Assembly (NCBI GenBank): GCA_012959765.1
Contig: DUCO01000030.1
Coordinates: 124,001-188,000, forward strand
Direction: 5' to 3'
DNA length: 64,000 bases
Origin: Dehalococcoidia bacterium
GTDB taxonomy: Bacteria; Chloroflexota; Dehalococcoidia; Lucifugimonadales; Lucifugimonadaceae
The translations under genes and the position numbers were made by a program. The notes beneath the pieces are model-generated. The model was not told the DNA's origin. It saw only the letters and a list, made by a program, of their open reading frames with translations, and did not search any database. Below are positions 1 to 64,000 of this stretch, one piece after another (within the stretch, counting starts at the first letter, position 1; every line of letters begins with the position of its first letter).

Positions 1-309
1 GGCCGTTGCGTATGCGGTCGCGGTTGTCGAAATATCACCACGCTTTCCATCGCCAACAATCACATGATCGGGAGCAACGTCTCGAATGTGCTGGATGGTC
101 TTTTCGAGAATCCGAAAACCTTCAATGCCCATCGCTTCGTAGTAAGCAAGCTGGGGTTTGAAAGCAGAAACAAAATCTTTGGTGGCATCGACGATCGCGC
201 AGTTGAATGCCAGAACATCGCCGATGGGCACACGTTCAGGTGTTGGGTCCAGACCCACACAAACGTAACTACTCATCTTCGCTGCCGCTGTATCCAGCCT
301 CTCGAACAT
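1..309 (-). CDS. pyrF: Orotidine 5'-phosphate decarboxylase (PyrF), N-terminal part, truncated by window start
   Basis: Manual minus-strand translation from ATG at 309: MFERLDTAAAKMSSYVCVGLDPTPERVPIGDVLAFNCAIVDATKDFVSAFKPQLAYYEAMGIEGFRILEKTIQHIRDVAPDHVIVGDGKRGDISTTATAYAT. VGLDPTPERVP, FKPQLAYYE and GDGKRGDI are OMP decarboxylase motifs. The ORF track missed it because it runs off the edge. Confidence 0.9.
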   Translation of the reverse strand, partial: MFERLDTAAAKMSSYVCVGLDPTPERVPIGDVLAFNCAIVDATKDFVSAFKPQLAYYEAMGIEGFRILEKTIQHIRDVAPDHVIVGDGKRGDISTTATAYATA

Positions 310-428
310 CGTCTCCACATGCGCCTCCAAAAGCTTTAGTCTGTGTTTACGCCATCAGGCGAATTTTGCTATCAAAATTATCGCACATCCGGGCTATTAG
401 TTGCCTCGATTACCAGCAACCGGGCAAT

Positions 429-457
429 TGTCATGCTGAATTTATTTCAGTATCTTT
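429..457. repeat. Dispersed palindromic repeat (module C variant), left copy of a 29-bp inverted pair
   Basis: TGTCATGCTGAATTTATTTCAGTATCTTT is the exact reverse complement of 1370-1398. Confidence 0.95.
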
Positions 458-467
458 CTCTTCGTTT

Positions 468-511
468 GCTCCGGGCGTCGTAGGACGACTTGGTCGCCGC
501 TGCAATCCACC
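468..511. repeat. Dispersed repeat module F, inverted copy at 43490-43533
   Basis: TGCTCCGGGCGTCGTAGGACGACTTGGTCGCCGCTGCAATCCAC compared with reverse complement of 43490-43533 TGCTCCGGGCGTCGTCGGACGACTTGGTAGCGCGTCGCAATC. Confidence 0.85.
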
Positions 512-558
512 CTCCCTCAATCCCTCCCGAAGGAGGGAGGCAGGACCAACCACCCAGC

Positions 559-1257
559 ATGCCAACCAACCCCACAACAACCGATCTCCTCGAAATCTAC
601 GACCGCCTCCTCGCCAAAACAGGCCCACGAAACTGGTGGCCGGTTAAATACGACTCAGGAACCCGCGCCAACTTTGAAATAGTCGCCGGAGCAATCCTCG
701 TCCAGAACACCACATGGAAGAATGCCGAACGCGCTCTGGCGAACCTGCACAAAGCAAATATCTGGGGATACACGGCGGTGCACGAAGCTCCCGACAGCGA
801 TCTGGTCGAAGCCATCCGATCATCCGGCTACTACAACACCAAAACAACAAAGCTCAAAGCTTTCGCGAAAGTGATGATCGACGAATACAGCGGTTACGAT
901 GCAAACCTGTTCGCCTACGAACTACCCGAGCTAAGAACACGCCTGATCAGGATCTACGGAATCGGCGAAGAAACAGCCGACGACATCATCCTCTACGCAG
1001 CGAAAAAACCGAGCTTCGTTATGGATAGCTACACCCGCCGCATCGTCGACCGACTCGGCTGGAAGGTCAAAGGAAACAAGTATGCTGACTACCAGCACCT
1101 GTTCGAGTCGAAGCTCGACACCGATGTCGAAATGTGGGGCGAATTCCACGCCCAACTCGACGGCCACGCAGCCCGAACCTGCCGCAAGTTAAACCCGCTC
1201 TGCAGCGAATGTGTCCTGCTCGATCTCTGCCCGACCGGACAAAAAGTCATCGGCTGA
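559..1257 (+). CDS. Endonuclease III-like HhH-GPD DNA glycosylase
   Basis: LLAKTGPRNWWPVKYDSG..ILVQNTTWKNAERAL, IYGIGEETADDIILYA (HhH), YTRRIVDRLGW, C-terminal CRKLNPLCSECVLLDLCP 4Fe-4S-like cysteines. Start placed at the internal ATG 559. Confidence 0.85.
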   Translation: MPTNPTTTDLLEIYDRLLAKTGPRNWWPVKYDSGTRANFEIVAGAILVQNTTWKNAERALANLHKANIWGYTAVHEAPDSDLVEAIRSSGYYNTKTTKLKAFAKVMIDEYSGYDANLFAYELPELRTRLIRIYGIGEETADDIILYAAKKPSFVMDSYTRRIVDRLGWKVKGNKYADYQHLFESKLDTDVEMWGEFHAQLDGHAARTCRKLNPLCSECVLLDLCPTGQKVIG

Positions 1258-1369
1258 CAAAGACGCGCGCCCCTCTTCTGTCATTGCGAGGAGGAACGAC
1301 GTGGCAATAGCGGTCAATGAGTCACGAGTATTCGATTCAGCCAGGGGTGCGCGCGGCAAAAAGGGTGAA

Positions 1370-1398
1370 AAAGATACTGAAATAAATTCAGCATGACA
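1370..1398. repeat. Dispersed palindromic repeat (module C variant), right copy of the inverted pair
   Basis: AAAGATACTGAAATAAATTCAGCATGACA. Confidence 0.95.
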
Positions 1399-1486
1399 GG
1401 ATTCGGGATCGAGGAGCGCGACAGCCACCGTACTCCACGACGAACCAGCACCCCAGCAACCCAACCACCACCACCCGATCCTCCAA

Positions 1487-1506
1487 GAAAAAGTGGCACT
1501 GCCACC
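1487..1506. repeat. Module B hairpin at the stop of the 1506..2162 lipoprotein gene
   Basis: GAAAAAGTGGCACTGCCACC. Confidence 0.9.
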
Positions 1507-2162
1507 TAGCTGGGCGGACCTGCAATTGGGACCAGCTGGGCGGCGAAGAACGAAACATCTTTGTGCTCGCTACCCGGTGGGAACTCGATAACAACAGAAG
1601 TCGGGAAACCGAATATCGAATCGAACCCCAGAGAAACTCGCGCCGGCTCGCTCTCAATCGCCTCCCGAATAACTCTGAACAAACCGTCGATCGTGTAGTA
1701 CGAATCCATATTCGGCTCGGCGGGCACTTCTAAGCCAGCAGGCTCAGTCCCATCAGTCTTCACAGCGTTATCGGCCCAGTTCACTATTTCGAGCTCGTCC
1801 TTGATCACCCGCACTTCGACGTTGGCGCGCTCATATGCGAACTCTCCAACGTTCCACTGGAAGCCGAACTTGTAGTTACTGCTCGGGCGGGTAGCCCAGA
1901 GCTGGCGGTGTAAATCGATACCAAGCAGCATCGCCGTCTTTCGATCTACCTCCGCACCTTCAGGCAATATCGGCGAAGTTTCGCCAGATGTAGCGCCGGA
2001 AGTGGTGTCTACAGAAGAAGCAACAGTTGGTCTTGGAGTTGGCACTAGAGTTCCTGTCGGTTCTGGATCAGACGAGCAAGCGGCAAGAGCAATTGCGAGT
2101 ACACCGATGAGCGCGGCGAGCGAAGCAGTTCGTTTCATATGAGTAGGGATTCGGATTCTCAA
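1506..2162 (-). CDS. Putative lipoprotein, unknown function
   Basis: Signal peptide and lipobox MKRTASLAALIGVLAIALAACSS. Confidence 0.65.
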   Translation of the reverse strand: MRIRIPTHMKRTASLAALIGVLAIALAACSSDPEPTGTLVPTPRPTVASSVDTTSGATSGETSPILPEGAEVDRKTAMLLGIDLHRQLWATRPSSNYKFGFQWNVGEFAYERANVEVRVIKDELEIVNWADNAVKTDGTEPAGLEVPAEPNMDSYYTIDGLFRVIREAIESEPARVSLGFDSIFGFPTSVVIEFPPGSEHKDVSFFAAQLVPIAGPPS

Positions 2163-3223
2163 GCGTCGAACACGTCGACACTGCTGGATTTGAATACTAA
2201 AAATACGTCGTTACCGACACTAATTCCAAGTTCATTTAGTGCGTTTTCGGTCAACTCGACAATGAATTTCTGACCAATATCGACTTCAACGAATATCATT
2301 TCGTGACTGGACCACACCTCGGAAACTCTTCCTTTAAAGATATTCCTCGCCGAAAGGTTTTCCGGTTGTGTGGCGCCCAGAATTATTTGGTTTGCACCAA
2401 GTGAAACGACAACTCTGTCGCCAGGTTTTTTATTTTGGTGACGAGTTGAGATATCAACATCGCCAACTCGCACAGTCGTTAGCTGCCCTGTCGATTCGCC
2501 AATAACACCATCAAGAATATTCTCAAATGCATCGATGTCGCCCCCCGCAACAGCAGCGCCGAGCAGCAGCGCCGAGGGTCGGTCGAAGGATTCGACCTTG
2601 CCTTCTCGCAGCAACATCGCTTTTGAAGCGATGGAAACCACCTCTGATATTGAATGCGACACGTAGATCATCGGAATCTCGAATTCGGTGTGTACGCGTT
2701 TAAGGTAATTCAGTATCGAACCTCGCCTGGCAGCATCGAGCGACCCAAGCGGTTCGTCGAGTAGTAGAAGTCGCGGCGAAGTAGCCAGTGCCCGAGCAAT
2801 CGCCACACGCTGCCGCTCACCACCAGAAATCTCAGATGGTTTTCTGTCCAGTAGTTCTCCCAGTCCAAAAAACTCGGCAAGTTCGAACGGATCAAAACGC
2901 CGGTCGCTTTCCGATATCAACTCCCAACCGAACTCGATATTTCCAAAAACGCTCAGATGCGGGAACAGCACGCCATCCTGATAAACAGTTCCGATACGAC
3001 GTCGCTCCGGAGCAACCCACACCTGCCGATCGCTAGCGAAAAGAGGATCGTCATCAATCGCGGTGCTTCCGCTATCTGGGCGTATCGACCCGGCAATGCA
3101 ATTCAGCAAAGTCGATTTTCCAGCACCCGACGGACCAAACACCGCGGTGATGCCATCACCAAATTCGCCTGCAACATCAAGCGAGAATCCTGGACAACTG
3201 AGCTGTATATCGAATGTAATCAT
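2159..3223 (-). CDS. modC: Molybdate ABC transporter ATP-binding protein
   Basis: Walker A GPSGAGKST, signature SGGERQRVAIARAL, Walker B LLLLDEPLG, C-terminal TOBE-like region; adjacent to modB and modA. Confidence 0.9.
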   Translation of the reverse strand: MITFDIQLSCPGFSLDVAGEFGDGITAVFGPSGAGKSTLLNCIAGSIRPDSGSTAIDDDPLFASDRQVWVAPERRRIGTVYQDGVLFPHLSVFGNIEFGWELISESDRRFDPFELAEFFGLGELLDRKPSEISGGERQRVAIARALATSPRLLLLDEPLGSLDAARRGSILNYLKRVHTEFEIPMIYVSHSISEVVSIASKAMLLREGKVESFDRPSALLLGAAVAGGDIDAFENILDGVIGESTGQLTTVRVGDVDISTRHQNKKPGDRVVVSLGANQIILGATQPENLSARNIFKGRVSEVWSSHEMIFVEVDIGQKFIVELTENALNELGISVGNDVFLVFKSSSVDVFDA

Positions 3224-3921
3224 CCGGCACGCCCGTTCGGCTGATTCGCATCAATGCCGTTTGCCGAACGCTTCAACAACCAGTTGTGGATTGCTAACGC
3301 CACGATGCCCAGTACAACCGAAACCAGCGCCAACCGCCAGGCAGCATCGGTATCGCCAGCCGAAATGCGGGTGAATATCGCCGAAGGCACCGTCTGCGTT
3401 CGACCCGGAATATTCCCGGCCACCACTATCGTTGCGCCAAACTCCGAAAGTGCCCGAACGAACCCCAGCAGCACGCCAGCGATTACCCCCCTGTAAGCAA
3501 GGGGAAGCGTGATCGTCAGGAACGTCCGCACCGGTCCGCACCCCAGACCACGGGCTGCAACCTCAAGCCGTGGGTCGACACCCGCCAGTGCCGCAGTAAA
3601 CGAACGAACCACCAGCGGCAACGAAACAATCGCCGCCGCAAGAGCCGCAGCGAGCCACGTAAACGCCAAAGTCGAACCAAAAATCGATTCGCTCAACTGC
3701 CCAATCCAGCCGTTAGTTCCCACCACCCACAACAACGCGTAACCGATCACCACCGGGGGCAATGCCAGCGGTAGCGAAACAATCACATCGAGTGCGAACT
3801 TGCCCGGAAACTGTTTTCGAACCAACAACCACGCAACGAACATTCCGAGCGGCAGCGTAACCGCAGTAGCAACAAGTGCAATCTGCAGCGACAACGCAAC
3901 TATGGAAATATCTGAATTCAT
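3220..3921 (-). CDS. modB: Molybdate ABC transporter permease
   Basis: Hydrophobic permease with LPLALPPVVIGYALL and ALSEFGATIVVAGNIPGRTQTVPSAIF; overlaps modC start. Confidence 0.92.
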   Translation of the reverse strand: MNSDISIVALSLQIALVATAVTLPLGMFVAWLLVRKQFPGKFALDVIVSLPLALPPVVIGYALLWVVGTNGWIGQLSESIFGSTLAFTWLAAALAAAIVSLPLVVRSFTAALAGVDPRLEVAARGLGCGPVRTFLTITLPLAYRGVIAGVLLGFVRALSEFGATIVVAGNIPGRTQTVPSAIFTRISAGDTDAAWRLALVSVVLGIVALAIHNWLLKRSANGIDANQPNGRAG

Positions 3922-3969
3922 CGGTATGTTAAAAACGTTTTCGGCGTGTTATTTGCCAGCGCCCAGAAG

Positions 3970-4761
3970 CTATAGTTTTTCTTTGGCAGCTATCAGTTCG
4001 AACCCTGCCGCTTCAAAAATATTACGTGTTTCTAGCATGAACAATATGAAATTAATGAATTCATTTGCTCGCCCATCGCTTTTCCCAGTCCTTATTCCGG
4101 TAGCCCCATAGCCTATCGGCGTGTCCCCACTCTCAAGCTCCAACAAAACATGCAAGGACTTACTCTGCGAACTTAAATAGTCGGTCAAATAGACCAAACC
4201 GAACTGAGCATTTCCCGATTCAACAGCCGCCAGAGCTGCGCGCACATCCAGAGTAGTCACCAATCGGTCTGATACCAAATCGAACACTTCGGCTTCTAGG
4301 AGCGCCTCGGCTGCAAACACTCCAGCAGGTGCAAGATCAGGATCGCCCATAGCAATGCGACCCGGCAAATTCACCAGATCTGTGAGCGAGCCGATTGCGT
4401 TCTGATCTCTAGGACCTATAACCACCAGCTTGTTGAATATCTGGTGCTCGTAGCCTCTTCGATACAACTTGCCAGCATCGTCGAGAATCTCACCGGCCTC
4501 CCACCCGGCAAGTACAACCCCGTCTGCCGGGGCATCCAGCTTTGCTATCTGGTTCGCCAATGCAAGCGATCCACCAAAACTAAACGAAACCTGCTTCCCC
4601 GTCTCGCGCTCATAAACCTCAGCCGATTCAGTCAGCACATCCGAAAGCGAAGCCGCTGCGAATATCAGCGGAACATCGTCGTTCGAGTTCCCACCACACG
4701 ATGCGATCAGGCCAACGCCCAAAAACGCGAGAATCAACTGAACTAAACGACGATTCAACAA
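3970..4761 (-). CDS. modA: Molybdate ABC transporter substrate-binding lipoprotein
   Basis: Lipobox LIASCGG; LIFAAASLSDVLTESAEVYERETGKQVSFSFGGSLALANQI typical of ModA. Confidence 0.92.
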   Translation of the reverse strand: MLNRRLVQLILAFLGVGLIASCGGNSNDDVPLIFAAASLSDVLTESAEVYERETGKQVSFSFGGSLALANQIAKLDAPADGVVLAGWEAGEILDDAGKLYRRGYEHQIFNKLVVIGPRDQNAIGSLTDLVNLPGRIAMGDPDLAPAGVFAAEALLEAEVFDLVSDRLVTTLDVRAALAAVESGNAQFGLVYLTDYLSSQSKSLHVLLELESGDTPIGYGATGIRTGKSDGRANEFINFILFMLETRNIFEAAGFELIAAKEKL

Positions 4762-4870
4762 GCGGCTGAAATTTCCTTAGCGAATCAAAGTGAAATCGAT
4801 AGGCTCTGATAGAATTTACTGGTTGCGGACGTGTGCCGTAGCAGATCCGACTGGATCGTATTTGAACCAG

Positions 4871-4886
4871 CGCCGTAATTACGGCG
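4871..4886. promoter_or_regulatory. 16-bp perfect palindrome CGCCGTAATTACGGCG in the divergent modA / methyltransferase intergenic region (possible operator)
   Basis: Exact self-complementarity; placed 18 bp before the methyltransferase start. Confidence 0.4.
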
Positions 4887-4903
4887 AACCATGAGGCACG
4901 AAT

Positions 4904-5728
4904 TTGGTAACAGCGAGCGAAGAATACTCCTTCACGAGCTTCTCCAACCTACCCTTCTACACCAAGGTTAACGAACGTTTACTCGACCTTGCAGAAGTCG
5001 GCAAGCAGCGGAATATTGTCGACCTCGGATGTGGCACCGGTGGAATCACCAAGCTCATTATAGAACGGCTCCAGTCAGCAAAAGACACCGTCATCTACGC
5101 TGTCGACCACTCCACAACAGCCCTCAAAGCTGCTGCCGATGAGATTGGCGACCGCAAGGATGTAGCAATTAACTATGTCCACTCCGAAGCGCAAAACCTG
5201 ACCGGCGCAGTGAAGGAAAAAGTCGACGCAATCGTCTACTGCAACTCTATTCACTACGTTCCCGACAAGACAGACCTCGTCGCCCAGATCAAAGACAAGC
5301 TCCTGCCGAACGGCATATTTGCTTTCAACACATCGTTCTTTGAAGGTTCGCACCCGGAAGACAGCCACGAGTTCTTCCGAAAGTGGATGATGCGATCACT
5401 CCGTATTCTCAAGCGTGAACACGGTCTTTCAGCCGACAAATCGGCGAAGGTCGAATCACGAGTACAGCTCAAAGCTCAGGACTACATTGAACTCGTTGAA
5501 AATGCCGGGTTCAAAGTGCTGGTCAACGACTTCAACCGAGTCGAAGTTCCGCACGAAGGCTGGCACCACATCTCGGGATTCTCCGACTGGATCGAAGGTG
5601 TAATGCCCGGCGTGCCGCTCGACAAAGGCCGAGAAGCACTCCAAAAAGGACTCGCACAAATCTGGGAAGAAATGGAACTCAAAACCATCCCAAGAATCTG
5701 GCTTTCGGTAAGCGCCGCTAAAGCTTGA
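4904..5728 (+). CDS. Class I SAM-dependent methyltransferase
   Basis: IVDLGCGTGGITKLI motif I; start codon TTG. Confidence 0.85.
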   Translation: MVTASEEYSFTSFSNLPFYTKVNERLLDLAEVGKQRNIVDLGCGTGGITKLIIERLQSAKDTVIYAVDHSTTALKAAADEIGDRKDVAINYVHSEAQNLTGAVKEKVDAIVYCNSIHYVPDKTDLVAQIKDKLLPNGIFAFNTSFFEGSHPEDSHEFFRKWMMRSLRILKREHGLSADKSAKVESRVQLKAQDYIELVENAGFKVLVNDFNRVEVPHEGWHHISGFSDWIEGVMPGVPLDKGREALQKGLAQIWEEMELKTIPRIWLSVSAAKA

Positions 5729-5748
5729 GTCTCAACTAAGCAAACAAA

Positions 5749-5779
5749 AAATACCCTGTCATTGGCAGGGTATTTTTTT
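5749..5779 (+). terminator. Intrinsic terminator after methyltransferase
   Basis: ATACCCTG-tcattgg-CAGGGTAT followed by a T tract. Confidence 0.9.
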
Positions 5780-5862
5780 GCTCATCTGGTAGTCGGAGTC
5801 TGGTGTAAGCTCGCTAACTACAAACGCTAATCTGGTACACGCCGCACTATCGAGAATAGACA

Positions 5863-6903
5863 TTGACGCCCGATCAAAAAGATCTGTAAAACCTCGCCCA
5901 ACAGCTCACCGAATTCCTTAAATCAGAACTGGATGAGGCGGTATTTGTTTCCGGTGAATTGACCCGACTTCAAGGCGGATTCGATACCGACACCTACGCG
6001 TTCTCAATCGACAACGCCCCCGCTGACTTCCCGCAACACCTCGTTCTGCGTCATTTCCGACATCGGCGTGAATCCGGGCGAGTGGTACTAGAATCCACCA
6101 TCCAAAACGAAGTGCACAAAGCGGGCCAACCAGTCCCGCGAGTACTGATTGATTCCAGAGATCACTTCCTCAACGATCGCCCGTTTCTACTAATGGAACG
6201 ACTCGAAGGATCGGGCCTCTAGGGGCAGTTGGAAGACACAGCGGTGCTTCAGCAATTGCCTATCATCCTGGCAAAACTGCAACTTGGTCTCCATCGTATC
6301 GACTCTTCAGGTCTACAAAATTGCTCGCAAATTCAGGTGTAGACACCTCGGAGAAGTCAGCCATCACAATGCTGTCTCGTATCGGCAATATTGCCGAAGC
6401 AACGAGCGAGCCCGACCTTCTTGCAATCAAATCCTGGCTTGAAGACAACTGGCCATCCCAACCACAAGCAGCTGCCATCTGCCACGGCGATCTCCACCCG
6501 GACAACATCCTGTATCTCGACGGTAAAGTAACCGGACTAATCGACTGGGGGAACGTCTAGTTCAAGTGGCCCAATCGACGTGGCTCTCACTCGTATGGCC
6601 ATGTCGATTGGGCCACTTGAACTAGACGCCGAAACAGGGGCCGCAATGCAGCCGCTAGTCGATCAGTTAATCGCGGGGTACCTCGCAACCTATCGCGCGG
6701 AAGCCCCACTGGATGACGATCTTCTCGACTACTACGCTACCCTCCGAGCGGCGCGCTCCTACACCAAAGTCATCGGTGCAAGACGAGAAGTCGAGCTGCC
6801 ATACGTCGCAGGCGACGGCTACCACTGGGCACTGCCTAAGATGTTCTCAGCAATCAGCAACGTCATTGAATCCACAACTGGCGTAAAGCTCAAAACTAGC
6901 TAA
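5863..6903 (+). pseudogene. Degraded aminoglycoside/homoserine phosphotransferase family (APH) gene
   Basis: Conserved HGDLHPDNIL..GLIDWGN core, but the reading frame is broken: TAA at 5887, TAG at 6220, frameshift about 6310-6340, TAG at 6558 plus a further frameshift. Pieces are ORFs 5959..6222, 6321..6560, 6580..6903. Confidence 0.85.
6554..6628. repeat. Perfect 26-bp inverted repeat (23-nt spacer) inside the APH pseudogene
   Basis: CGTCTAGTTCAAGTGGCCCAATCGAC (6554-6579) and GTCGATTGGGCCACTTGAACTAGACG (6603-6628) are exact reverse complements. Confidence 0.98.
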
Positions 6904-6919
6904 CGCCCAAAGGCCCCAA

Positions 6920-9900
6920 CTACTCGCCGTCCAGATACTCAGCCAGCGTCTTGATGTTGTACGCCTGACCATCCGTTGCACCAGCAAACAAGCCTTCAGC
7001 CTCAACAGCGCAACGCGCCGTGTCGATCGACGTGAAACACGGTATACGCTGCATCACAGCAGCACGGCGAATGTGGAACCCGTCCTGCATAGCCGAACGA
7101 TCACCAGTCACCGTATTCACAACCGCTTTCACAGTACCGTCTTCGATAATGTCGACAACCGTGCGGCCGCTTCTGCTAAGAATCTTCTCGACCTCGTTCA
7201 CCTCAACACCGAGAGCACGAATCATCTCCGCAGTTCCGCCGGTGGCATAGATCGCGTGACCGGCCTCAACCAGCGTGCGAACCAGTCCAAGCGCATCGGC
7301 CTTGTCAGGATCAGCAATGCTCAACAGCACCGCATCTCCGGCAGGAACATTCAGACCCGATCCCAGCAGCGCCTTGGTAATGGCACCATCAAAAGTAGTA
7401 TCGATGCCCATCACCTCACCGGTCGACTTCATCTCTGGACCCAGATATGTGTCGACCCCGGCAAGCTTCGACATCGAGAACACAGGCGCTTTCACAGCAA
7501 TCAGATCCTGCTTTTTGGCAAGTCCTCCCGTGTAACCCTGCTCCTTGATCGTCTTGCCACGCATCACTTCAGTTGCGATACGAACCATTGGAATTCGAGT
7601 GACCTTCGAAATGAACGGAATCGTTCTCGAAGATCGCGGGTTCACCTCAATAATGTAAATCTCAGGATCACCAGGATTTCGGCTCGCACCACTGGCGTCA
7701 AAACCACGATAAGTACCACCACCTGCGACAACGAACTGAATGTTCATCAGCCCAACAATACCCAGAGCAAGCCCGATTCGACGTGTGTAGTCGACAATCG
7801 TCTCGACCTCAGCCTCGGTAAGCGACTGCGCCGGGTAAACCGCCATCGAGTCGCCCGAATGAACACCCGCGCGTTCGATATGCTGCATGATTCCGGGAAT
7901 AAGCACGTCCTCACCGTCACAAACGGCGTCTACCTCAACCTCAAGTCCGGTCAAATAGTGGTCGATCAAAATTGTCTGACCGGGGAAGTCTCGCATCGCC
8001 ATTTCAAAGTAGCGAATCAACTCAGCGGGAGTCTGAACAATCTCCATCGCCCTCCCCCCAAGCACGTAGCTCGGGCGCACCAGCACCGGGTAGTCAACGT
8101 TTCCAGCCACCTGCAGCGCACTCTCCACATCGGAAGCCATTCCGCCCGGGGGCTGCGGCAAACCGTGACGCTGAGTCACCTCTTCAAATCGTCCACGATC
8201 CGATGCAAGGTCAATAACATCTGGCGTTGATCCAAGAACCGGAAGATCGGCTACTCCCAGCGACTGCGAAAGGTTGATCGCAGTTTGGCCACCGAACTGA
8301 ACCATGGTCGAAGGAAGCTCGCCGTCGCCACCCTCGTTTTCGATAATGTCGCGAACACTCTCTTCGTCGAGAGGCTCGAAGTAGAGTCGATCTGACGTAT
8401 CGAAATCGGTCGAAACGGTTTCAGGATTCGAGTTGATCATCACCGACTCAACACCCGATTTCTGCAACGCCCACGCAGCGTGCACCGAGCAGTAGTCGAA
8501 CTCAATCCCCTGCCCGATTCGAATCGGTCCACTGCCCAAAACAATCGCAGTCTCGCGACCCGTCGGAATCGCCTCATTCTCCTGCTCATACGTCGAGTAG
8601 AAGTACGGTGTGACAGCCTCAAACTCACCGGCACATGTGTCGACCATCTTGTAGACCGGCTTGAGCCCCCACTCCTTGCGCATGGTGCGAACCTGCTCGG
8701 GAAGATAGTCGGCAAGCGTGCCGATCTGAGCGTCCGAGAATCCCATGCGCTTGGCGCGCCGCATCAGATCAGGCGTGATCTCTTCTGCAAGCAACGTGCG
8801 TTCCATTCCGACAATGCGCTGCAAAGCACGGGTGAACCACGGATCTACGCCTGTTTCGAGTGTTACCGATTCCGCTGTCCTACCGCCACGTATCGCAGCG
8901 ATCAGCTTCCACAATCGGTCATCATCAGCCAGCAGATCCGGCGGACCCTCGCCATCCCAATCGGGGTTCTCCCACAACAGCGATCCACGGCCGTTCTCCA
9001 TCGAACGAACAGCCTTTTGCAGCGCTGCTTCAAAAGTACGGTCGATCGCCATCACCTCGCCGGTGGCCTTCATCTGGGTTCCAAGCGAACGGTCGCCCAT
9101 CGGGAATTTATCGAACGGCCAGCGCGGGATTTTCACGACGCAGTAGTCGAGTGCAGGCTCGAAAGCTGCCGTCGTCTTCTGGGTCACAGCATTTGAAATC
9201 TGATCAAGCGTCTTGCCGAGTGCGATCTTGGCAGCAACTCGGGCGATCGGGTACCCGGTCGCCTTCGACGCCAGCGCCGATGAACGACTAACACGAGGGT
9301 TCACTTCGATGACGTAGTACATCGACCCCTCTTCGTCGTACCCGGCTCCCTCACCGACCACCTCGGCAACCATTGTCGAAGGGCGATATGCGAGCTGAAC
9401 GTTGCAGCCACCCTTGATATCCAGTCCGGAAATGATGTTCAGCGATGCTGTGCGAAGACGCTGGTAGTCCTTGTCGTTGAGTGTCTGACTCGGAGCCACA
9501 ACGATCGAGTCGCCAGTGTGCACGCCCATTGGGTCGAGGTTCTCCATGTTGCAGATCGTGATGACGTTTCCGTCGCCGTCACGCATCACTTCGTACTCGA
9601 TCTCTTTCCAACCGAGCAACGACTGCTCGATAAGAACTTGCCCCACTTTGGAAGCAGCGATTCCGCCGGTTGCGATCTTGCGCAGTTCGTCTTCGTTCTG
9701 GGCAATTCCACCACCGGTTCCGCCAAGCGTGTAGGCAGGGCGAACCACCGCGGGGTAGCCGATTTTGCGACCAGCCTCAACGGCGTCTTCAACGGTTTCT
9801 ACAGCAAACGAAGGCAGTACCGGTTCACCGAGTCGAGTGAGCAAGTCGCGGAACTGCTCACGGTCTTCGGCCATCTCGACCGAGGCTACCGATGTGCCGA

Positions 9901-10270
9901 GCGCCTTGACGTTGTACTTCTCAAGAATGCCACCTTTTTCAAGGTCGACTACGAGGTTCAGCCCGGTCTGCCCACCCATCGTTCCGAGAATGCCATCCGG
10001 ACGTTCTCTGGCGATGATTCGCTCGAGCACCGGCACCGTCAATGGCTCAATGTAAATGCGATCGGCCATGTCCTCGTCGGTCATGATCGTTGCGGGATTC
10101 GAGTTGACCAGCACGACTTCGACGCCCTCTTCACGAAGCGATCGGCAGGCTTGCGTGCCCGCATAGTCGAACTCTGCTGCCTGCCCAATAATGATAGGAC
10201 CCGAACCAATAACCAGTACCTTCTTGGGCATCTCAGCCGTCGTTATTTTTTTTGGCACGCCGTTCGTCAA
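6920..10270 (-). CDS. carB: Carbamoyl-phosphate synthase large subunit
   Basis: 1116 aa; two ATP-grasp halves ([20 protein letters not shown] / [20 protein letters not shown]) and C-terminal MGS domain. Confidence 0.98.
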   Translation of the reverse strand: [1116 protein letters not shown]

Positions 10271-10318
10271 TCAACTCTCCAATGTGCCGTTGGCACTTCT
10301 CAATATCCGCAACCAATA

Positions 10319-10355
10319 CCCCCTCTCCACGGGGAGAGGGTTGGGGTGAGGGGAA
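10319..10355. repeat. Dispersed repeat module A between carA and carB
   Basis: CCCCTCTCCACGGGGAGAGGGTTGGGGTGAGGGG; near-identical copy at 23983-24022. Confidence 0.9.
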
Positions 10356-10413
10356 AGACCCTAACCAGCAAACAAGTCTTCAAACCTCAAAAGCAACAAA
10401 CCAACCCGAAGCC

Positions 10414-11652
10414 CTACCGCTCGACTCCACCAACAGCTCCCGACGTCTCAGAAAACGTGCCAATGGCACCTTGAATCAAACCCACAAACCGATCAAACAA
10501 ATACTCGCTGTCGTGCGGACCCGGCGACGCCTCAGAGTGGTACTGAATCGTCATGATCGGCAGATCACGATGACGCAAGCCCTCAACCGTCTGGTCGTTC
10601 AAATTGATGTGGCTAACTTCCATCTCATCGGAAAGCCCGGCTGGATCAACCGCATAACCGTGATTCTGGGCCGTCACGTAAACACGACCCGACTCCAGAT
10701 CCTTCACCGGCTGGTTTCCGCCACGATGCCCGAAGTGCAGCTTGAATGTCGAAGCACCAAACGCCCGAGCGATCACCTGATGACCAAGGCAAATCCCCAT
10801 AATCGGAACCTTGCCCGCAAGGCCTTTAGCCGTAGCGACCGAGCGATCCAACAGTTCAGGATCACCAGGTCCGGGTGAAAGCATCACACCGTCTGGATTG
10901 TGACCCAGAATGTCTTCGGCGGTAGCATCGTCCGGAACAACAATCACCTCGCAACCACGAGCACGCAGCGAACGCAGAATGTTCAGCTTCACGCCATAGT
11001 CGTTGACCACAACCTTCATGTAGTTGTCGCCAAGATCGCGCTGGCCAATCCCACGTTCAACGTCGATTCCCATGCCACCCTGACGGGCGCGCCCGCGCAA
11101 ATCGAAAAACGCCCGTGACTTTTCGCCAGCGTCACCGTTCCATGAGTAAATATCGTCGGTCGAAACCCTGCCAACCACGTCGAACTCGCCATAGCGAGGC
11201 GCCTTCGCCAGAGTCGCCAGCGCAGCTTCAACATCCTCGTTCGGAGTGATAATCCCCATCATCACACCTGCCGAACGCAGCTTGCGGGTGATCGCCCGTG
11301 TGTCAACTCCCGAGATTCCCGGAATGCCGTTTTCAAGCAAATAATCGTGAACCGTGCCTTCTGATAGCGGGTGGGAAGGCTCTTCACAGTCTTCTCGAAC
11401 AACGAAGCCGTTCACCTGAATTCGAGTCGACTCAACATCGGCTTCGCTCGTGCCGTAGTTGCCGATCATCGGGTAGGTCGGAACGAGAATCTGACCACCG
11501 TATGAAGGGTCGGTCAGCATCTCCTGATATCCGGTCATTGCCGTGTTGAACACAACCTCGCCGGTCGTTTCACCCTCGGCACCCAAGCGTTGCCCCGGAT
11601 ACACCGAACCGTCCTCAAGCACCAGATAAACATTCTCGCGAACATCATTCAT
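10414..11652 (-). CDS. carA: Carbamoyl-phosphate synthase small subunit
   Basis: LVLEDGSVYPGQRLGAEGETTGEVVFNTAMTGYQE; GATase PIMGICLGHQVIARAFG. Confidence 0.98.
   Translation of the reverse strand: MNDVRENVYLVLEDGSVYPGQRLGAEGETTGEVVFNTAMTGYQEMLTDPSYGGQILVPTYPMIGNYGTSEADVESTRIQVNGFVVREDCEEPSHPLSEGTVHDYLLENGIPGISGVDTRAITRKLRSAGVMMGIITPNEDVEAALATLAKAPRYGEFDVVGRVSTDDIYSWNGDAGEKSRAFFDLRGRARQGGMGIDVERGIGQRDLGDNYMKVVVNDYGVKLNILRSLRARGCEVIVVPDDATAEDILGHNPDGVMLSPGPGDPELLDRSVATAKGLAGKVPIMGICLGHQVIARAFGASTFKLHFGHRGGNQPVKDLESGRVYVTAQNHGYAVDPAGLSDEMEVSHINLNDQTVEGLRHRDLPIMTIQYHSEASPGPHDSEYLFDRFVGLIQGAIGTFSETSGAVGGVER
10451..10470. repeat. Module B hairpin within the carA 3' end
   Basis: GAAAACGTGCCAATGGCACC; identical 20-mer at 11680-11699 in pyrC. 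Confidence 0.95.
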
Positions 11653-13028
11653 TGACCAGCTCCAGCCTTCACGCCCTCAGAAAACGTGCCAATGGCACCA
11701 CGAAGATCGAACACGGTCTCTCCCTGATAAATCGTCGTAACAACACGCCCCGTAAGTTCCACACCTCGCAAGGGCGTATTCACACTCTTCGAAGCGAACT
11801 CGTTAGGATCCACAACCCACTTGCTCCCCGGGTCTATGATCGCAACGTCCCCAGAAAAACCCTTCTTCAGAGAACCGAGGTCACGACCCAATATCGCAGC
11901 CGGACCCGCCGTCAACGATTCGATCAATCGCTCAATTGATATTTTTGAAGCATCTACCAACCCAAACACCGAAGCGAACGCCGTTTCGAGAACGTTGATG
12001 CCGTGCGCAGCCTCGTCATATGTGCACACCTTGTCGGTCGCAGCATGCGGTGCGTGATCGGTCGCGATGATGTCGATCAGTCCTTCACTCAACGCCTCGA
12101 TAACTGCTTCAACATCTGCGCGACTTCGAAGTGGAGGATTCACCTTTGTGTTCGTGTCGTACGCCTCTGACCCCACCTGCGCAGGAATCTCGCCCTTCAG
12201 CCCAAACACCCACTCGTCGTTGAGCGTCAGGTGATGCGGCGTAACCTCGGCGGTAACGTTCACTCCACACTCTTTCGCCGAACGAAGCGCCACCAACGAT
12301 CCAATCGTAGAAATATGTGGGATGTGAAGGCGTGCTTTTGTCAGATCAGCCAGATGTAAATCACGTGCGACCATCGCCGTTTCGGCCTCAGCAGGCACAC
12401 CAGCAAGTCCCAGGCGAGTAGCAACCAGTCCGGCGCTCATCACTCCGCCAGCGCCGATTTTCTTGTCCTCGGCATGATTGATGATCGGCAGTCCGAGCTC
12501 CACCGAATACTTCAGTGCCTGACGCATCAGGTTGGCATCGGCAACCGGGTTTCCATCGTCGGAAAAACCAATCACTCCGGCCTCAGCAAGCTCGCCCATC
12601 GGAGCCAGCTGTTTGCCGTGTTGACCAACTGAAATCGCACCGATTGGCAGTACCCGAACCACTCCGTCAGCAGCAGCCCGTCTCATCACATCTTCAACAA
12701 CCGCTGCTGAATCCTGAACCGGATCGGTGTTAGGCATTGCGCAGACCGTCGTAAACCCACCGTGTGCCGCGGCGCGTGTGCCAGAAACGATCGTCTCTTT
12801 CCACTCCTGCCCGGGATCTCGAAGGTGGGTGTGCAGATCAACAAATCCCGGCGAAACGATCTTGCCCGAAGCGTCGATCACTTCGTAATCGTCATACGCG
12901 TTGTCCGATGAAGAACTGGCAACGCCAGTGATTTTTCCGTTTGAAATCAGGACGTCCACCACCCGATCGATCCCCTGAACCGGGTCGATTACTCTTCCGC
13001 CTATTATTGCCAGTTTTCTGGCTGCCAA
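11649..13028 (-). CDS. pyrC: Dihydroorotase
   Basis: PGFVDLHTHLRDPGQEWKETI, IIATDHAPHA; 4-nt overlap with carA. Confidence 0.97.
   Translation of the reverse strand: MAARKLAIIGGRVIDPVQGIDRVVDVLISNGKITGVASSSSDNAYDDYEVIDASGKIVSPGFVDLHTHLRDPGQEWKETIVSGTRAAAHGGFTTVCAMPNTDPVQDSAAVVEDVMRRAAADGVVRVLPIGAISVGQHGKQLAPMGELAEAGVIGFSDDGNPVADANLMRQALKYSVELGLPIINHAEDKKIGAGGVMSAGLVATRLGLAGVPAEAETAMVARDLHLADLTKARLHIPHISTIGSLVALRSAKECGVNVTAEVTPHHLTLNDEWVFGLKGEIPAQVGSEAYDTNTKVNPPLRSRADVEAVIEALSEGLIDIIATDHAPHAATDKVCTYDEAAHGINVLETAFASVFGLVDASKISIERLIESLTAGPAAILGRDLGSLKKGFSGDVAIIDPGSKWVVDPNEFASKSVNTPLRGVELTGRVVTTIYQGETVFDLRGAIGTFSEGVKAGAGQ
11680..11699. repeat. Module B hairpin within the pyrC 3' end
   Basis: GAAAACGTGCCAATGGCACC. 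Confidence 0.95.
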
Positions 13029-13056
13029 ATGCGTTTCCTTTTCCTTCTAAATCTGC

Positions 13057-14148
13057 CTAAGCCTGCGCCTGAGCTTCGTCGCCGCCACCGGCAAGCCGGG
13101 TCGACTTACCCGGTGCGCAAAGCGTGTACAAAACCGCCATCCGCACCGCCACGCCGTTTCGCACCTGCTCCTCAACAACGCTCTGTGCGCCATGAGCAAC
13201 CTCACTCGAAATCTCAACACCCTCGTTCATCGGACCCGGGTGCATCAAAAGCGCACCATCGTTCGCCAGTGCCATGCGCTGGGCGTTGATGCCCCAACGA
13301 TCCGAGTACTCCCTAAGACTCGGCAAGTGCCCGGCGTCCTGCCGTTCCTGCTGAATCCTGAGTGCCATCACAACATCAGTGGAATCAATCGCCTCGTCCA
13401 CGTTACGAGCAAGCTTCAATCCGCCAAATCCAGTCTCCGAACCCAGCGTCGAATCCAGCTGCCATTCGTCGGGAATCAGCGTGTTCGGACACGAAACCGT
13501 GACCTCAGCACCCATCTTCTGGAAGGCGATGATGTTGGATCGAGCAACCCGGCTGTAAAGAACGTCTCCAACAATTGCGATCTTCTTGCCAGTGAGATCG
13601 CCGACGTGACTTCGCACCGTGAACAGATCCAGTAGCGACTGCGTCGGGTGCGCGTGCGTCCCGTCGCCAGCGTTCACGACCGAAGCGTCAGTGTGATTAG
13701 AAATAAAGTACGGTGCGCCCGAGTGCGGGTGGCGAACAACAAGTGCATCGATCTGCATCGCCTGCAAAGTCTTCACCGTGTTGAGCAGCGATTCACCCTT
13801 CGAAACACTGCTTGCCGAAGCCGTCACGTTTATAACGTCGGCGCCGAGAATCTTCCCCGCCTGCTCGAATGACACGCGTGTACGCGTGGAGTTCTCGAAG
13901 AACATCGTGATGATCGTCTTGCCACGAAGAGCAGGAGTCTTGCGAACATCCCTGCCGATTATTTCGAGCATGCCTTCAGCGCTGTCGAGAAGATCCGTGA
14001 TCTCAGCGGCCGTCAGATCGTCCAGATCCAGAAGGTGTTTACGCGGTGGCAATGCCACATTTTCCTGCGAAGCTACCTGTGCAACCTCGTGGTCAGATTT
14101 TGCACCTGTAGCGGCGCCGTTTCCTGCAGTAGTCGTCGGATTTGTCAT
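13057..14148 (-). CDS. pyrB: Aspartate carbamoyltransferase catalytic subunit
   Basis: FFENSTRTRVSFEQAGKILGADVINVTASASSVSKGESLLNT; HPTQSLLDLFT. Confidence 0.97.
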   Translation of the reverse strand: MTNPTTTAGNGAATGAKSDHEVAQVASQENVALPPRKHLLDLDDLTAAEITDLLDSAEGMLEIIGRDVRKTPALRGKTIITMFFENSTRTRVSFEQAGKILGADVINVTASASSVSKGESLLNTVKTLQAMQIDALVVRHPHSGAPYFISNHTDASVVNAGDGTHAHPTQSLLDLFTVRSHVGDLTGKKIAIVGDVLYSRVARSNIIAFQKMGAEVTVSCPNTLIPDEWQLDSTLGSETGFGGLKLARNVDEAIDSTDVVMALRIQQERQDAGHLPSLREYSDRWGINAQRMALANDGALLMHPGPMNEGVEISSEVAHGAQSVVEEQVRNGVAVRMAVLYTLCAPGKSTRLAGGGDEAQAQA

Positions 14149-14690
14149 TAGCTCTCACGTCCCAGTACAACGGCATCATCACCATCGATTTCGGTCATTC
14201 GAACCTGCACACGCTCGCCGCGCGCAGTGGGAATATTCTTGCCAATAAAGTCGGGGCGAATCGGGAGTTCACGGTGTCCACGATCCACCAGCACAGCCAG
14301 CTGAATTCGACTCGCCCTGCCGAAGTCCAGCAAAGCCTCCATCGCAGCGCGAATCGTGCGACCCGTATACAGAACATCGTCTACGATCACGACCGGCTTG
14401 CCGTCGACGCTCGTGGGAATATCGCTGGGAAGCAGCGGCTGGCCCGAAGCCACATCGGGATCATCCCGCCACAAACGTGGATCGAGAGTGCCCACAATCG
14501 GGCTAAACCCTTCGATGCGTTCAATATTCTCTGCGAGCCTGCGTGCCAAATGCACGCCACGGGTTTGAAGACCCACTAATACAAGATCGGTAGAAGCACG
14601 GTTCTGTTCGAGAATTTCGTGTGAAATCCTCGTCATCGCCCTTCTAATATCGTCCTGCGTAAGCAGAACTCTGCCGATCTCGTTCGTCAC
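14148..14690 (-). CDS. pyrR: Bifunctional pyr operon regulator / uracil phosphoribosyltransferase
   Basis: LVGLQTRGVHLARRLAENI, VVIVDDVLYTGRTIRAAMEALLDFGRASRIQLAVLVDRGHRELPIRPDFIGKNIPT; likely GTG start at 14690 (VTNEIGRVLLTQDD). Confidence 0.95.
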   Translation of the reverse strand: MTNEIGRVLLTQDDIRRAMTRISHEILEQNRASTDLVLVGLQTRGVHLARRLAENIERIEGFSPIVGTLDPRLWRDDPDVASGQPLLPSDIPTSVDGKPVVIVDDVLYTGRTIRAAMEALLDFGRASRIQLAVLVDRGHRELPIRPDFIGKNIPTARGERVQVRMTEIDGDDAVVLGRES

Positions 14691-14748
14691 ACCGTTTTCC
14701 TTGTCATCCTGAGCCCGAGTGCGAATGCACGCCCGAACTAAAAACCCA

Positions 14749-14778
14749 CAAAAAAATCCTTGCCGTGCTGACAAGGAT
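14749..14778 (-). terminator. Attenuator terminator in the pyr leader
   Basis: Minus strand ATCCTTG-tcagcacgg-CAAGGAT followed by TTTTTTG, between the PyrR site and pyrR start. Confidence 0.85.
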
Positions 14779-14867
14779 CGGTGACGCGCTCTGCGTGACA
14801 TGTTTGCGATAGAGACCTCGTGCGGCGTGTTACTGCAATCAGAGGCATCAAAGCGGATTCCCTTGCC

Positions 14868-14881
14868 AGCCTCACTGGACT
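14868..14881 (-). promoter_or_regulatory. PyrR-binding loop (pyr attenuation anti-antiterminator)
   Basis: Minus strand AGTCCAGTGAGGCT matches the PyrR consensus ARUCCNGNGAGGYU at every position; followed by GGCAAGGGAATC, able to pair with the terminator arm GATCCTTG. Confidence 0.9.
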
Positions 14882-15017
14882 GGATTTAAAGGCCCACAAA
14901 TATTCAGTTCTTAACGTCTAAAGCTACCACTAACCAGCATTAATCACAACGATTGAGGGGTTAACTAAAAGGGTCATATCACTTTCCGTGTTAGCAATCA
15001 GTACAACCAATTAACAC

Positions 15018-15046
15018 TGTCATCCTGATGAAAATCAGGATCTGTG
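15018..15046. repeat. Dispersed repeat module C
   Basis: TGTCATCCTGATGAAAATCAGGATCTGTG, identical to 60169-60197. Confidence 0.95.
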
Positions 15047-15135
15047 CCGACGCGCCAACTACGTACCGACCCAGCCAACCACAGCCCCACCGAAAATATC
15101 TCCACTACGGTCGAGAAATCGGGCGCCAACGCCCT

Positions 15136-15726
15136 CTAAAGCATCACCCAATCACCACTCTCATCTTCAGCCCGAGCCACCGCTCGCCACGATCTCGGGC
15201 ACAGCTTCAACCCGCATACACAGCGCACCGATTGCATCCGGCGTTTGCGCACGATCAGCACCTTGCAGTGGCCACACTTCGACAGATACCTCACCTGTGA
15301 ACTCCACTGCTCAGTCGTCACATCCACATAACGCCGTGGCTTCGCACCAATCTCACCACAAACCGCACGAAACTCCCTGCCGTGCGCACTCGGCTTATCG
15401 CCCCACCGTGCATGAACGATAGCGTGGGCAACTTCGTGAAGCACCACCTGCCGAATATCGTCTTCTTCTCCCATCGCAAGCAGGCGAGATGAAATAGCGA
15501 TCTGCTTGCGGGAAGGCATGTACGAACCCAGCGTTCGGCGCATCCGACCCGACACCCGAACCGCCGGAAGCTCAAGCGCCGGCTCATGTGCATCAAGAGT
15601 CGCTCGAATCAGCAAATCAACGGCGGCTGCAGTCGGCTTTCCAACAGGCTTCTGCTCCAGATCAAACGCCAGCTGCCGCGACTCGGTTTCAGAAACAAAT
15701 CCGCCACTTCCAGGCGCAAGCGTCAC
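15136..15726 (-). CDS. SprT-like zinc metalloprotease-domain protein
   Basis: VVLHEVAHAIVHARW (HExxH) and zinc-ribbon CGHC..CVCGLKL. Confidence 0.85.
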   Translation of the reverse strand: MTLAPGSGGFVSETESRQLAFDLEQKPVGKPTAAAVDLLIRATLDAHEPALELPAVRVSGRMRRTLGSYMPSRKQIAISSRLLAMGEEDDIRQVVLHEVAHAIVHARWGDKPSAHGREFRAVCGEIGAKPRRYVDVTTEQWSSQVRYLSKCGHCKVLIVRKRRMQSVRCVCGLKLCPRSWRAVARAEDESGDWVML

Positions 15727-15900
15727 ATGCGCAAGCTCACTAGCTTGATCGACAACACGCCGTATGGTTTTGCGAACTGAAAATGGGATGCGGTGACTCT
15801 CCGAAACGAGATTTCATGCCAGAACAAAATTGAGTATCTGAATTCCCCTCGTTAAAAAGCATGCGAAGAATCTCACCGATAACCGATTATTCGAAACGAA

Positions 15901-17004
15901 CTACGAGAAGCGCGCCAACGAGAACCCGCTAATATCCACCGGCGATTCAGCCCCAACGGCCAGCGCCGCCGTAGCAATACCCATCACAGGCCCAAGCGCA
16001 ATACCCTGCCGACCGCCACCCGTAGTGATCACCAGCCCCTCGGGTCCAGCCTCACCATCGATAACCGGCATCTTGTCAGGGGTCATAGGACGCAAACACG
16101 CCGTCTGCTGAACAAGCTCAGCGTCCTCTAAATAAGGGAGCATCCCAACAGCCGAACCGACAATCCGGTCCCGAGCCGCCTCCGTCGTGTGATCGTCGAA
16201 GCCCACCTCTTCCTCAGTGGTCCCAACCCACAACAACCCATCTTCCTTAGTAGTCGCGTAATCGGTGTCCCACCACAAAGAAACCTTCACCGGAGGTCCC
16301 GGAGCATCCAAGCGAAGGATCTGCCCCTTAAGCGGAGACACCGGAACATCCACACCTACACCAGCCAGCAGCTGTGAACTCCACGGACCAGCAGCAGCCA
16401 CAACTACATCCGCCTCAAACGTCTGCTCACCAGCAACCACACCCGTCACCCGGCCACCACTAACAGCGATCTCCGTAATCTCACGATTCACCATCTGGGC
16501 GCCCCGCTGCTCAGCGGCCTGCCACAACGAAAGCGTCAGCTTGTAGGGATCGACCTGGTACGCCTCACCAAAATAAAGGGCGCCCAGAACGTCACCTGAA
16601 ATACGTGCATCGATATGGCTCAGTTCACCAAGCCCAAGCCACCGCACATCAAACGAAAAGTCGCCAGCGTACGAATCGTAAACCCGGAGCATCGCAGCCG
16701 CTTCTGCCTCATCTTTAACCAGCTTTACCGAAGCTTTGCGTTCGAAATTCATACTCCCAACACCAACGCCATTTGCCAGCTCGGTCGCAAGGTCACGGTG
16801 CAGTGAAATCGAATAGTTCGATAGAACCTCGTACTCAGCCTGTCGTGATCCACGAATAACTGGAACGATCCCGCCCAGTGCGAAACCTGAAGCATGGGAA
16901 GCCAGCGAGTCACGCTCGAAAAGCGTTACATCGTGCCCCTCCTGCGTAAGGTAATAGGCAGTCGAGCAGCCAGCAATGCCGCCGCCAATGATCGAGATTT
17001 TCAT
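15901..17004 (-). CDS. FAD-dependent oxidoreductase (DAO / glycine oxidase-like)
   Basis: N-terminal ISIIGGGIAGCSTAYYLTQEGHDVTLFERD; C-terminal TGGGRQGIALGPVMG. Confidence 0.9.
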   Translation of the reverse strand: MKISIIGGGIAGCSTAYYLTQEGHDVTLFERDSLASHASGFALGGIVPVIRGSRQAEYEVLSNYSISLHRDLATELANGVGVGSMNFERKASVKLVKDEAEAAAMLRVYDSYAGDFSFDVRWLGLGELSHIDARISGDVLGALYFGEAYQVDPYKLTLSLWQAAEQRGAQMVNREITEIAVSGGRVTGVVAGEQTFEADVVVAAAGPWSSQLLAGVGVDVPVSPLKGQILRLDAPGPPVKVSLWWDTDYATTKEDGLLWVGTTEEEVGFDDHTTEAARDRIVGSAVGMLPYLEDAELVQQTACLRPMTPDKMPVIDGEAGPEGLVITTGGGRQGIALGPVMGIATAALAVGAESPVDISGFSLARFS

Positions 17005-17060
17005 CGGCAGCGATCAGATCTTGATGCAAATGTGAACAGCAACGGAAGCAATGACCGGAT

Positions 17061-18512
17061 CTACGACTTGAAAGCCGCGTAAATCTCATCCCCACGACGC
17101 TGGCGACGTCGAGCCACGCCAGTTTCCTGCGCAACTCTCGCCACGCCACGAGCAACCCGCTTGGCAACATTCTTATCGAACACACTCGGAATAATGAAAT
17201 CCTCAGAAATGTGCGAATCCGGAATCACCCCCGCGATGGCAACCGCAGCGGCAACCTTCATCTCGTCATTGATCCTCGAGGCACGCACATCGAGCACCCC
17301 CCTGAACAAACCGGGGAAGCAAAGCGAGTTGTTCACCTGGTTCGGGTAGTCGGTTCGACCCGTCGCCATCACTCGAACATTCTCGGAAACTTCTTCCGGC
17401 CAAATCTCCGGGTCGGGATTCGAAAGAGCGAACACAATAGCGTCAGAACTCATCTTCTCAAGCTGCTCACGTGTAATCAGACCCGGACCCGCCAACCCCA
17501 ACATCATGTCGGCTCCAACCAGTCCTTCAGCGAGAGTTCCAGTGAAGTTGTCGTTGTTCGTGTTATCGGCAAACCACTGCTTCATCGTGTTGTCACCGTA
17601 GTCACGGCCACGATCCAGCGCACCCTGGCGGTCAAATCCAATGATGTTCTGCACACCATAGCTCTGCAGAATCTTGGTGCACGCAGTACCCGCAGCACCC
17701 ACACCAGCTACAACTATCTTCAAATTTTCCGGGCGCTTATCGACGATCTTTAAAGCGTTGATCAAGCCAGCCAACACAACAACAGCAGTACCGTGCTGGT
17801 CATCATGGAAAACAGGTATATCAAGCTCGGCTCGCAGACGATCTTCGATCTCGAAGCAGCGAGGCGCACTTATGTCTTCCAGATTGATTCCCCCGAAGCC
17901 CGGAGCCAACGCCTTCACAATAGCGATGATCTCTTCGGTGTCGTTGGTATCGAGAACAATTGGCCATGCGTCGACCCCGCCGAACTCCTTGAACAGCAGT
18001 GCCTTTCCTTCCATAACCGGAAGTGAAGCTGCGGGACCGATATCGCCAAGACCCAGCACCGCCGACCCATCTGAAACAACGGCAACCGTGTGCCCCTTAC
18101 CCGTGAGCGCCCAAACGGCTTCCGGATCGTCGTGAATCGCCATGCAAACACGACCCACTCCCGGCGTGTACGCCTTCGACATGTCGTCACGAGTTGTGAC
18201 AGCTACCCGTGAACGCATTTCGATCTTGCCACCTACGTGCAGCAAGAAAGTCTGATCAGAAACACTGCGGACCTTTACGTTCTCGACAGCCTTGATCGCA
18301 TCAACAACTTCAATGGCATGTTCGTGACCCGCGGTGTTAACGGTGAAGTCGCGAACCATTTCGCCCTTCGAAGTTTGCACCACGTCCACACCCTGAGCAC
18401 TTCCGCCGGCCGCACCGATTGCCGAAGTGATCTTGCCCAACATTCCGGGTACGTTCGGATACTCGGACCTAACCGTGATGCTGTATGCAACGCCCGGTGT
18501 TCGTTCTGCCAT
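17061..18512 (-). CDS. NAD(P)-dependent malic enzyme with N-terminal ACT domain
   Basis: YTPGVGRVCMAI, VFHDDQHGTAVVVLAGLINALK, GLAGPGLITREQLEKMSSDAIVFALSNPDPEI; N-terminal ACT-like segment. Confidence 0.93.
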   Translation of the reverse strand: MAERTPGVAYSITVRSEYPNVPGMLGKITSAIGAAGGSAQGVDVVQTSKGEMVRDFTVNTAGHEHAIEVVDAIKAVENVKVRSVSDQTFLLHVGGKIEMRSRVAVTTRDDMSKAYTPGVGRVCMAIHDDPEAVWALTGKGHTVAVVSDGSAVLGLGDIGPAASLPVMEGKALLFKEFGGVDAWPIVLDTNDTEEIIAIVKALAPGFGGINLEDISAPRCFEIEDRLRAELDIPVFHDDQHGTAVVVLAGLINALKIVDKRPENLKIVVAGVGAAGTACTKILQSYGVQNIIGFDRQGALDRGRDYGDNTMKQWFADNTNNDNFTGTLAEGLVGADMMLGLAGPGLITREQLEKMSSDAIVFALSNPDPEIWPEEVSENVRVMATGRTDYPNQVNNSLCFPGLFRGVLDVRASRINDEMKVAAAVAIAGVIPDSHISEDFIIPSVFDKNVAKRVARGVARVAQETGVARRRQRRGDEIYAAFKS

Positions 18513-18788
18513 TATTTACTCGCTCCAGATTCTGCAACTAAAGATGCATTAAAACTGCCACATCATTAGAGAGATTTACATGAGAAATACATTCATTAAT
18601 CGGCCGTCTCGTGCCGTAAAAATTCCACGCGAATTCTAACAGCCACCTCCATTGCGCAACTTAGTGTGAACTCACCAATAGATGGAACTAAACACACTTC
18701 ATAAAAATACCCCCTCGACACACCCTTGAAAGGTATTCGCGTCCGGTAGTCTGAATGGCGTAAATTCGACAACTGTACGGAGTAAATA

Positions 18789-19571
18789 ATGGCAGACACG
18801 GTACGCCCAACAATTAGAGGAAGATTCACAACCTGTGAATTGGTAAAGCGCGAAGAACTAACCGAAGACCTCGTGAAATTCTGGATTAAGCCTGCCCAGG
18901 AATTTGTTTTCAAGCCAGGCCAGTACTGCACTATCGGCGTCGATGGCATCGAACGGCCCTACTCAATTTCGTCTTCACCCGACGAAGAATTCATCGAGCT
19001 GTTCATCGAGATTGTTCCTGTTGAACATGGCGGTCACCTCACCCCGCTTCTGGATCACCAGAAAGTCGGTGCAGAAATGACCTTGCGACCACGCGCCAAG
19101 GGCATTTTCGTGCTCCAGCCACGGTTCAAACATCACATCTTTGTTGGCACCGTTACCGGCGTCGTTCCTTATATCTCAATGCTCCGAAAATTCCTGAACG
19201 ACCCGGCATGGCCAGAGCCCGCCGAAGGAGTCGCCCGCGAGGACTACATGTTCCACGTTTTGGAAGGCGCAAGCTACCTCGACGAATTCGGTTACGACGA
19301 AGAACTCACCGAACTGGCCGCCCAGCACGATTTCATCCACTTCTACCCTTCAGTTTCACGCCCCACCGAAGAGCGAAACGCTGCATGGACCGGCGCCAAA
19401 CGCCGAATCAACCTGCTTGTTGAGGACTACCTCGAAAAGCTCGGCGTCGACCCCAAGGAAACCTGCGTCTACGCCTGTGGACACCCGCAGATGATCGAAG
19501 ACGTCGGCGAACGCATGGAACCCACCGGCTACTTCTTCGTAGAAGAACGCTTCTGGAAAGAAGACGAGTAG
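18789..19571 (+). CDS. Ferredoxin--NADP(+) reductase family protein
   Basis: RPYSISSSPDE (FAD), GTVTGVVPYISMLR, CGHPQMIEDV. Confidence 0.88.
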   Translation: MADTVRPTIRGRFTTCELVKREELTEDLVKFWIKPAQEFVFKPGQYCTIGVDGIERPYSISSSPDEEFIELFIEIVPVEHGGHLTPLLDHQKVGAEMTLRPRAKGIFVLQPRFKHHIFVGTVTGVVPYISMLRKFLNDPAWPEPAEGVAREDYMFHVLEGASYLDEFGYDEELTELAAQHDFIHFYPSVSRPTEERNAAWTGAKRRINLLVEDYLEKLGVDPKETCVYACGHPQMIEDVGERMEPTGYFFVEERFWKEDE

Positions 19572-19746
19572 GGATTTCTTCTCCCTCACCCCAATCTGCC
19601 ATCCTGACATCCTCGAAGCACGGCAGGACAGCACGCCACCTGGACGCCACACGCTCATTTGCCCTTTATACTCGCGCGTCTAAATATTTCTCAAAATAAA
19701 ACAATGCAGCGCTAGCACCAGCCAGTAACCAAAGGAAACTCAAAAA

Positions 19747-20643
19747 ATGGCAGAACAAATCGGATTCGTCGGCCTCGGAATCATGGGCAAGCCAATGGCC
19801 AAAAACCTGGTCAAAGCCGGCTTCGCAGTAACCGTTTACGATGCCTTTTCCTCGGAAGCTATGGACGAAGTGGTCGCAGAAGGCGCAACCGCTGCATCAT
19901 CGTCGACGGAAATCGCCCAGAAGTGTGATGTAACAGTGGTCATGGTTCCAGACGGGCCCGACTCCGAGGCCGTTGTGCTCGGCGAAAACGGCCTGCTCGA
20001 CGGCGCTTCTGCCGGCGACCTGATCGTCGATATGTCATCGATCGCTCCAAGCTACTCACAGTCGATCCAAGCAGCATGTGCCGAGAAGGGTGTTAGCTTC
20101 ATCGACGCTCCCGTTTCAGGTGGTGAGCCATTCGCCATCTCCGGCGACCTCGCAATCATGGTCGGCGGTAACGCCAACGACTTCGAACGAGCAAAGCCGC
20201 TGTTCGATGTGACTGGTAAGTCCAGTGTTCTCTGCGGAGCCATCGGTGCCGGTAACGTCACCAAGCTCGCCAACCAGATCGTCGTCGGTGCAAACATTCA
20301 CGCCCTCGCCGAGGCTCTCGTTCTCGCAACGAAGGCAGGGGTAAACCCGGAGACCGTGTTCGACGCCATCAAAGGCGGACTCGCGGGATCAAACGTCATG
20401 AACGCCAAAGGCCCAATGATGTTTGAGCGAAACTTTGATCCCGGATTCCGCATCGAGCTGCACTACAAAGACATCAACAACGCCGTGCAAACCGCCAACG
20501 CACTCGACCTTCCTCTCCAGGTAACGGCCAACCTCCAGCAGGTTCTCGCAGCCCTAATGGAATGGGGTAAAGGCAAGAACGACCACTCGGCCATTCTCCA
20601 CTATGTAGAACAACTCTCCGGCGTAACCGTAACCAACAAGTAA
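19747..20643 (+). CDS. NAD-binding beta-hydroxyacid dehydrogenase (2-hydroxy-3-oxopropionate reductase / 3-hydroxyisobutyrate dehydrogenase family)
   Basis: IGFVGLGIMGKPMAKNLVKAGF; FIDAPVSGGEPFA; GAGNVTKLANQ. Confidence 0.92.
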   Translation: MAEQIGFVGLGIMGKPMAKNLVKAGFAVTVYDAFSSEAMDEVVAEGATAASSSTEIAQKCDVTVVMVPDGPDSEAVVLGENGLLDGASAGDLIVDMSSIAPSYSQSIQAACAEKGVSFIDAPVSGGEPFAISGDLAIMVGGNANDFERAKPLFDVTGKSSVLCGAIGAGNVTKLANQIVVGANIHALAEALVLATKAGVNPETVFDAIKGGLAGSNVMNAKGPMMFERNFDPGFRIELHYKDINNAVQTANALDLPLQVTANLQQVLAALMEWGKGKNDHSAILHYVEQLSGVTVTNK

Positions 20644-20671
20644 CCAGCCAACTGCGGTTCATATACGCAAA

Positions 20672-20717
20672 CAAACGTGAAAACGGGGCGACGAATGTCG
20701 CCCCGTTTTCACGTTTG
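20672..20717 (+). terminator. Long perfect intrinsic terminator hairpin
   Basis: CAAACGTGAAAACGGGGCGAC-GAAT-GTCGCCCCGTTTTCACGTTTG: 21-bp perfect stem, 4-nt loop. Confidence 0.92.
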
Positions 20718-20843
20718 CACTTGTTGTCTCGCTTGTCATTGCGAAGCGGAACGACGTGGCAGTCCCGATCATTAGAATTCAGTCGAGATAGTTAGCCAAC
20801 CGTCGTTTCGAGAGCCTAAGGTCAGCTCTCCTACCCGCTACCT

Positions 20844-21380
20844 CTAGCCACCAATCCCTGCCGCCAACAGCAACGCTTCGCATCGCTCCAACGCCTGCTC
20901 AGAACTCCGCCCCTCGCAAAGCACAATCACGTTTCCGATCACTGCATAATCGCCATACAACGGTGTTAGCTGGCCCCGAAAAGCGCCACCACCTCGCCGA
21001 TCCTTGGTGCCTTCCTCCCAACGCACATCAACCGAACGCAATAGCGCATCTTCACCGGTAACTTCATCCGCATACGAAATCCCGTCATCGATAGCACTGG
21101 CGTGATCGGGATACATCCGCAGTTCGTACTGAATTGGTTCACTGCCGGCCGGAGTGAAGTACACCATGTACGCCGCTATCGCCCCCGGCAGTTCGGAAAC
21201 GTCGTACACCTTGTTTTGTTTCAGTCCAGAAGGAATAAAACTTTCAAGATCACGAACCGTAGCGTCTGTGTCTATCTTCGAAAATGATGACCCAGAAGAT
21301 CCGCTGCCACCACACGCCGCTCCAATCACAGCGACTACAAACACGAACGACATCAGAGCAAATCGACGCCAACGATTCAT
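20844..21380 (-). CDS. Putative lipoprotein, distant paralog of the 37.9-39.4 kb pair
   Basis: Lipobox VIGAACGG; C-terminal YGDYAVIGNVIVLCEG resembles YNDYTVIGNIVIMCES. Confidence 0.7.
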   Translation of the reverse strand: MNRWRRFALMSFVFVVAVIGAACGGSGSSGSSFSKIDTDATVRDLESFIPSGLKQNKVYDVSELPGAIAAYMVYFTPAGSEPIQYELRMYPDHASAIDDGISYADEVTGEDALLRSVDVRWEEGTKDRRGGGAFRGQLTPLYGDYAVIGNVIVLCEGRSSEQALERCEALLLAAGIGG

Positions 21381-21850
21381 AGCCCTCGTTCCAGTCGAGT
21401 ATTCAACTCCCAGAGCGCAGTCCTGTTGCCGTCAAATGTCAGCAAACCCATCGCCATATCGAAATCAACCCATCGAAATTCGATGTGCTCATGAGAAAGC
21501 TCAATCCCATGGCTCGTAAAATCGACTCCGTACGCGAACTCCGTAACCACCAGCACATCATCGCCCCACTCGTTCCAGGCAGAAAACACGTTCGCCGGTA
21601 TCGAACTACGAGTATCAAGCTCCACTAGCGGCGACTCGAAGCGAACACCCGTCTCCTCAAACAGCTCCCGCTCAGCAGCCTCGATCCGTGATTCACCGTC
21701 CTCCCCTCCACCAGCAACAAACTGCCAAACATCGTTGTCGCCATCGGCGCGCATGAACACTGCAAACTCTCGGTTATGACCGGACGAATTTTGACGGTAG
21801 GGGAGAATAATCGTCTGATACGGAGATCTCAAAACGAGATCAACTCCCAT
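21377..21850 (-). CDS. NUDIX hydrolase
   Basis: GGGEDGESRIEAAERELFEETGV Nudix box. Confidence 0.9.
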   Translation of the reverse strand: MGVDLVLRSPYQTIILPYRQNSSGHNREFAVFMRADGDNDVWQFVAGGGEDGESRIEAAERELFEETGVRFESPLVELDTRSSIPANVFSAWNEWGDDVLVVTEFAYGVDFTSHGIELSHEHIEFRWVDFDMAMGLLTFDGNRTALWELNTRLERGL

Positions 21851-21865
21851 AAGCCCAGGCCACGG

Positions 21866-22813
21866 CTACTCGCCACGCTGGCTCGGATCTTCGGTCGGAG
21901 AATCATCATCGCCCTGTGCGATGTCGGTCAGGAACTGCTCGATTTCGGGCGGAAGTGAAACCGATTCCTCAGAATCATCCGATCCAGAACCTTCCGAACC
22001 AGTACTACGATCGTCGCCCGAACCCGAGTCAGTTTCACGCTCAAACCGTTCAATCATCTCTTGCAGCGCCGGGTTGTCTGAAAGCGCAGGATTCACCTGC
22101 TCGTACTGCCTCGCGCCCATCTCAATCTCGGGAAGCTGCGAAGTAAACCCGTACAACTCCGAAAGTATCTTGAGAATCCTGGCACTTCCGGCGTAATCAT
22201 CATCCAACTTCAAATAAAGCGGCAGGTGAACCATCAGCGAAAGAGTTTGAAGATGAAGATCGTTCCATATTCGCTCTGAAATCTGCGATGTCATCGAAGT
22301 CGGACCCTGATATCTCGAGCCAGCCAGCTTCACATCACCAAAATTTGCCGGAGGTTCCCAACCACGAGTCGATCCCGTGACTGATAGCTGGCGGGAGTGC
22401 GGAACCGAGTCGTACATGCCACCAAGTTGCACGTAGCGAGTAATCCCGAGCGCCTTCACAAGTTCGACTACCGAATCGTTAAAATCCTCGGCAAAAGCAT
22501 GTGGTTCGAGCAGTTCCAGCAACACCAGATCGCTCGATCCCGGCCGCCTAGCAAACCTGACTCGCGTATTCGGCACACGCACCCTGCGAACGTCGCCCCT
22601 GAGTCTTATCGACGGTCGATAACGGGTGAAATCATAAAACTTACTCGGACGTTCAAGTTCGCCGATCTTCTCAGACGCGAACAGCTTGCCAAGCCGAGCA
22701 AGAACGATCTTCCCAACGTTGCCAACGTTGATCCACGGCTTCAATATCACGATGCAGTGAGGATCTTGAAGTGGAGGATCCGGCATATTTATTTCAAAAT
22801 CGCCAATTTTCAT
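21866..22813 (-). CDS. PAC2-family protein (proteasome assembly chaperone-like)
   Basis: CIVILKPWINVGNVGKIVLARL, YVQLGGMYDSVPHSR, TSMTSQI, acidic C-terminus. Confidence 0.8.
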   Translation of the reverse strand: MKIGDFEINMPDPPLQDPHCIVILKPWINVGNVGKIVLARLGKLFASEKIGELERPSKFYDFTRYRPSIRLRGDVRRVRVPNTRVRFARRPGSSDLVLLELLEPHAFAEDFNDSVVELVKALGITRYVQLGGMYDSVPHSRQLSVTGSTRGWEPPANFGDVKLAGSRYQGPTSMTSQISERIWNDLHLQTLSLMVHLPLYLKLDDDYAGSARILKILSELYGFTSQLPEIEMGARQYEQVNPALSDNPALQEMIERFERETDSGSGDDRSTGSEGSGSDDSEESVSLPPEIEQFLTDIAQGDDDSPTEDPSQRGE

Positions 22814-22982
22814 AGATTCAATTCCTCCCACAGCATACACCGCCCCCTTTCGACTTCGTACGGGTGAATGGGCTCGACTTCAGGTGCTAGAATCCGCCAC
22901 GCAGCCCTCGCGCATTTCAGCGCAATAATCTCGAATCGGCGGGCAGCTCACTTGAACACAATTAGGAAATCAGTACCCGATC

Positions 22983-23954
22983 ATGGCAAATAAGTTTGTA
23001 TTTCTTCCGCCGCAGTCCGATCTTTTCGCAAAGTGGATTCCCCGGCTGCTCGATAGCGCAACCGGCTGGGACATCGCCACGCCGAACACGGAAGAAGACG
23101 CTCTACGTGAACTCCCAGACGCCGATGCGGCGTACGGAACCATGACTCACGAAATGATCGCAGCTGCCCCCAAATTACGTTGGCTCCAGGCCCCCGCCGC
23201 TGCGCCAAACGCCGGCTATTACTCCGACGAGCTAATCGCCCACCAAACGAAGGTCACCAACTTTCGAGAGATCTACAACGACCACATTTCGATCCAGATT
23301 ATGGCGTACATCCTGAGTTTCACGAAGCACCTCAACATCTATCGTGATCAACAAAGCCAACACGAGTACGAGAAGCTGCCGGACCCCCACCACGATATCT
23401 TCCTGCCTGAATCCACTGTTCTAATCGTCGGTGTTGGTGGAATCGGATCCGAAACTGCACGAATCTGCAAAGCAGTCGGCATGCACGTTCTCGGCATCGA
23501 CGCACGACGCGAAGATAAACCCGAGTGGGTCGACGACATGTTCGGTCCCGACCAGCTTGACCAGCAGCTACCAAAAGCCGACTTCGTTGTGCTAACAATC
23601 CCGCACACACCTTCTACGGAAGGTCTCTTCGATTCCTCGAAGTTCGCACTTATGAAAGACTCGGCCATCTTCATCAACATCGGTCGTGGCATGACCACAA
23701 AACTCGACGACCTGAACGCCGTTCTCCGCTCAGGCGGGATTGCCGGTGCTGCACTCGATGTTTACGAAATCGAACCGCTTCCTCAGGATCACCCGTTATG
23801 GGACGCTCCAAACACGATCCTTACCCCGCACACAGCGGCAATAGGCGGTGCAAATCTGGAAGAACGCCGTTACGAAATAGTTCTTGAAAACTTCCGAAAG
23901 TTTGCAGACGGCCAACCCCTAAGAAACGAAGTAGACAAAGCCAACTGGTTCTAG
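22983..23954 (+). CDS. D-isomer-specific 2-hydroxyacid dehydrogenase
   Basis: VLIVGVGGIGSETARICKAVGMHVLGIDAR; INIGRGMTTKLDDL; DVYEIEPLPQDHPLWDAPNTILTPH. Confidence 0.92.
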   Translation: MANKFVFLPPQSDLFAKWIPRLLDSATGWDIATPNTEEDALRELPDADAAYGTMTHEMIAAAPKLRWLQAPAAAPNAGYYSDELIAHQTKVTNFREIYNDHISIQIMAYILSFTKHLNIYRDQQSQHEYEKLPDPHHDIFLPESTVLIVGVGGIGSETARICKAVGMHVLGIDARREDKPEWVDDMFGPDQLDQQLPKADFVVLTIPHTPSTEGLFDSSKFALMKDSAIFINIGRGMTTKLDDLNAVLRSGGIAGAALDVYEIEPLPQDHPLWDAPNTILTPHTAAIGGANLEERRYEIVLENFRKFADGQPLRNEVDKANWF

Positions 23955-23982
23955 ACCCCGACGGGTCGTTTTCTTGAGCTAA

Positions 23983-24022
23983 CCCCCTCTCCATGGGGAG
24001 AGGGCTGGGGTGAGGGAGAAAC
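23983..24022. repeat. Dispersed repeat module A
   Basis: CCCCCTCTCCATGGGGAGAGGGCTGGGGTGAGGGAGAA. Confidence 0.9.
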
Positions 24023-24053
24023 TTCTACTCAGCCAACAACCATCCAGTCGCAA

Positions 24054-24105
24054 GAAAACGTGCCACTGGCACACTGTCATCCTGAATTCATTTTTAGGAT
24101 CTAAA
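24054..24105. repeat. Composite of module B (GAAAACGTGCCACTGGCAC) and module C (TGTCATCCTGAATTCATTTTTAGGATCTAAA)
   Basis: Same B-C order as 60244-60294. Confidence 0.9.
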
Positions 24106-24128
24106 CTGACGACACCAACCCACCACTC

Positions 24129-24338
24129 ATGCCGCAAGACGACAAACAAGACCAAGACCAAAAGAAATCCCAAGCCACCAAAAACACCGGCATCGGCGTG
24201 GGAATGGGCATCGCCATCGGTGCAGCTATCGGCGCCGCAACCGACAACCTCGGCCTCTGGATCGCCCTTGGAATCGCTATCGGAGCCGCATACGCCCCAG
24301 TGGTGAACTCTAGAAATAGCTCGAACAAGAAGAAATAG
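24129..24338 (+). CDS. Small glycine-zipper membrane protein
   Basis: GIGVGMGIAIGAAIGAATDNLGLWIALGIAIGAAYAP. Confidence 0.6.
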   Translation: MPQDDKQDQDQKKSQATKNTGIGVGMGIAIGAAIGAATDNLGLWIALGIAIGAAYAPVVNSRNSSNKKK

Positions 24339-24344
24339 GAAACT

Positions 24345-25334
24345 ATGCCCGACCAAAACCGACCACTGGTCGTTCACATCGACGCAAAAGAATCGCCACT
24401 CGAACCCGAGCGAGCAGCCCTCGCCGGAATCGACTGTGAAATCATCTCGATTGCCGTCTCGTCTGAAGGTGAAATCATCGAAGCGGTCAAAGACGCCACA
24501 GTCATCCTCAACGACCATTCACCCGTCACTGCTGCGATGGTCGACCAGCTCACAAACTGCAAGCTGATCATCCGCTACGGCCACGGCTACGACACCGTCG
24601 ATGTCGACGCCTGCACCGAAGCTGGAATAATAGTCACCAACATTGCAGGGTCCACGTCGGAAGAAGTTTCCAATCACGCCCTCACGCTCATGCTGGCGAG
24701 TGCCCGTGAAATAAAGCGACTTGATCTGGCGACCACGTCTGGCAGGTGGGGCGAGGTCTACTCCCGCTCGATCCTCAACCACATCTATGGCGAAACCGTG
24801 GGCATCGTGGGCTTTGGGTGGATAGGCCGTGCGATGGCCCGCAAGTGCAAAGCCCTCGGCATGAACGTGCTGGTCAATGACCCGCACGTCGGTGAGCATC
24901 TGGCAGTCGAGTACGGCGTCGAGTTCACGTCGAAAGACGATCTACTGAAACGCTCCGACTACATCACGCTTCACGTTCCACATCTCGAAGACACACACCA
25001 CTTCATCGATGCAAACGCACTCGAAACAATGAAGCCATCCGCCTACCTCATCAACACGTCACGCGGCCCCGTTGTCGATGAAAAAGCCCTCGTTCACGCA
25101 CTCCAGAACAAGCAAATAGCCGGTGCCGGAATAGATGTCTACGAGGAAGAACCGCTTTCGCTCGACAACCCGATCCTCAAGATGGAAAACGTCATTTGCA
25201 CGCCCCATGTCGCCGGATCAAGCGAAGTCGGCTGGGAAATCATTCGACGACGTGCCGGTGAAGAAGCCGCCAGAGTCCTCCGCGGCAATCGCCCCAACGT
25301 AGTAGTAAATCCCGAAGTACTAGGCCGAATTTAG
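24345..25334 (+). CDS. C-terminal-binding-protein-like / phosphoglycerate dehydrogenase family 2-hydroxyacid dehydrogenase
   Basis: VGIVGFGWIGRAMARKCKALGMNVLVNDPHV; INTSRGPVVDEKALVHAL; DVYEEEPL. Confidence 0.92.
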   Translation: MPDQNRPLVVHIDAKESPLEPERAALAGIDCEIISIAVSSEGEIIEAVKDATVILNDHSPVTAAMVDQLTNCKLIIRYGHGYDTVDVDACTEAGIIVTNIAGSTSEEVSNHALTLMLASAREIKRLDLATTSGRWGEVYSRSILNHIYGETVGIVGFGWIGRAMARKCKALGMNVLVNDPHVGEHLAVEYGVEFTSKDDLLKRSDYITLHVPHLEDTHHFIDANALETMKPSAYLINTSRGPVVDEKALVHALQNKQIAGAGIDVYEEEPLSLDNPILKMENVICTPHVAGSSEVGWEIIRRRAGEEAARVLRGNRPNVVVNPEVLGRI

Positions 25335-25572
25335 GCTCGACGCTGTCATTGCGAGGACGAATTTAGCCTGCCTTGAGCGCAGTCGAATGGGTGGCAATCA
25401 CTTATCAAACCGCGACTATCCGCGAAGCAGCTAACAGCACTCACACCTCATTACACCGCCCTGCTCCGACGCCCCGCTGGGAAACCACAAATCCACTCTC
25501 AGAAACCCCTGCTAACCAAAACTGATTACACGTGTGTGTACTCACCCTCAAACTTTTTTTCGCTCACTTCCG

Positions 25573-25578
25573 TATAAT
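25573..25578 (+). promoter_or_regulatory. Putative -10 element for the structured RNA candidate
   Basis: TATAAT hexamer about 7 nt before the first predicted RNA segment; no convincing -35. Confidence 0.4.
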
Positions 25579-25584
25579 CCGGTA

Positions 25585-25818
25585 ATCGGTCTTGACCAAG
25601 TCCTTAATCGGGTTGGCGGCCGTGGACAGGAAAACTCTACTGTCCGGAGTTCGATTCCAAGAAGGAGGTGGTCTGTTTTAATGTCTAGTACCAAACGAGG
25701 TGTCCTACGCTAAAGTAGGGCGCCCTACCAGTAGGGCACCTCTAGAGTAGGGCCACCCGATCAGCAAACGTTTACGGCTATGCTGGTCCGGTGGTCCTAC
25801 TCGCGTCCGCCACCTTTT
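25585..25818 (+). ncRNA. Candidate structured RNA (pseudoknot plus long hairpin, leader-like mini-ORF), class unknown
   Basis: Closing helix AUCGGGU(U)GGC (25607-25617) with GCCACCCGAU (25752-25761); H-type pseudoknot GGACAG(25624-25629)/CUGUCC(25640-25645) with AACUC(25633-25637)/GAGUU(25647-25651); 11-bp stem AGGUGUCCUAC(25698-25708)/GUAGGGCACCU(25731-25741); terminator-like GGTGG..CCACC-TTTT ending 25818. No ORF of 60 aa or more here. Confidence 0.45.
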
Positions 25819-25939
25819 CACACGCTGCGACATTCTCCTCTTTATTCCTTCTCTCTGGGGAGAAGGCTAGGTTGAGGGAGAATCTGACCAGCGGTAACAT
25901 CGATCTTCTTAGCCACGACTCACTCCTCCCTACCCCTTC

Positions 25940-26443
25940 ATGATCCGACACTTCACAGCCACCGGCTTCGTCGTCAACAACGACGCCACCCTCCTGCACT
26001 GGCACAAAAAAGTTCAGGAATGGCTGCCGCCCGGCGGGCATGTCGACCCGAACGAAGATCCAGTTCAAACAACGCTCCGCGAGATCAAAGAGGAAACGGG
26101 ATTCGACGTCGAGATCGTGCCGACACAATCTTCGCTAATGATCGGAAATCTCGAGCAGGTTCATGCGCCACACAGCATCATGATCGAAGATGTCACTGAC
26201 GCAAAGCACGGCGAGCATCAGCACATCGACCACATCTACTTCACACGACTTCTCGGCGACGCGTCGGCCCCGTCTGGCGAACTCTCCGACCAGCCCGATT
26301 CCACAACGAAATGGCTCTGGGCATCTCTCGCCGATCTCGAGTCTGGCACAGCCTTCGAAACCCCAAACGGCGAACTACGCCCACCCCCTGAGGATGTCTT
26401 GAAGTTGGGTCCAGCGGCTATCAAGCACGTTTCGGGGCAGTAA
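25940..26443 (+). CDS. NUDIX hydrolase
   Basis: PPGGHVDPNEDPVQTTLREIKEETGFDV. Confidence 0.92.
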   Translation: MIRHFTATGFVVNNDATLLHWHKKVQEWLPPGGHVDPNEDPVQTTLREIKEETGFDVEIVPTQSSLMIGNLEQVHAPHSIMIEDVTDAKHGEHQHIDHIYFTRLLGDASAPSGELSDQPDSTTKWLWASLADLESGTAFETPNGELRPPPEDVLKLGPAAIKHVSGQ

Positions 26444-26563
26444 CTTCGGGGTAGTGAGCCGAGTGCGCTAATCCGATCTGACGCTGAGTTCTGACAGAAC
26501 CATTTCGCTAAGCTCGTTCACAGCTATAGCGACCGCTTATTTCCGAACGAGCGGCTCCCACCC

Positions 26564-27859
26564 TCAGTCCGCCACTTGCGATCCCGTCGCTTGCGGCTGC
26601 GTAGCTGTGGGCTTCTCCTCGCCATCCTCATCAATCATCCTGAACTGGCGTAGTTCACGCAGGAAGATGAACGCAAGGGTTCCTCCGACTACACACGTTA
26701 GGCCGAAGACAATCTGAATCGGTTGAGCTCCGTAGATGGCGGAGAGTATTCCGCCGACAGCGCCGCCGGCCGCCATCATCGCTCGGTCCATCGAGATAAA
26801 CGCAAGCACCCGACCCCGCATATCGGCCGGAGCCGCTTTGACCATCACCGCCCGGCTCAGCGACATGAACAACGTCTGAGAAGCCCCAATGATCGTCACC
26901 AGCGCCAACGGCAGGAAAAGCCCCATTGGTCTCGGCAAGTATGTCGAAGCCGAGAACAGGGCCAGCGCAGCACCGATCGAAACCACAGTTATCGGAAGAA
27001 TCAGACCCAGCCGAGTGGGCTGCACACGCGCAACTATCAGCGAAGCAACAAGCGCTCCGCCCCCGGTCAGCGCAAGCATCATCCCAAGACCGTCACGGCC
27101 GATCTCAAGCACCTTGACCGCAAACAACGGCGCGAACACCTGCATGAACGACATCCCGAATGTGAAGTAGATCAGCGAGATGATCAGCACCCCTCGAATG
27201 GTGCGGTTCCTCACCGAAAACTTCGCTCCCTCAATCAGCCCTCTGGTCATGCCTTTAATGCCAGCGGTACCGGCCCGTTCGTTCGCCGCAACGTGAATTT
27301 GATAAGTCGCCATGAGACCCGTCGCAGCGGTGATCGCTATCACGATGAACGTCCACGAAAGCCCGAAATACTCCGCAATGAACCCGGCGAGGGTCGCACC
27401 GATAATCCGCATGAAATTCTGGGTAGAACTCAACAGCGCCATGCCCTGCGTAACCAGATGGCTGGGGAGTATCGACGGGATCATCGAGTAGCGAGCGGGC
27501 TGGTCGAACACCTGCGTCGCTCCCCGCATGAACATCCAGGCGTAGACGTGCCACAACTCAACGATTCCCGATGCCACCAAAACCGCAATGACAATGCTGA
27601 GCACCAGGTTGGCCCACTTGGTGAATATCAGGATAGTGCGGCGATTGAACCAGTCGGCAACCACTCCGGCCCACGGCCCAAGTAGCAGCGATGGAATCGT
27701 CCGGACAGCAATCACTCCTCCCAGATGGGCGGCGCTGTTGTCGGTGATTTCCAGCACCAATAACGGCAGAGCCACCATCTGCGCCCACAACGCAAATGCG
27801 TGGGCGGTCTGGCTGGCCCAGATCCATTGGAAATCCTTGTATTTCAGCGCATCAAACAA
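26564..27859 (-). CDS. MFS transporter (enterobactin exporter-like family)
   Basis: 12-TM-like pattern; FQWIWASQTAHAFALWAQMVALPLLVLEIT; GVVADWFNRRTILIFTKW; MRGRVLAFISMDRAMMAAGGAVGG. Confidence 0.9.
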   Translation of the reverse strand: MFDALKYKDFQWIWASQTAHAFALWAQMVALPLLVLEITDNSAAHLGGVIAVRTIPSLLLGPWAGVVADWFNRRTILIFTKWANLVLSIVIAVLVASGIVELWHVYAWMFMRGATQVFDQPARYSMIPSILPSHLVTQGMALLSSTQNFMRIIGATLAGFIAEYFGLSWTFIVIAITAATGLMATYQIHVAANERAGTAGIKGMTRGLIEGAKFSVRNRTIRGVLIISLIYFTFGMSFMQVFAPLFAVKVLEIGRDGLGMMLALTGGGALVASLIVARVQPTRLGLILPITVVSIGAALALFSASTYLPRPMGLFLPLALVTIIGASQTLFMSLSRAVMVKAAPADMRGRVLAFISMDRAMMAAGGAVGGILSAIYGAQPIQIVFGLTCVVGGTLAFIFLRELRQFRMIDEDGEEKPTATQPQATGSQVAD

Positions 27860-27993
27860 CGGTTTTTGTCTTGTTCCGATCTGTGAGGGTTATGTTTGTG
27901 TTCGTGAGGGAGTATGTCATTACCCAGACGCGACCTGCCCCGCCGAAGGTCTCTCCGGCAAAGTCCGAGATGACGGGCTTAGCCGGATGATAC

Positions 27994-28841
27994 CTACTGC
28001 GCCAATCCCTCTAGCCCCGGCGTAACCACTGGCCACAACAACTCCGTGTGCTCACGGTTGATGTTGTGGCCAGCTCCAATGATTTTTTTGACGGTGAAGT
28101 TGTCACGATGCGGGATGGTTTCTGCGAGATACTCATCGGTGTTGATTCCACCGGAGTTGGGGTCGGCTTGCATGAACAAAACGGGAACTTCGATCTTCGC
28201 CAGAATCTCAGCAGGATCGCTGCGGCCACGCCGGGTGTCATCGACCGTTCCACGCATTATCTCGGTGTCCATCTGTAACAGGCACTCGGCCTTCCACTCG
28301 GCGTAGTACTCGGGCTGTCCCGGACTCATCGCATCGATCTTCGCTGTCATCTCTTCAAGCGAAAGATCGGCTTCCACCAGCTCCAAATGCTTTGCGAAAA
28401 TGCTCCGTGTTACGCCAGGCGCGGCGTTAGGTCGGCGTGCACCGCCACCACGCATTCCGGCATCTTCCAGCACCAAAGCCGTTGCCAGTTCAGGATGCTC
28501 GGATACGGTCGATCCAGCGTTTCCGCCGCCCATCGAGTGTCCTCAGATTATGGCAGGCTGATTGATCACGTTTTCGAGAACGAACACGACGTCACGCACG
28601 TGGTCTTCTCGACCGTACTGACCTGAAGCATGCCGGAATAGCCGTGACCCCGCTGATCCATCATGAACACTTTGTGCTTCTCGGAAAGTATGCCGGTAAC
28701 GTGCATGAACCCGTCACGCCGACTGCTCATGCCATGTAGCAGCAACATCGCCGGTCCGTTGCCGGGTCCAACCGAATACCCAATTTCGACCTCACCAGTA
28801 TTTACGGTGTGGTGAGTAAATCCATCCAAAAGCAATCTCAT
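27994..28841 (-). pseudogene. Alpha/beta hydrolase, disrupted by one frameshift and one TGA
   Basis: N-part (28566..28841) MLLLHGMSSRRDGFMHV..DQRGHGYSG and C-part (27994..28533) beginning GHSMGGGNAG. The linking frame reads QYGREDHVRDVVFVLENVINQPAII*GHSMGGG. Confidence 0.8.
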
Positions 28842-28888
28842 GAACTTGATTCCCTATTTTCTTGTGACGCAAAAACGCTCATTGCCCG

Positions 28889-29329
28889 TTACGGCGCGAG
28901 ATTCTCACCATTTACTGGCGCAATAGTAAGCGGATCCGTCCCTGTTAGGCGGTATATGTTCGAAACACGCGCTATCCCTGGCGTAAATCCAAACATCAAC
29001 GGAGAGGCATCGAAGTACTGGTACTCGATTCCCGGCGCTTCCAACTCTCCGGCTGTGAACTCGACAATAATGCCCTCACCGCCGTACCTCGACCTATCGT
29101 CAACCTTCTCAACAAGGTTGTTCCCGCGGTACTCCCAGTAGTTGGGAGCGGGAACCGGCGCTGTGCCGTTCAACAAATGCTCGACCTCATCCGATCGAAA
29201 CGTGAACGTATGCATTTGCTCAAGATCCATCGGAGTAGTGCGCTTATCAAACACCATGCTCGACCGGTCCAAACCAAGCAAAAACGTTCGAGAACTTGCG
29301 GCCATCAAATAACGGTTGAACTCGGTCAT
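28889..29329 (-). CDS. Hypothetical protein
   Basis: ORF with internal start MTEFNRYLMAASSRTFLLGLDRSSM; no motif recognised. Confidence 0.5.
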   Translation of the reverse strand: MTEFNRYLMAASSRTFLLGLDRSSMVFDKRTTPMDLEQMHTFTFRSDEVEHLLNGTAPVPAPNYWEYRGNNLVEKVDDRSRYGGEGIIVEFTAGELEAPGIEYQYFDASPLMFGFTPGIARVSNIYRLTGTDPLTIAPVNGENLAP

Positions 29330-29358
29330 AAAAGAACTGTTTTCAGGCAACCTGACAA

Positions 29359-30309
29359 CTACCCCAAATGCTCCTTCGGGATCCGCAGCGCCATGCTGCC
29401 TGCAACCGTTACAACATCGAACTGCCCAACCATGCCCACCAGCGTATGCGCCGCCCAATCCTCAAAGCCGTAGTCAGCGGCCAGCCACTTAACCATGTCG
29501 GTGGTCGCCAACTGCAAGCCACGATTCAGCGAGCTGGCGAACTCAGCCTGACTGCCTATGCTGATGATGTACTCGTCGGTCTCAACCCGAGGCATGGTCA
29601 ACACCCGCCCCTTGTGCAACGTAACCGAAAACTCAACGTCCATCGACGTCTCAATCCCGTTGCCCAGCGGCTCGCCATCACCCTGCAGCGCATGCCCGTC
29701 GCCAACGTACAAATAAGCCCCGGTCTGCGACACTGGCAAGTGAACAACCGACCCTTCACGAATCATGTTGTAATCGATATTCCCGCCATACGACCCCGAA
29801 GGCCCCGATGTCGGCGTGAACTCACCTTCAGGTGCAACCCCGATACAGCCAAGCATCGGCTCCGCAGCAAACTTCCGAATCTGCCCCGGACTCTCCGGGT
29901 ACCGAGGACTCACAACAGCTCGCTCAATATCAATGTCCCACGGCAACATGTCTGCCCGCCCCGACCGCACAAGATCCAGCTTGTAGTCGTTAGAAAACAC
30001 CTCCGCCACATGCTCAGGAGTCAGTGCCACCAGACCCAAGCGCACAGACGTGTAGCCCCAGTCGCGATTCAAACGAACTTTCCTCAACTCAACCGAAATC
30101 GAATCGCCCGGCTCCGCCCCCTCTATGTAAAACGGACCCGTAAGCGGATTCCCAGTCTCGTGCAAATGCTCACCGTGAAGATCCTGCCCACCCGAATCGA
30201 GCGTCTTGGTAATCACTGTGTCGGCCGGCTCAATAGTCGCCAGCACCGGGTGGAATTTAGCGAACGTGCGGTAGTAGGTAGTGGCAACAATCTCGTGGGT
30301 CTGGCTCAT
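29359..30309 (-). CDS. Acetamidase/formamidase family protein
   Basis: GNPLTGPFYIEGAEPGDSISVEL; GSYGGNIDYNMIREGSVVHLPVSQTGAYLYVGDGHALQGDGE. Confidence 0.93.
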   Translation of the reverse strand: MSQTHEIVATTYYRTFAKFHPVLATIEPADTVITKTLDSGGQDLHGEHLHETGNPLTGPFYIEGAEPGDSISVELRKVRLNRDWGYTSVRLGLVALTPEHVAEVFSNDYKLDLVRSGRADMLPWDIDIERAVVSPRYPESPGQIRKFAAEPMLGCIGVAPEGEFTPTSGPSGSYGGNIDYNMIREGSVVHLPVSQTGAYLYVGDGHALQGDGEPLGNGIETSMDVEFSVTLHKGRVLTMPRVETDEYIISIGSQAEFASSLNRGLQLATTDMVKWLAADYGFEDWAAHTLVGMVGQFDVVTVAGSMALRIPKEHLG

Positions 30310-30459
30310 ACGGCTTCTCGCTCCTGAAGGATCAACTCGACAACGCGGTCGAAAGCCTAGCATGCTATCGCTGCGAGCCGAGTAGACTGCTCACCATAGC
30401 GAATATCTCAACCCGATACCGACCGAGAACGAAAACTCAGTGACTCCGCAGGAGCAACC

Positions 30460-31393
30460 GTGGGCGAACTAGCGGCCCTCGTAAATGCAGTGGTCTGGGC
30501 ACTCACCGGAGTTATCACAAAAGGCGTCGGCAAGAACGTCCGACCCACCCACATCGTCACCGCACAAGTGTGGATCGGACTCACGTTCCTACTCATCGTC
30601 GGAATAGTCATCGGGCAAATCGACGAACTGATCCACGTCCAGCTCCGATCCGCTCTCTATCTCACAGGCGGAGCACTCATAAACACCGCCGGGTCGCTCG
30701 TCTTCTGGGTCGCACTCTCAAGAAGCACAGTCAGTAAGGTCTACCCGACAACCCAGAGCATCTTCATCAGCGTTTCGGTGCTTGCGGGCTGGCTGTTCCT
30801 TGGTGACTCACCAGAGGCCGGAGTGATTGGTGGAGCGATCTTGATAATCGGCGGCGTGATACTGCTCAACTGGCAACGCAACAACGCCGATGCAAACGAC
30901 CCCGAAAACACAACGACCATCAACGAAAACCCCTCCACCAGAACCCGGCCCAAGCGAAAACCCCGCAGCGACTACATCGGAATCGGCCTCGGTGTAGCAA
31001 CCTCGTTCCTCTGGGCCGGCGGATTTCTATCGACCGTCATCGGCCTCGAAGACACCCCGCCTGTCGCCGCCGCAACCATCCGAAATTTTGTGCCGGCGGT
31101 CATTTTCGTAGGGGTCTTCATCGCCTTTCCATCGCTGCGAATCACTCGGGTGTTCAAGGGAAACGCCTTACGACTAACAGGCGGTGCAGTGATGTTCGCC
31201 CTGAGCGCGCTGACTTTCGTGATTGCACCACGACAACGCACCACCGGGCGTAGTCGTGGTGCTCATAAACACGTCACCAATGTTCGCAGTGGTCTTCGCC
31301 GCAGTAATACTCCGAGAGCGCCTGACGCGCTTCGCCCTTGGCGGGGCCGCTCTAAGCATGGCCGGAATATTCGTAACTCTGGCTTTCCGCTAA
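30460..31393 (+). pseudogene. EamA/DMT-family transporter, frameshifted near the C-terminus
   Basis: Two EamA repeats to about 31230, then the frame continues in another phase as GVVVVLINTSPMFAVVFAAVILRERLTRFALGGAALSMAGIFVTLAFR*. Confidence 0.8.
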
Positions 31394-31431
31394 CCCCTTA
31401 TCGGCACGGCACGACCGACCGACCGACCGAC

Positions 31432-32292
31432 CTAATCCCACAACCCTCGCAGTAGATCCCTGCTGCGTAGGGCAATGCCTTCTCGTTCAGGATTTCGACC
31501 GGAAGTCTCCAATGCAACGATAAACGGACCGTTGCTAGAACCAGAAGCAACCAGCTTGCCTATCGCTCCATCGGCGCTAAAATCGATCAACCCGGTCCCA
31601 ATCTCCATGTGCTGATCCCGCACGTTACCCGCGCCCTCAGGCCCCCGAGCATCGTGCGTCTGCACATGCTTGATCCGATCGCCGAACGTCTCGATTCCGG
31701 CTTCGATTCCACCCGACCCCCACGCATGCCCAACGTCGAAAGTAATTCCCACAGCCGGGCTGTCGATCTCATCAACCGCGTCGGCCAACTCCTGATGTGA
31801 GCGAATCACCCACCCCGGGTTGTAGTGCATATTCTCGAGCCCTATAACCACCCCGGCATTCTCGGCTTCTACAGCAGCATCCTTCACCCAATCGATGAAG
31901 TGCGACATTGAAATAGCGCGATCCTCTTCCGAAACTTCCTCCCTCTCCACTCCGGGCACATGCAGCCGACCCGGATGAAGAACCATCACCTCTACGCCAA
32001 GCTCGCCAGCAACGAAAATCTCCTGGCTGAAATCCTCCAGATCACGCTCTCGCGTTGCCACAACATGCGACCCCGGCAGCGCCGAAGGCGGGAAGTGATG
32101 GGTGTACCGCAGTTCGTGTTCCTGCGACATCTCGAACATCCACTTCAGATCCACCAGCGTCTGCTTCGACAGGTAGACGCTGGGAGCGTTGAACTCGACG
32201 CCATTAAACCCGTGCTCGATCGCCCGCTCGATGGCGTATCGAACCGACTCGGAATTGTCGAGGCAAGATGTCGCAACACTAATTTCGATCAT
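31432..32292 (-). CDS. Sugar phosphate isomerase/epimerase (AP endonuclease 2-type TIM barrel)
   Basis: GLENMHYNPGWVIRSHQELADAVDEIDSPAVGITFDVGHAWGSG. Confidence 0.88.
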   Translation of the reverse strand: MIEISVATSCLDNSESVRYAIERAIEHGFNGVEFNAPSVYLSKQTLVDLKWMFEMSQEHELRYTHHFPPSALPGSHVVATRERDLEDFSQEIFVAGELGVEVMVLHPGRLHVPGVEREEVSEEDRAISMSHFIDWVKDAAVEAENAGVVIGLENMHYNPGWVIRSHQELADAVDEIDSPAVGITFDVGHAWGSGGIEAGIETFGDRIKHVQTHDARGPEGAGNVRDQHMEIGTGLIDFSADGAIGKLVASGSSNGPFIVALETSGRNPEREGIALRSRDLLRGLWD

Positions 32293-32336
32293 GTTTATCT
32301 ATTCTCTGTTTTCAGAATAAGAAAAGAACTACCCAA

Positions 32337-32771
32337 CTAAACCATGAGCAAGTAATCACCGAGGATTTCGGCGAGCTCGGTCATTATTGCCAGCTGATTT
32401 CCGTCGGGGTCTCTGAAAAACGCCATCCACAGCTCATAGTTTTCAGCCGAATGAATCATGTGTGGTTCATCCTGAAACTCAACACCGGCCGCACCGAACT
32501 CTTCATATGCAGCCTGGATATCGTCAACCCGATAATAGATCACGGATTGCGGACTCGACTCTTCATCCCCGGCATCCCCAGAGGGCGTCACTGGCGACTC
32601 CTCGCCCGAACTTAATACCAAGCGAACGCCAGCATTGTCGAAAATAGCCAAATTTGGTGCGTCGAAAATCTTCGACATCCCGAGCTTCCCGCCGTAGAAC
32701 TCCACCGACTTCCCGATATCGCTAACCTTCAGCGCAATCTGACCGATCGGCCCTAACTTAGCTTCCGGCAT
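32337..32771 (-). CDS. VOC-family (glyoxalase/bleomycin resistance-like) protein
   Basis: IALKVSDIGKSVEFYGGKLGMSKIF; FFRDPDGNQLAIM. Confidence 0.9.
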   Translation of the reverse strand: MPEAKLGPIGQIALKVSDIGKSVEFYGGKLGMSKIFDAPNLAIFDNAGVRLVLSSGEESPVTPSGDAGDEESSPQSVIYYRVDDIQAAYEEFGAAGVEFQDEPHMIHSAENYELWMAFFRDPDGNQLAIMTELAEILGDYLLMV

Positions 32772-32785
32772 TTCGCCCCTTTTTT

Positions 32786-33577
32786 CTATGATCGAATCTC
32801 AGCCAGAGCCGACTCATACCCGTCCATCAGCACACTCACCTCGGTCGAATAGATCACCAGCAGCACGCCAGCGTCCCGCCACTGACGCGCCTGCTCGGCA
32901 GAACTAACCAACATTGCGCACGTTTTGCCGTACTTGTTCGCCGCCTCGACGATCTGCATTCGCTTTTCGTCGAGAACTTCGTTCATCTCAGGCTCGCCAA
33001 AAACGCCCAGATCCTGCGCTAGATCCTGTGGCCCCAACGTCAGCGCATCAATCCCGTCCATCGAAGCAATCTCATCGATGTGCTCAAACGCCTGTGCCGA
33101 CTCGAACATCACGGTGATAAAAACCTGGTCATTGGTAAATTTGAGGCGATCCATCACCGGGATCGAAACGTCGAAGTCGTTCCCCGGCGTCGCTCCGGCC
33201 ATTCCTCGTGATCCACGAGGCGTATAGCGAGAAGCCGCAACAATTTCGGCAGCATGTTCAGGCGTATCGACCTGAGGACAATGCAGGTTGTAGATCCCCA
33301 CATCAAGCAACCGTGTAATCCACTCACGGTTCGCCTCAGGCGGTCGAACCATCACAGGGAAGTCGAGTGCTCGACCCATCGCCGCAAAGTTCGCCACGGT
33401 TTCGATCGAGGGCGAAGAATGTTCCATGTCGAGTCGAATAAAATCGAGCCCTGCCTGCTGGAACATCGTCAACAGCGCCGGGTTCCGCAACGTGTTGACC
33501 CACGTGCCAATCTGAAGTTCACCTCGTTCTACACCAGCTTTAAGTGGATTCGCTTTCAAAATCGTTCGGCCTTTCAT
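32786..33577 (-). CDS. HpcH/HpaI aldolase family protein
   Basis: LDFIRLDMEHSSPSIETV; YTPRGSRGMAGATPGNDF; MFESAQAFEHIDEIASMDGIDALTLGPQDLAQDLG. Confidence 0.92.
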   Translation of the reverse strand: MKGRTILKANPLKAGVERGELQIGTWVNTLRNPALLTMFQQAGLDFIRLDMEHSSPSIETVANFAAMGRALDFPVMVRPPEANREWITRLLDVGIYNLHCPQVDTPEHAAEIVAASRYTPRGSRGMAGATPGNDFDVSIPVMDRLKFTNDQVFITVMFESAQAFEHIDEIASMDGIDALTLGPQDLAQDLGVFGEPEMNEVLDEKRMQIVEAANKYGKTCAMLVSSAEQARQWRDAGVLLVIYSTEVSVLMDGYESALAEIRS

Positions 33578-33675
33578 GCGCGCAGCAGTTCGATAAATAG
33601 ATAACTTTGCGGGCTGCGAGTGTAGTACATCTCAAGCCTGCACAATTCACAAACGCTCAGGCAGAACGAACTATC

Positions 33676-34593
33676 TCAGCGAAATGAATCCGGAAATGCT
33701 GTCTCGCAAGCCGCCAGCATCGAGCCCGTGTGCGCGAATGTGATCTTCCGGTGTCGCGTACTTTTAAGCTCCATGTTCCGAACTCCAAGCGACAACAGCC
33801 GATGCGGCCGATCATGTAAAGCACCCGAAACTTCAGATGCCGACGTGCCGATCAGGTACGGCTCCACAAGCACAACTTCCGATGCGCCCGTATCCCGCAG
33901 AGTCCAGCCATAGAACGGCATAACCGTCGTTGCGTACAAAACTGTCACATCAAGATCAGCGGTCGCTTCAAGCACTCGATCAAGCATCGGCCCCACAGCG
34001 ATCACCGCTGGTGCACCCTGCGATCCCTGTCGCTCCACGTGAACTTACCCGGCTCGATCGGACGCGCCACCCCGTTCGAGTCCTCAGACAACCTCACGTA
34101 AACCCTACCCTCACCCGCGGCAGCGTGATCAAGCAGTACAGCCGCTTCGTCAGCGTGACCGGGAATGTTGAATGTCGAAATCGGACAGCAGCTTCAGCAG
34201 CCCAACATCGCCCGGTGCCTGATGTGTCCTACCGCTACTCGCCGTATCGAACGAAGCCCGGACGCTAACAAAAATGCCATCAAGTCCCAAATGGGCAAAG
34301 TCGATCTTGATCTGCTCGTAGGGCCGTTCCAGCAAAAACGGCGTGTAGCTGTGAACTAGTGGCCGGAAGCCCTCTTTGGCAAGACCCGCCGCCACGCCGA
34401 CCATCAACTGCTCGCGAATACCAACGTTGATTATCCGATCGGAGTAAGCCTCTTCCAAACCAGCGTACTTAAACAGTCCGGCTTCTCTGAATTGCGATAC
34501 CCCGATGTCGGCTAACACCACCACGGAATCCGGGTTGCTTTCGAGCATCCGCCCGGTCGATTCGATAAACGCATCTCTCATGGTTGCTGGCAT
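33676..34593 (-). pseudogene. Transketolase C-terminal subunit, two frameshifts
   Basis: 34150..34593 VVVLADIGVSQF..RIINVGIREQLMVGVAAGLAKEG; the middle segment in another frame IPGHADEAAVLLDHAAAGEGRVYVRLSEDSNGVARPIEPGKFTWSDR; then 33676..34038 GSQGAPAVIAVGPMLDRVLEA. Confidence 0.8.
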
Positions 34594-35288
34594 TATTTCT
34601 CCTCCATTTTCGCAACGACCACATGTGGTACACCGGGGTGATTCTGCGTGAGCGCGGTTTTTATATCCTCGTGATCCCGACCATCGATGGTCGCCGACGA
34701 CCAGCCTTCGTTCTCAAACCGTTTGGCGATTCCACCCGACCAGCCGTGTGAAGCCGAGTTGTTGTCGATAACAATCACCGTCAGCTGCTCCAGCCCGAAT
34801 CTCGCCGCCATGGCGATGGCCTCGTGATTGCTACCTTCGTCCAGTTCGGCATCACCCATCAGGCAGAAAACTCTGGGCTTGTCCTCTTTACGAAGCCGTA
34901 AGCCCATCAGCATCCCAACTCCAATGCCCAGGCCATGCCCAAGCGATCCGGTCCCAAGCTCCACTCCCGGAACCAGTTCGCCATCCGGGTGGTAACCGAG
35001 TATCGAATCAAACTGACCCCAGTTCTTCAAATGTTCAGTCGAAAGAAATCCCTTGGCAACCAGAACCGCGTAGTACGCCATCGGACCATGGCCTTTGGAA
35101 AGCAAAAACCTGTCTCGGGCCGGATCATCAGGCCGTGACGAATCAACGTTCATCACCGAGTCGTAAAGTGTCCACACAACATCGAGCGTTGAAGTAGCGC
35201 TGAACGAATGCTTCTCATCGCCAGTCATCATGGTCATCAGATTGCCGAGACCCTTGTACGAATAGTCGGATCGTTTGGACAGCGTCAT
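34593..35288 (-). CDS. Transketolase N-terminal (TPP-binding) subunit
   Basis: DRFLLSKGHGPMAYYAVL, GSLGHGLGIGVGM, CLMGDAELDEGSNHEAIAMAARFGLEQLTVIVIDNN. Confidence 0.92.
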   Translation of the reverse strand: MTLSKRSDYSYKGLGNLMTMMTGDEKHSFSATSTLDVVWTLYDSVMNVDSSRPDDPARDRFLLSKGHGPMAYYAVLVAKGFLSTEHLKNWGQFDSILGYHPDGELVPGVELGTGSLGHGLGIGVGMLMGLRLRKEDKPRVFCLMGDAELDEGSNHEAIAMAARFGLEQLTVIVIDNNSASHGWSGGIAKRFENEGWSSATIDGRDHEDIKTALTQNHPGVPHVVVAKMEEK

Positions 35289-35485
35289 AAGTTGTTATCA
35301 CCTTCGTGTAATTTCCTGAACCTGACTAAAATCCTACAAGTTAAAGTTCACTTGAAGTCAACAGGAATTTTGGTAACCGGTCACTTTTTATTCGATGTTT
35401 ATGCTCTAGCCGGCGATCCGAACTTACCCTCTTAGAGCCGTACCGACCTCAAGGCCAACTCAAACCCGTAATACACTTCCGGTTC

Positions 35486-36544
35486 ATGAAGCAGCCAGCC
35501 AGTCCAGAACCCAGAGCACCCATGGCAACGACAAACACAAGCCGTCGCCGGTCACTGCTGCTCCTTGCCGCCATGCTACTGGTAGTGGTGCTTGCGCCTG
35601 CGCTCATACGCCCCCCACAAATCCCAGAACCCTTCGATCAATCCGCCATCGACCAGTTCAAATCAACCGAGCCTGAACTAGTTTTCTTGGGCAACTCCCT
35701 GCTCGACAACCGTATCGTTCCCGAACTCTTCACCGAGCTCACCGGCAAGCCGACCGTATCGCTCGCTATCGACGGAACGGCTCCCGGAATCTGGTACCTG
35801 CAGTTAACGAACATCTTGGCTGCTGCCAGAATTCCGCCCGAAACGGTATTCGTCTTTTTTCACGATGATCTGATCACCCGGCCGATTTCTTTCACAGGGG
35901 TCAAAGATCAAAGCCTGGTCGAAAGTCTCACGCACACCTACAAGAGTGGATACGGAATCGTTCAGCAGAAATCAGAGTCGATTGGCGAAAGAATTCGGTC
36001 AGCATTCCTGACGCTCTACCCCATCGCAGATTCCACTCGTCGTCGAAGCAGCAGCCCGGTCAGTTCTCTCGGTGCGCAGATAGCCGGCATCGCGAACGAC
36101 GACATTGCCAGCAGCACCGAGAATCTTTTCTCGTTCGTCAACAAACGCGAACAGGCAGAAATAATTCAGCAGCCAAAATTCCACGGAACGTTCGATTCCA
36201 GAATCGACAATTCGTTCCTGCCCTCGATGATCCAACTTGCAAACACCCTGAACATCGACCTCGTAATCGTCAGAGTAGCCGCGAGACCCAATACCAACGG
36301 CACCCCAAACGAACCCAAAGTGCTCGCTGAATACACATCCGATCTCGCCAACTATCTCGATGCGAAAAACGTACGCTATGTCGATATGACGGGTCACATT
36401 AAAGAGGGTGCCATCGACGCCGCCATGTACTACGACGGCTATCACCTGAAGTACCGGTTCCGAAATAGCTACACCGAGTTCTTCGCCGAATGGCTGCTCG
36501 CCAATACCAACACGGATGAACAGGCCGAGGAAGATCGCCCATGA
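35486..36544 (+). CDS. Membrane-anchored SGNH/AlgX-like putative acyltransferase partner
   Basis: N-terminal TM helix, VFLGNSLLDNRIVPELF (GNS block); overlaps the MBOAT start by 4 nt. Confidence 0.65.
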   Translation: MKQPASPEPRAPMATTNTSRRRSLLLLAAMLLVVVLAPALIRPPQIPEPFDQSAIDQFKSTEPELVFLGNSLLDNRIVPELFTELTGKPTVSLAIDGTAPGIWYLQLTNILAAARIPPETVFVFFHDDLITRPISFTGVKDQSLVESLTHTYKSGYGIVQQKSESIGERIRSAFLTLYPIADSTRRRSSSPVSSLGAQIAGIANDDIASSTENLFSFVNKREQAEIIQQPKFHGTFDSRIDNSFLPSMIQLANTLNIDLVIVRVAARPNTNGTPNEPKVLAEYTSDLANYLDAKNVRYVDMTGHIKEGAIDAAMYYDGYHLKYRFRNSYTEFFAEWLLANTNTDEQAEEDRP

Positions 36545-37920
36545 CCTTCCAATCACTCGAATATGGCATTCTCCTGATACTGGTCTTTACCCTCTACTGG
36601 TTCCTCACCCGCCGCCTGCAAAACCTGCTTCTACTCGGCGCTAGCTACGTCTTCTACTCCTACGTCGACCCCAGAATGGCACTGCTCCTCGGCAGCTACA
36701 CACTGGTCAACTACTTCGCAGCAAGGCGCATCGAAGATAACCCACAACACTCGAAACGCTATCTGCTCATTGCAGTAGCAGCTTCGCTGGCTGCACTGGC
36801 GTTTTTCAAGTACGCCGGCTTCTTCGTCGACAATCTGTCAGAAGTTCTCGACACCGTCGGACTCGCCAACTTCAACTCAACTCTAAAAATCATCCTCCCG
36901 GTAGGCATTTCGTTCTACACGTTCCAATCACTTGGCTACGTGATCGACGTCTACATGAAGCGCACTCACGCACGCAAAAACTTCATCGACACCGCACTCT
37001 TCATCGGCTTCTTCCCTCAACTGGTAGCGGGTCCGATAGAGCGTGCTTCATCCCTACTCCCACAGTTCGAACGAGCACGAAAGTTCAATGCCGAACGCAC
37101 AGCATTTGGCATTTCGCTGCTGGCATGGGGGCTCTTCAAAAAACTCGTTATCGCCGACAACGTAGGGATGATCGTCGACAACATTTTCTCAACGAACCAA
37201 CTTGGCGCAGCCGCGCTCTGGGTCGGCGTACTGGCGTTCGGGATCCAGATACTCGCCGACTTCTCTGGCTACACCGATATAGCACGAGGTTCGGCTCGAT
37301 TATTCGGAATCGAACTATCGCTCAACTTCCGTCACCCGTGGCTGGCAAAATCACCCGCCGACTTCTGGCGACGCTGGCACATAACCCTTTCGACCTGGCT
37401 GCGTGACTACGTCTACATCCCTCTCGGTGGAAATCGTCAGGGCCGAGCCTCCACAGTCGTCAACGTTGTAATCACGTTTGTACTCGGCGGACTCTGGCAC
37501 GGCGGTGCATGGAACTTCGTTTTGTGGGGCCTGCTCCACGCCACGTTCCTGCTCATCTGGCGAGGCGCTCGCGCACTGAATATAAAGTCGAATCCACTGG
37601 TATCAGCAACACTCACCTTCACCGTAATCAGCGCCAGCTGGCTACTGTTCCGAGAAGGCGATTTTTCGTTCATTGGCAACAACATATTCGCCAAATCAAA
37701 CGACCTGCAACTGGCCGCTGCCCTCGCCGCAACTGCCCTGCTCTACTCGATACCACTATGGCTGCATGCCATAATTGACCAACCACGCTTCGAACAAATC
37801 TGGACGCGAAACGACGTGAGCAGAACTATCGCATTGACCGCACTCACGCTCACGTCGTTTATCGGAATCTTATTACTTCGAGCCGATCTCTCAGCCGAAT
37901 TTATCTATTTCCGCTTCTAG
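36541..37920 (+). CDS. MBOAT family O-acyltransferase (AlgI-like)
   Basis: PVGISFYTFQSLGYVIDVY, FFPQLVAGPIERA, FWRRWHITLSTWLRDYVYIPLGGN, GLWHGGAWNFVLWGLLHA. Confidence 0.95.
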   Translation: MTFQSLEYGILLILVFTLYWFLTRRLQNLLLLGASYVFYSYVDPRMALLLGSYTLVNYFAARRIEDNPQHSKRYLLIAVAASLAALAFFKYAGFFVDNLSEVLDTVGLANFNSTLKIILPVGISFYTFQSLGYVIDVYMKRTHARKNFIDTALFIGFFPQLVAGPIERASSLLPQFERARKFNAERTAFGISLLAWGLFKKLVIADNVGMIVDNIFSTNQLGAAALWVGVLAFGIQILADFSGYTDIARGSARLFGIELSLNFRHPWLAKSPADFWRRWHITLSTWLRDYVYIPLGGNRQGRASTVVNVVITFVLGGLWHGGAWNFVLWGLLHATFLLIWRGARALNIKSNPLVSATLTFTVISASWLLFREGDFSFIGNNIFAKSNDLQLAAALAATALLYSIPLWLHAIIDQPRFEQIWTRNDVSRTIALTALTLTSFIGILLLRADLSAEFIYFRF

Positions 37921-37934
37921 CGAAACCCTAACGC

Positions 37935-38618
37935 CTACGAACCTGTCAGCCAACCAGCGACCTTCTCGCAGTTTGTCGAAGGATCGAGCAAGTTTCCTTC
38001 GTCACCCTCGCACATGAACACCACGTTTCCAACCACCGTGTAATCGTTGTAGGTTGGGAATCGGGTCGTGCATGTAGCAGGCAGTACATCATCTGAACGG
38101 TCGGAATTGGGTTCGAGATACGATGCTGAGAACGACTTCGACGTGAAGCCAGTGTTCGCCTTTACAGCGGAAGAACCAACAGGGCGCCGGCAAGATATTC
38201 TGTCCGTTAAGTCGCCATCACGAGCCTGATTATCACTCTCGCGACGAAACGTTTGATCGATTGCTGCTGCAACTCCAAGCGTCTTAGCATCTTCGGCAGA
38301 AGCGTAAATCAGAACACCAACCTCAGTCTGATTCATGTACCCCCACTTGAACGTCGTCGCTCCGGGGTAGTCGAGCACGAAATCTCGCTGCCCCTTCCAG
38401 CCGATCGCCGTCACATCGTCCTCGGTAAATACCTGGATCGACTCAACCATGCGGACTCGCTGCTCGGTGTCACCTTCCCCGTCAGATGCCACAAGTGATT
38501 CGTCTTCAGCTGTCCCACACGCAACCGCCACCACTGCAATCAACAGTGCCGAAATCAGCAGTAGCTGAACTCTAGTATTAAGTAGAAATCGATTCATCAA
38601 TGTTGACCTTCTGTGCAA
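37935..38618 (-). CDS. Putative lipoprotein (tandem paralog 1)
   Basis: Lipobox VVAVACG; long shared blocks with 38763..39428 (IGWKGQRDF, LIYASAEDA, SAVKANTGFTSKSFSASYL, RFPTYNDYTVVGN). Confidence 0.75.
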   Translation of the reverse strand: MHRRSTLMNRFLLNTRVQLLLISALLIAVVAVACGTAEDESLVASDGEGDTEQRVRMVESIQVFTEDDVTAIGWKGQRDFVLDYPGATTFKWGYMNQTEVGVLIYASAEDAKTLGVAAAIDQTFRRESDNQARDGDLTDRISCRRPVGSSAVKANTGFTSKSFSASYLEPNSDRSDDVLPATCTTRFPTYNDYTVVGNVVFMCEGDEGNLLDPSTNCEKVAGWLTGS

Positions 38619-38706
38619 CCGTACGAAGTGCGAGTGTAAAACAATCCGTTGATTTTACCCGGAAACGAACCAATCGTCAGGGCAATTTTGAAACAGGTCT
38701 ATAACG

Positions 38707-38739
38707 CGAATCAGGCCACCTATCTGGTGACCTGATTCG
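38707..38739. terminator. Hairpin between the two tandem lipoprotein genes
   Basis: CGAATCAGG-C-CACC-tatct-GGTG-A-CCTGATTCG. Confidence 0.55.
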
Positions 38740-38762
38740 TTTTATTTCCAGAAATCGAATAC

Positions 38763-39428
38763 TTACGAAGCCGTAAGCCACTCCTCGATCTTCTCGCAGT
38801 TCGTGGAAGGCTCAGTCAGGTTGCGATCATCGCTTTCGCACATGATCACGATGTTACCGATAACGGTGTAATCGTTGTAAGTCGGGAAGCGGTTAGAGCA
38901 CGCTCCTCCAACAGCCTGAATATCATCGGTCTCACCGATTTCAGGATCGAGATAAGAAGCCGAGAACGACTTTGAAGTGAAGCCAGTGTTCGCCTTTACA
39001 GCCGATGCACCAGCGGCGTCACGACACGAAATCCGGTCGATCAAGTTGCCATCGGGGGCCTGCCCGTCCTCTTCACGCCTGAAGGTCTGCTCTTCAGCGG
39101 CGGTTACACCCAGAGTCGAAGCATCTTCAGCAGATGCGTATATCAGTAGGCCGACCTCTTTTTGGTTCATGAAGCCCCACTTGGCGAGCGACGTTCCCGG
39201 ATACTCCAAAATGAAATCTCGCTGGCCCTTCCAACCGACTGCCTTCATGTCGGCCTCGGTGAACACGGATATCGATTCGATCATCCGAATTCGTTTCGGA
39301 TAGTCTTCGCTACCGCCCATAGCCACACCTTCCCCACCGTCCGAACCGCAGGCAACAGCCACAATGGCCATCATCAACGCAGATATCAGCAAAAACTTAA
39401 GTCTGGAATTTCTCAAGAATCGTTTCAC
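38763..39428 (-). CDS. Putative lipoprotein (tandem paralog 2)
   Basis: Lipobox IVAVACG; see paralog 1. Confidence 0.75.
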   Translation of the reverse strand: MKRFLRNSRLKFLLISALMMAIVAVACGSDGGEGVAMGGSEDYPKRIRMIESISVFTEADMKAVGWKGQRDFILEYPGTSLAKWGFMNQKEVGLLIYASAEDASTLGVTAAEEQTFRREEDGQAPDGNLIDRISCRDAAGASAVKANTGFTSKSFSASYLDPEIGETDDIQAVGGACSNRFPTYNDYTVIGNIVIMCESDDRNLTEPSTNCEKIEEWLTAS

Positions 39429-39532
39429 CTGTGAACTACCTCATACAGCGCTCTAGCGCGCGCAAATGGTTAAAGATTACCGTGCGTTTAACAGGCAAAT
39501 AATATCGGATTCCGATCAGCTCTGGGCTGTGA

Positions 39533-41233
39533 TCAGTCAGATGCCGACCTGCCAACAGTTTCCGGGACCTCAACTGGAACCGGATCTTCGGTATCGATCA
39601 TCCACCCTGCCAGCAACGACCGCATCTCCGAAATCACCGAAGCGTTTTCGGGCAAATGAGCGACGTTCGTCAGTTCCCAAGGGTCTTTCGTCAAATCGTA
39701 AAGTTCATCCACATCGCCCGGCCCTCCGTCCGACCCTGAAGTCAACGTTGCGCCCCGCGCCCTCGGATCGGTCACATATTTCCACTCCGGGGTACGAACC
39801 ATCTTGCGTCGCCCCTCGGCCTCGCGTGCCCAGAGAGTGTCGATGATGGTGTGGTAGCCAAGAGGCTCTGGGAAATCATTAAGCAAATCCATCGTAAAGA
39901 GCGGGCCTCCAGCGCCATATTCAGAGAACGAAGCGAACCGTGGCGCCGCCGGGGTAACAGTGGGAAGAGGGCGACCCTGCATATGGCGGGTTTGTGCCTC
40001 GGTCAATACAACCTGCTTGCGATTACCGTTGCGTGCCCAACCGTCACCGATTCCAGCGAACGAAGCCAAACCCTGCAGCTCAAGCAACGTGGGAACAATG
40101 TCGATAGTGCTCGTCATCGAAGCATCTACTACCCCCTGCGGTACGCCACCAGCCGGCCAAGAAACGATAAGCGGCACCTGAACGAGTGCGTCATAGAAAA
40201 CACCGCCTTTTACCGCCATGCCGTGCTCACCCCCAAAGTCGCCGTGATCGGCTGTGAACACGATGATCGTATTTTCGCGCAGTCCAAGTTCATCCAGCTT
40301 GTCGAGTATTCGCCCAATCCCATCGTCAACAAACCGCGTCATCGCCTGGTAAACGCTAACCAGACCACGCCGGTGTTCTTCCGAATCTTCCGTCTGACGC
40401 ATCATTCTTGCCAGCACCCGGTTGCGTTCGGGAGCCGTACCGTCAGTGTACTCATCAGTGCGTTGCGGAGGCATCGCCACGTCTTCTGGCGGGAACATAT
40501 CGGCGTACCGGCGAGGTACCTCATACGGCTCGTGTGGATCGGGGAACGACACCCAGAGTGCGAACGGATCTCGCCCATAGCCTGAGCCCGACCCTGACGA
40601 ATCGGCACCAAGCGCGCCCTGACTGTACCGCTCTAAATATTCTTCAGTTTGGGCAGCAATTATCGAAGTGCCAAAGTTCTCCTCAGGATTATCGGAAACC
40701 TTGTACGCAATTCGCGGGCTCTGTGCGTTGTCGCGAAGACTTTTCCGATCTTCGTGACCGATATTGATGTCAGTCTCCGGCACAACCCAATCCATACCCG
40801 AAGTGCCCGGAATCTCTCCCTTGTAGTCGCTGAATATCCCCTGAAGAGGCAATCCCCCGTGTGATATCTCGCACCGAACATCAATCAGTTCAAGATCCCC
40901 GGGCTCGATATAGCAGTGGTTTTTCCCGATCAACCCGGTCGTAAAACCGTTGTCTTTCCAAATTCGAAACACATGCTGCTCGTTTTCGGGCATCAAGGTT
41001 TCGTTGCGCCTGCACCCGGTCGAATGCGGATAACGACCAGTCATCATCGACGTCCGCGCCGGAACACAAAGCGGGTGTGGTGTTATTGCGTGCTCAAACC
41101 GCACGCCTTCGTCAGCCAGACGTTCTAACGACGGAGTTTCTATGCCGATTTCCCACGAATACATCCGCAGGATAGAAGCCTTCATCTGATCGGCCATGAT
41201 GAATAAAACGTTGGGTCTTGTGTCGTTGCTCAT
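39533..41233 (-). CDS. Sulfatase (Cys-type, formylglycine motif)
   Basis: NVLFIMADQMKASIL; PLCVPARTSMMTGRYPHSTG (C-x-P-x-R); IIVFTADHGDFGGEHG. Confidence 0.95.
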   Translation of the reverse strand: MSNDTRPNVLFIMADQMKASILRMYSWEIGIETPSLERLADEGVRFEHAITPHPLCVPARTSMMTGRYPHSTGCRRNETLMPENEQHVFRIWKDNGFTTGLIGKNHCYIEPGDLELIDVRCEISHGGLPLQGIFSDYKGEIPGTSGMDWVVPETDINIGHEDRKSLRDNAQSPRIAYKVSDNPEENFGTSIIAAQTEEYLERYSQGALGADSSGSGSGYGRDPFALWVSFPDPHEPYEVPRRYADMFPPEDVAMPPQRTDEYTDGTAPERNRVLARMMRQTEDSEEHRRGLVSVYQAMTRFVDDGIGRILDKLDELGLRENTIIVFTADHGDFGGEHGMAVKGGVFYDALVQVPLIVSWPAGGVPQGVVDASMTSTIDIVPTLLELQGLASFAGIGDGWARNGNRKQVVLTEAQTRHMQGRPLPTVTPAAPRFASFSEYGAGGPLFTMDLLNDFPEPLGYHTIIDTLWAREAEGRRKMVRTPEWKYVTDPRARGATLTSGSDGGPGDVDELYDLTKDPWELTNVAHLPENASVISEMRSLLAGWMIDTEDPVPVEVPETVGRSASD

Positions 41234-41928
41234 GAATTCATTTCACGTCGAACAGATAAAAGGTTGTCGGAAAAAGTGTCTGCCCCAAGCGACTGTTGTT
41301 TCCTGAGAATGTTCCCTTCCCATTCGCTGAGCAGGTCAACATACCATCGCCAGGATTCTCCCAAGAAATCCTGCCCCTCTAGCTCGCCTCTGCCGGTCGC
41401 CCACAGTAGCGTGAGCCAGTCAGACGTATCTTGGGGCGCCCACGGGAACAGCCGCCCAAGTATTCGCTTGCAAAGTTCATCATCAGGGTCAAATTCAGCT
41501 TCGGTGCCAGCAACAGCATCGTAGCCGTGCAACAGGGTTTCAACGCATCCCATGCCCAGAAATCCCTCAGCGTCTACCATCCCCGATGGATGAAAGGCCC
41601 GCACCCCTTTTGGGGTTGCTTCAGCTACGAGTGCGAGCACGCCGGCACTGAATTCGATCTGCCCGGCAGCGGCGTCAACACTACCTTCGCGATAGTGCAG
41701 CCCGGCCGACCCGGGATTCTCTTGAGTCTGTGAGGCAAGGTCGCCCGAATAGAAATCCAGTGCATCCGCTATATGGGCGACTGTGTGAGATCTGGTCCAC
41801 TCAAGTCCATAGGCAAGTTTCTCCCACAGATCGGCATCAAGCCTACGAATCGACCCGGCAACCAGGGTCGCCGCACCACGAAGATCATCACTCGTAACCG
41901 GTGATTGCCCAGTCATCTTGCGCCACAC
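41230..41928 (-). CDS. DinB / mycothiol-maleylpyruvate-isomerase-like protein
   Basis: EWTRSHTVAHIADALDFYSGDL; FLGMGCVETLLHGYDAVAG. Confidence 0.65.
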   Translation of the reverse strand: MWRKMTGQSPVTSDDLRGAATLVAGSIRRLDADLWEKLAYGLEWTRSHTVAHIADALDFYSGDLASQTQENPGSAGLHYREGSVDAAAGQIEFSAGVLALVAEATPKGVRAFHPSGMVDAEGFLGMGCVETLLHGYDAVAGTEAEFDPDDELCKRILGRLFPWAPQDTSDWLTLLWATGRGELEGQDFLGESWRWYVDLLSEWEGNILRKQQSLGADTFSDNLLSVRREMNS

Positions 41929-43271
41929 ATGTCGTACGCGATCGCCAACATACTCCGAGTTCCGCTAATCAGTGAAGCGATACCGACCGATTCATCGGTG
42001 CCGTGCGCCCGAGAAAGCATCGGGTCGTCATCCGGGTGGGCTCCTGTGAAGCCGTAAGTGATAATCCCCAGATTTCGCGTGAATCTCGAATCGGTGAACC
42101 CGTTGCTTATCGCCGGAATCCACTGGATATCGTCTCGTCCAACCGCTGCCGCCTGTGCCTTGCGAATCGAATCGGTCAGTTCGGTTTCGAACTCAGAGGA
42201 GTTGGGAACCGACATGTAGTCAATCTCGTATTCCAATCCGTCGATTCCCTCAAACGTCTGGTCCAACTGAGTTCGCACATACGCTTCCTCCTGGAAAGGC
42301 AAAGTACGAATGTCGCAGGTCAGCTTTATCTCTTCAGGAACGCTGTTCGACTTGATACCGCCCGACATCATGGTCGGTGTCAGTGTCATCCTCGATAGCG
42401 CCCTGAACATCGATCCAAGCCGAGGTGAGGTCTCGTTCAACTCCGCCACTATGCGGTCGATGTTCATCGGTGAAGGCTTTTCCTCTATGCCGAACCTTCC
42501 GACATGTTTGAATATCTCAAGTGAAGTATCGAGTTCAGGCCGATAGCCCTCGATAGCGCCAATCGCCCTCGCCAGCCGGTAACTGGCGTTCACACCCGTC
42601 CACGGCACCGAAGCATGCGCACTCTCACCACGCAGGGTGATTTGGAGTTCCATCCGCCCCTTCTCGCCAGTTCCAAGCAAATAAGTAAGCGTGTTGCCCA
42701 TCTCGACGGGAGTTCCGCCGCCTTCATTCACCGCGAACTGCGACTTCAGTGCCTCTGGGTGATTATCAGCGAGCCACCCGAATCCCCAGCGACCTCCATG
42801 CTCTTCATCCGCCCCGCTCACCAAACGCAGGCCATGATCCAGCCGCACGCCGGAACGCTTCATGATCGCCATCGCCATCAACTGACACGTCAACAACGCC
42901 TTGCAGTCTGAAGCCCCACGACCGTAAACACGGCCTTCAGAAATCTCGGCAGCAAACGGTTCCCAGTTCCACTTGGTCTCATCTTCAACCGGAACAACAT
43001 CAAGGTGCGACATCAGCATTAATCGGGTGTCATTATCATCGCCCGGGTACACAGAAATAATGTTTCCGCGATCAGGATCGCGAGCAAGAATCTCAGACGA
43101 AAGGCCATCCTGTTCGAGCCAGTCCCTGATGAACTCTGCCACAGCTGTTTCGCCGCCGGTTGGCATGAACCCTGTGTTGACCGACGGGATTCGAACTAGC
43201 GTTTGTTCAAGTTCAACTATTTCATTCGTTGCCGATTCGACCTGATCGAGCAAGCTTTGAAGTGATGGCAT
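41913..43271 (-). CDS. M20-family metallopeptidase
   Basis: LMLMSHLDVVPVEDETKWNWEPFAAEISEGRVYGRGASDCKALL; GADEEHGGRWGFGW; ISNGFTDSRF. Confidence 0.93.
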   Translation of the reverse strand: MPSLQSLLDQVESATNEIVELEQTLVRIPSVNTGFMPTGGETAVAEFIRDWLEQDGLSSEILARDPDRGNIISVYPGDDNDTRLMLMSHLDVVPVEDETKWNWEPFAAEISEGRVYGRGASDCKALLTCQLMAMAIMKRSGVRLDHGLRLVSGADEEHGGRWGFGWLADNHPEALKSQFAVNEGGGTPVEMGNTLTYLLGTGEKGRMELQITLRGESAHASVPWTGVNASYRLARAIGAIEGYRPELDTSLEIFKHVGRFGIEEKPSPMNIDRIVAELNETSPRLGSMFRALSRMTLTPTMMSGGIKSNSVPEEIKLTCDIRTLPFQEEAYVRTQLDQTFEGIDGLEYEIDYMSVPNSSEFETELTDSIRKAQAAAVGRDDIQWIPAISNGFTDSRFTRNLGIITYGFTGAHPDDDPMLSRAHGTDESVGIASLISGTRSMLAIAYDMCGAR

Positions 43272-43377
43272 TCGTTGACCCTCGGAGACCGTTGATGATT
43301 ATCTTGTGTTCCGGAAGCTAGCATTCACACTTCGGGCGGTCAACGAACGGCATTCGGAAAACGACTCGAAATTAACC

Positions 43378-43413
43378 AAAAAAAAGATGACGCCGAAACT
43401 CGACGGCATCTTT
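43378..43413 (-). terminator. Intrinsic terminator downstream of the NYN-domain gene
   Basis: Minus strand AAGATGCCGTCGAGTTTCGGCGTCATCTTTTTTTT. Confidence 0.8.
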
Positions 43414-43540
43414 CAATTCAAAAATTCATGCCACAACTTGCCGCGCCCAGAACCACCTATCCTCCCCCGGACCGGCGGAGTTAGAGGGGGAGATTGCGAC
43501 GCGCTACCAAGTCGTCCGACGACGCCCGGAGCAATAACGC

Positions 43541-44659
43541 CTATTCTTCACTATCGCTCGATAACCCAAGTCGTCCACGCCAGTTACGGCGCCGAGTTGG
43601 GCTACCAACTGGCTCCGCAGAATCAGATGATCCGCCAGAAGATCCAGAAGAATCGCTCTTGACAGGTTCTGGATCTGACTTAGCTGTGGAAGCTGCAGTC
43701 GCAGGAGTAGATTTCCTCAACGCAGGTGGCTTCGGAGCCGAACGTCCGTTGCTCGTACCGTTTGCGGCACCACTACCAACTCGACGTCGAGTAGGTGTTC
43801 GCCGCATCGAGCCACCGGCTGCCGACTCAGTTGCTGCCTCTTCTTTGGTCGTCTCTGGCGCTGCTTCTGCAGCTGCCGTCTTTCGAGCCGCAGGCCTACG
43901 AGTTCGAGTAGTTGGAGAGCGCCGGGTCTTTGTTCCCGCAGCCGACGTAGCCGAACTTGAAGAACCTCTTCGAGAGCTTGAGCGTCGTGAAGTAGCTGCC
44001 TTGGTCGCAGCCTTGTCTTCACCGTTTGGTGAAGCGGCCTCGTCAGTAACCTCGGGTCGAGACGCAGCTGCTGAACGTGATCGAGCCTGTGCCCGAGTCA
44101 TCCACAATCCAGTAAACCACGTCTTATTGAACTTCTGCACAACGTCGGCAACTCGTGCCGACTCTGCCGAAAGGTTCATGTCGAAGGCTGCCACTTCAAT
44201 GTGCTTACCAACATTTTTTACGGCCTGCAGAGCCGGATAGAAATCAGCATCACCACTCACAACAATTGCCGTGTCGTAGTGATCGTTGTAAGCATTGGTA
44301 ACCACGTCGGTCGCCAGCATTACGTCGACGCCTTTTTCAACCATAATGTCGCCACGTTGCTTCCAGATTCCCAATCGAACCTCAACGTAAGGCGTGTCGT
44401 ACATCGAATCTAGAAATTTTTGCTGCTCGATACCCATGTTCGGGTTCGTGTCAGATTCCTGCTTGATGTTGTAGTAATAAATTCTCTGCAGCTTGCGTCC
44501 GTTGGCGAGTTTCATCGCGAACTTGTCGAACTGGAGATCGTGCCTGCCACAGCTCTGAGTGAGCACGTGATACAGGTTGCTTCCGTCGATGAATACCATC
44601 ACGCGTTCGTTCTCGCGGTTTGTCGGTACTGTCGACGCTTTAGAAGACTTCGAAGGCAT
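43541..44659 (-). CDS. NYN (LabA/DUF88-like) PIN-superfamily protein with long low-complexity C-terminus
   Basis: RVMVFIDGSNLYHVLTQ; DVMLATDVVTNAYNDHYDTAIVVSGDADFYPALQAVKNVGKHIEVAAF; Ser/Ala/Arg/Thr-rich tail. Confidence 0.88.
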   Translation of the reverse strand: MPSKSSKASTVPTNRENERVMVFIDGSNLYHVLTQSCGRHDLQFDKFAMKLANGRKLQRIYYYNIKQESDTNPNMGIEQQKFLDSMYDTPYVEVRLGIWKQRGDIMVEKGVDVMLATDVVTNAYNDHYDTAIVVSGDADFYPALQAVKNVGKHIEVAAFDMNLSAESARVADVVQKFNKTWFTGLWMTRAQARSRSAAASRPEVTDEAASPNGEDKAATKAATSRRSSSRRGSSSSATSAAGTKTRRSPTTRTRRPAARKTAAAEAAPETTKEEAATESAAGGSMRRTPTRRRVGSGAANGTSNGRSAPKPPALRKSTPATAASTAKSDPEPVKSDSSGSSGGSSDSAEPVGSPTRRRNWRGRLGLSSDSEE

Positions 44660-45043
44660 TTAAGCCACCACCTAATAAGTCTCGCCGTACGCGCAGCCTC
44701 TTAGGGCTCGCTCTTCCGGCGGCTATTTTTCACAGGTGAGTCATGGGAGGCGGAGGCGGGGAGGATTCATATAAATCAGATATTTGCTGTCGCCCTATTC
44801 GACTTCACCATTACATTCTACCCCTTAATCTCGATTGCCCAACGAGCAAACTATCCAACCCATGCTGGTATTAACGCCAAGACCAACTCGGTTTCACTCT
44901 CCCGATAACTCACTTGACTCTCAGCGACATCCCAAACATTATTGCCTTGCAGAACGGTATTACCGAATAAGCTCACGCCAACACACACAGTGAGCGCACT
45001 ACAAAAATCGTCACAAGAAACCCCTAAAAAGCCAAGAATCATC

Positions 45044-45736
45044 ATGATATCCACTAAACAAATCGAATCACCGTGCGAGATGCCCAATGGCCTTCAATGG
45101 ACCGACGAGGGCCTGTTCGTAATGGATCAGAAGACCGATAACGTCTACGTGGTCGACGAAACCGGCAAGCTTCTCCGAACAATCAACACCCCAACAGCCA
45201 ACGGATCAGGAATCACAGTTGGAGGCGGATTTCTGTGGACTGCCTCGAACGGTCACTCAACATCACGCCCTGAACGATCAACCGATACAGGTCTGGGATA
45301 TATCTACAAACTTGATTTAATAACCGGCGAGCCCGTCGATCGCTTTCGCACTCCCGATGGCGGTGGCATCCACGGTATCGAATGGGACGACGGGAAGATC
45401 TGGGTTACCGCGTTCCAACCACTGGCCATCTATCTGATGGACCCCGCCGACGACTACAAAATTGTTCACAGTTTCAATGTTGAGCTAACTCGTCTGCACG
45501 GATTGGCAAGGGTTCCCGACGGCCTGTGGTGCGCCCACACAACCGACAATGTGATTGTGAAGTACGACATCGAAAACGGCGACGAAAAGGAACGAATCAC
45601 TCTCGATCCAGGCGATGCGTACGTTCATGGTCTTTCGATTAAAGACGGCGAACTGTGGTACGCCGATGCCAACTTTGCCGGAAAGCACAACACCGCAACG
45701 GTCGGTACGTCAGAAATCGGAATACTCAAGGTTTAG
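45044..45736 (+). CDS. Beta-propeller protein (SMP-30 / glutaminyl cyclotransferase-like)
   Basis: Repeated blade pattern: GLFVMDQKTDNVYVVDETGKLLRTI, GYIYKLDLITGEPVDRF, GLWCAHTTDNVIVKYDI. Confidence 0.7.
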   Translation: MISTKQIESPCEMPNGLQWTDEGLFVMDQKTDNVYVVDETGKLLRTINTPTANGSGITVGGGFLWTASNGHSTSRPERSTDTGLGYIYKLDLITGEPVDRFRTPDGGGIHGIEWDDGKIWVTAFQPLAIYLMDPADDYKIVHSFNVELTRLHGLARVPDGLWCAHTTDNVIVKYDIENGDEKERITLDPGDAYVHGLSIKDGELWYADANFAGKHNTATVGTSEIGILKV

Positions 45737-45793
45737 TAGTAACATGTTGCGGGCGTTGGGCGGCAATGCCCGCAACTATTCGAGGTGCTAGGA

Positions 45794-46639
45794 TTGACCC
45801 AGATTCCAGTTGTAGATAGCCACCATCATTTTTGGGAAATCGAGCGATTCGACTACTCGTGGATGCCCGAAGGCAGTCCGCTGGCAACCGATTACGGCCC
45901 CGATGATCTGGCACCACTCGTTCAAGAAGCGGGTGTCGACTACACCGTTATCGTTCAGGCAGTTTCTTCGCCCGACGAAGCGCTGTGGCTGCTGGAATTT
46001 GCCGAACAGCACGAGTTCATCGCCGGCGTTGTTGGCTGGGTCGATCTAACCGACCTGGACGTCCCCTACACACTCGATGAGTTACAACGAAGCAAATACT
46101 TCAAAGGTGTGCGCCACATTTGGGAAGGCGAAAACGACCCCGGCTGGATAGTTAATTCGGGCGCTATTAACGGCTTAAAGGAACTCGTACGCCGGCGCCT
46201 TACCTTCGACTTTCTCGCCAAGCCCCCCAACCTGCCATTCATCCCGCAAGTGATGGACCAGGTACCCGACCTCAAAGCCGTGGTCGATCACATCGCTAAA
46301 CCCTTAATAGCCGATCACACCGTGGAACCCTGGCTCAGCGACCTGCGCAAAGTGGCGAGTATCAACGGTATCCACTGCAAAGTATCGGGAATGATCGCCG
46401 AAGCCGATCAGCAAAACTGGACCATCGACGATCTCCGGCCGTACGTGCACCACGTTCTCGGCATGTTTGGTCCCGACAGGCTGATGTTTGGAACCGATTG
46501 GCCCGTATGCACTCTGGCTGGTGAATATAAAACCGTGGCCGACACCACGAGAGAAATTCTCAAGTCGTTGTCACCAGCCGATAAGGCAGGTGTATTCGGT
46601 GGTAACGCAAACCGCTTCTACGGGCTAAATCTGGCGTAG
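45794..46639 (+). CDS. Amidohydrolase-2 family protein (fuconolactonase-like)
   Basis: VVDSHHHFWEIERFDYSWM; GVRHIWEGENDPGWI; RLMFGTDWPVCTLAGEY; GGNANRFYGL. Confidence 0.93.
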   Translation: MTQIPVVDSHHHFWEIERFDYSWMPEGSPLATDYGPDDLAPLVQEAGVDYTVIVQAVSSPDEALWLLEFAEQHEFIAGVVGWVDLTDLDVPYTLDELQRSKYFKGVRHIWEGENDPGWIVNSGAINGLKELVRRRLTFDFLAKPPNLPFIPQVMDQVPDLKAVVDHIAKPLIADHTVEPWLSDLRKVASINGIHCKVSGMIAEADQQNWTIDDLRPYVHHVLGMFGPDRLMFGTDWPVCTLAGEYKTVADTTREILKSLSPADKAGVFGGNANRFYGLNLA

Positions 46640-46927
46640 ACCGCAATTCGGATAGCAGCTCAACCAGTTTTCTGACCACCGTCCCCCCGGTCGCTCGGTG
46701 GTTCCAGCATCGAATTGCTCCAAATCACCCGGATCCGCGCGCCTGGCCCGATCTGTCCCAGCAATTGCCCACGGCGTGCCAATAGGTAGTTTCTACAGTG
46801 CTATAGGGCATTAGTCCGATGTCAAAACCTCGTATTTATTCGAATATGAATGGGATTAACAGAATCTTGCGGCCGCATGGGCGGTCGTTACAACTATGAG
46901 ATATGAACTCAAGGAGCACTTGCCATC

Positions 46928-47425
46928 ATGTCTGAGAACACGGGTGTAACCGCAGAGCGCCAGCTCTTCGTATTCGACCTCAACGAAGAGGCATACGGCG
47001 TAGACATCAGCGCTGTCCGTGAAATCATTCGCATGCAGGAAATTACCCGCGTGCCTCGAGCCCCAGAATTTATCGAGGGTGTCATTAACCTCCGCGTAAA
47101 GGTCATTCCAGTGGTCGAACTTCGAGAACGGTTCTCCATGCCGGGAACAGAACGAACAGATGAACACCGAATCGTCGTCGTCGACGTAGAGGGCCAGAAC
47201 ATCGGCATGGTTGTCGATGCAGTGACGGAAGTCAGCCGCATCCCATCCAGCTCGATCGAGCCACCCCCTTCGGTGATCACAACCAACGACTCTGAGTACC
47301 TGACCGGTATCGTCAAGACGGATGAGAAACTCATCATCCTCCTCGACATCGCCAAGGTCATCAGTGACACAGAGCAGGCTGAACTCGAAATCGTTCAGCA
47401 GTCGCCCGACGCTCTTGCCGCTTAG
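46928..47425 (+). CDS. cheW: CheW-like chemotaxis coupling protein (orphan)
   Basis: LFVFDLNEEAYGVDISAVREIIRMQEITRVPRAPEFIEGVINLRVKVIPVVELRERF; VDAVTEVSRIPSSSIEPPP; GIVKTDEKLIILLDIAKVI. Confidence 0.92.
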   Translation: MSENTGVTAERQLFVFDLNEEAYGVDISAVREIIRMQEITRVPRAPEFIEGVINLRVKVIPVVELRERFSMPGTERTDEHRIVVVDVEGQNIGMVVDAVTEVSRIPSSSIEPPPSVITTNDSEYLTGIVKTDEKLIILLDIAKVISDTEQAELEIVQQSPDALAA

Positions 47426-47438
47426 TCAGTAAAGCAAA

Positions 47439-47494
47439 AGCGAACCTAAAAGAAGCACCGAGTCTTTCGACTCGGTGCTTCTTTTAGGTTCGCT
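47439..47494 (+). terminator. Very long perfect terminator hairpin after cheW
   Basis: AGCGAACCTAAAAGAAGCACCGAGT-ctttcg-ACTCGGTGCTTCTTTTAGGTTCGCT: 25-bp perfect stem. Confidence 0.92.
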
Positions 47495-47528
47495 AATTCA
47501 ATACCTGTGCGGAAAGCTTAGCCAACAC

Positions 47529-48224
47529 CTACCAGCCAGGCTTGCCAGAACTCCATGCCCAGTTGTCGGGCGGCCATACGTTACGACCAATTCGAGCACC
47601 ACCAACGCGGCTCGTGTCATACATGTCCTCCACCGTCTCAACCCACGTCTTAATGTGAGGAGTGCCCCTGTGATACTCAAACGCATCGGGATTGGCGTAC
47701 ACCTCGTACAAATACAGCTCCGTCGGGTCGTTTACGTTCTGATAAACATCAAAGCGCAGGCAACCCTGTTCTTCGTGGGTAGAACCCAGCCCATCGGCTG
47801 AAACCGCTTCGATAAACGCATCGACCTGATCTGCTTTGACGACCTTTGGCGAATGAATAACGTGAAGACTCGACGCAAAGTACTCGTCATCAACAACGTG
47901 CGCCCGATAGGAATCCCAGTTGGCATCCCCACGCGGGAAAACCGGCTTGCAGTACGAAACCCCTATTTCACCATCCATCATGTCGCCGATAGCTTCTTGC
48001 CACACCTTGAAGTGTGGCATTTCACCGTGCGCTTCAACGGCAGCTTCATCGTTGTACACCTCGCAAAATGCAAACGATGTCGGGTCGTTAGTGGCCTGAA
48101 TGATGTCGAACCGACGGCAGCCATGTTCGTTTAAAACTGAACCCTTAGCATCGCCAATCGACGCCTCAATAAAATCTGCAATACGGTCTTCTTTGACCTT
48201 CAAACGCACCATCAGGATGTACAT
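47529..48224 (-). CDS. Tandem antibiotic-biosynthesis-monooxygenase (ABM) domain protein
   Basis: Two copies of FIEA..DAKGSVLNEHGCRRFDIIQATNDPTSFAFCEVYNDEAAVEAHGEMPHFKVW / EEQGCLRFDVYQNVNDPTELYLYEVYANPDAFEYHRGTPHIKTW. Confidence 0.88.
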   Translation of the reverse strand: MYILMVRLKVKEDRIADFIEASIGDAKGSVLNEHGCRRFDIIQATNDPTSFAFCEVYNDEAAVEAHGEMPHFKVWQEAIGDMMDGEIGVSYCKPVFPRGDANWDSYRAHVVDDEYFASSLHVIHSPKVVKADQVDAFIEAVSADGLGSTHEEQGCLRFDVYQNVNDPTELYLYEVYANPDAFEYHRGTPHIKTWVETVEDMYDTSRVGGARIGRNVWPPDNWAWSSGKPGW

Positions 48225-48362
48225 CTCAACTCCAAATTTTCGGGCATGCGAGGGTTATCGTCCCCACATCTGTAACTACTTCATATGCTGGCGGGCAGAG
48301 TATACGCTTGGTGAGCTTCTCCATGAACAACATCAGGTTGCCAACCGTAGGAGGCATCGACG

Positions 48363-49274
48363 ATTTCACCTGTTTCTGAATCGCGTATACGCCAAGATAT
48401 CGAGCTGCTTGCTGCATCGCCAAGGAACTCACTCCACAACGCTATCGAGCATGCGAAAACAGCCGATTGGATAGCCAGCGAATTCGAACGCCTCGGCATG
48501 AACGTTGCACGCCAAACTTTCGACATCCCGCAGCAGTCACCTGCCCGCACTGGCGTCAACATCATTGGCGAACTAAACGCTGCCAGTAACAACTCACCCC
48601 AAACGCTTATCGGCGCTCACTACGACACCGTTCCCGGATCGCCCGGTGCCGATGACAACGCCAGCGGCGTGTCCGCGATGCTGGAGTGCGCAAGAGTGCT
48701 GGTCGCAACCGGCTTTAAACACCGGATCAGTTTCATAGCGTTCGATGCCGAAGAAATACAGACACCGGCGGATGGGCTTCACGGTTCAACCGCATTCGTT
48801 CAAAATCTGAAACCGGGCGACCGACCCTCAGCAGCCATCATCTTCGAATCGATCGGGTTTAGCTCGTCGACTATCAAGCAGCGGCTTCCAAGGTCGTTTC
48901 GCTTCTTGTTCAGGCGTGCCTACAACGCGCTGAAACGCCAGTCTTTTAAAGCCAACTCGCTGCTGATCCTCTCGAAGAGCGAAGGAATAAAGGTATCCAG
49001 ACACCTGGAACAAATCGCCTCGAAACCCGAAGTAAACCTCCCGACACTCCCGCTCGAAGTGCCCAAATGGATGCCTTTAGTGCGCAACCTGCGACGCAGT
49101 GACCACGCGCCATTCTGGCTGGCTGGCATCCCTGCTGTAATGATCAGCGATACCGCTTTTTTCAGAAACCCGTACTACCACCAACCAACCGACACACCAG
49201 AAACAGTCGATGCCAGCATGATCGCTCAAGCAACACGCATGGTGCTTGAGTTTGTTGAGACACAGGACAACTAG
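48363..49274 (+). CDS. M28-family peptidase (start uncertain; possibly ATT start or 5'-truncated)
   Basis: LIGAHYDTVPGSPGADDNASGVSAMLECARVL; SFIAFDAEE. In-frame coding sequence extends upstream of ATG 48498 as ISPVSESRIRQDIELLAASPRNSLHNAIEHAKTADWIASEFERLGMNV. Confidence 0.8.
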   Translation: MSPVSESRIRQDIELLAASPRNSLHNAIEHAKTADWIASEFERLGMNVARQTFDIPQQSPARTGVNIIGELNAASNNSPQTLIGAHYDTVPGSPGADDNASGVSAMLECARVLVATGFKHRISFIAFDAEEIQTPADGLHGSTAFVQNLKPGDRPSAAIIFESIGFSSSTIKQRLPRSFRFLFRRAYNALKRQSFKANSLLILSKSEGIKVSRHLEQIASKPEVNLPTLPLEVPKWMPLVRNLRRSDHAPFWLAGIPAVMISDTAFFRNPYYHQPTDTPETVDASMIAQATRMVLEFVETQDN

Positions 49275-49280
49275 CCAATT

Positions 49281-49324
49281 TCCCAAGCGAAGTCATCGGA
49301 GTCGAGGGATCTGGCGGGGTCGCG
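49281..49324. repeat. Dispersed repeat module E (second copy 55075-55120)
   Basis: TCCCAAGCGAAGTCATCGGAGTCGAGGGATCTGGCGGGGTCGCG compared with TTCCCGAGCGAAGTCATCGAAGCCGAGGGACCTAGAGGGGTCGCG. Confidence 0.85.
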
Positions 49325-49382
49325 CTGCGTTGCCCCCTTCTCCCTCAAGGGAGAAGAAACCAAGCGAGAAACAACGCGCTAA

Positions 49383-51482
49383 CTAAGTCGTCGGTGCAGT
49401 CCCGCCAGGCTTGTCACCAGAATCATCAGTCGCATCCCCAGAAGCACCACCCTCAGGGTCATCACCCCAATCCTTCGGAATGGAGAATCCCGTCGAAGCA
49501 GCAGCCGAAGCACTAGATCCCGTATACCCGGGGCCACCACCCAATCGCTCGCCCTTTTCGCCACCCAGCTTCGGCAACACGATGCCAATAGCAAACGCAA
49601 CCAACCCGGCGATAATCCCCGGCACAGTCTGGTTGCGCCAGCCCTGCTGCCAGGAACCAAGAGCACGTTCGAATCGAACGTTCAGCTCACCGCTCAACAG
49701 CTCGGCACTCAACCTCGGGTAATCATCCATAAATTCGTCACTAACCCGACTGCCATAATCCGGCAGGTACTCCGTCGCAATGCTGTTGAACGACCACGCC
49801 ACCGCAATCCCGCCGTAAACAAGTAACCCACATACAACCGCAACGCCACCGGCCCACTTGAGCCGACTCGCCCAGTCTCGTCCACCGATCATTGCGATAG
49901 CCAGCAGCGGCAGCAGCACCAAAACCCACAACAGCCATCGAACCGAAAGTGCTGTCTTTACATATCCACGAACATCGTCGAGCTGCAACAATTCCGCTGC
50001 GCTGAGATTATCTGTGATGTTCTTTTCGGTTATCAGCACCCCGTCTGCCAGTATCCGCAGTGCTTCTTCAGCGTCTGCGCGTGACTGCCGATCGCCCGGT
50101 GTAGACATTGCATCGGTCAGATCCTGCTCAGTAAAGCTGACACCCTCAATGATCTGGTCTCGATACTCGTTGATGCTGTCCAGAGAACCGCCAAGCTGGG
50201 CATCGAAATCTGCCTGTGTATAGGAAACAACGCTCGGCACCTGCTGGTCGATAAACGAACTAACCTGAGCGTCCATGATCGGGCCAAAGGTGGCCAACGC
50301 TACATCAATCGTTGCCTGACCACCGGCTACACAACGTGGCAACTGCCGGGAAGCCAAATCTTGACTCGCGCCCAGCACATCGGCAGGCGTAGTACACGTA
50401 CCGATATCGCCAAGAGTTGAGCTAAGTTTCTTTCGAGCGAGATCCTGCAATTCGCCCGTTGCAGCTACCTTACGGTCACTCAAATCAACCGAGTAGCCAA
50501 GTGAATCCGCGGTACCAGCCAGATAGCCGATCAAAGAGTCAATCACGCCCTCGCCCTGAGCCTGTACCCAATCCGGCGGTGCAATGACTTCGAATGCGCC
50601 CACAACCTCAACTTCGGTCAACGAAATTCCAAATCCGACAGAGGTAGATTGCGCAACAGTCTGCTGAATCAGTGGGTCAACCACCTGGCTGAACACCAGG
50701 TTGTAAAGAGTATCGCCGTCGCTCAGTTTGTCTTTGAGTAACTGGCCGGCAACAACAATCCGATCGCCAAACTGCAGCTTCACTGTGAACGTATCTGTAT
50801 CACCCGCAAAGTACGGCGTAACCTCGTCAATGGCCCCAAACAGCTGACCTTCAAGCCACTCAGGGGCAAAGATCAACCGTGCGTTGGTTTCCAGTTCCTC
50901 CGGAGTGAAACTAATCCCCAGCGCCTGCTCCGTGACCTGATCCGAAAGCGAGTCGAGCTGCGGCACCAGCAGGTCTTCAATAACCCGCTCCGTCAGTTCC
51001 AAATCAGATACGATTTTCCGAGCGGCCGCGGGTACCGAACGAACTCGTTCCTGTACTTCTAGATCGATCGTGAATTCGTCAACCTGACCACGAGCATAAG
51101 GCACCAAATCGTTCAAGCTTTCTTCAAACTTTTCCTGCACATACTCCCGCGGCAAAAGTGTTTCGATAAGGTCTGTAATCGCAAGAGAAGCGGCGTCTAT
51201 ATCGTCGAACTTGAGAACCGCAGGAGCAGATTCCTCCCCAAGACCAGAGTTGACCTCGATCCCCTTCTCCACCATGTCGTGAACCAAATTGCCAACGATG
51301 TTGTCGTATACATAGTCGTACATCTCCGCATCGTGCAGCATCCCGGTAACCACGTCGGCGTCCGACGCTGTGTCCACGACCTGATTCACCGTTGTGGCGA
51401 TGAAAAACAGGATAAAGAACACGCCAGTTAGCAAAACAGCGAGTAGGTTTCGCATCAACACTCTCCGCACAAACACTTGCAA
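49383..51482 (-). CDS. Large membrane protein with repeated extracytoplasmic domain, unknown function
   Basis: N-terminal TM (LLAVLLTGVFFILFFIATTV), approximate internal repeats, C-terminal TM cluster. Confidence 0.75.
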   Translation of the reverse strand: MQVFVRRVLMRNLLAVLLTGVFFILFFIATTVNQVVDTASDADVVTGMLHDAEMYDYVYDNIVGNLVHDMVEKGIEVNSGLGEESAPAVLKFDDIDAASLAITDLIETLLPREYVQEKFEESLNDLVPYARGQVDEFTIDLEVQERVRSVPAAARKIVSDLELTERVIEDLLVPQLDSLSDQVTEQALGISFTPEELETNARLIFAPEWLEGQLFGAIDEVTPYFAGDTDTFTVKLQFGDRIVVAGQLLKDKLSDGDTLYNLVFSQVVDPLIQQTVAQSTSVGFGISLTEVEVVGAFEVIAPPDWVQAQGEGVIDSLIGYLAGTADSLGYSVDLSDRKVAATGELQDLARKKLSSTLGDIGTCTTPADVLGASQDLASRQLPRCVAGGQATIDVALATFGPIMDAQVSSFIDQQVPSVVSYTQADFDAQLGGSLDSINEYRDQIIEGVSFTEQDLTDAMSTPGDRQSRADAEEALRILADGVLITEKNITDNLSAAELLQLDDVRGYVKTALSVRWLLWVLVLLPLLAIAMIGGRDWASRLKWAGGVAVVCGLLVYGGIAVAWSFNSIATEYLPDYGSRVSDEFMDDYPRLSAELLSGELNVRFERALGSWQQGWRNQTVPGIIAGLVAFAIGIVLPKLGGEKGERLGGGPGYTGSSASAAASTGFSIPKDWGDDPEGGASGDATDDSGDKPGGTAPTT

Positions 51483-51570
51483 AAATCAGTCGGAATTCTG
51501 TCGAGTCTAGCAACCCACAGGCTGCGGAAACGTTAATAAAGGTGTGAGTTCGGAACAAGTTGGGTTGTAA

Positions 51571-52293
51571 TCAACCCCTCCCCAGATAGTCCTGACCCAG
51601 TGGCAGCACAATCGCCTCAAGCATGTTCGCATCAGCCGCGAGAGTGGCCATTAGCAGCGCTGTCTTGCCCATATCAGCCGTTGAAATCAGCGGCTCAGGA
51701 CCTTCATCTCGACCCGTTGCAGACTTGCCATCTCCACGTCGCTCCACCATTACGTTTCCGGGGTGAAGCGCACTCACAGCGATCCCGTGATCACGACCCT
51801 CAAGCGCCAGCGACTGAGTAAGCCCCCAAACAGCGTGCTTGCTTGTTGTGTAAGGCGCTGAACTGTGGCGTGGCTTCTGAGCTGCGATGCGGCCGATGTT
51901 GATGATGCGGCCACCACCCTGCTTCTTCATGATTTTGAAAGCTTCACGTGACCCCAGAAACGGACCCATAACGTTCACCTGTAACACCCGCTGCCACTGC
52001 TCCATCGTAAGGTCCTCAACCGGGCCACCGTCGAACGCACCATAGTTGTTCACCATAATATCGAGCCTGCCGAACTGGTCCATCGTCTTGGCGAACAGGC
52101 TGATCATCTGCTCTTCGTTCGTGACATCGGTCTGAATCGCAACAACGGTTCCGCCATTGCTCGAAAGTTCAACGGCTGCAGCATCAAGTCGCTCGGCACC
52201 CCGTGCGGCTATAACTACCGCACAACCTTCATCGACAAACGCCTTGGCGATCCCCTTGCCAATCCCCGATCCGCCTCCGGTTATGATCGCCAT
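51571..52293 (-). CDS. Short-chain dehydrogenase/reductase
   Basis: IITGGGSGIGKGIAKAF; YTTSKHAVWGLTQSLALEGRDHGI. Confidence 0.93.
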   Translation of the reverse strand: MAIITGGGSGIGKGIAKAFVDEGCAVVIAARGAERLDAAAVELSSNGGTVVAIQTDVTNEEQMISLFAKTMDQFGRLDIMVNNYGAFDGGPVEDLTMEQWQRVLQVNVMGPFLGSREAFKIMKKQGGGRIINIGRIAAQKPRHSSAPYTTSKHAVWGLTQSLALEGRDHGIAVSALHPGNVMVERRGDGKSATGRDEGPEPLISTADMGKTALLMATLAADANMLEAIVLPLGQDYLGRG

Positions 52294-52369
52294 TTTTCCG
52301 TCGAGCTAACCCATTAGTTATCTCCTGAAACTTTCACTGCCTAACCGATATATAAATCATAATTAGTTG

Positions 52370-53842
52370 TCATTCGGTCTCTGGTGTCTTTGTATAAACC
52401 TTCGTGCGGAAAGCCGCAAACAGTGCAATGGCCGTAATTACCGCCAACACCCGGAAGGAAAGACTCCAACCAGCAAGGAACGCACGAGAAACGTCCTCAC
52501 CTGCATCAGCCAGTTCGCCAAGATCAACCTCAGCACCTCGACTCAGCATGATCCCTGCGATTACCGCAATCGTCAGGGCCTGTCCAATCACGCTACCCAC
52601 ATTTCTAACCAGATTCAGGAACGCGCTCATCGAACCCAGATCGCCCTTCCCAACGGTCGAAAGCGTGGCGCTCATGTTTGGTGCCATCCACAGCCCCATC
52701 GCCGTACCGTTCAGGAACAGCGCGGGCACCACGATCCACAGCGGTGTGTCGCTCACGAACAACGAGAACACGATGTTCGTCACCACCATCAAACCGATTC
52801 CTACAAACGTAAATACCCGGAATCCGTACCGGTCCGACAGTCTGCCAGACATCTGAGATGCGAGACCCATTCCAGCAGCCCCAACGAACATGATCATCCC
52901 GGCTGAACGCTGGTCATACCCCATGAAACTCTGAACGAAAATCGGCATCAGGAAAAACGTTGCAGAACCTCCGACAAATGCTAAGAACCGGGTCGAAGTG
53001 GACCATGTAAACGTTGAATTCTTGAAGAACCGCAAATTAATCATGGGGTCGGGAACACGCAGTTCCCACCAGACGAGGAACGCGAACAACGCGATGCTGA
53101 GAATGAAGCCACCAATGATCGGAAGCGAACCCCATTCAAACGCGAACGGATTCGAGATCGTGATGATCAACGCCGTAAGCGCACCGGCCGAAGCAAACGC
53201 TCCCGCCCAGTCGTACTTCGATCCGATTTTTCGTGCGACCGAGCCGATCCGCGAATCATCAAGAACGATGACCGCCAGAACGATTCCGATCACGTTCGGA
53301 ATTAGCGTGACCAAAAATATCGCCCGCCAGCCAAAATCCTGAATAATCGGCCCCGCAATGATCGGCCCCGATGCAGCGCCAATCGCTACGGCAGTAGTGA
53401 TCAATCCAAGCGCTTTGCCCCGCTCTTTTTCGGGGAACACGCCAACGATAATCGCAAACACAACCGCCTGCCCCATCGCACTGCCTATCGACATCACAAC
53501 CCGTGACCCGATCAGCATCGGCAGGTTCTGCGACGTGAACGCAAGCAATCCACCAGCGATGAAAAACATCAATCCCGCAATGTGGAATTTCTTGCGACCG
53601 GTGATATCGGCAACCCGCCCGAGCGGCAGCATGATTGCGCTGATGACCAGAGCAGTGGATATAACGACCCACGTTACAGCCCGAAGTGTGACCTTGAACT
53701 CGTCAGCAATCGACGATAGCGCCAGCGAAACGATCGAGAAGTCGAGAACCATCGCGAACAGGGCTATTGCGACCGTCCAGAACACCTTCCAGTGGTAATT
53801 ACTGGACGGACTATCGAGCTGCGTATCAGGTTCAGTTGTCAA
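52370..53842 (-). CDS. MFS transporter, DHA2 (EmrB/QacA-like) family
   Basis: VLDFSIVSLALSSIADEF..VTWVVISTALVISAIMLPLGRVADITGRKKF; 14-TM pattern. Confidence 0.92.
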   Translation of the reverse strand: MTTEPDTQLDSPSSNYHWKVFWTVAIALFAMVLDFSIVSLALSSIADEFKVTLRAVTWVVISTALVISAIMLPLGRVADITGRKKFHIAGLMFFIAGGLLAFTSQNLPMLIGSRVVMSIGSAMGQAVVFAIIVGVFPEKERGKALGLITTAVAIGAASGPIIAGPIIQDFGWRAIFLVTLIPNVIGIVLAVIVLDDSRIGSVARKIGSKYDWAGAFASAGALTALIITISNPFAFEWGSLPIIGGFILSIALFAFLVWWELRVPDPMINLRFFKNSTFTWSTSTRFLAFVGGSATFFLMPIFVQSFMGYDQRSAGMIMFVGAAGMGLASQMSGRLSDRYGFRVFTFVGIGLMVVTNIVFSLFVSDTPLWIVVPALFLNGTAMGLWMAPNMSATLSTVGKGDLGSMSAFLNLVRNVGSVIGQALTIAVIAGIMLSRGAEVDLGELADAGEDVSRAFLAGWSLSFRVLAVITAIALFAAFRTKVYTKTPETE

Positions 53843-54028
53843 AGGGCGCGTCTATGTCTCAGTCGTTGTGCAGGAGCGCCGACCCAAACTGCTGAGCCAA
53901 CGGAAAAAAGTATAGACCCGCGCTAGACGCTTGGGCGATTGATTCAAACTCAATCGTGATAATCTCCCCTCGCCCTGCCCGATTCTCCAGGCTGAACAAC
54001 CACCAAACAACGATTATCGGAGCGAAAT

Positions 54029-55042
54029 TTGTCGAGTGAACCACACCAACCCTTACGAGTGGTAATTCCGCCTGTGCCAGAAGGCGTTAGCGCCGCGGAA
54101 TGGTGGCCTGTAAGCGTTGAAGTCGAATGGGTCGAAACTCCATACGTCGATAACAAGCCCGATCCTGCAGTGCTATCCAACGCCGATATCTACATCGGAA
54201 CCGATTTCACCGCCGAAATGGGCACAGCCGCAACCTCACTCAAGGCGATTCTCATTGCTGCAGCCGGCTACGACCGAATCGAGCCTTCAGCAATTCCGCA
54301 AGGCGTCATAGTCGCCAATGCCTATCACCACGAAGCACCGATCGCCGAGTGGGTGATGTCGGTAGCAGTGGCGCTCGACCACGATCTATTCAAGAGCGAG
54401 CGAACATTCAGGTCCGGCGACTGGTCGCAGTGGCCATCACGCTTCGGCTCATACCGAGAACTCTACGGACGAACGTTCGGAATTATCGGCTACGGTGCGA
54501 TCGGCAAGCGAGTGGCCCGACTCGCCAGTGCCTACGACATGAAAGTGATCGCAGCAGGTCGGCGCGCTGAAACGGCAGAAGAAGCCAAAGCCGACAACGT
54601 CGAATACGGTGCGGGACAAGAAGCGATGGACCGTGTGCTCAGCGAATCGGACTTCGTGCTTATCTCAACCCCGCTTATCGATGCCACTCGTGGCTTGATT
54701 GGCGAAAGAGAAATCGGCCTGATGCGCCAAAACGCATATCTCATCAACCCCGCACGAGGTCACATCGTCGACGAAAAAGCTTTGTACGACGCTGTATCGA
54801 GCCGCTCAATCACCGGTGCAGCCATAGACGTCTGGTACGAATACCCGGTTGGTTCCGACGACGCTCCACGCCCATCGAAATACCCGTTCTGGGAACTCGA
54901 CAACGTGATCATGACTCCCCATCACTCCGGGGCAACCGTCGGAACACGAGATCGCCGCGCAGCAACAGTAGCCGCCAACATCGACCATCTAAGCCGTGGC
55001 GAAAAACTAGAAAACATCCTCAACGACATCTCCACGATTTAG
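54029..55042 (+). CDS. D-isomer-specific 2-hydroxyacid dehydrogenase
   Basis: FGIIGYGAIGKRVARLASAYDMKVIAAGRR; LINPARGHIVDEKALYDAV; TTG start. Confidence 0.9.
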   Translation: MSSEPHQPLRVVIPPVPEGVSAAEWWPVSVEVEWVETPYVDNKPDPAVLSNADIYIGTDFTAEMGTAATSLKAILIAAAGYDRIEPSAIPQGVIVANAYHHEAPIAEWVMSVAVALDHDLFKSERTFRSGDWSQWPSRFGSYRELYGRTFGIIGYGAIGKRVARLASAYDMKVIAAGRRAETAEEAKADNVEYGAGQEAMDRVLSESDFVLISTPLIDATRGLIGEREIGLMRQNAYLINPARGHIVDEKALYDAVSSRSITGAAIDVWYEYPVGSDDAPRPSKYPFWELDNVIMTPHHSGATVGTRDRRAATVAANIDHLSRGEKLENILNDISTI

Positions 55043-55177
55043 ACAGGGAGAAAGCGCCCACACTCGAACACTCATTTCCCGAGCGAAGTCATCGAAGCCG
55101 AGGGACCTAGAGGGGTCGCGAGCAAGTCGCCAGTGCAGAACACCCCGCCCATAAAGCCCAACACGCCACGCCACGAA

Positions 55178-55948
55178 CTACTTCCCCGCCCGCTGCCTAC
55201 ACGCCTCATACAGCACTATCCCAGCACTCACCGATGCGTTCAGCGAAGAAAGCTGACCCGCCATCGGAATCGAAGCGATCTGATCGCAGTTCTCTCGCAC
55301 CAACCGAGAAAGACCCTTGCCCTCCGAACCAACAACTAGCACCACCGGACCCGTGAAATCCGCCTCGGTGTACTCAACATCGCCATCGGCATCCAAACCG
55401 ATCACCAGCATCCCAAGCTCTTTCAGCCTTTCGATAGTCCGGTTCAAATTGCCAACCCGTGAAACCTTCACATGCTCCAGCGCTCCAGCCGAAGCTCGTA
55501 CCGCCCCAGCCGTAATCCCAACCGCCCGACGCTCAGGAATGATCAGACCATGCGCCCCCGCCGCATCGGCGGTTCGAGCAATGGCACCAAGATTGTGCGG
55601 ATCCTGAATACCGTCCAGCATCACCAGTAATGGCGGCTGATCACCAGTCTCGGCACCCAACATCAGTTCTTCAGGGTCGTGGTACCGAGGATCGGGAACC
55701 ACAGCGATAACGCCCTGGCTCTTCTTCGTCTGCGACTGCGCCTCGAGTTCCTTGCGAGAAACCGCCTCAACCTCAATGCCCTTTTCCGACGCCAGCATCA
55801 CGATTTCCTGTAGTTGCAGTCCCAAATCGGAATCTTCAACCATCAACAGCCGTTCGATATCGCGTCCTGCACGAAGTGATTCCAGCACGGCGCGCCGTCC
55901 TTCAACCGTTTGCCCGTGAACCTTTTTTGCCCGAGAGAATCGTGACAT
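55178..55948 (-). CDS. rlmB: 23S rRNA (guanosine-2'-O-)-methyltransferase RlmB-like (TrmH/SpoU family)
   Basis: KKVHGQTVEGRRAVLESLRAGRDIERLL; LDGIQDPHNLGAIARTADAAGAHGLIIPERRA; LVVGSEGKGLSRLVRENCDQIASIPMAGQLSSLNASVSAGIVLYEACRQR. Confidence 0.95.
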   Translation of the reverse strand: MSRFSRAKKVHGQTVEGRRAVLESLRAGRDIERLLMVEDSDLGLQLQEIVMLASEKGIEVEAVSRKELEAQSQTKKSQGVIAVVPDPRYHDPEELMLGAETGDQPPLLVMLDGIQDPHNLGAIARTADAAGAHGLIIPERRAVGITAGAVRASAGALEHVKVSRVGNLNRTIERLKELGMLVIGLDADGDVEYTEADFTGPVVLVVGSEGKGLSRLVRENCDQIASIPMAGQLSSLNASVSAGIVLYEACRQRAGK

Positions 55949-56133
55949 TTCAAACCTGAATAATCTTTGATTGGTGAGGATGACCGGTGTCATCGCAGAA
56001 ATAATTACTAAAGAAGTGTAAGTTTCATCGACGCTGCACGCCATCAGCACCGGGTGCAATCAAAGTCGATAGCGGCAGCAGAACCACACTCCGCCAATCT
56101 CCTACAAGCTCAAAACGTACAAAGGAACCAGAA

Positions 56134-56898
56134 ATGGCACGGGAACGCGAATACAGCATAAATCAGCTGAAGAAGACCATCGATGAAGGCGGAGTTGGCG
56201 TGATTGCCAACGGCCCAAATAATTCAGACATGTGCGATTTTCTGGGTAACGTCGGATTCGACGCTGCGTTCGTCGATTTCGAGCACGGTGGCGTTTCCTG
56301 GGCCGAACTCGCCGATATCAGCCGTGCCTGCGAACTCTGGGGCATGTCGAGCGTAGTCCGTGTAAACAAGCTCGACGAAGCGCTCATACTGCGCACCCTC
56401 GACCAGGGCGCAAGTGCGGTGATGATTCCGCACATCATTACGGTTGCTCAGGCCGAACTGGCCGCAAGTGCCTGCAAATACCCGCCAAAAGGCGTACGAG
56501 GTGTGGCTGGTGGGCGGCGGGCTTACGGAGTTGACGATTATTTCCAGAGGTCAGACGCAGAAGTCCAGTGCATCGCACTAATCGAAGATTTCGAAGCTAT
56601 CGACAATCTGCCCGAACTCACCAAAGTAGCCGGCATCGACATCTTCTACGTAGCGCCATCCGATATGGCAGCCTCGATGGGCCACACCGGAAACCCCGAC
56701 CACCCTGAAGTTCAGGCAGCGCTCGAACGTGCCATCCGGCTCGTGATCGAAGGTGGCGGAGTAGCCGGCACCCTGGCAAACGACACCAATCTCGACAAGT
56801 TTCTTGCCATGGGCGTGAAATGCATTGGCGTCCCCTGGCAACTGTGGCTGAAACAGTCGGCAGAGGCGTTTATTGAACGCACTCGTTCGACAAAGTGA
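56134..56898 (+). CDS. HpcH/HpaI aldolase family protein
   Basis: FDAAFVDFEHGGVSWAEL; PPKGVRGVAGGRRAYG; IDIFYVAPSDMAASMG. Confidence 0.92.
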   Translation: MAREREYSINQLKKTIDEGGVGVIANGPNNSDMCDFLGNVGFDAAFVDFEHGGVSWAELADISRACELWGMSSVVRVNKLDEALILRTLDQGASAVMIPHIITVAQAELAASACKYPPKGVRGVAGGRRAYGVDDYFQRSDAEVQCIALIEDFEAIDNLPELTKVAGIDIFYVAPSDMAASMGHTGNPDHPEVQAALERAIRLVIEGGGVAGTLANDTNLDKFLAMGVKCIGVPWQLWLKQSAEAFIERTRSTK

Positions 56899-57099
56899 GC
56901 CTAATAGCCAATTCAGCATGACCATTCAAACCCACTGCGCTATTGGAGATTGCACGTACTGAGTTACGCGGGAGTGCAGTCGCTCACAAAAGCGCGTCAG
57001 TCACCGGCCTTTCTCACATGATCGCTACAACACCGGGCCGACCATAGCGTAATGTATGTCCCAAAGAATCCGATCTCTCGACGTACGGAAGGAAATGTG

Positions 57100-58560
57100 A
57101 TGGCTGAGCGGTATCAAAACTATGTAAACGGAGTCTGGAACGACGCTTCATCTGGCGACGTATCGACCAGTACAAACCCGGCAGATTATTCAGATCTCAT
57201 TGGTGAATTTCAGGCATCATCAAAAGCCGATGTCGACACTGCGATAACCGCAGCTCACGATGTGAAAGAAAGCTGGCGACGAACTTCTTCACTCGCACGA
57301 GGCGGTTACCTGCTCAAGGCAGCGTCGTACCTCGAAGCTAATCTTGAAGAATATGCGCAGGCCGTAACCCGGGAATCAGGAAAGGCAATCCTCGAATCAC
57401 GTGGCGAAGTTGGGCGAGCAATCGCACTGCTCCAGTACTACGGCGTCGAAGGCTCCAACCCTGTCGGATCGGTCGTCCCATCCGTAAACCCCGCCATCCT
57501 GCTCTACACAAACCGAATGCCCCTCGGCGTAGTCAGCCTCATCACACCGTGGAACTTCCCGATCGCTATCCCGATCTGGAAAATGGCACCGGCCCTCGTC
57601 TACGGAAACACCATCGTGCTAAAACCAGCTTCGGCAACGCCGCACGTTGCCACGCTCATCGCCCGCATGTGGGAAGCTGTCGATCTACCGGCAGGCGTGT
57701 TCAACCTCGTAACCGGCTCTGGTGCAGCAGTTGGCGACGAACTCATCACTAACTCAAAAGTAGCGGCGATATCGTTCACTGGCTCAACCCGAATCGGAAT
57801 GAACATCGCATCGCAGGCAGCACAACGCGGCAAACGCTACCAGCTCGAAATGGGCGGTAAGAACCCGGTCATCGTCCTTCCCGACGCCGACCTTGAGCAG
57901 GCAGCCGAAATCACCGTTTCAGGTGCAATGAAATACTCAGGCCAAAAATGTACCGCCACATCACGAGCCATCGTCGTGGGCAACATCATGGAAGAGTTCA
58001 CAAACATGGTTGTCGAAAAGACCAACGCCCTTAAAATCGGTCCTGGCTCCGACCCGGATTCGATAATCGTTCCGGTGATCGACCAGGCGTCCAAAGACAA
58101 CATCACTTCCATGATCGCCCGTGGAGTCGCCGATGGCGGTTCAGTGCTGGCTGGTGGCGGAGTCCCGAGTGGCTCCGACTACGGCAACGGAACGTTCGTC
58201 CAGCCAACCGTAATCAACAACGTGGCAGTCGATGCCTACGTCGCCTGCGAAGAAATCTTCGGCCCTGTGCTGTCGATTCTCCCCGCAGGTGATGCCGAAG
58301 ATGCCCTCAACATCGCCAACTCAGTCGAATACGGCCTGAGCGCTGGCATATTCACCCGTGACCTCAACTCGGTGCTCGACTTCGCCGATCGAATCGAATC
58401 CGGTGTGGTCAAGATCAACGGTGAAACTGCAGGTCTCGAACCTCAGGTACCGTTCGGCGGTATGAAAGCCAGCTCGTCAGGAGACCGTGAGCAAGGCAAG
58501 GCAGCGATCGAATTCTTCACTCAGACGAAGACGATCTACGTCGACCGAAGTGCAACCTAG
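57100..58560 (+). CDS. Aldehyde dehydrogenase family protein
   Basis: TPWNFPIAIPIWKMAPALVYGNTIVLKPAS; FTGSTRIG; QLEMGGKNPVIVLPDAD; SGQKCTATSRAIV; EEIFGPVLSI. Confidence 0.96.
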   Translation: MAERYQNYVNGVWNDASSGDVSTSTNPADYSDLIGEFQASSKADVDTAITAAHDVKESWRRTSSLARGGYLLKAASYLEANLEEYAQAVTRESGKAILESRGEVGRAIALLQYYGVEGSNPVGSVVPSVNPAILLYTNRMPLGVVSLITPWNFPIAIPIWKMAPALVYGNTIVLKPASATPHVATLIARMWEAVDLPAGVFNLVTGSGAAVGDELITNSKVAAISFTGSTRIGMNIASQAAQRGKRYQLEMGGKNPVIVLPDADLEQAAEITVSGAMKYSGQKCTATSRAIVVGNIMEEFTNMVVEKTNALKIGPGSDPDSIIVPVIDQASKDNITSMIARGVADGGSVLAGGGVPSGSDYGNGTFVQPTVINNVAVDAYVACEEIFGPVLSILPAGDAEDALNIANSVEYGLSAGIFTRDLNSVLDFADRIESGVVKINGETAGLEPQVPFGGMKASSSGDREQGKAAIEFFTQTKTIYVDRSAT

Positions 58561-58666
58561 CCCTCATCCCTGATAGCTTATGGCTCGGTGGTCAATGAAA
58601 AAATTGATCACCGGGCTGCGCCACCAAGTAACATCGGTGTCCAATTCGATCATTCGGGGGTTTTCA

Positions 58667-59560
58667 ATGGCAGATCGATCTTTCAGCGGGGGCTTCCCTA
58701 TTCTGCAGATGCCTTTCAACGAGGCTGGCCAGATTCTTTTTGAAGATCTCAGAGCGGAAGTAGAGTACGCGATCCGGGGTGGCGTCCACGGCGTTGGTAT
58801 CGCGTACGGCTCCGAGATTAACAAGCTCGATGACCACGAACGCGACGAAGTCCTGAGCGCAGTTGTCGATCAGGCAAACGGCCGCATTAAAGTCGTGATG
58901 AACACCGGCGCACCGTCCACAGTTCAAACCATTCACTACACCCGCGCGGCAAAAGTACTTGGTGCCGATGCCGTGATGATCGCACCACCCGGAATAGCTG
59001 GCATCCCAACACCCCTCGTACGCCAGCACTTCCTCGAGGTTGCTGAAAGCACCGAAATTCCGATCTACATGCAAGACATGACCGGCGCCGGGATGCCCCC
59101 TGCACTACTCGCCGATCTATCGCAGGCTCACGAAAATCTCTGCTACGCCAAAATAGAAACACTCCCAACACCGAACAGGTTCAGTGAAACTGCCGAACTC
59201 GCAGGTGACCGTTTGTCGATGTTTGGCGGTGCAAACGGTGTCTTCTTTATCGAAGAACTACGACACGGATCCGTTGGCACGATGCAGGGAATCGCCCTCT
59301 GCGACATTGTTCGCAAAACATGGGATGCCTTCCAGGCTGGCGATGAAATTGCCGCCGAGTCGCTGTGGAACCACTACCAGCCGCTGGTAAAGCATTACAC
59401 GCTCGCTGAAGGCCAGCTTTACTGGATTGCCAAAGAGATTCTGCGCAGACGTGAAGTGTTCACCGAAGCGTACCCGCGAATGCCAGCGGTAAAGCCCGAC
59501 GCAGGTCTTTACCGCGAACTCGACTCACTGATGGAACGACTCGGAGTGGCACCCATTTGA
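58667..59560 (+). CDS. Dihydrodipicolinate synthase family protein
   Basis: GGFPILQMPFNEAGQILFEDLRAEVEYAIRGGVHGVGIAYGSE; PIYMQDMTGAGMPPALLADL; CYAKIETLPTP. Confidence 0.88.
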   Translation: MADRSFSGGFPILQMPFNEAGQILFEDLRAEVEYAIRGGVHGVGIAYGSEINKLDDHERDEVLSAVVDQANGRIKVVMNTGAPSTVQTIHYTRAAKVLGADAVMIAPPGIAGIPTPLVRQHFLEVAESTEIPIYMQDMTGAGMPPALLADLSQAHENLCYAKIETLPTPNRFSETAELAGDRLSMFGGANGVFFIEELRHGSVGTMQGIALCDIVRKTWDAFQAGDEIAAESLWNHYQPLVKHYTLAEGQLYWIAKEILRRREVFTEAYPRMPAVKPDAGLYRELDSLMERLGVAPI

Positions 59561-60135
59561 GCAACCTGCGAGCAGTAGGCGGTGGCGCGCTAAAACCCCA
59601 GCTAGAAATGATCCGCGGCAACGATCCAGCGCCATCGGTTCCAACACTCGCGCCCGGCTACCTACTGCGTCAGGTGAGCCTTGAAGACAGGCACTCGTAC
59701 TCCCAAACGTTCCAGACCGCCTTCGACGACCCTTCACCTTTCGGCGATCTGATGAAACACACCCTGCTGGGTGGCTTCTACGTAGTTGAACACATGCCCA
59801 CAGGCACGGTCGTTGCGGCATCAACTGCGGCTGTCTACAAGAAGTCGCAGCATCCCGACGGACACAGCCTGCAGTGGGTAGTCGCCCACTCCAACCACCG
59901 CGGTATCGGTGCCGGGCAGGCAACCGTTGCAGCAGCTACCCAATCGCTTGCCGACAATGCACCAAAATACTCGTATTTATCGACAGATGACTTTCGAATC
60001 CCGGCGATCAGCATCTACCTGAAACTCGGCTGGAAACCACTGCTCTATCAAGAAGACATGGCGCTCCGCTGGGGCACAGTATTCAAACTACTGAACATCC
60101 CCTACAACGAAAATGACTGGCCGACCGCACCCTGA
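59557..60135 (+). CDS. GNAT-family N-acetyltransferase
   Basis: LQWVVAHSNHRGIGAGQATVAAATQSL; STDDFRIPAISIYLKLGWKPLLYQ. Confidence 0.85.
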   Translation: MSNLRAVGGGALKPQLEMIRGNDPAPSVPTLAPGYLLRQVSLEDRHSYSQTFQTAFDDPSPFGDLMKHTLLGGFYVVEHMPTGTVVAASTAAVYKKSQHPDGHSLQWVVAHSNHRGIGAGQATVAAATQSLADNAPKYSYLSTDDFRIPAISIYLKLGWKPLLYQEDMALRWGTVFKLLNIPYNENDWPTAP

Positions 60136-60168
60136 TTACGTCAGCCGTCGATTGACCACAAGAAACAC

Positions 60169-60294
60169 TGTCATCCTGATGAAAATCAGGATCTGTGCTC
60201 AAACACAAACAACCAATCAACCCAACCATCACTCAAAAGGCAAGAAAAAGTCGCCTAGCGACCTGTCATCCTGAATTCATTTTCAGGATCTAAA
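60169..60294. repeat. Composite C-B-C dispersed repeat
   Basis: TGTCATCCTGATGAAAATCAGGATCTGTG (60169-60197), GAAAAAGTCGCCTAGCGACC (60244-60263), TGTCATCCTGAATTCATTTTCAGGATCTAAA (60264-60294). Confidence 0.92.
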
Positions 60295-60463
60295 ACCGAC
60301 CAACGCGAAAACACCTGCCATCCCAGCCAACACTCGTCGCCCTCAAGCCCCCCCCAAAAAAACAATTACCGAAACTCTGCATGACAGTAATGAACGATGC
60401 TATTCTGCCATTCATGCTTAGTTCTGCAGAACCCGACTGGCTAGTCAGACGGGAAATGTGCCG

Positions 60464-60610
60464 ATGCCACGTGCAGCACAACTGAATGGTTACCAATCGA
60501 TGCCCAGTTTGACCTGTCCTAAATGTGGAAACTGCTTTTCGCAAGACAGATTTGATTCGTTCCCCGGCCACGTCGATTCGTGTCTTGCCCTGTTGTTAGA
60601 CATGGTGTAG
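60464..60610 (+). CDS. Small (48 aa) C2HC / UBZ-like zinc-finger protein candidate
   Basis: MPRAAQLNGYQSMPSLTCPKCGNCFSQDRFDSFPGHVDSCLALLLDMV*; pattern C-x2-C-x(n)-H-x3-C. Below the ORF-track length cut-off. Confidence 0.5.
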   Translation: MPRAAQLNGYQSMPSLTCPKCGNCFSQDRFDSFPGHVDSCLALLLDMV

Positions 60611-60618
60611 CACCCAGT

Positions 60619-60665
60619 GTGGAGTCCCGGTTTTCCAATCTTGTGGAGTCCGGTTTTTCCAATCT
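60619..60665. repeat. Near-perfect tandem direct repeat (two copies, about 23 bp)
   Basis: GTGGAGTCCCGGTTTTCCAATCT (60619-60641) and GTGGAGTCCGGTTTTTCCAATCT (60643-60665). Confidence 0.9.
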
Positions 60666-61478
60666 ATGGAGTTGGCTTTGCGAACTTTTGAACAAAATCG
60701 ACTATCCCCCAATAGCGGGGACCCCGATCCGTTTGGAGAAACTCAGCCGAAGCCAACAGCACCACCGCAGGCCGCGGATTATCCGCTCGGCCCCATTCGA
60801 CGGCTCGGGGTAGATGCGCTGTGGCTGGAAGTTTCCCCTCTTGGGGGAGAAAGGCTAGGAATAGGATCAACGCTAGAAATAGCCGATAGTCCAATCCGCT
60901 GGATTGAATTTGGCTCTGGCGTTTCGGCCTATGTGCCAGATGCGCGCCTGAAGTTACCTGTGCCAGATGTACACATCGAGGATTTTGGTTCAGGATGGCA
61001 GGTCACGGCGGAACTGACGGATTTTAGCCTGCTCATAATTGAACATCTCGAGGGAAATGCAGGTGGCGGCAAGAGAATTAGAGGAGCCTGGGGAGGCTCA
61101 CCTTTTCATGTGGAAGCTTTTCCAGACGACGTTCCCGAAGGGGGTTACTGGATTATTGGGTGGCTCGACTGGAACCCCGAATGGGGTCCAGGACCGTGGA
61201 ACCACCTCGTGGCCATTGCCAATCGACTACTAGATGTCCCAGTCCCCAAAAAAAGAGTAGTCACCGAAGAATCGCCCACAAAGCACCCGCACCGACCACC
61301 ATCTGAAGCATCAGTCACTAATCTCAGCCAACACTCGCCGACCGTCCAGAAAACGTCGCCTCGCGACCCTAGTGACCGGGTGGTGGCACCACTACGTCGC
61401 CATACGCATGCCTTGAACCGACCATGTTCGAATGCTCAAACACATCGAGCGCCGCCTCGTACAGGGCAGGCTCGATAG
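60666..61478 (+). CDS. Hypothetical protein (boundaries uncertain; C-terminus overlaps repeat and a minus-strand gene)
   Basis: Continuous ORF with Trp/Gly-rich FHVEAFPDDVPEGGYWIIGWLDWNPEWGPGPWNHLVAIANRLL; LEVSPLGGERLG is encoded by a dispersed repeat. Confidence 0.4.
   Translation: MELALRTFEQNRLSPNSGDPDPFGETQPKPTAPPQAADYPLGPIRRLGVDALWLEVSPLGGERLGIGSTLEIADSPIRWIEFGSGVSAYVPDARLKLPVPDVHIEDFGSGWQVTAELTDFSLLIIEHLEGNAGGGKRIRGAWGGSPFHVEAFPDDVPEGGYWIIGWLDWNPEWGPGPWNHLVAIANRLLDVPVPKKRVVTEESPTKHPHRPPSEASVTNLSQHSPTVQKTSPRDPSDRVVAPLRRHTHALNRPCSNAQTHRAPPRTGQAR
61349..61368. repeat. Module B hairpin just past the stop of the 61369..62256 gene
   Basis: GAAAACGTCGCCTCGCGACC. Confidence 0.9.
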
Positions 61479-62256
61479 CAATACTGCCCGACCATGTCCC
61501 CAGCTGCTGATAAGCGCCTACAGCCGAAGCAATGGCCGATACATCCATGTCGGGGAAGAAACTGGCCTCCGCCTGAGCAATCTCCATCGGATCGGCAGTG
61601 TTCACCCACTCCCGTGAAGCCTTGAACGCCGCGGCAAACCGCTTCGCATCATCAGTCTCTAGCCAGTCCCAGCGTCCAACCAAACTCGAAAACGCCACCG
61701 GACCCACAGCCTCGCCAACCGAAGCCACAATGTGAGCCTGATCATCGTTCTCCAGCTGCTGCGGAAAAGCGCCCTGCTCGTGGAAATAATCGCCCTCACC
61801 ACGTCTCCACTGAGCCAACATCTCAGCGCCACCGGGAGAATCGATATCGTCGACCTTCTCCAGATCTACCCCCTCCTTATGCGCGCCATAACGCAGCATC
61901 GCCTCGGGCTGCCCACCGTGAACATGCAAAAATTTTCCGCTGAGAAGTTTCTTCCACGAAAAACCAGCATCAGGATTTCGAGCGGCGATAAAGAAGCCGT
62001 CATACCTGTTGATCTGGGCGAAGTGAGCGAACGGAGCCTTCGTGCCGTTATCCAAAGGACCCCAGCTCGCCGAAACAGCAGCCTGAGCAACATCCATCCG
62101 ACCCGCAGCGACCTCACCTCCGCTACTACTACCAGCCTCAACAACGTGGTACTCGCCCGTAAGTCCCTCTTTCTCGAGAAATCCTCCGGCGATCGTGCAG
62201 ATCATCGGGCTGTAAAAAGCCGAGTGGCGCGAAGCCATAATGTTGAGTTTGGTCAT
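61369..62256 (-). CDS. ABC transporter substrate-binding / NMT1-like periplasmic protein
   Basis: SPMICTIAGGFLEKEGLTGEYHVVEAGSSSGGEVAAGRMDVAQAAVSASW; MLAQWRRGEGDYFHEQGAFPQQL. Confidence 0.75.
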   Translation of the reverse strand: MTKLNIMASRHSAFYSPMICTIAGGFLEKEGLTGEYHVVEAGSSSGGEVAAGRMDVAQAAVSASWGPLDNGTKAPFAHFAQINRYDGFFIAARNPDAGFSWKKLLSGKFLHVHGGQPEAMLRYGAHKEGVDLEKVDDIDSPGGAEMLAQWRRGEGDYFHEQGAFPQQLENDDQAHIVASVGEAVGPVAFSSLVGRWDWLETDDAKRFAAAFKASREWVNTADPMEIAQAEASFFPDMDVSAIASAVGAYQQLGTWSGSIAIEPALYEAALDVFEHSNMVGSRHAYGDVVVPPPGH

Positions 62257-62345
62257 TTATGATTCCTGAAGGCTACCGAATACGGGTGGGAGTTTCGGTA
62301 ATTTTGGATGGCGGTGATTCTACCCTGTCGAACCGCTGCCCGGAC

Positions 62346-63519
62346 TCACTGCCAAATAAGTAGCTGGCCATCTTCAGTCGACGCGCCAAGAATCAACGAC
62401 CCGCCCGGTGTCTCCACAACAGCCAGGTTCGAAGCCAACCGCGAGCCCAACTCCAACTCCCACACCTCCTCAACCGAATCGCCAACCAGCCGGTAGTACT
62501 GCGCTATGCCCCCAATATGCGGCGTACGAACAACAGCAATCTCCATCTCGCCATCAGGCCCAAACGGCGCAACAGCAATCTGATGCAACCACCGAGACCC
62601 CGTACCGATAGGCTCCGATTCAGCAATCACCCGCAGCCCTGCCGAATCGTGCCCAAACACAACCAACCGCGAACCGCTACCAGACCGGCTCACAGTAGTA
62701 ACAATTTCTTCTTTCCCGTCACCATCCACATCAGCCACCAAAGGAAACAGACCTTCGAACACCTCGTCCTCGGCCAAGTCGTACCGCAGCAAATACCGGT
62801 CATCACTATATAAGGAAATCGCGATCAGACTCGCCCACTCGATCCGATCTCCAAGCGCCCCGTGCGGATAACGTTCTGTTGGATTTGAATACGAATACAT
62901 GTCCAGACCATTCCCAAAAACGGGAATCGAGTCAGGAAGCGTTGCCAGCGTATGAAGCGTGGTCAGTCCTTTGTAAGTGATGAGTGTTCTCTCGTCGATT
63001 TTCCCGAACCGAACCCCTTCTACCAGATGGCTCAGGCCTGCAGTGTGGACGTTCTCAGCCGGGATCGTTCTCAGCCGCTGGATGCGCTCCTACCAACAAC
63101 ATCGGTGGAACCAGACCGTCATGAAGTGAGTTGTAGATACCGCCCACCGTTGCCGGTTCACCAGCAAGCGTGATCCGCTGCCCACTTGCATAACCATCAC
63201 TCCCCACTACAGACCACGCCGACCCGCCACGTGGATGGAGCGAGCCGAGTACCCAGCGGGGAAGGAACTCCGCCGAAACGAGCTCGATCGGCACTGTATT
63301 TTCGTTGATCTGCCCCGTGCCCGAAAAATTTCTGTTGCCTGAGACGTTGCCGTATGTAAGACCTACTGAGAACGTGGAACTTCCGGCTGAACTGAGAGAT
63401 AAGGGCACGGTTGGCCTAGCAATAGTTGGCGTCGGTGATATCCCATTTGTTTCTTCGTTATCACTACATCCGGCAGCCATCGCCACAAGAACCACCACCA
63501 CTAGCAGAAACCTTATCAA
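62346..63519 (-). pseudogene. Lipoprotein with FG-GAP/VCBS-like C-terminal region, frameshifted by a 16-nt tandem duplication
   Basis: N-part ORF 63055..63519 (lipobox LVAMAAGCSD) and C-part 62346..62900 (VADVDGDGKEEIVTTV). The connecting frame translates AAENVHTAGLSHLVEGVRFGKIDERTLITYKGLTTLHTLATLPDSIPVFGNGLDMYSYSN. Confidence 0.8.
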
Positions 63520-63642
63520 TGTCTCACCTTACAAAGTTGCACCCGGTTGTCACGCACCGTAATCTTCCCGCAGCCAATCCTACCGCCAGCGCCCAGCGCA
63601 CCGCGCACGTGCAGTTCCTCAATTCAGAAACGAGAACTAGAA

Positions 63643-64000
63643 ATGTCCAACCTGCGAATCACCAAGATCGAAGTCCACGAATTTACGTTTCCAATGAACG
63701 ACGTCGGCAAAGACTACAACGGTTTCAACCTCGTCTACGAAAAAGGCGGGCAGCAAACCGGCTACGCATACGCCATGAAAGTCCACACCAACGAAGGCGT
63801 AACCGGCGAATACGTGGGTGGCGATTCACCAAGCTTTGCCGAATTCAACATGTTCGCCAAATACCTCATCGGCAAAGATCCTCTCCAGCGCGAACTCATC
63901 TACAACGACGTAAAACGTGCCATGCGCAAGTACGACAAAATGGGCATGGGCCCAATCGATATCGCACTCTGGGATCTCGCAGGCAAGCTCTACAACGCAC
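63643..64000 (+). CDS. Mandelate racemase / muconate-lactonizing enzyme family (enolase superfamily), N-terminal part, truncated by window end
   Basis: Manual translation MSNLRITKIEVHEFTFPMNDVGKDYNGFNLVYEKGGQQTGYAYAMKVHTNEGVTGEYVGG..MGPIDIALWDLAGKLYNA. Confidence 0.88.
   Translation, partial: MSNLRITKIEVHEFTFPMNDVGKDYNGFNLVYEKGGQQTGYAYAMKVHTNEGVTGEYVGGDSPSFAEFNMFAKYLIGKDPLQRELIYNDVKRAMRKYDKMGMGPIDIALWDLAGKLYNA

Follow-up and report, generated by a model that had tools for sequence, protein, structure and literature searches.

Within the 64,000-nt stretch of DNA analysed here (the window), the interval 25585–25818 carries no long open reading frame and is rich in internal complementarity, and the initial annotation left it as either a new small RNA or a cis-regulator. 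The question was which of the two it encodes. The comparative analyses described below are best explained by a stand-alone small RNA gene whose short open reading frame would be translated, a reading to which we assign a probability of about 0.8 on sequence evidence.

Locus, folding and database searches

The interval is intergenic and coincides almost base for base with a single-copy RNA gene; the coordinates of all features are given in Table 1. It is flanked by a 2-hydroxyacid dehydrogenase gene (24345–25334) and a NUDIX hydrolase gene. Close to this dehydrogenase gene, at 22983–23954, lies another 2-hydroxyacid-dehydrogenase-like gene, recognised from its sequence. The minimum free energy of the interval was −105.9 kcal/mol (z = −6.7) and was equalled by 0/200 shuffles, while the reverse strand gave z = −3.5 in the shuffle test.

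The Rfam scan proposed in the initial annotation was performed with Rfam 15, and no match at the gathering threshold was obtained for the window element or for 15 of its relatives. The best sub-threshold matches for the window, in a search extended to E = 10, had E-values of 2.7 and 3.7, i.e., chance level. ARAGORN gave no tRNA or tmRNA match in the window, and no description of such an RNA was found in the open-licence literature on SAR202. The initial view that the interval fits none of the common RNA classes was borne out, and the proposed small RNA gene at 25585–25818 is previously undescribed.

Table 1. Features of the predicted RNA gene and its surroundings (positions in the window).
Feature	Coordinates	Strand	Basis
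Predicted RNA, ~220–235 nt, single-copy in genome	25585..25818	+	Ends inferred from −10 box and P3/T-run
−10 box TATAAT, predicted transcript start ~25585	25573..25578	+	Conserved across families
5′ domain hairpin, stem 25624–25629/25640–25645	25624..25645	+	15 congeners
Shine-Dalgarno (SD) sequence AAGGAGGTGGTC, 12 nt complementary to 16S 3′ end (one G-U)	25662..25673	+	16S 3′ end from relatives
Mini-ORF MSSTKRGVLR, stop TAA	25681..25713	+	In-frame ORF conservation
P2 5′ arm = ORF 3′ half (GAGGTGTCCTAC), SD-like	25697..25708	+	Covariation
Inner palindrome GTAGGGCGCCCTAC, may pair alternatively with ORF end	25715..25728	+	GGCGCC or GGTACC kept in family
P2 3′ arm GTAGGGCACCTC, anti-SD-like	25731..25742	+	Covariation
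P3, long closing hairpin, C-C mismatch 25758/25789	25745..25802	+	Both-side changes in 18/21 pairs
NUDIX hydrolase gene, neighbour, outside RNA	25940..26443	+	Pfam PF00293

Distribution of the element

A DNA search found the element in 15 of the 18 other genomes of the genus, with 78–97% identity; in one further genome (G001) a small 3′ piece lies at a contig end, and the matches in other genera were weak. Model R2, trained on the window's family only, matched 54/76 genomes of that family, including genus g11, as well as 26 genomes from 13 other families. The loci found in other families share features that are absent from R2, namely the TATAAT box, a 5′ helix (P1) and the invariant loop TAGGTGTTC. 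The elements of genus g11 (L125–L131) carry a large insertion between the stop codon and the distal arm and are located near a HEPN-domain gene, not near NUDIX.

Model R3, built from the other-family elements, matched 55/250 genomes of the order with one match per genome, one of them weak and partial, and 29 of these 55 genomes had been missed by R2. About 18 families of the order carry the element in addition to the window's family. More than half of the order's genomes gave no match; in these the gene may be absent, the assembly may be incomplete or the copy may have diverged. Outside the order, R3 matched a single genome, G699, from another family of the same class (E = 2e-9, the E-values of both models being rough). 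The element of G699 (L171) encodes MSRSRQRCSL with the stop codon TAA and has a different loop. In a phylum-wide sample, R2 added little. One weak R2 match from another family of the phylum (L124, genome G634) has an SD sequence and an ORF, MDSSTKLSAVASLLE, followed by hairpins; its N-terminus is similar, and it may be distantly related. Conservation of the RNA gene thereby extends over the order, whose members are probably marine bacteria of the SAR202 type.

Conserved hairpins and covariation

Covariation among related intergenic regions, proposed as a check in the initial annotation, was found for the hairpins P2 and P3. The stem described there as 11 bp (25698–25708/25731–25741) in fact comprises 12 bp, starting from 25697. 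In the core alignment of 19 sequences, 97.8% of the cells were paired and 17 pairs had changed on both sides (0/500 shuffles), and the pairing fell to about 35–45% when the partners were slid. In 41 sequences from eight genera, P2 and P3 together had both-side changes in 25/33 pairs (0/500 shuffles), in an alignment that was fitted to the model and is biased toward the structure. A mix-and-match test, which exchanges arms among genera and does not depend on the alignment, gave p = 2e-5 for P2 across eight genera and 0/20000 permutations across 12 other families. In those 12 families, both-side changes were detected in 12/18 pairs of P1 and P2 (0/500 shuffles), and the permutation test for the post-stop segment gave p = 0.08.

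The other-family elements have in common the TATAAT box, the 5′ helix P1, the SD sequence, a TTG-started ORF and P2. Outside the window's family the P2 loop is the near-invariant UAGGUGUUC, which begins with the stop codon. The lower 5′ strand of P2 (GGAGGUG) is mostly less variable in the other families than its partner, a hint that this strand may have a second role, e.g., pairing with the 16S tail.

At the 5′ side, the initial annotation described an H-type pseudoknot. Its first stem was paired in 15/15 congeners (90/90 cells, 13 of them compensatory), but the second stem, AACUC/GAGUU, was paired in only 60/75 cells with no compensatory change, and the pseudoknot as such is not supported. 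Nor is the 10-bp closing helix proposed between 25607–25617 and 25752–25761: 7/15 congeners keep only 5–6 of its 10 pairs, two cells are compensatory, and the helix and the conserved hairpin P3 are mutually exclusive. P3, the dominant hairpin, had been missed, as had the order-wide conservation. Its C-C mismatch, flanked by C-G and G-C pairs, is kept in 40/41 sequences of the family and persists even in AT-rich genomes, where A-U pairs have taken over most of the remaining P3 helix.

Promoter and transcript ends

The TATAAT box pointed out in the initial annotation proved to be conserved. In the window's family, 44/44 scored elements have it with no more than one mismatch, and 35/37 other-family elements have it exactly, compared with 7–10% exact matches in shuffles; in the other-family elements it is situated 48–77 nt before the SD sequence. 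At the opposite end, a run of at least four T follows P3 in 25/37 other-family elements. In the window only a distant TTTT (25815–25818) occurs after P3, and no immediate U-tract is present in the window's genus. P3 would usually act as an intrinsic terminator in most lineages, and as a weaker one in the window's family. The limits of the originally annotated interval are close to those predicted from the promoter and the terminator-like hairpin.

Shine-Dalgarno sequence and mini-ORF

The sequence AAGGAGGTGG, starting at 25662 and already recognised as SD-like, is a nearly maximal SD, almost fully complementary to 16S rRNA. An SD is present in the scored elements of the window's family and of the other families. 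The mini-ORF, which had been mentioned only in passing and is below the length usually called by gene finders, emerged as a central conserved feature. It is in frame in 86/86 scored elements (65 distinct ORFs) with the same structural end point, a count that arises partly by construction because the scoring demanded a stop near the downstream anchor; five elements with an insertion or a divergent loop were left out. Codon-wise length changes and the interchange of start and stop codons are not products of the scoring rule. The lengths were 9, 10, 11 or 12 codons, differing by whole codons only, and the spacing between SD and start (5 to 12) changed by single bases. The start codons of these ORFs are TTG (49 elements), ATG (35) or GTG (2), and the stop codons TAG (60), TAA (19) or TGA (7). 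Examples of the peptides are MSSTKRGVLR, MSDSTNGGDLL, MNSSTGGVLL, LDINDKRGVLT and LDSSSRRCSG.

Measured against the GAGGUG strand, the window's family (RGVL) and the others (RRCS) use frames one base apart, with the stop codon staying in the P2 loop; the C-terminus of the peptide is therefore not the conserved item. What counts would then be translation itself more than the sequence of the peptide. Taken together, the comparative sequence data support a translated mini-ORF ending in P2.

Proposed mechanism and alternative pairings

In the proposed mechanism, transcription would start at the TATAAT promoter and, in most lineages, end at the P3 intrinsic terminator. A ribosome would bind the nearly maximal SD, read 9–12 codons and stop in the P2 loop. 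As the second half of the ORF forms the 5′ strand of P2, a translating ribosome would have to unfold this hairpin, and the anti-SD-like ACCUC in the P2 3′ strand would become free. Because the ORF contributes to the very hairpin whose loop holds its stop codon, this link between translation and folding is directly testable. Two further steps are inferred tentatively, with the odds somewhat against them: regulation through the opening of P2, and an effector role for the RNA instead of the peptide.

One form of such regulation would be an RNA gated by translation, in which ribosomes loaded at the near-perfect SD open P2 by reading ten codons. The exposed anti-SD-like strand would then act on other mRNAs; in a variant, the ribosome would be held at termination via the SD-like GGAGG located 6–7 nt before the last codon. 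We consider this specific scheme unlikely; if true, the RNA would tell the cell its translation capacity throughout an order of slow growers.

Alternatively, the product could be a micropeptide of 9–12 residues, with the structured RNA merely controlling its synthesis. The ORF stays in frame while its start and stop codons vary, D/N-S-S-S/T recurs near the N-terminus and the SD is nearly maximal, all of which would fit such a product. However, the C-terminal halves are lineage-specific (RGVL/GGAL vs. RRCS) because the frame is shifted relative to the RNA, and it is the non-coding loop segment GUGUUC that is nearly invariant, which leaves the micropeptide an improbable main product.

In the other families, the loop GGUGUUC is complementary to a single 16S site, GAACACC, in the region of helix 23 (16S of G041, L179); the chance expectation for a 7-mer site of this kind is about 0.1. 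Pairing with helix 23 was rejected as a general mechanism, as G019 from the window's family keeps the 16S site and that family has no GGUGUUC loop.

The mutually exclusive pairings of the GTAGGGC repeats noted in the initial annotation would correspond to a two-state switch, in which the 3′ arm of P2 pairs either with the end of the ORF, leaving the SD free, or with the SD, closing it. Both pairings exist, and in most of the window's family the two states lie within a few kcal/mol of each other; genera g7 and g12 form SD pairings of 13–15 bp. Covariation, however, gave little backing to this part of the claim. In the mix-and-match test, the proximal hairpin of the inner palindrome with the ORF end was without covariation support (p = 0.12), and the pairing of the SD with the P2 3′ arm was marginal in the window's family (p = 0.03) and unsupported in the 12 other families (p = 0.69). 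The SD-closed state is also mostly 3–13 kcal/mol worse in the other families, and genus g8 forms the SD pairing poorly. A general switch is therefore doubtful, and at best it would be a feature of the window's family. Pairing of the SD with the 5′ arm of P3 (GGUGGUC/GGCCACC) was likewise discarded: it is possible only in g1, g8 and g10, the other genera having no GGUGGUC after the SD.

Genomic context

The NUDIX gene follows the RNA in every scorable locus of the window's genus, g8 and g10 (locus L020 ends too early to be scored), while the upstream gene varies among these loci. More widely, NUDIX adjoins the RNA in most genera of the family, with the exception of g11 and g12, and in g7 it begins only 10–24 nt after P3. 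This arrangement would suit a cis-acting leader, with the state of P2 and P3 set by mini-ORF translation and with P3 attenuating NUDIX transcription; the mini-ORF followed by two hairpins also resembles a leader-peptide attenuator. In g12, however, a convergent DUF2267 gene lies between the RNA and NUDIX, and in g11 the RNA is far from NUDIX (G065, C1:1163492 vs. 2579457). In the other families, the RNA is mostly followed by an unrelated convergent gene (CinA, phosphotriesterase, Ffh-like), and no antiterminator with covariation was found. The contexts in g12, g11 and the other families indicate that the RNA is not a NUDIX leader in general, so that a leader has a low probability as the overall explanation, and the NUDIX gene is not a general target of the RNA. 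Within the window's family, where NUDIX usually adjoins the RNA, control by read-through may still occur. A divergent glyoxalase/VOC-type gene is located upstream of the RNA in 16 other-family loci.

The initial choice between a new small RNA and a cis-regulator was right in outline, and the comparison decides mostly for the small RNA, given its own promoter, its usual own terminator, the convergent neighbours and its persistence without an adjacent NUDIX gene. A purely noncoding structured RNA with an accidental mini-ORF would agree with the strong conservation of the RNA structure but is highly improbable, as the ORF varies in length by whole codons only, its starts and stops interchange and the SD-start spacing is free.

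Comparison with known systems

The stand-alone, apparently translated RNA gene described here is conserved in widespread, little-studied bacteria and is missing from Rfam. Like tmRNA (RF00023), it is structured, single-copy and equipped with a short reading frame; unlike tmRNA, it has an SD sequence and no tRNA-like domain. Identity with tmRNA was rejected, since a separate RF00023 gene is present elsewhere in 14/14 genomes checked.

With leader-peptide attenuators and the RNAs or peptides derived from them that act in trans, such as trpL and peTrpL of Sinorhizobium meliloti (PMC7298713), it shares a strong SD, a short ORF overlapping a hairpin and a subsequent terminator-like hairpin. The ORF shows signs of translation in the sequence comparison. 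Position as a 5′ leader was found in most genera of the window's family but not in g11, g12 or the other families, and of the exclusive antiterminator and terminator, alternative pairings exist, with weak covariation in the window's family and none elsewhere. Unlike these attenuators, the RNA is stand-alone in most lineages, has no downstream operon and no run of regulatory codons, and is conserved order-wide.

Small RNAs with a dual function include SgrS/SgrT, SR1/SR1P (for SR1P, PMC8152036) and RNAIII/hld. The present RNA has no sequence relation to them, and its ORF of just 9–12 codons ends in a conserved hairpin loop. It is like them in being a small RNA gene that, as predicted, has its own promoter and terminator, the latter weaker in the window's family, and a short ORF bearing the comparative signature of translation.
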